Assembly: GCA_021775655.1 (NCBI GenBank)
Contig: JAJFHK010000498.1
Coordinates: 1 to 14,892, forward strand
Reading direction: 5' to 3'
DNA from: Filomicrobium sp.
GTDB taxonomy: Bacteria > Pseudomonadota > Alphaproteobacteria > Rhizobiales > Hyphomicrobiaceae
DNA length: 14,892 nt
The translations under genes and the position numbers were made by a program. Under the pieces are notes generated by a model. That model did no database searches, had not been told where the DNA came from, and was given only the letters and a program-made list of their open reading frames with translations. Positions within the stretch are counted from its first letter, which is position 1. Every line of letters starts with the position of its first letter. This document shows, one piece after another, positions 1 to 14,892 of this stretch.

Positions 1-1984
1 GGACGAACCAGCGAGCCGTGTCGGCGCCATAACTGCCGATAAAGGCGTCGAGGTCGATGACGTTCTTTTTCGACTTCGACATCTTCTCGATCGGGCCGAT
101 CGTGACGGGCGCGCCGGTTTCAGCTTGTTTCGCCGAGCGGCTTTTGCCGTCGCCTTCGAGCGTGACAAATTCAGGCGGCAACCACGCGCCTTCTGCTGAC
201 TTGTAGGTTTCGTGGGTGACCATGCCTTGCGTGAAGAGTGCAGCGAATGGTTCGCGAAGATTCATGCCGCCTGCCGAAGAGTGCCCTGCGTCGGAAATGG
301 CGCGGAAGAAGAAGCGCGAATAGAGCAGGTGCAGGATCGCGTGTTCGACACCGCCGATGTACTGATCGACAGGCAGCCAGTAGGCGGCAGCTTTCGGGTC
401 GATTGGCGTAACGGCATGGGGTGCTGTGAAGCGCGCGAAATACCACGATGAATCGACAAACGTATCCATCGTGTCGGTTTCGCGCCGTGCAGCCATTCCG
501 CATTTCGGGCAGTCGACATTCTTCCACGTCGGATGGCGTTCCAATGGGTTGCCGGGTTGATCAAAGGTTGCATCTTCGGGCAATTCAACCGGCAGGCCGG
601 AAGCAGGTACAGGAACAACGCCGCAGTCCTTGCAGTGGATGATCGGGATCGGGCAACCCCAATAGCGCTGGCGCGAAATGCCCCAGTCGCGCAGGCGGAA
701 ATTTACTTTGCGCGTTGCGACCGGTTTGCCGCCCAGCTTCTTTTTCTCAAGACGCGATACTGCTTCTTCGAATGCGGCTTCCGGGGTGAGGCCGTCGAGA
801 AACTGCGAATTGATCATGGTGCCCGCGCCGTCGACTGCTTCGTCGCCGATTTCGAAAGTGTCGGCGTTGGCTCCTGGTGGAAGCACAACGGGAACAACGG
901 GTAGGCCGTAGGCGCGCGCGAAGTCGAGGTCGCGCTGGTCGCCGGAGGGACAGCCGAAAATGGCGCCGGTGCCGTAATCCATGAGGACGAAGTTCGCCAC
1001 CCAGACTGGCAGTAGCCAATCGGGATCGAAGGGGTGTTTGACGCGAATGCCTGTATCCACGCCCTTCTTTTCGGCGCTCTCAAGGTCGGCAACCGATGTT
1101 CCGAGACGGCTACACTCCTCGCAAAAAGCTGCAAGCACCTGGTTGTCCTTAGCGGCAGCCTTGGCGATCGGATGATCGGGGGCAATCGCCAGGAAGGACG
1201 CGCCAAACAGCGTATCGGGCCGGGTCGTGAAGACCTCCACGTCGTTGATGCCCTTCGGGGCGGTGGACTTGTCGAGGGCCCAGCGAATAGAGGCCCCTTC
1301 CGAGCGGCCGATCCAGTTGGCCTGCATGTGGCGGACTTTTTCGGGCCACTGGTCGAGTGTGTCGAGGGCTTCGAGCAGTTCGTCGCCGTAGTTGGTGATG
1401 CGGAAGAACCACTGGGTCAGTTCACGTTGTTCGACAAGCGCATCAGAGCGCCACCCGCGCCCATCGATGACCTGCTCGTTGGCAAGTACGGTGTTGTCGA
1501 CGGGGTCCCAGTTGACCTTGGACGACTTGCGATAAACGAGGTCGTGTTCCAGGAGGTCGAGGAACAGCTTCTGCTGGTGCTTGTAATAGTCGACATCGCA
1601 GGTTGCGAATTCGCGATTCCAGTCGATGGCGAAGCCCATGGACTTGAGCTGTTCGCGCATTGCGGCGATGTTTTCGCGGGTCCACGCGCCGGGATGGACC
1701 TTGCGTTCCATGGCAGCGTTTTCAGCCGGCATGCCGAATGCGTCCCAACCCATTGGATGCAGGACGTTAAATCCCCTGGCGCGCTTATAACGGGCAAGCA
1801 CATCGCCCATTGTGTAGTTGCGCGAGTGACCGACGTGAATGCGCCCAGAGGGATAAGGGAACATCTCGAGGATGTAGCACTTTGGGGAATCGGGTTTGAT
1901 CTCGGCGGTGAAAAGGTCGGCCTCCTGCCAGATCCGCTGCCAGTGGGGTTCGCGATCAGGGGCGTTGTAGCGTTCGACTGCCAT
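1..1984 (-). CDS. leuS: Leucyl-tRNA synthetase, 5' part (3' end outside window)
   Basis: Charges tRNA-Leu with leucine in the cytoplasm (class Ia aminoacyl-tRNA synthetase). The minus frame is open from the ATG at 1984 to the window edge, giving 661 residues of a protein usually about 860-880 long. The anticodon-binding and C-terminal domains are therefore outside. Visible landmarks are the N-terminus [16 protein letters not shown], the HIGH-type motif HVGH at residues 50-53 (1826-1837), the CP1 editing region in the middle with [10 protein letters not shown], the zinc-type segment CPKCG, and the catalytic KMSKS loop at residues 634-638 (71-85). The ATG at 1984 is chosen because it matches the usual start of alphaproteobacterial LeuS. 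The frame stays open upstream with a GTG eight codons earlier, and neither start has a clear ribosome binding site. The gene is divergent from fic/yggS. Confidence 0.98.
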
Positions 1985-2176
1985 GGACGGGGTCTTTTTC
2001 GGTTGGCCCAACACTCGGTAGGCCGGTGTTGGAGCGGCCCAAAGCGCGGATTGCGGACCTTGGCCATTGGAGTTTCAGGTGTTCGTCGGGCCGGAGATGA
2101 CCGCAAAGGTTGCCGGTGGTCAAGCGAGGGCGACAGGATGCGCCGAGGCACGCGATATGGTGGAAAAATGCTTTTT
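1985..2176. other. leuS upstream leader, no gene seen
   Basis: Left part of the 532-base gene-free stretch between leuS and fic. It should contain the leuS promoter reading leftward. An inverted repeat CCAACAC/GTGTTGG lies at 2008-2014 and 2026-2032, 24-48 bases before the leuS start, and could form a small hairpin in the leuS leader. No convincing coding potential was found: open frames here are extensions or shadows of the leuS codon pattern. Confidence 0.5.
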
Positions 2177-2237
2177 TATCGACATATTAGACGTGGTATG
2201 TCGATGGTGTCGACAGATCGTCAACAACATGTCGATA
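2177..2237. promoter_or_regulatory. Distal half-site cluster (four copies of ATCGACAT-type motif)
   Basis: Four related half-sites: TATCGACATA at 2177-2186 (forward), TATGTCGATG at 2197-2206 (reverse), the palindromic TGTCGACA at 2208-2215, and CATGTCGATA at 2228-2237 (reverse). The first two form a perfect inverted repeat with 9-base arms (2178-2186 and 2197-2205). Distances between core centres are 20, 9 and 22 bases, close to one or two helical turns. The cluster lies about 190 bases from the leuS start and 280 bases from the fic start, in AT-richer DNA. Likely protein-binding sites; the binding protein is not shown by sequence, but the wHTH-bearing Fic protein next door is the obvious candidate. 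Confidence 0.6.
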
Positions 2238-2420
2238 AAATCGAAGCCTATGGACACGTTTGGGGGCAGTATTCTTGCACGCAAAAGTTGAACCCGGTCT
2301 CCTTCACCACAAATGCAGGACTTAAATTCAATTTTACCGATGGTTTTCCACTCAAACACATCGCTGGCCTGCTGCTCCCTCGGTCAATATAAGTGGCATC
2401 ACGTACCCGAAAGTGGTTTC

Positions 2421-2502
2421 TATCGACATGATCTTCACGACATGTCGACGGCATCGACAATTCATGTTACATATGTCGATGCAAATCTATTTTATCGACA
2501 TA
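2421..2502. promoter_or_regulatory. Proximal half-site cluster in the fic promoter region (five copies)
   Basis: Five copies with alternating orientation: TATCGACATG 2421-2430 (forward), CATGTCGACG 2441-2450 (reverse), GCATCGACAA 2451-2460 (forward), TATGTCGATG 2472-2481 (reverse), TATCGACATA 2493-2502 (forward). Core centres are 20, 11, 20 and 21 bases apart. Copies three and four form a perfect inverted repeat GCATCGACA/TGTCGATGC (2451-2459 and 2474-2482). The last copy ends 14 bases before the fic ATG and touches TATAAA at 2501-2506, a possible -10 element, so occupancy would be expected to block transcription. That is inference. No better -35 element is visible at the right spacing. Confidence 0.65.
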
Positions 2503-2516
2503 TAAAGCGTCTACCC

Positions 2517-3659
2517 ATGACCCAAGATCCTGCACAACCCCATAATGCGCTTGCTGCACTGCCTCCAAATGTTGAGCTTGAAACTAAGAAGGTCCTTAAG
2601 GCCTGTGTGGCGGCGAGGGCAGCATTGGCAGAACTCAACCAAGCTGGTCAGCTTATTCCAGACGTGGACGTCCTCATTAATACGATTCCACTGCTTGAAG
2701 CCAAAGACAGTTCGGCAATCGAGAATATTGTTACGACAAATGATGTGTTGTTTCGAGAAGCCAGCGACCCCGATTTAGACGGTGATCCAAACGCGAAGGA
2801 AGCGCTAAGGTACCGCGCTGCCCTTTACGGCGGGGCGAGATCAATTTCGGAACGACCACTATCGACGCGCACCACGCTGGAGATTTGCAGCACGATAAAG
2901 GGCGTGGAGATTGACGTAAGGACGACGCCAGGGACTACGCTCCAAAACTCGCATACCGGAGAGGTCATCTATACGCCGCCTCTAGGTGAGCAGAGATTGC
3001 GCGATCTGCTTGCCAACTGGGAGGAATTTGTTCACCGCGATGACGATCTTGATCCGCTCGTTCGCATGGCGGTACTTCACTACCAGTTCGAAGCAATTCA
3101 CCCATTCATCGACGGGAATGGACGCACGGGCCGAATCCTAAACGTCCTGGTTTTGATTGAGGCTAAGCTGCTTGACAGGCCAACGCTCTATCTCAGCAGG
3201 CATATCCTGCGAACGAAGGACGAGTATTACAGTTTGCTGAACGGCGTGACCAAAACCGGCGAATGGGAGGCGTGGGTTGTTTACATGCTCAATGCCGTTG
3301 AATTGACTGCTGGTTGGACAAACAAGCGCATCCAGGCAATTTGCCAGCTCAAAGACCATACGTCCAAATATGTCAGTACACGGCTGCCGAAGATCCACTC
3401 TCACGAGTTGATACAGTTGATTTTCAAGATGCCATATGCGCGAATTTCGCATCTCGTCGAAGCTGGGATCGCCAAGCGTCAGGCGGCCTCGACTTACCTC
3501 AAACAGCTCGCGGAAATCGGTGTTCTTGAGGAAGAGAAAGATGGTCGCGAAAAGCTGTTCATTCACCGCAAGTATATGGATTTGCTCGGGTCCGACGGGC
3601 ACGACTTCGTCCCATATCCAAAAGCCGTTCCAGCCAAGAAGAAGCGCAATGACCGCTGA
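2517..3659 (+). CDS. fic: SoFic-like Fic protein adenylyltransferase with C-terminal winged helix
   Basis: Predicted to transfer AMP from ATP to a hydroxyl side chain of a target protein; the target is unknown. The 380 residues match the usual SoFic layout. A Fic_N region carries the inhibitory-helix motif S65-x3-E69-N70 (SSAIEN), which marks an N-terminally self-inhibited class II Fic. The catalytic loop HPFIDGNGRTGR is at 195-206 with H195 as catalytic base. A winged-helix-like C-terminal domain spans about 295-352, followed by a basic tail. Frame and length support the ATG at 2517, which aligns with the SoFic N-terminus from memory. In-frame upstream starts (2313, 2442) would translate the half-site array and are unlikely. 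There is no Shine-Dalgarno; with TATAAA 11-16 bases upstream the mRNA may be leaderless. The stop overlaps the yggS start by 11 bases. All key residues are present, so it is probably active. Confidence 0.95.
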   Translation: MTQDPAQPHNALAALPPNVELETKKVLKACVAARAALAELNQAGQLIPDVDVLINTIPLLEAKDSSAIENIVTTNDVLFREASDPDLDGDPNAKEALRYRAALYGGARSISERPLSTRTTLEICSTIKGVEIDVRTTPGTTLQNSHTGEVIYTPPLGEQRLRDLLANWEEFVHRDDDLDPLVRMAVLHYQFEAIHPFIDGNGRTGRILNVLVLIEAKLLDRPTLYLSRHILRTKDEYYSLLNGVTKTGEWEAWVVYMLNAVELTAGWTNKRIQAICQLKDHTSKYVSTRLPKIHSHELIQLIFKMPYARISHLVEAGIAKRQAASTYLKQLAEIGVLEEEKDGREKLFIHRKYMDLLGSDGHDFVPYPKAVPAKKKRNDR

Positions 3660-4317
3660 GTATGCAATAGCCTTAGCGGCGACCAAGCAGAGAGTGGTGG
3701 AGGCCGCTAGGGGTATTGGACGCGACCCAGCCGATGTAACGTTGATTGCGGTGTCGAAGACCTTCGGAGCCGAAGATATCCGGCCTGTTCTCGCGGCTGG
3801 GCAGCGTCATTTCGGTGAGAACCGGGTTCAGGAAGCGCTGGGCAAGTGGCCGGAGTTGCGTGAGGGTTATTCCGACCTGACCTTGCATCTCATCGGGCCG
3901 TTGCAGTCGAACAAGGCCAAAGAGGCGGTGGCGCTGTTCAATGTTATCCACACTGTAGACCGGGCGAAAATTGCGCGCGTGCTGTCCGCTGAAATGGACA
4001 AGCAGGGGAAGCGACTTCAGCTCTTCATTCAGGTCAACACCGGCGGAGAAGAACAAAAGGCTGGCGTTGCGCCTGGCGAGTTGGATGCCTTGTTGGCGCT
4101 TTGCCGGGGTGAACTCGGGCTGGAAATTTCAGGGCTGATGTGCATCCCCCCGGTTGACGAGGCGGCGGCGATCCACTTTGCATTTCTCGCCAAGCTTGCA
4201 AAAGAACGCAGCCTTGCGGGCCTCAGTATGGGGATGTCGAGCGACTTCACGGCGGCTGTGGAACTCGGCGCGACACACGTCCGCGTTGGTTCGGCGATCT
4301 TTGGGGCGCGGGGCTGA
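3649..4317 (+). CDS. yggS: YggS/PLPBP family pyridoxal phosphate homeostasis protein
   Basis: Cytoplasmic single-domain PLP-binding protein involved in vitamin B6 and amino-acid homeostasis; no enzyme activity is established for the family. The 222 residues are the usual length. The PLP lysine is K37 in AVSKTF, followed by the family segments HFGENRVQE, HLIGPLQSNK, IQVNTG, LSMGMSSDF and the C-terminal HVRVGSAIFG, together forming the alanine-racemase-like barrel. The ATG at 3649 is chosen because TIM-barrel homology begins just after it. It lies inside the last codons of fic (11-base overlap), preceded by an AAGAAGAAG purine run, so translation is probably coupled to fic. A longer in-frame start at 3436 would encode a low-complexity extension read through the fic gene and is rejected. 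Confidence 0.96.
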   Translation: MTAEYAIALAATKQRVVEAARGIGRDPADVTLIAVSKTFGAEDIRPVLAAGQRHFGENRVQEALGKWPELREGYSDLTLHLIGPLQSNKAKEAVALFNVIHTVDRAKIARVLSAEMDKQGKRLQLFIQVNTGGEEQKAGVAPGELDALLALCRGELGLEISGLMCIPPVDEAAAIHFAFLAKLAKERSLAGLSMGMSSDFTAAVELGATHVRVGSAIFGARG

Positions 4318-4461
4318 TTGCATTTTCCGGGAAGATGTTATGCCCGGGGGAATAGCAGCTTATGCAGCCCCGGCCTGTTCGTAAGCTGTTTATTAAATGT
4401 TAACGTCTCTCAAAAGTGATTCGCGTTTGTGCGGGCGTCAATGACGACGAGGCAAGCCAAT

Positions 4462-5376
4462 ATGGCAACAAGCGCGACTCTGGCGGAAGCGAATGCCGCC
4501 GCAGGTGATGCCGCACGTGAGGCGCGGGCCGAAGTCCTGCAGCGCAATCGTGCAGATGAAAAAGCAGATGGCGGCGAACCGAAAATCTCCAAGCGCGTAA
4601 CGCGCGCTTCCACCTCCAATCAAGAATGGCACAAATTCGTCGTTGACGTCTGGCTGACCGACCTCAATCCGACGGAGTTCGGTGTCTATAAGCGTTCGCG
4701 CAACCGCGCTCGTTCCCGTCAGTTCACTCAGGACATGGATATCTATGCCGATGTGATCGAGAACGGTGAGCGGACCGGCCTGATGGGTTTCCGCAAGACG
4801 CCATGGAAGGTGAACAAGGGTATGGACCGGCGGCTCATCTTCAAGCTTTTCACCAAGAGCATGGGCTGGCGGGCGACGATGGACCTGATGATCGGGCGCA
4901 GTCTGCAGCTCACGATCGGTGCGCGCGGATTGCCGGTCACGGCCTTTTCGATCAATACCGATGATGATGACTTCATCATCTACCTCGAACGCTCAGCATT
5001 CAAATGGCCGTTGTTGCCCGAGCATTTCTCGTTCTTCTTGATGCGCGATGGCAAGCCCGAATACTTCAGGCTGCAGCGCGCTTTCATCAACGTCGGTGGC
5101 GACTACACGCTCTATGATCAAAACAACAACAAGATCGGCTATATCGACGGGCAGATCCTGTCGATTGCAGGCAAGTGGAAGTGCGGGCTTAGAGCTGACC
5201 TTGCCGACAAGAAGCTGCTGACGGTCCTAAAACTTTTCGCGGGCATGATTATTTTCAACCGCGGTGCGCGCTGGCATATGTGGCGGCTGTGGAAGGAAGT
5301 TCTGGCTGGCAAACTCAAGCCAACTCTGGAGCATCAGGAAGCTGATCTCTACAAGAACCCGCGGCGGGTGCGTTAG
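4462..5376 (+). CDS. Conserved-looking hypothetical protein, possibly LURP-one/tubby-like fold
   Basis: I do not recognise a named family. The protein has 304 residues. Residues 1-50 are rich in Ala, Glu and Arg and probably helical or disordered. The rest is ordered, with alternating strands such as GDYTLYDQNNNKIGYIDGQ (about 215-235), resembling the repeated strand pattern of LURP-one/tubby-C-like barrels. This is only a weak visual likeness. A helical hydrophobic stretch near LLTVLKLFAGMIIF precedes a Trp/Arg-rich segment (ARWHMWRLWKE) and a basic C-terminus. No signal peptide is seen. Start choice: the ATG at 4462 follows GAGG (4449-4452) with a 9-base spacer; GTG 4429 and ATG 4441 are in-frame alternatives without such a site. 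The gene ends 38 bases before a strong terminator, so it is probably a single-gene unit. Confidence 0.85.
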   Translation: MATSATLAEANAAAGDAAREARAEVLQRNRADEKADGGEPKISKRVTRASTSNQEWHKFVVDVWLTDLNPTEFGVYKRSRNRARSRQFTQDMDIYADVIENGERTGLMGFRKTPWKVNKGMDRRLIFKLFTKSMGWRATMDLMIGRSLQLTIGARGLPVTAFSINTDDDDFIIYLERSAFKWPLLPEHFSFFLMRDGKPEYFRLQRAFINVGGDYTLYDQNNNKIGYIDGQILSIAGKWKCGLRADLADKKLLTVLKLFAGMIIFNRGARWHMWRLWKEVLAGKLKPTLEHQEADLYKNPRRVR

Positions 5377-5414
5377 GCCTGGTTTTAGCGAGACCGTGGA
5401 AAACTAGCAAAACC

Positions 5415-5448
5415 AAATGCCCGGATTGCTGATAATCCGGGCATTTTT
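5415..5448 (+). terminator. Rho-independent terminator after the hypothetical gene
   Basis: Perfect 13-base inverted repeat: AAATGCCCGGATT (5415-5427), loop GCTGAT, AATCCGGGCATTT (5434-5446), with a run of five T at 5444-5448. It stands 38 bases after the stop codon at 5376 and separates that gene from amtB. Confidence 0.93.
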
Positions 5449-5655
5449 GTATTCTAGCCGCCTAAAATAATGGCATATTTTGAGGTTGGTTGCTTTTGGG
5501 TCTCGTATTTGGCCAAAACGCTTTACATTTGTCCTTTTCCTGCTTGAAAACGTGCCACGTAGTTGATGACTTTTGCCAAATTGCTGGGCAAATCGATGGC
5601 TTGTGCGGCAGTTGCTAGAATAACAATCATCGCTAGATGAGAACGGGGGAACTGC
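5449..5655 (+). promoter_or_regulatory. amtB upstream region
   Basis: AT-richer gap that must hold the amtB promoter. A small inverted repeat TTTGCC/GGCAAA lies at 5572-5577 and 5587-5592, about 65-85 bases before the start. It could be an operator, but nothing ties it to a known regulator. No convincing sigma-54 -24/-12 pair was found. A good ribosome binding site, GGGGGA at 5645-5650, precedes the ATG by 5 bases. Confidence 0.35.
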
Positions 5656-6885
5656 ATGGAACAGTTGCAGCAAGGCGCGGACGTTTTCTTCCTTCTAATA
5701 GGTGCGATCCTGGTCTTTGCCATGCATGGCGGGTTCGCTTTCCTTGAGGTAGGGACCGTTCGACATAAGAACCAAGTTAATGCGCTCGTAAAGATCTTGG
5801 TCGACTTCGCGATCTCGACTGTCACCTACTTCTTTATCGGCTATTGGGTGGCCTATGGCGTTACCTTCCTTGTCAGTGCGGCGGCTCTGACCGGCGGTGC
5901 GGAGCCCTTCGACCCGCAAGGTATATCGCTCGTAAAATTTTTCTTCCTGTGCACTTTTGCGGCCGCCATCCCGGCAATCGTTTCTGGCGGCATTGCTGAG
6001 CGGGCCAAGTTCTGGCCGCAATGTCTGGCAACGGCGTTGTTGGTCGGTATCGGATATCCACTGCTTGAGGGTGCCGTTTGGAATGGCAACTTCGGACTGC
6101 AGGCCGGTCTATTCAAAGGCATGTTCGGAGCCGAGTTCCACGACTTTGCTGGGTCAATTGTCGTGCACGCATTTGGAGGTTGGGTGGCGCTGGGTGCAGT
6201 CATGAAGCTTGGTGCGCGGGCTGGGCGGTACGATAAGGGCGGTGCTCAAGGGATTCCGCCATCATCTATTCCTTGGCTAGCGATGGGCTCGTGGATGTTG
6301 TGCATCGGCTGGTTTGGATTCAATGTGATGAGCGCGCAAAGCCTGTCGGGTATTTCCGGGCTGGTCGCAATGAATTCGCTGTTAGCGATGGCTGGTGGAA
6401 TCCTTGCTGCGCTGGTCGTCGGTCGGAATGACCCAGGCTTCGTTCACAATGGAGCTTTGGCAGGCCTTGTTGCTGTGTGTGCGGGCTCAGATGTGATGCA
6501 TCCGGTCGGTTCGCTGTTCACGGGTCTCGTCGCCGGGGTCATCTTTGTGCAGTTCTTCCAGCTTGCGCAGAACAAATGGAAGATCGACGACGTGCTCGGT
6601 GTGTGGCCGCTGCACGGCTTATGTGGATTGTGGGGCGGGATTGCCTGTGGGATCTTCGGCGTCGAAGCGCTCGGTGGTCTTGGCGGTGTGGCGCTCGGAA
6701 GCCAGATTGCTGGGTCGCTGCTTGGATCGGCCTACGGTCTGCTTGCCGGCTTCGTGATCTACACGATTGTTGATGCCTCGCTCGGCTTCCGGATGAGCGA
6801 TGAAGATCAGCGTATTGGAGCGGACCGCGCAATTCATAAAATCTCGGCCAACCCAGAAGAAGATGTTCGCTTGGGCCGGATGTAA
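5656..6885 (+). CDS. amtB: Amt family ammonium transporter
   Basis: Inner-membrane channel that takes up ammonium, normally as a homotrimer. The 409 residues form about eleven membrane segments. Family residues are visible: D163 in FHDFAGSIVVH, the pore twin histidines H171 (VVHAFGGW) and H320 (PLHGLCGLWGG), and FGFN near 220. The N-terminal segment FAFLEVGTVRHKNQVNALVK belongs to the Amt type with FLExGxVRxKN, not the FYGGLVR type of Escherichia coli AmtB. No cleavable signal peptide is seen: the first membrane helix begins about residue 9. The C-terminal tail (QRIGADRAIHKI... to RLGRM) is charged. No glnK gene adjoins it, so PII control through a linked gene is not indicated. The start is supported by the GGGGGA site. 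Confidence 0.95.
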   Translation: MEQLQQGADVFFLLIGAILVFAMHGGFAFLEVGTVRHKNQVNALVKILVDFAISTVTYFFIGYWVAYGVTFLVSAAALTGGAEPFDPQGISLVKFFFLCTFAAAIPAIVSGGIAERAKFWPQCLATALLVGIGYPLLEGAVWNGNFGLQAGLFKGMFGAEFHDFAGSIVVHAFGGWVALGAVMKLGARAGRYDKGGAQGIPPSSIPWLAMGSWMLCIGWFGFNVMSAQSLSGISGLVAMNSLLAMAGGILAALVVGRNDPGFVHNGALAGLVAVCAGSDVMHPVGSLFTGLVAGVIFVQFFQLAQNKWKIDDVLGVWPLHGLCGLWGGIACGIFGVEALGGLGGVALGSQIAGSLLGSAYGLLAGFVIYTIVDASLGFRMSDEDQRIGADRAIHKISANPEEDVRLGRM

Positions 6886-6921
6886 AACTTGTCGCTGCGG
6901 CGAAACTGAATCTCAAAGCGG

Positions 6922-6952
6922 AAGGGGCGGGCACTGCGGTGGCCGCCCCTTT
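6922..6952 (+). terminator. Rho-independent terminator after amtB
   Basis: Stem AAGGGGCGG (6922-6930) and CCGCCCCTT (6943-6951) with a 12-base loop, ending in a short T-rich stretch (TTTCTC). It lies 36 bases after the amtB stop. The stem is strong but the T run is short. Confidence 0.8.
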
Positions 6953-7058
6953 CTCGTAGGCGTTCTTGCGGGATAATATTTGCGTGTTCTCGGTAGGGCT
7001 ACTTTATACTTCAGGCATGTTTCGGTCGGAAGAACAAAAATTAGAATTGGGTAAGTGC

Positions 7059-7943
7059 ATGTTTGAAGGGTTCAGCGATCAGCGAATACCCGTATCGGAT
7101 GGAATAAATATTCGGGTGCGTATCGCGGGGAGCGGGCCGCCGGTGCTGCTTCTGCATGGCTATCCGCAAACCCACGTATGCTGGCACAAGGTTGCGCCAC
7201 AACTTGTTCAGGCTGGGTTTACTGTCGTGCTAAGTGATCTGCGTGGGTACGGTGATTCCGACAAGCCACTATCTGATGAGAAGCACGAAACCTACTCGAA
7301 ACGAGCAATGGCTGCCGATCAGCTTGCGTTGATGTCGCGACTAGGCTTCAACCGTTTCAGCGTGGCTGGTCATGACAGGGGTGGCCGTGTTGCTCACCGG
7401 CTCGGACTTGATTATCCCGATGCGATTGAGCGGCTCGCCGTTCTCGATATTGCGCCGACAGCGACGATGTATGCGCTCACGAACCAAGAGTTCGCCACCG
7501 GGTACTATCATTGGTTCTTTCTGATTCAGCCTTCGCCCATGCCGGAAAAAATGATCGGTGCAGATCCCGAATATTATCTACGCACCAAGCTTGCCGCCTG
7601 GAGCAAGGGTAATTCGACAGCATTTACCGATGAAGCGGTTGAGGAGTATGTCCGGTGCTTCAACGATCCGGCGTGTGTAGCTGCGACGTGTGAAGACTAC
7701 CGCGCTGCGGTTTCGATCGACCTGGCTCACGATGCGGAAGACAATGACAAGCGATTGGAGATGCCGGTACTAGCTCTCTGGGGCGCGAAAGGTTTGGTTG
7801 GCAGGCTCTATGACGTTGTTGAAGTCTGGCGGGACAAGGCGACGAACGTCGAGGGGCGGGCACTAGCGTCGGGGCACTATTTGCCCGAGGAAGTGCCCAA
7901 TGAGACGTCGGAAGAATTGATTCAGTTTTTCAAGGCAGGCTGA
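7059..7943 (+). CDS. Alpha/beta hydrolase of the fluoroacetate dehalogenase type
   Basis: Predicted haloacetate (fluoroacetate) dehalogenase, which cleaves the carbon-halogen bond to give glycolate. The 294 residues match the family (about 300). The known catalytic set of the Rhodopseudomonas palustris enzyme can be placed with a constant small offset: nucleophile D106 in GHDRGGR, carboxylate-binding R107 and R110, acid D130 (LDIAPT), halide pocket H151-W152 (YYHWFF) and Y214 (CEDYRA), and base H273 (SGHYLPEE). The oxyanion loop LLHGYPQT is at 32-39. The start at 7059 (MFEGF) matches family N-termini; in-frame TTG 6966 and ATG 7017 add residues that do not. A poor promoter-like TTGCGT (6980)/TATACT (7005) pair with 19-base spacing lies upstream. 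Family members also include close epoxide hydrolases, so the substrate is likely but not proven. Confidence 0.85.
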   Translation: MFEGFSDQRIPVSDGINIRVRIAGSGPPVLLLHGYPQTHVCWHKVAPQLVQAGFTVVLSDLRGYGDSDKPLSDEKHETYSKRAMAADQLALMSRLGFNRFSVAGHDRGGRVAHRLGLDYPDAIERLAVLDIAPTATMYALTNQEFATGYYHWFFLIQPSPMPEKMIGADPEYYLRTKLAAWSKGNSTAFTDEAVEEYVRCFNDPACVAATCEDYRAAVSIDLAHDAEDNDKRLEMPVLALWGAKGLVGRLYDVVEVWRDKATNVEGRALASGHYLPEEVPNETSEELIQFFKAG

Positions 7944-7952
7944 GGCGCTACG

Positions 7953-8366
7953 ATGCAAAGTGTTGTGAGAAATTTGGCCCTATGTGTGCTGTTCGCCGCT
8001 GTTTTTGTATTTGCTCAAGATAGCAATCTTGCTGCGGCATCGAGTAAAGCCGTCATGGTTGGTGGTGAAGCGGATTTTGACGCATGTGGAGGTAGCGGGG
8101 TCGTGGTCGGTCTCGATCCGAAGGGCGACGGTTTCCTGGCGGTGCGTGCCGGCCCCGGTTCGCAGTACAAGATGGTCGAAAAGCTGGAAAACGGTCAGCC
8201 CTATTTTGATTGCGACCAGCATGGGAGTTGGGTGGGCATCGTCTATACAAACAACGCACAGATCGACTGTGGTGTTGGGTCACCAATCGCGAAACGGCAG
8301 CCCTATGGCGGACCTTGCAAATCCGGCTGGGTGTTCAAAAAATTCACAAAGCTTATTGCTGGTTGA
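7953..8366 (+). CDS. Small secreted SH3b-like protein
   Basis: 137 residues with an N-terminal signal peptide (hydrophobic core ALCVLFAAVFVFA, likely cleavage after residue 21 or a little later), so it acts in the periplasm. The mature part resembles a bacterial SH3 domain: GFLAVRAGPGSQYKMVEKL (about 60-78) is the typical SH3b opening, ending in SGWVFKKF. Four mature cysteines, C45, C87, C106 and C122, could form two disulfides. Such domains usually bind peptidoglycan or proteins; no enzyme residues are seen. The gene starts 9 bases after the hydrolase stop. TGAGG, overlapping that stop, serves as the ribosome binding site, so the two genes are probably cotranscribed. Confidence 0.8.
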   Translation: MQSVVRNLALCVLFAAVFVFAQDSNLAAASSKAVMVGGEADFDACGGSGVVVGLDPKGDGFLAVRAGPGSQYKMVEKLENGQPYFDCDQHGSWVGIVYTNNAQIDCGVGSPIAKRQPYGGPCKSGWVFKKFTKLIAG

Positions 8367-8455
8367 AGTTGTTGCGGAAGACCGGAGGCGGCGAATATAC
8401 GTGTCTTTGTATGATGCGTTGACACGGTGGCTTGAGCGAATTGGGAAAGCAAGAA

Positions 8456-8866
8456 ATGGCGATCAAAAAAGGGTTCAGGCAAATGGTGTCTGAGGCTGCG
8501 GCGCGCATAAAGACGCACGGCACTCAGGAAGCTCAAGCCTTTCTCGATGACGAAGACACGGTATTTGTCGACATTCGCGATGTCCGCGAACTGGAGCGCG
8601 ACGGCATGATTCCAGGCGCCTTTCATGCACCTCGCGGGATGCTCGAGTTCTGGGTCGACCCTGATAGCCCGTATCACAAAGGCGTCTTCAGCTCCGGAAA
8701 GAAGCTGGTGTTCTATTGCAATTCGGCATGGAGATCGACTCTGGCAACGGCAACGGTCCTTGACATGGGCCTGGAGAACGTCAGCCATCTCGACGGAGGG
8801 TTCACAGCTTGGAAAGAAGCCGGAGGCCCTGTCGTTCCAAAGCCGACGAAGTCGGGTAAGTCGTGA
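8456..8866 (+). CDS. Single-domain rhodanese-like sulfurtransferase
   Basis: Predicted cytoplasmic thiosulfate/persulfide sulfurtransferase. The 136 residues form one rhodanese domain: VFVDIRDVRELERDGMIPGA (about 36-55) with the CH2A-type Asp-Arg, HAPRGMLEFW, and the active-site loop CNSAWRS with C88 as the persulfide-carrying cysteine, then LDGGFTAWKEAGGPV at the end. The ATG at 8456 is preferred because a purine-rich GGGAAAGCAAGA stands just before it. A TTG at 8432 would add eight residues and directly follows an in-frame stop. It lies 89 bases after the SH3b gene and may share its transcript. Its target pathway is unknown. Confidence 0.88.
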   Translation: MAIKKGFRQMVSEAAARIKTHGTQEAQAFLDDEDTVFVDIRDVRELERDGMIPGAFHAPRGMLEFWVDPDSPYHKGVFSSGKKLVFYCNSAWRSTLATATVLDMGLENVSHLDGGFTAWKEAGGPVVPKPTKSGKS

Positions 8867-8887
8867 GGGCTTGAGCCCTTCCAAGGA

Positions 8888-8914
8888 GGGATCTCTTGGC
8901 GCGCCAGAGATCCC
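8888..8914 (+). other. Hairpin after the rhodanese gene
   Basis: Perfect inverted repeat GGGATCTCT (8888-8896) and AGAGATCCC (8906-8914), with GGC/GCC pairing further inside. It lacks a T run, so it is not a standard terminator, though it may still stop transcription or protect the 3' end of the rhodanese mRNA. It begins inside the AAGGAGG (8883-8889) and contains the start of the possible small protein at 8896. Confidence 0.5.
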
Positions 8915-9033
8915 CCGATGGTCCTACGTTGAGCAGTTGTTCCGACCCTAATCGCAAATTTCTGGCCCAAGTTAAGTGGTCGTGGAAATTGCCACTGACC
9001 GAGGAACAATCGCCCCCTAGGCCGTTTAAGTGA
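8896..9033 (+). CDS. Possible 45-residue small protein
   Basis: A perfect Shine-Dalgarno AAGGAGG (8883-8889) stands 6 bases before a TTG that opens a 46-codon frame ending in TGA at 9031-9033. The predicted product is basic, with SDPNRKFLAQVKWSWKLP in the middle and a Pro-rich end, and has no membrane segment or signal peptide. I recognise no family. It lies 29 bases after the rhodanese stop, so it could be the last cistron of that transcript. The hairpin over its start could hide the site. The TTG start and small size keep confidence low. Confidence 0.35.
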   Translation: MARQRSPDGPTLSSCSDPNRKFLAQVKWSWKLPLTEEQSPPRPFK

Positions 9034-9337
9034 TCAGGTCAGACACTGCCCCAGTTGTAAATTTTGATACCGAATTCAATGGCCGGTTTTCATAGGGAAA
9101 CGGTGTATCTTCATCCGTTAACCAAACGCGAAGGCGGGGTCGGTGCAAGCAGTTTGCACTGCGCCCGAAACCTTCTCGGATTCCTTTCTGGTATGCATCG
9201 TTGGGTACTCCTGAACTCGTCGCCAACACGTTCATGATTCGCAAAGCTTGGTTAAGAATGGGTAAACAAAATCGATAATATTGAGTTGATTGAAACTAAG
9301 TGGACCGGGGCATGCGCAGTTGCAGTTAGAGCTAGTG
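9034..9337. other. Gap between convergent genes, no supported gene
   Basis: About 300 bases, AT-richer than the flanks, between the plus-strand rhodanese group and a minus-strand gene ending at 9338. A minus-strand frame at 9026-9235 encodes about 69 residues but has no ribosome binding site. I see no terminator, RNA gene or repeat worth calling. Confidence 0.4.
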
Positions 9338-9946
9338 CTAGGGCTGCAAGAGGCCTCTCTTCTTCAGAATTTTGTTGATGAACTCCTGCGGTGTACCGAG
9401 CTTGAGAAAGCAGTTTTCGATATTGCTGATCCGGCTGCTTATGCTGATCTCCGGGAAGCCAATTTTTGTCATTTCATTTCGTAGGGCAGCTGTAACTTTT
9501 TTTAGACCTGCCTGATCATATCCATCCTCATCTCGCAAGCGCAGAATCGCAACGCAATCACTGATGCTCTCATTCATCAGATGTTCGGGACCGTTGCGCG
9601 GCGGATGTGGTCGATCGACGTCACCTGTTTGGTGATGGGCGCATTCATGTCGGTCGATGAAGCTCTGAAATACCGGTGGAGCTGACGTGTAATTCGATCG
9701 CAAAACAATTGGATTGTTACTTGAATCCCTGCGCGCCATGCCAGCGGCCATACCGGTTCGCCCTCCGCTGCGATCAACAAAGCGCACGACCTCTCCTTTA
9801 TCGTTGTTGCAAGCCGGTGGTGTGACAACCTCGAATGTTCCAGCCGTTTGCGTTTCCTGACTGGAGGCGGTGTCGAAACACACCGAACCGATCGCAAAAC
9901 CGACAGCGGCAATAAGGGTGGTCAATCTAGGGGTTGCAGGCGACAT
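9338..9946 (-). CDS. Exported hypothetical protein with HExxH metallopeptidase-like motif
   Basis: 202 residues. The N-terminus (hydrophobic core LTTLIAAVGFAIGSVCF, residues 8-24) looks like a signal peptide or anchor, so the protein is probably periplasmic. The centre contains H100-E-C-A-H104, a zinc-type HExxH, followed after about 20 residues by NESISDC (125-131), where E126 could be the third ligand as in gluzincins. The pair HEC-x-HH and NExxxDC is typical of small uncharacterised bacterial proteins annotated as putative metallopeptidases. No substrate can be named. Start: the ATG at 9946 has GGAG 11 bases upstream; the frame extends to a TTG at 10009, which would put 21 residues before the signal. 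It reads toward the rhodanese group and follows yghU on the same strand with a gap of about 170 bases. Confidence 0.72.
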   Translation of the reverse strand: MSPATPRLTTLIAAVGFAIGSVCFDTASSQETQTAGTFEVVTPPACNNDKGEVVRFVDRSGGRTGMAAGMARRDSSNNPIVLRSNYTSAPPVFQSFIDRHECAHHQTGDVDRPHPPRNGPEHLMNESISDCVAILRLRDEDGYDQAGLKKVTAALRNEMTKIGFPEISISSRISNIENCFLKLGTPQEFINKILKKRGLLQP

Positions 9947-10114
9947 CACAGTTTGTGCTCCAACTTGCGTCAGTATTTTGTTGCGGACTAGGTTGAACGA
10001 GAGAGCCAAGTAACGGCTCTGAAAATGACAACCTAGTTCATTGATTTCAGCAGTCGCTGATACGCCGACTTATCGGTGACATGAGGTGCGATTGGCTCTG
10101 TCTCGCATGGGTAT

Positions 10115-10972
10115 TTAACCCGGAGCGGTAGGAAGTTCGTCGAAATCTGATGCGCTATGGCGTTCAGGCAATTGCTCCCACGGTTCACCCCAGGTGCGGT
10201 TGACTTTGCGTCCGCGCTGTACCGCAGGGCGCTCCCAGATCTCCTCTGCCCATCTTTGAACGTTGCGATAGCTTTCGACGTCGAGAAACTTGCCGGCGTC
10301 ATAGAGCGAGCCGCGCACCAAGTTTCCGAACCAGGGCCAGGTCGCGATATCGGCAATCGTATATTCCGACCCCGCAAGGTAGCGCTTCTGTGCGAGCTCG
10401 CGGTCAAGCACGTCTAGCTGGCGTTTGACGTCCATCGTATAGCGGTCGATCGGGTACTCGAATTTTTCGGGAGCATAGTCGTAGAAGTGGCCAAATCCGC
10501 CCGCCAAATAGGGGGCTGCACCTTGCAGCCAGAACAGCCAATTCAGCGCTTCGGTTCGTGAGGCGAGATCATTGGGGAGGAATTGGCTGAATTTCTCCGC
10601 AACGTAGAGAAGGATTGCGCCCGATTCGAAAACGCGCAGACCGGTTGTTGTGTCGTAGAGTGCTGGGATCTTTCCGTTGGGGTTCAACTCGACGAACCCA
10701 CTCGAAAACTGATTACCTTTGCCGATGCGGATGAGATGAGCGTCGTATTCGGCCTCTTTCACGCCAAGGGCCAGAACCTCTTCGAGAAGGATTGCCACCT
10801 TCTGTCCGTTCGGCGTCGCCATCGAGTAGAGCTGGAGCGGATGCTTCCCTCGCGGCAGTTCGGCCTCGTGGGTTGGTTCCGCGATGGGGCGGTTTATTTT
10901 CGCCCACCTGCCTCCGCTTTCCATTTCCCAGCGCCAGACCTCAGGAGGCGTGTAGGTGCCGCTGTCGGTCAT
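10115..10972 (-). CDS. yghU: YghU-type glutathione S-transferase / disulfide-bond reductase
   Basis: Cytoplasmic Nu-class glutathione transferase with glutathione-dependent disulfide reductase and peroxidase-like activity in Escherichia coli. The 285 residues match YghU (288) almost from end to end from memory: INRPIAEPTHE, LPRGKHPLQLYS, the thiol-binding TPNGQK loop (T53-N55), FSSGFVELNPNGKIPAL, the glutathione-binding FESGAILLY, NWLFWLQGAAPYL, GGFGHFYDYAP and ASDFDEL at the end. The thioredoxin fold covers about 45-130 and the helical domain 135-260. The ATG at 10972 is preceded by GGAGA with a 7-base spacer. The gene is divergent from the aminotransferase gene across a 192-base gap that must hold both promoters. 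Confidence 0.97.
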   Translation of the reverse strand: MTDSGTYTPPEVWRWEMESGGRWAKINRPIAEPTHEAELPRGKHPLQLYSMATPNGQKVAILLEEVLALGVKEAEYDAHLIRIGKGNQFSSGFVELNPNGKIPALYDTTTGLRVFESGAILLYVAEKFSQFLPNDLASRTEALNWLFWLQGAAPYLAGGFGHFYDYAPEKFEYPIDRYTMDVKRQLDVLDRELAQKRYLAGSEYTIADIATWPWFGNLVRGSLYDAGKFLDVESYRNVQRWAEEIWERPAVQRGRKVNRTWGEPWEQLPERHSASDFDELPTAPG

Positions 10973-11164
10973 TTATTTTCTCCTTGCGCCGAATGAAGGT
11001 TAATTCAGATGAGGATGGACGTGGATTTCGTAAGCCAACGATAACAATGATGGGTTCCCCGTTGAAAGCGGCGGTTCGACAAACTTGCGATATGTACTCA
11101 CACGCGGACGCGAACTCGGTTATGGTGCGCGGCCTCGATCAATATATCTGAGTTCCATGCCCAC

Positions 11165-12427
11165 ATGACCACCAGTTCGACCTCATCGCAATATCATGAC
11201 GGCGATGCTGCACGGAGCGGTCTGGCGCAGCTCGCGTCAGGTGACATTCCTTATCCGTTTTCGCGGACGCGGGAGCTGTTAGCGCCGTTCGAACCGGGCA
11301 CGACGCCGGAGATCAACCTCACGCTAGGTGAGCCTCGCGAAACCAAGCCGCCGTTTGTCATTGAAAAAATGAAGGCCGCAGAAGCACTGCTTCTGAAATA
11401 CCCACCGATTAACGGGTATCCTGAATTGCGCGCGGCAATAGCTGCCTGGGTGGAGCGGCGATACGGTCCGAGCGTCAAACTGGATGCGGAAACGGAAATC
11501 CTTCCATGTAACGGTTCGCGCGAAGGCTTGTTCTTTGCGGCATTGCCAGCCGTCGGTCGGAAGTCATTGGCCGCTGGTAAACAGCCGGCAATCCTGATGT
11601 GCAACCCGTATTACGCTGCTTACATCGGAGCGGCACTGGCGACGAATGCAGAGCCGATTTTTCTCAATGCCACACCGGCGACCGGGAACCTACCCGATCT
11701 TGAAAAGCTTTCAGCTAATGAGGACCTCCTCCGGCGAGCGTCCGCGCTTTATTTGTGCTCGCCGGCCAATCCGCAAGGGGTGGCGGCCTCGGCGGACTAC
11801 ATTCTTGAGGCTCTCGAACTGGCGCGTCGCTATGACTTCATGCTGTTTCTCGACGAGTGCTATTCTGAGATTTATTCGGACAAGCCACCGGTCGGGGGTA
11901 TCGAAGTTGCAATCAAGACGGACCGTCGGTTTGACAATCTGATCGTTTTCAATTCGCTTTCGAAGCGATCCAATGTGCCGGGGATGCGCTCAGGGTTTTC
12001 TGCAGGTGATGCAACTTTTCTCAAAAGGCTGACTGGCATCCGCAACTTGATCGGACCCCAGATGCCCGGACCGGCGCAGATGGCGTCGGCGGCGATTTGG
12101 TCTGAGGACGAACACGCTGAAGCTAACCGGCTGTCCTACAAGGAAAAATTTGATGTTTGCGATGAAGTGCTGGTGGGGCGGTATGGATACGAGCGTCCCG
12201 ATGGCGGGTTCTTCTTATGGCTCAATGTGCGTCATTTCGGTGGGGGCGTCGACACAACGGTAACCCTATGGAAACGTGCAGGTGTCAAAGTGCTCCCCGG
12301 CGCCTTCCTGGCCCAGACCGATCGTTTCGGCGAAAACCCGGGTGAAGATTTCATTCGCGTGGCGCTCGTGGCGGACACGGATACGATCAGGGTGGCGCTG
12401 GAGCGGATCGTCTCCGTTCTCGATTAG
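11165..12427 (+). CDS. dapC: Class I/II PLP aminotransferase, probable succinyldiaminopimelate aminotransferase
   Basis: Fold-type I aminotransferase. Likely role: conversion of N-succinyl-2-amino-6-oxopimelate to N-succinyl-LL-diaminopimelate with glutamate, in lysine and peptidoglycan synthesis. The 420 residues include NLTLGEP (51-57), the cofactor-contacting N202 in CSPANPQG, D230 in FLDECYSEIY, the PLP lysine K267 in NSLSKRSNVPGMRSGF with R275, and the C-terminal substrate arginine in EDFIRVAL. The LSKRSNVPGMRSGF block matches DapC proteins closely from memory, but other aminotransferases share it. Start: the ATG at 11165; the ATG at 11157 hits a stop after two codons. No strong ribosome binding site is seen. 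It is followed after 21 bases by ftsK, a neighbour pair I recall in Hyphomicrobiales. Confidence 0.8.
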   Translation: MTTSSTSSQYHDGDAARSGLAQLASGDIPYPFSRTRELLAPFEPGTTPEINLTLGEPRETKPPFVIEKMKAAEALLLKYPPINGYPELRAAIAAWVERRYGPSVKLDAETEILPCNGSREGLFFAALPAVGRKSLAAGKQPAILMCNPYYAAYIGAALATNAEPIFLNATPATGNLPDLEKLSANEDLLRRASALYLCSPANPQGVAASADYILEALELARRYDFMLFLDECYSEIYSDKPPVGGIEVAIKTDRRFDNLIVFNSLSKRSNVPGMRSGFSAGDATFLKRLTGIRNLIGPQMPGPAQMASAAIWSEDEHAEANRLSYKEKFDVCDEVLVGRYGYERPDGGFFLWLNVRHFGGGVDTTVTLWKRAGVKVLPGAFLAQTDRFGENPGEDFIRVALVADTDTIRVALERIVSVLD

Positions 12428-12448
12428 CGTCAATCAGTATCCGAGTAC

Positions 12449-14892
12449 ATGTTATCTGAGTATCACAATAAGGACGGCTATACCCTCCTGCCTAAGGCAG
12501 TCGAGGGTGCCTTGCGTCGTGGGCTCGGTAGAGCTACAGGCGCGGGCTTGCTCATTGCCATCGCCGTTTGCTGGGTCTCGCTTGTGACATGGTCGGTTAC
12601 CGACCCAAGCCTGACGCACGCTACGCGTGATACTGCGGCAAACCTTTTCGGCTATCCGGGCGCCGTTGTTTCGGACTTGATGCTGCAGACCTTTGGTGTG
12701 GTGAGCACCATGCTGTTGTTGGCGCCAATGTTCTGGGGCCTGGAATTGGTGAGCTCGGGCTGCGTCGCGAGCGCGCGTTGGAAGATTCTAAGCTATTCGG
12801 CATCCGTGTTGAGCCTTGCCGGAGCCTTCTCAATTATTCCCAAGTTTGTGGCTTGGCCGCTTAACCATGGCTACGGCGGTATTGTCGGCGACGGTGTCGC
12901 GGCTGTTGCGGTCTGGGGATTTGCGCATGCAGTTGCCGAATACGCGAACGCGCTCGGGTTTGCTGCTTTGCTAGTCAGCGGGATCTTCTTCGTATTTGCT
13001 TCGCTGGGAGTTGAGGTTGCCCGCATGCGCGAAGTTGCCTCCGGAGTAGCGAAAGAAGCCAAACAATCGGCTCGGCGACGTGGTCGCCAGGGATATCGGG
13101 CTGCCGGCGGAACTGGGCGATATGAGCCGGAGCTTGGATCCCGTGTCGAACCGCAGCCTAGGTCCCCCAGTGAATCACCTGCTGGCCAGCGTGCTGAATC
13201 GCGCTCTGAATCGAGGTTGACCCAAGGTCTACTTCCTGAGCGTCATTGGCGCGAGCCTCGCGCTGAAGAGACAAGTGATTTTCGCCAGCTCGATGAGGTG
13301 CGTCGGTGCACTGAGCCATTCCACAAACCGGCGCCCGAGCGCTTGGCAGAACCGCACGGTGCCAGTCGAGAAGATCGTGGTGCGCCGGAGTTCGTACCGG
13401 CATTCGAAATGGAAGATGAAGACATTGAGATCCGGGGCGAAAACTTCGACTCGGATACCGATTTTGACAGCATGCGCATCGCGCGACGTTTCGCTCCAGA
13501 GATTCGGATGGGAACTCGTAACGCTCTTCGAGAAGTTCTGCGCAATGCATCCCGAGGGCTTATTGAAGAACCGGAAGTGCTGCCTTCTTCAGAAATGCAT
13601 CACGAAGAACCGACGGTACCGAATGAACCTGCGGCTCGGCGGACTGCCGAATCTTCCGCTTCGTATAACGATCCATCGCCGACACCCGAAATTCCGGCCG
13701 CCAGGGTTGAGGAGGATGTTAATGCGAGGGAAACGGCCGATCGGTTAGTGCCCGAAGCAGTGCCGGATGGGCAATGTGAGCGGCAGCGTGATGCTGCAAA
13801 CGTTGAAAGGCCAAAGCGGGCAGTTATGCGTAACCCGGGCGGTTACAACCGGCCTTCGCTTAATCTATTGCAGAATTCTTCAGCAGCGCGGCCCGGTCCA
13901 GAAATGACGGAAGCCGTGCTGCGTGGCACGGCGCGGCTCCTGGAAGATGCCCTTGGGCGCTTCGGGGTGAACGGTAGCGTAGCAGAGGTTCGACCCGGTC
14001 CCGTCATTACTGCTTATGAAATCCAGCTTGAGAAGGGGACGAATCCGCTTCGTGTCGTTGGTTTGGCCGATGACATAGGCAGGGCGATGAATGCGGGCTC
14101 CGTGCGCGTTGCCGTTTTACCGGGTCCATCCTGCCCGTGCATTGTTATTGAGTTGCCGAATGTACATCGCCATCGAGCGTCACTGCGCGAATTGCTGAGC
14201 GGTGAATCCTTCCGGTCATTCGGAGGCAGCCTGCCGGTTGCACTTGGCCATTCGACGGCAGGGCAGCCGATAATTGCCGAACTTGGCGGGTTAACTAACG
14301 TTCTCATTGCCGGGCGCGAGAATACAGGTAAGTCGACCTTGCTCAGGTCGATGCTGCTATCGCTTGTTTATCGAAACAGTGCGGATGACTGCCGGTTCGT
14401 TCTCTTTGATCCAAAGCTCCTGGAATTTGGTTGCTTCAACGGGATACCACATCTCCTGTGTCCGGTCTTAAGTGAGACCGAGAAGATGATGGCCGTACTG
14501 GATTGGATTGTGGCTGAGATTGATGAGCGTGCGCAGCGACTGGCGAAGCTTTCCGCGCGTTCCGTCGAACTTTTCAATAACCGAGTGCGCAACGCCAAGA
14601 AGCGTGGCGAGATGATTGCGCGCACTGTTCATACAGGTTTTTGTGAGAGGACGGGAAAGCCCATCTATGAGCACGAACAGATGGACTTTGAGCCGATGCC
14701 GCATATTTTTGTGGTGATCGATGAGCTTTCTGAGTTGATGAGTGTTGCGCCCCGGCATTTTGAAGAATCACTGCTGAGAATCGCGGAGAAGGGGCGTGCA
14801 GTCGGTGTACATCTGGCGGCCGCGACTAAGACCACCAACGGCTTATGCCTGACGGAGAAAGTGCGGTCGGCGATGGCTAGTTCGATTGCATT
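12449..14892 (+). CDS. ftsK: FtsK/SpoIIIE-type DNA translocase, divergent motor (3' end outside window)
   Basis: Membrane-anchored DNA pump acting at the division septum in chromosome segregation. The frame is open from the ATG at 12449 to the window edge (814 residues). The N-terminus has about four membrane segments (roughly 27-48, 73-96, 110-130, 170-190) with the FtsK-typical WSVTDPSL and NLFGYPGAVVSDL. A long acidic/basic linker spans about 195-480. The motor starts with RPGPVITAYEIQ and VVGLADDI. Walker A is GRENTGKS at 622-629 (14312-14335) instead of the near-invariant GTTGSGKS. Walker B is VVIDELSELM with D758-E759. The segment that normally reads ATQRPS reads ATKTTN here. PGRNxxGIELPN-type residues are also altered to PGPSCPCIVIELPN. 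The DNA-recognition gamma domain would lie outside. Together with dapC it probably forms one unit. Confidence 0.95.
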   Translation, partial: MLSEYHNKDGYTLLPKAVEGALRRGLGRATGAGLLIAIAVCWVSLVTWSVTDPSLTHATRDTAANLFGYPGAVVSDLMLQTFGVVSTMLLLAPMFWGLELVSSGCVASARWKILSYSASVLSLAGAFSIIPKFVAWPLNHGYGGIVGDGVAAVAVWGFAHAVAEYANALGFAALLVSGIFFVFASLGVEVARMREVASGVAKEAKQSARRRGRQGYRAAGGTGRYEPELGSRVEPQPRSPSESPAGQRAESRSESRLTQGLLPERHWREPRAEETSDFRQLDEVRRCTEPFHKPAPERLAEPHGASREDRGAPEFVPAFEMEDEDIEIRGENFDSDTDFDSMRIARRFAPEIRMGTRNALREVLRNASRGLIEEPEVLPSSEMHHEEPTVPNEPAARRTAESSASYNDPSPTPEIPAARVEEDVNARETADRLVPEAVPDGQCERQRDAANVERPKRAVMRNPGGYNRPSLNLLQNSSAARPGPEMTEAVLRGTARLLEDALGRFGVNGSVAEVRPGPVITAYEIQLEKGTNPLRVVGLADDIGRAMNAGSVRVAVLPGPSCPCIVIELPNVHRHRASLRELLSGESFRSFGGSLPVALGHSTAGQPIIAELGGLTNVLIAGRENTGKSTLLRSMLLSLVYRNSADDCRFVLFDPKLLEFGCFNGIPHLLCPVLSETEKMMAVLDWIVAEIDERAQRLAKLSARSVELFNNRVRNAKKRGEMIARTVHTGFCERTGKPIYEHEQMDFEPMPHIFVVIDELSELMSVAPRHFEESLLRIAEKGRAVGVHLAAATKTTNGLCLTEKVRSAMASSIA

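Follow-up and report, generated by a model that had tools for sequence, protein, structure and literature searches.

In the type II toxin-antitoxin system Phd-Doc, a Fic-fold toxin is kept under autorepression, with the antitoxin binding the DNA. For Fic proteins that carry helix-turn-helix (HTH) domains of their own, it was suggested in 2009 that the fused domains might act as fic regulators (Kinch and others, 2009; PMC2686095). CccR of Yersinia pseudotuberculosis represses its own promoter through its HTH, the two recognition helices standing 70.2 Å apart (PMC9755527). The anti-phage protein EcSofic is a dimer whose leaky expression is toxic; its control has been ascribed to an inhibitory helix and a small antitoxin, AS1, and its activation on infection has been called elusive (PMC12249575). 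As of 2023, DNA binding by SoFic was stated to be undemonstrated (PMC10628234).

Here we describe a locus of Filomicrobium sp. in which an array of alternating half-sites lies directly upstream of a SoFic gene. On the strength of the comparative analysis below, we propose with considerable confidence that this array would be the operator of SoFic autoregulation.

The SoFic gene and its neighbours

The window, that is, the whole stretch of DNA analysed, is 14,892 nucleotides long. The genes and protein regions that concern us are the following.

5..1984, minus strand: 5' part of leuS (Pfam), divergent from fic
2517..3659, plus strand: SoFic-like Fic AMPylase with Fic_N, Fic and SoFic-like_C domains (Pfam, PADLOC, NCBIfam, PDB structures)
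3348..3575, plus strand: C-terminal winged-helix domain, residues 278-353 (PF21248)
3477..3515, plus strand: predicted recognition helix, residues 321-333 (structure prediction and covariation), with the Q322 codon at 3480-3482
3649..4317, plus strand: yggS (TIGR00044), overlapping the fic stop codon

Judged by its family matches, the fic product is a genuine SoFic: a Fic AMPylase of the anti-phage type with a winged helix at its C terminus. It scores 566.8 bits against the NCBIfam equivalog NF046030 (cut-off 550), which places it in the SoFic family, 393 bits in the PADLOC SoFic match and 111.4 bits against SoFic-like_C, PF21248 (cut-off 27); the SoFic structures in the PDB include the recent entries 9tch, 9tcl, 9tc4 and 9tb0. 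The Fic motif HPFIDGNGR (residues 195-203) follows the HPFxDGNGR pattern and is invariant in the 20 compared sequences except at position 198. Residues 65-70, read by eye, spell SSAIEN, which we take to be the class II inhibitory-helix pattern, and together with the Fic_N domain this assigns the protein to class II. The motif also resembles the CccR inhibitory motif quoted in PMC9755527. A structure model of the C-terminal domain predicts helices at 310-315 and 321-333 followed by strands at 338-342 and 345-349, the secondary structure of a winged HTH, so that the protein is a Fic-HTH fusion. Protection against phage by this particular SoFic is putative, as it follows from the family match.

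Since yggS overlaps the fic stop codon, it is probably co-transcribed with fic. Of the 103 family genomes, 41 have a SoFic match at E ≤ 1e-60. Twenty-nine of the 41 have a divergent leuS no more than 1 kb from fic, and 20 of the 41 also have yggS on the same strand no more than 100 bp away. In seven further family genomes fic and yggS occupy the same contig on opposite strands. Taken over the window (2-4317) and the family genomes, the interval between leuS and yggS looks like an integration or retention hot spot for SoFic.

Two five-site arrays in the window

A first-pass annotation of this DNA had reported five copies of a short motif upstream of fic, alternating in orientation (><><>, where > and < denote the two directions) with centre spacings of 20, 11, 20 and 21 bases. 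Both the copies, which start at 2422, 2442, 2453, 2473 and 2494, and their spacings were recovered as described. When half-sites were read as 8-base words of the ATCGACAT type and the fit to the lattice was scored over 40 bases, a second five-site array emerged at 2178-2257, which that annotation did not contain and whose offsets (0, 20, 31, 51 and 72) are the same. The upstream array is called A and the fic-proximal array B.

Array A:
2178..2185, plus strand: half-site 1
2198..2205, minus strand: half-site 2, forming a perfect N12 dyad with site 1 (0 mismatches)
2209..2216, plus strand: half-site 3, 2 mismatches
2229..2236, minus strand: half-site 4
2250..2257, plus strand: half-site 5, weak (2 mismatches), at offset 72 as in array B

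Array B:
2422..2429, plus strand: half-site 1, exact match to ATCGACAT
2442..2449, minus strand: half-site 2, 1 mismatch, N12 dyad with site 1
2453..2460, plus strand: half-site 3, 1 mismatch
2473..2480, minus strand: half-site 4, N12 dyad with site 3
2494..2501, plus strand: half-site 5, divergent N13 from site 4, running into TATAAA

Simple arithmetic (10.5 bp per turn) places the array B offsets of 0, 20, 31, 51 and 72 within about 0.15 turn of one helical face, in agreement with the first-pass annotation. The perfect 9-base inverted repeat reported for array B is present (2451-2459/2474-2482) and is accompanied by an additional perfect 10-base inverted repeat at 2471-2480/2494-2503. It also holds that the last half-site adjoins TATAAA (2501-2506), which is followed by the fic ATG at 2517.

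The five-site lattice fits with 2 mismatches in 40 bases at 2422 and 4 in 40 at 2178. The next-best fits in the window (6 and 7 mismatches) come from these two arrays as read from the minus strand, after which the count rises to 15; in 20 order-1 shuffles of the window, the best plus-strand fit had between 13 and 20 mismatches. Arrays A and B are identical in 35 of 40 half-site bases and in only 13 of 40 spacer bases, as expected if selection, and not recent copying, keeps the half-sites.

The N12 dyad, allowing up to one mismatch, is present four times in the organism's own genome (3.19 Mb, 70% complete), three times within the window. The fourth copy (C205:783) lies inside a 554-codon open reading frame. 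Outside the window, one place matches with 2 mismatches and 14 match with 3. Since the one remaining dyad with up to one mismatch is intragenic, a wider regulon in this genome is unsupported.

Conservation of the lattice across SoFic loci

The best 80 of 585 SoFic-like loci in genome contigs were combined with loci from relatives, the phylum, the family, single regions and plasmids. This gave 148 loci with a fic match, which were reduced to 135 non-redundant loci by dropping five with a short protein or fewer than 100 bases upstream (L084, L145, L149, L155 and L168) and eight near-duplicates at 95%. SoFic-like loci span Pseudomonadota, Planctomycetes, Acidobacteria, Cyanobacteria, Verrucomicrobia and Gemmatimonadetes (taxa as labelled; many are metagenome bins, and single labels may err).

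Allowing at most 2 mismatches in 16 bases of canonical letters, convergent pairs were found at N11 in 60 of the 135 loci and at N12 in 13, and divergent pairs at N3 in 56 and at N13 in 52. Divergent N13, the arrangement of sites 4 and 5 in array B, is therefore one of four spacings favoured family-wide. At the remaining spacings from 0 to 25 no more than six loci had a pair (convergent N22, six), except for divergent N24 with 15 of 135. Controls run for the convergent pairs, with the reversed motif and with coding sequence, gave 0 at every spacing from 0 to 25. The idea of N12 as the sole family spacing proved too narrow, given that a scan of spacings 0-30 over 80 loci showed N11 to be commoner.

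The half-site letters vary among loci, and the spacing is constant. A letter-free search was accordingly scored for any 8-mer repeated at convergent N11/N12 and divergent N3/N13 spacings, a score of at least 12 counting as a lattice. By this measure 124 of 135 loci carry one, compared with 3 of 135 shuffled upstream regions and 1 of 135 coding segments, and the median number of half-sites per lattice-bearing locus is 7 (n = 124). Frequent half-site starts relative to the ATG are -97<, -76>, -57<, -46>, -27< and -6>. Array B has the same order (><><>) and gaps (12, 3, 12 and 13) as the family five-site arrangement but sits about 18 bp further upstream.

A search upstream of related SoFic-like genes had been suggested as a check in the first-pass annotation, with absence of the motif from close fic orthologues named as its refutation. 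The lattice recurs in distant bacteria (124 of 135 loci), and the closest orthologue, L110 (79%), has the motif. Three close relatives (L030, L031 and L114) keep the lattice with other half-site letters and an altered recognition helix. Among 99 relatives, nine genomes besides our own contain the dyad with at most one mismatch: it lies upstream of fic in G031, G040 and G041 and between leuS and yggS in G019 and G034, and single dyads occur in G018, G050, G087 and G097.

Eleven of the 135 loci scored below 12. Seven of these (L036, L091, L134, L135, L137, L143 and L144) have glutamine at residue 322, so the RQ helix occurs in some loci where no lattice was detected. A distant subfamily (L138, L141, L142, L146, L147, L151, L152 and L154; 41-44% identity) has helices such as SRLTATKYL, and its half-sites seem to be of TATACAT type or similar, with weaker support, as several of the picks are low-complexity.

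Covariation of half-site letters with the recognition helix

Covariation was analysed in 111 of the 135 loci. Of the 24 left out, 11 did not reach a score of 12 and 13 had no CA at half-site positions 6-7. The choice of register favoured CA 1.15-fold, which makes positions 6-7 uninformative. Among all 319 protein columns, the highest adjusted mutual information with half-site positions 3, 4 and 5 belongs to residue 322 (0.59, 0.56 and 0.38), which stands second in the predicted recognition helix H321-333. It also leads against positions 2-5 jointly, with a value of 0.63 that exceeds the column mean by 6.1 standard deviations. Residue 320 is the runner-up in the joint measure and leads for position 1, and residue 323 leads for position 2.

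Helices beginning with RQ mostly accompany CGACA, RV accompanies GAACA, RH xCCAT, TRK ACCCA or ACACA, and SRN AGTGCAT. Counted by residue 322 and core, there are 72 loci with Q and CGA, 8 with V and GAA, 6 with E and CGA, 6 with H and TTC, CGC or TAC, and 4 with K and ACC or ACA. There are counter-examples: three lattice loci with Q322 depart from the CGA core (two AAA, one TAA), and E322 (six loci) accompanies CGA just as glutamine does.

Among protein pairs of 65-95% identity, which are related by descent and do not count as independent, a difference at residue 322 was seen in 78% of the 120 pairs whose cores had changed (positions 2-5 differing by two or more letters) versus 1% of the 484 pairs with the same core. 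A tree built from residues 1-285 alone requires no fewer than 20 changes of the core (positions 3-5) and no fewer than 22 of residue 322. When the core was evolved along this tree in 5000 simulations (1000 at each of 5 rates), adjusted mutual information peaked at 0.407, compared with the observed 0.744. A stricter binary independent-pairs test had 4 pairs on supported branches, a number too small for significance, and gave about 2.6 in agreement, 0 in disagreement and 1.4 tied.

It is the recurrence of the lattice upstream of SoFic genes, together with this covariation of letters and helix, that lets the regulator be named as SoFic itself, which is very probably the binder of the lattice. The covariation speaks to binding indirectly and does not bear on repression.

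Position relative to the consensus promoter and probable sign of regulation

In 35 aligned loci that share the -57< or the -46> site, the consensus contains TTGACA from -62 to -57 and TAnncT from -39 to -34, 17 bp apart. Each of these -35 and -10 hexamers shares one base with a half-site, the -27 half-site falls at the expected transcription start, and the -6 half-site overlaps the ATG. Half-sites that adjoin the consensus promoter and extend over both the ATG and the presumed transcription start fit repression. In the window, a scan for sigma-70-like promoters returned none on the fic strand, and the TATAAA at 2501-2506 is suggestive, with no clear -35. The lattice lies upstream of fic as a candidate palindromic operator, the promoter embedding being taken from the consensus of the 35 loci.

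The sole promoter-like match in the window (2213-2184; 9/12, with 0.7 expected by chance) falls within array A on the minus strand. It faces leuS, the ATG of which is about 194 bp from the near end of the array. Array A sits at too great a distance from the fic promoter for a direct block and may therefore loop with array B or act towards leuS. Lattice pairs beyond -220 were found in 9 of 111 loci with 600 bp upstream, the window included, so a distant second array is uncommon.

The proposal of cooperative binding by a dimeric regulator that represses fic is supported. Recurrence and covariation give the regulator a name, SoFic, which is a dimer in PMC12249575, and the position of the sites fits repression; the sign itself we infer from the lattice lying over the promoter and from the example of CccR, and autorepression is the best-supported function. 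Computation shows the lattice, how it is conserved, that it accompanies SoFic and that it has co-evolved with the recognition helix; binding, cooperativity, repression and release during phage attack are predicted.

In the proposed mechanism, a SoFic dimer would dock its two C-terminal winged-helix recognition helices on half-sites about two helical turns apart, and several such dimers would be aligned on one DNA face across the promoter. Bound SoFic would block the promoter, the transcription-start region and, in many loci, the start codon, so that expression of a toxic defence AMPylase, and of the overlapping yggS, would be kept low. A low level would matter because leaky EcSofic is toxic (PMC12249575). 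By arithmetic, half-sites 19-21 bp apart are separated by 65-71 Å, which, set against the 70.2 Å between the CccR helices (PMC9755527), suggests that one dimer could span convergent N11/N12 or divergent N13 pairs; neighbouring dimers would then share one DNA face.

The array may in addition act as a restraint encoded in DNA, although we regard this as rather unlikely. SoFic would be held there as an inactive or deAMPylating dimer, and phage attack, through removal or remodelling of host DNA or a shift in nucleotide levels, would free the enzyme and open the promoter in one step, with array A tuning the response by looping. If this were true, the fused toxin would bring with it a transcriptional brake of its own, and a helix-to-half-site code that can be read would have diversified across distant bacteria.

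A little less probable again is that activation of transcription is the main effect of SoFic binding to the array, or that the DNA serves chiefly to control the enzyme activity of SoFic and not transcription. DNA binding has been proposed to shift CbFic2 toward a deAMPylating dimer (PMC10628234), and the SoFic C-terminal domain affects toxicity (PMC12249575), both of which would favour control of the enzyme. Against this, half-sites that adjoin -35 and -10 and cover the start region and ATG in 35 loci are better suited to repression, and CccR is a repressor (PMC9755527).

We consider it improbable that control of fic through the array belongs to an unlinked host transcription factor and that the Fic protein does not bind. 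Host regulators run many toxin and defence genes. However, the lattice accompanies SoFic in several phyla and in all five plasmid loci examined (5/5), and its half-site letters change with the SoFic recognition helix; a host factor would explain neither the association nor the covariation. There is still less to be said for a role of the repeats in RNA, as attenuator or terminator hairpins, or at the end of a mobile element. Pairing between inverted repeats is possible, and the window has one weak terminator-like stem (0.5 expected by chance), yet no Rfam family reaches its gathering threshold in the window, the spacings are near whole helical turns, the letters covary with a protein helix, and the two arrays match in half-sites and not in spacers. 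Chance clustering, with nothing but the shortness of the motif in its favour, has a vanishingly small probability and is refuted by the 20 window shuffles, which fall short, and by family spacing peaks absent from the controls.

Arrays without fic, plasmids and an E. coli relative

The family also provided 58 intervals between leuS and yggS from genomes without fic, or thought to be without it, at this place. All but the two longest (G021 and G007) were scored; the interval of G490 covers only the region upstream of yggS, and G007 proved to hold fic. Nine of the 56 scored at least 12. Four of these are true-looking arrays with no neighbouring fic (G019, G034, G053 and G049; loci L209, L210, L222 and L223), that of G053 being of ATGAACAT type, and the scores of G003, G004, G016, G020 and G504 were judged by eye to be due to chance, as they came from GC- or AT-rich words or scattered sites. 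A native leuS/yggS element as the source of the arrays was rejected, 47 of the 56 intervals scoring below 12. SoFic-like_C at E ≤ 0.001 is absent from G019, G034, G053 and G049, and for this reason the orphan arrays are read as probable scars of lost fic genes, with the caveat that the genomes are incomplete. A phage source was unsupported, with a match in 1 of 50,697 phage records at the limit used.

SoFic-like genes were seen in 265 plasmid records, 161 of them from Salmonella, and in L172, L173 and L176 the plasmid gene lies near repC or repA. With a Photorhabdus fic as query, SoFic-like DNA was detected in 45 of 5,426 E. coli genomes. The SoFic of E. coli KW21 (L235) has 358 residues, the same length as the 9vjc chain, and an RQ recognition helix. 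Upstream of position 1423, its lattice has ATCGACAT at -169<, -99<, -48> and -29<, ATCGACAC at -118>, and weaker half-sites of ATAAACAT at -129<, -59< and -8>. Strong ATCGACAT and weak ATAAACAT grades thus occur in one promoter, perhaps setting the order of filling. Downstream of the E. coli SoFic gene comes another gene annotated as Fic family (L235:2711-3724), and a nearby mobH relaxase gene suggests an integrative element.

Comparison with known systems

In Phd-Doc the DNA-binding part is the antitoxin, whereas in SoFic the DNA-binding domain is fused to the toxin. CccR is similar in that a class II Fic protein with a C-terminal HTH sits as a dimer on its own promoter, with its helices about 70 Å apart (PMC9755527). 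It differs in being a secreted effector, with 29% identity at 45% coverage to SO_4266, and in binding a single palindrome, AGATAATCAT-N26-ATGATAATCT, where SoFic loci have a lattice of 8-base half-sites (PMC9755527). The N26 geometry was found in 0, 1 and 16 of 80 SoFic loci at up to 2, 3 and 4 mismatches, respectively. As the favoured spacings are convergent N11/N12 and divergent N3/N13, and not N26, the lattice was not filed as a CccR-type operator; it would nevertheless work like one despite its other geometry.

The SoFic/EcSofic anti-phage system belongs to the same protein family as the window gene, forms a dimer and needs its C-terminal domain for toxicity, and the available parts of the two papers describe no sofic operator or DNA binding (PMC12249575, PMC3667792). 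CbFic2 of Coxiella is a Fic protein with a winged HTH that binds DNA, and its authors name SoFic as sharing this domain structure. It was studied with random DNA, the specific sequence being left to future work (PMC10628234).

Set beside these systems, the lattice gives a widespread anti-phage AMPylase a candidate target for its C-terminal domain, and the question of how SoFic is silenced and then activated becomes directly testable. The natural variants of helix and half-site offer a ready-made specificity code. Autorepression by a Fic-HTH protein is already known from CccR, with a different operator (PMC9755527), and no description of a SoFic operator was found in the titles and abstract starts of the matches listed from open-licence PubMed Central papers. 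Within that scope, the putative SoFic operator, its lattice across distant bacteria and the predicted helix-to-letter code appear to be new.
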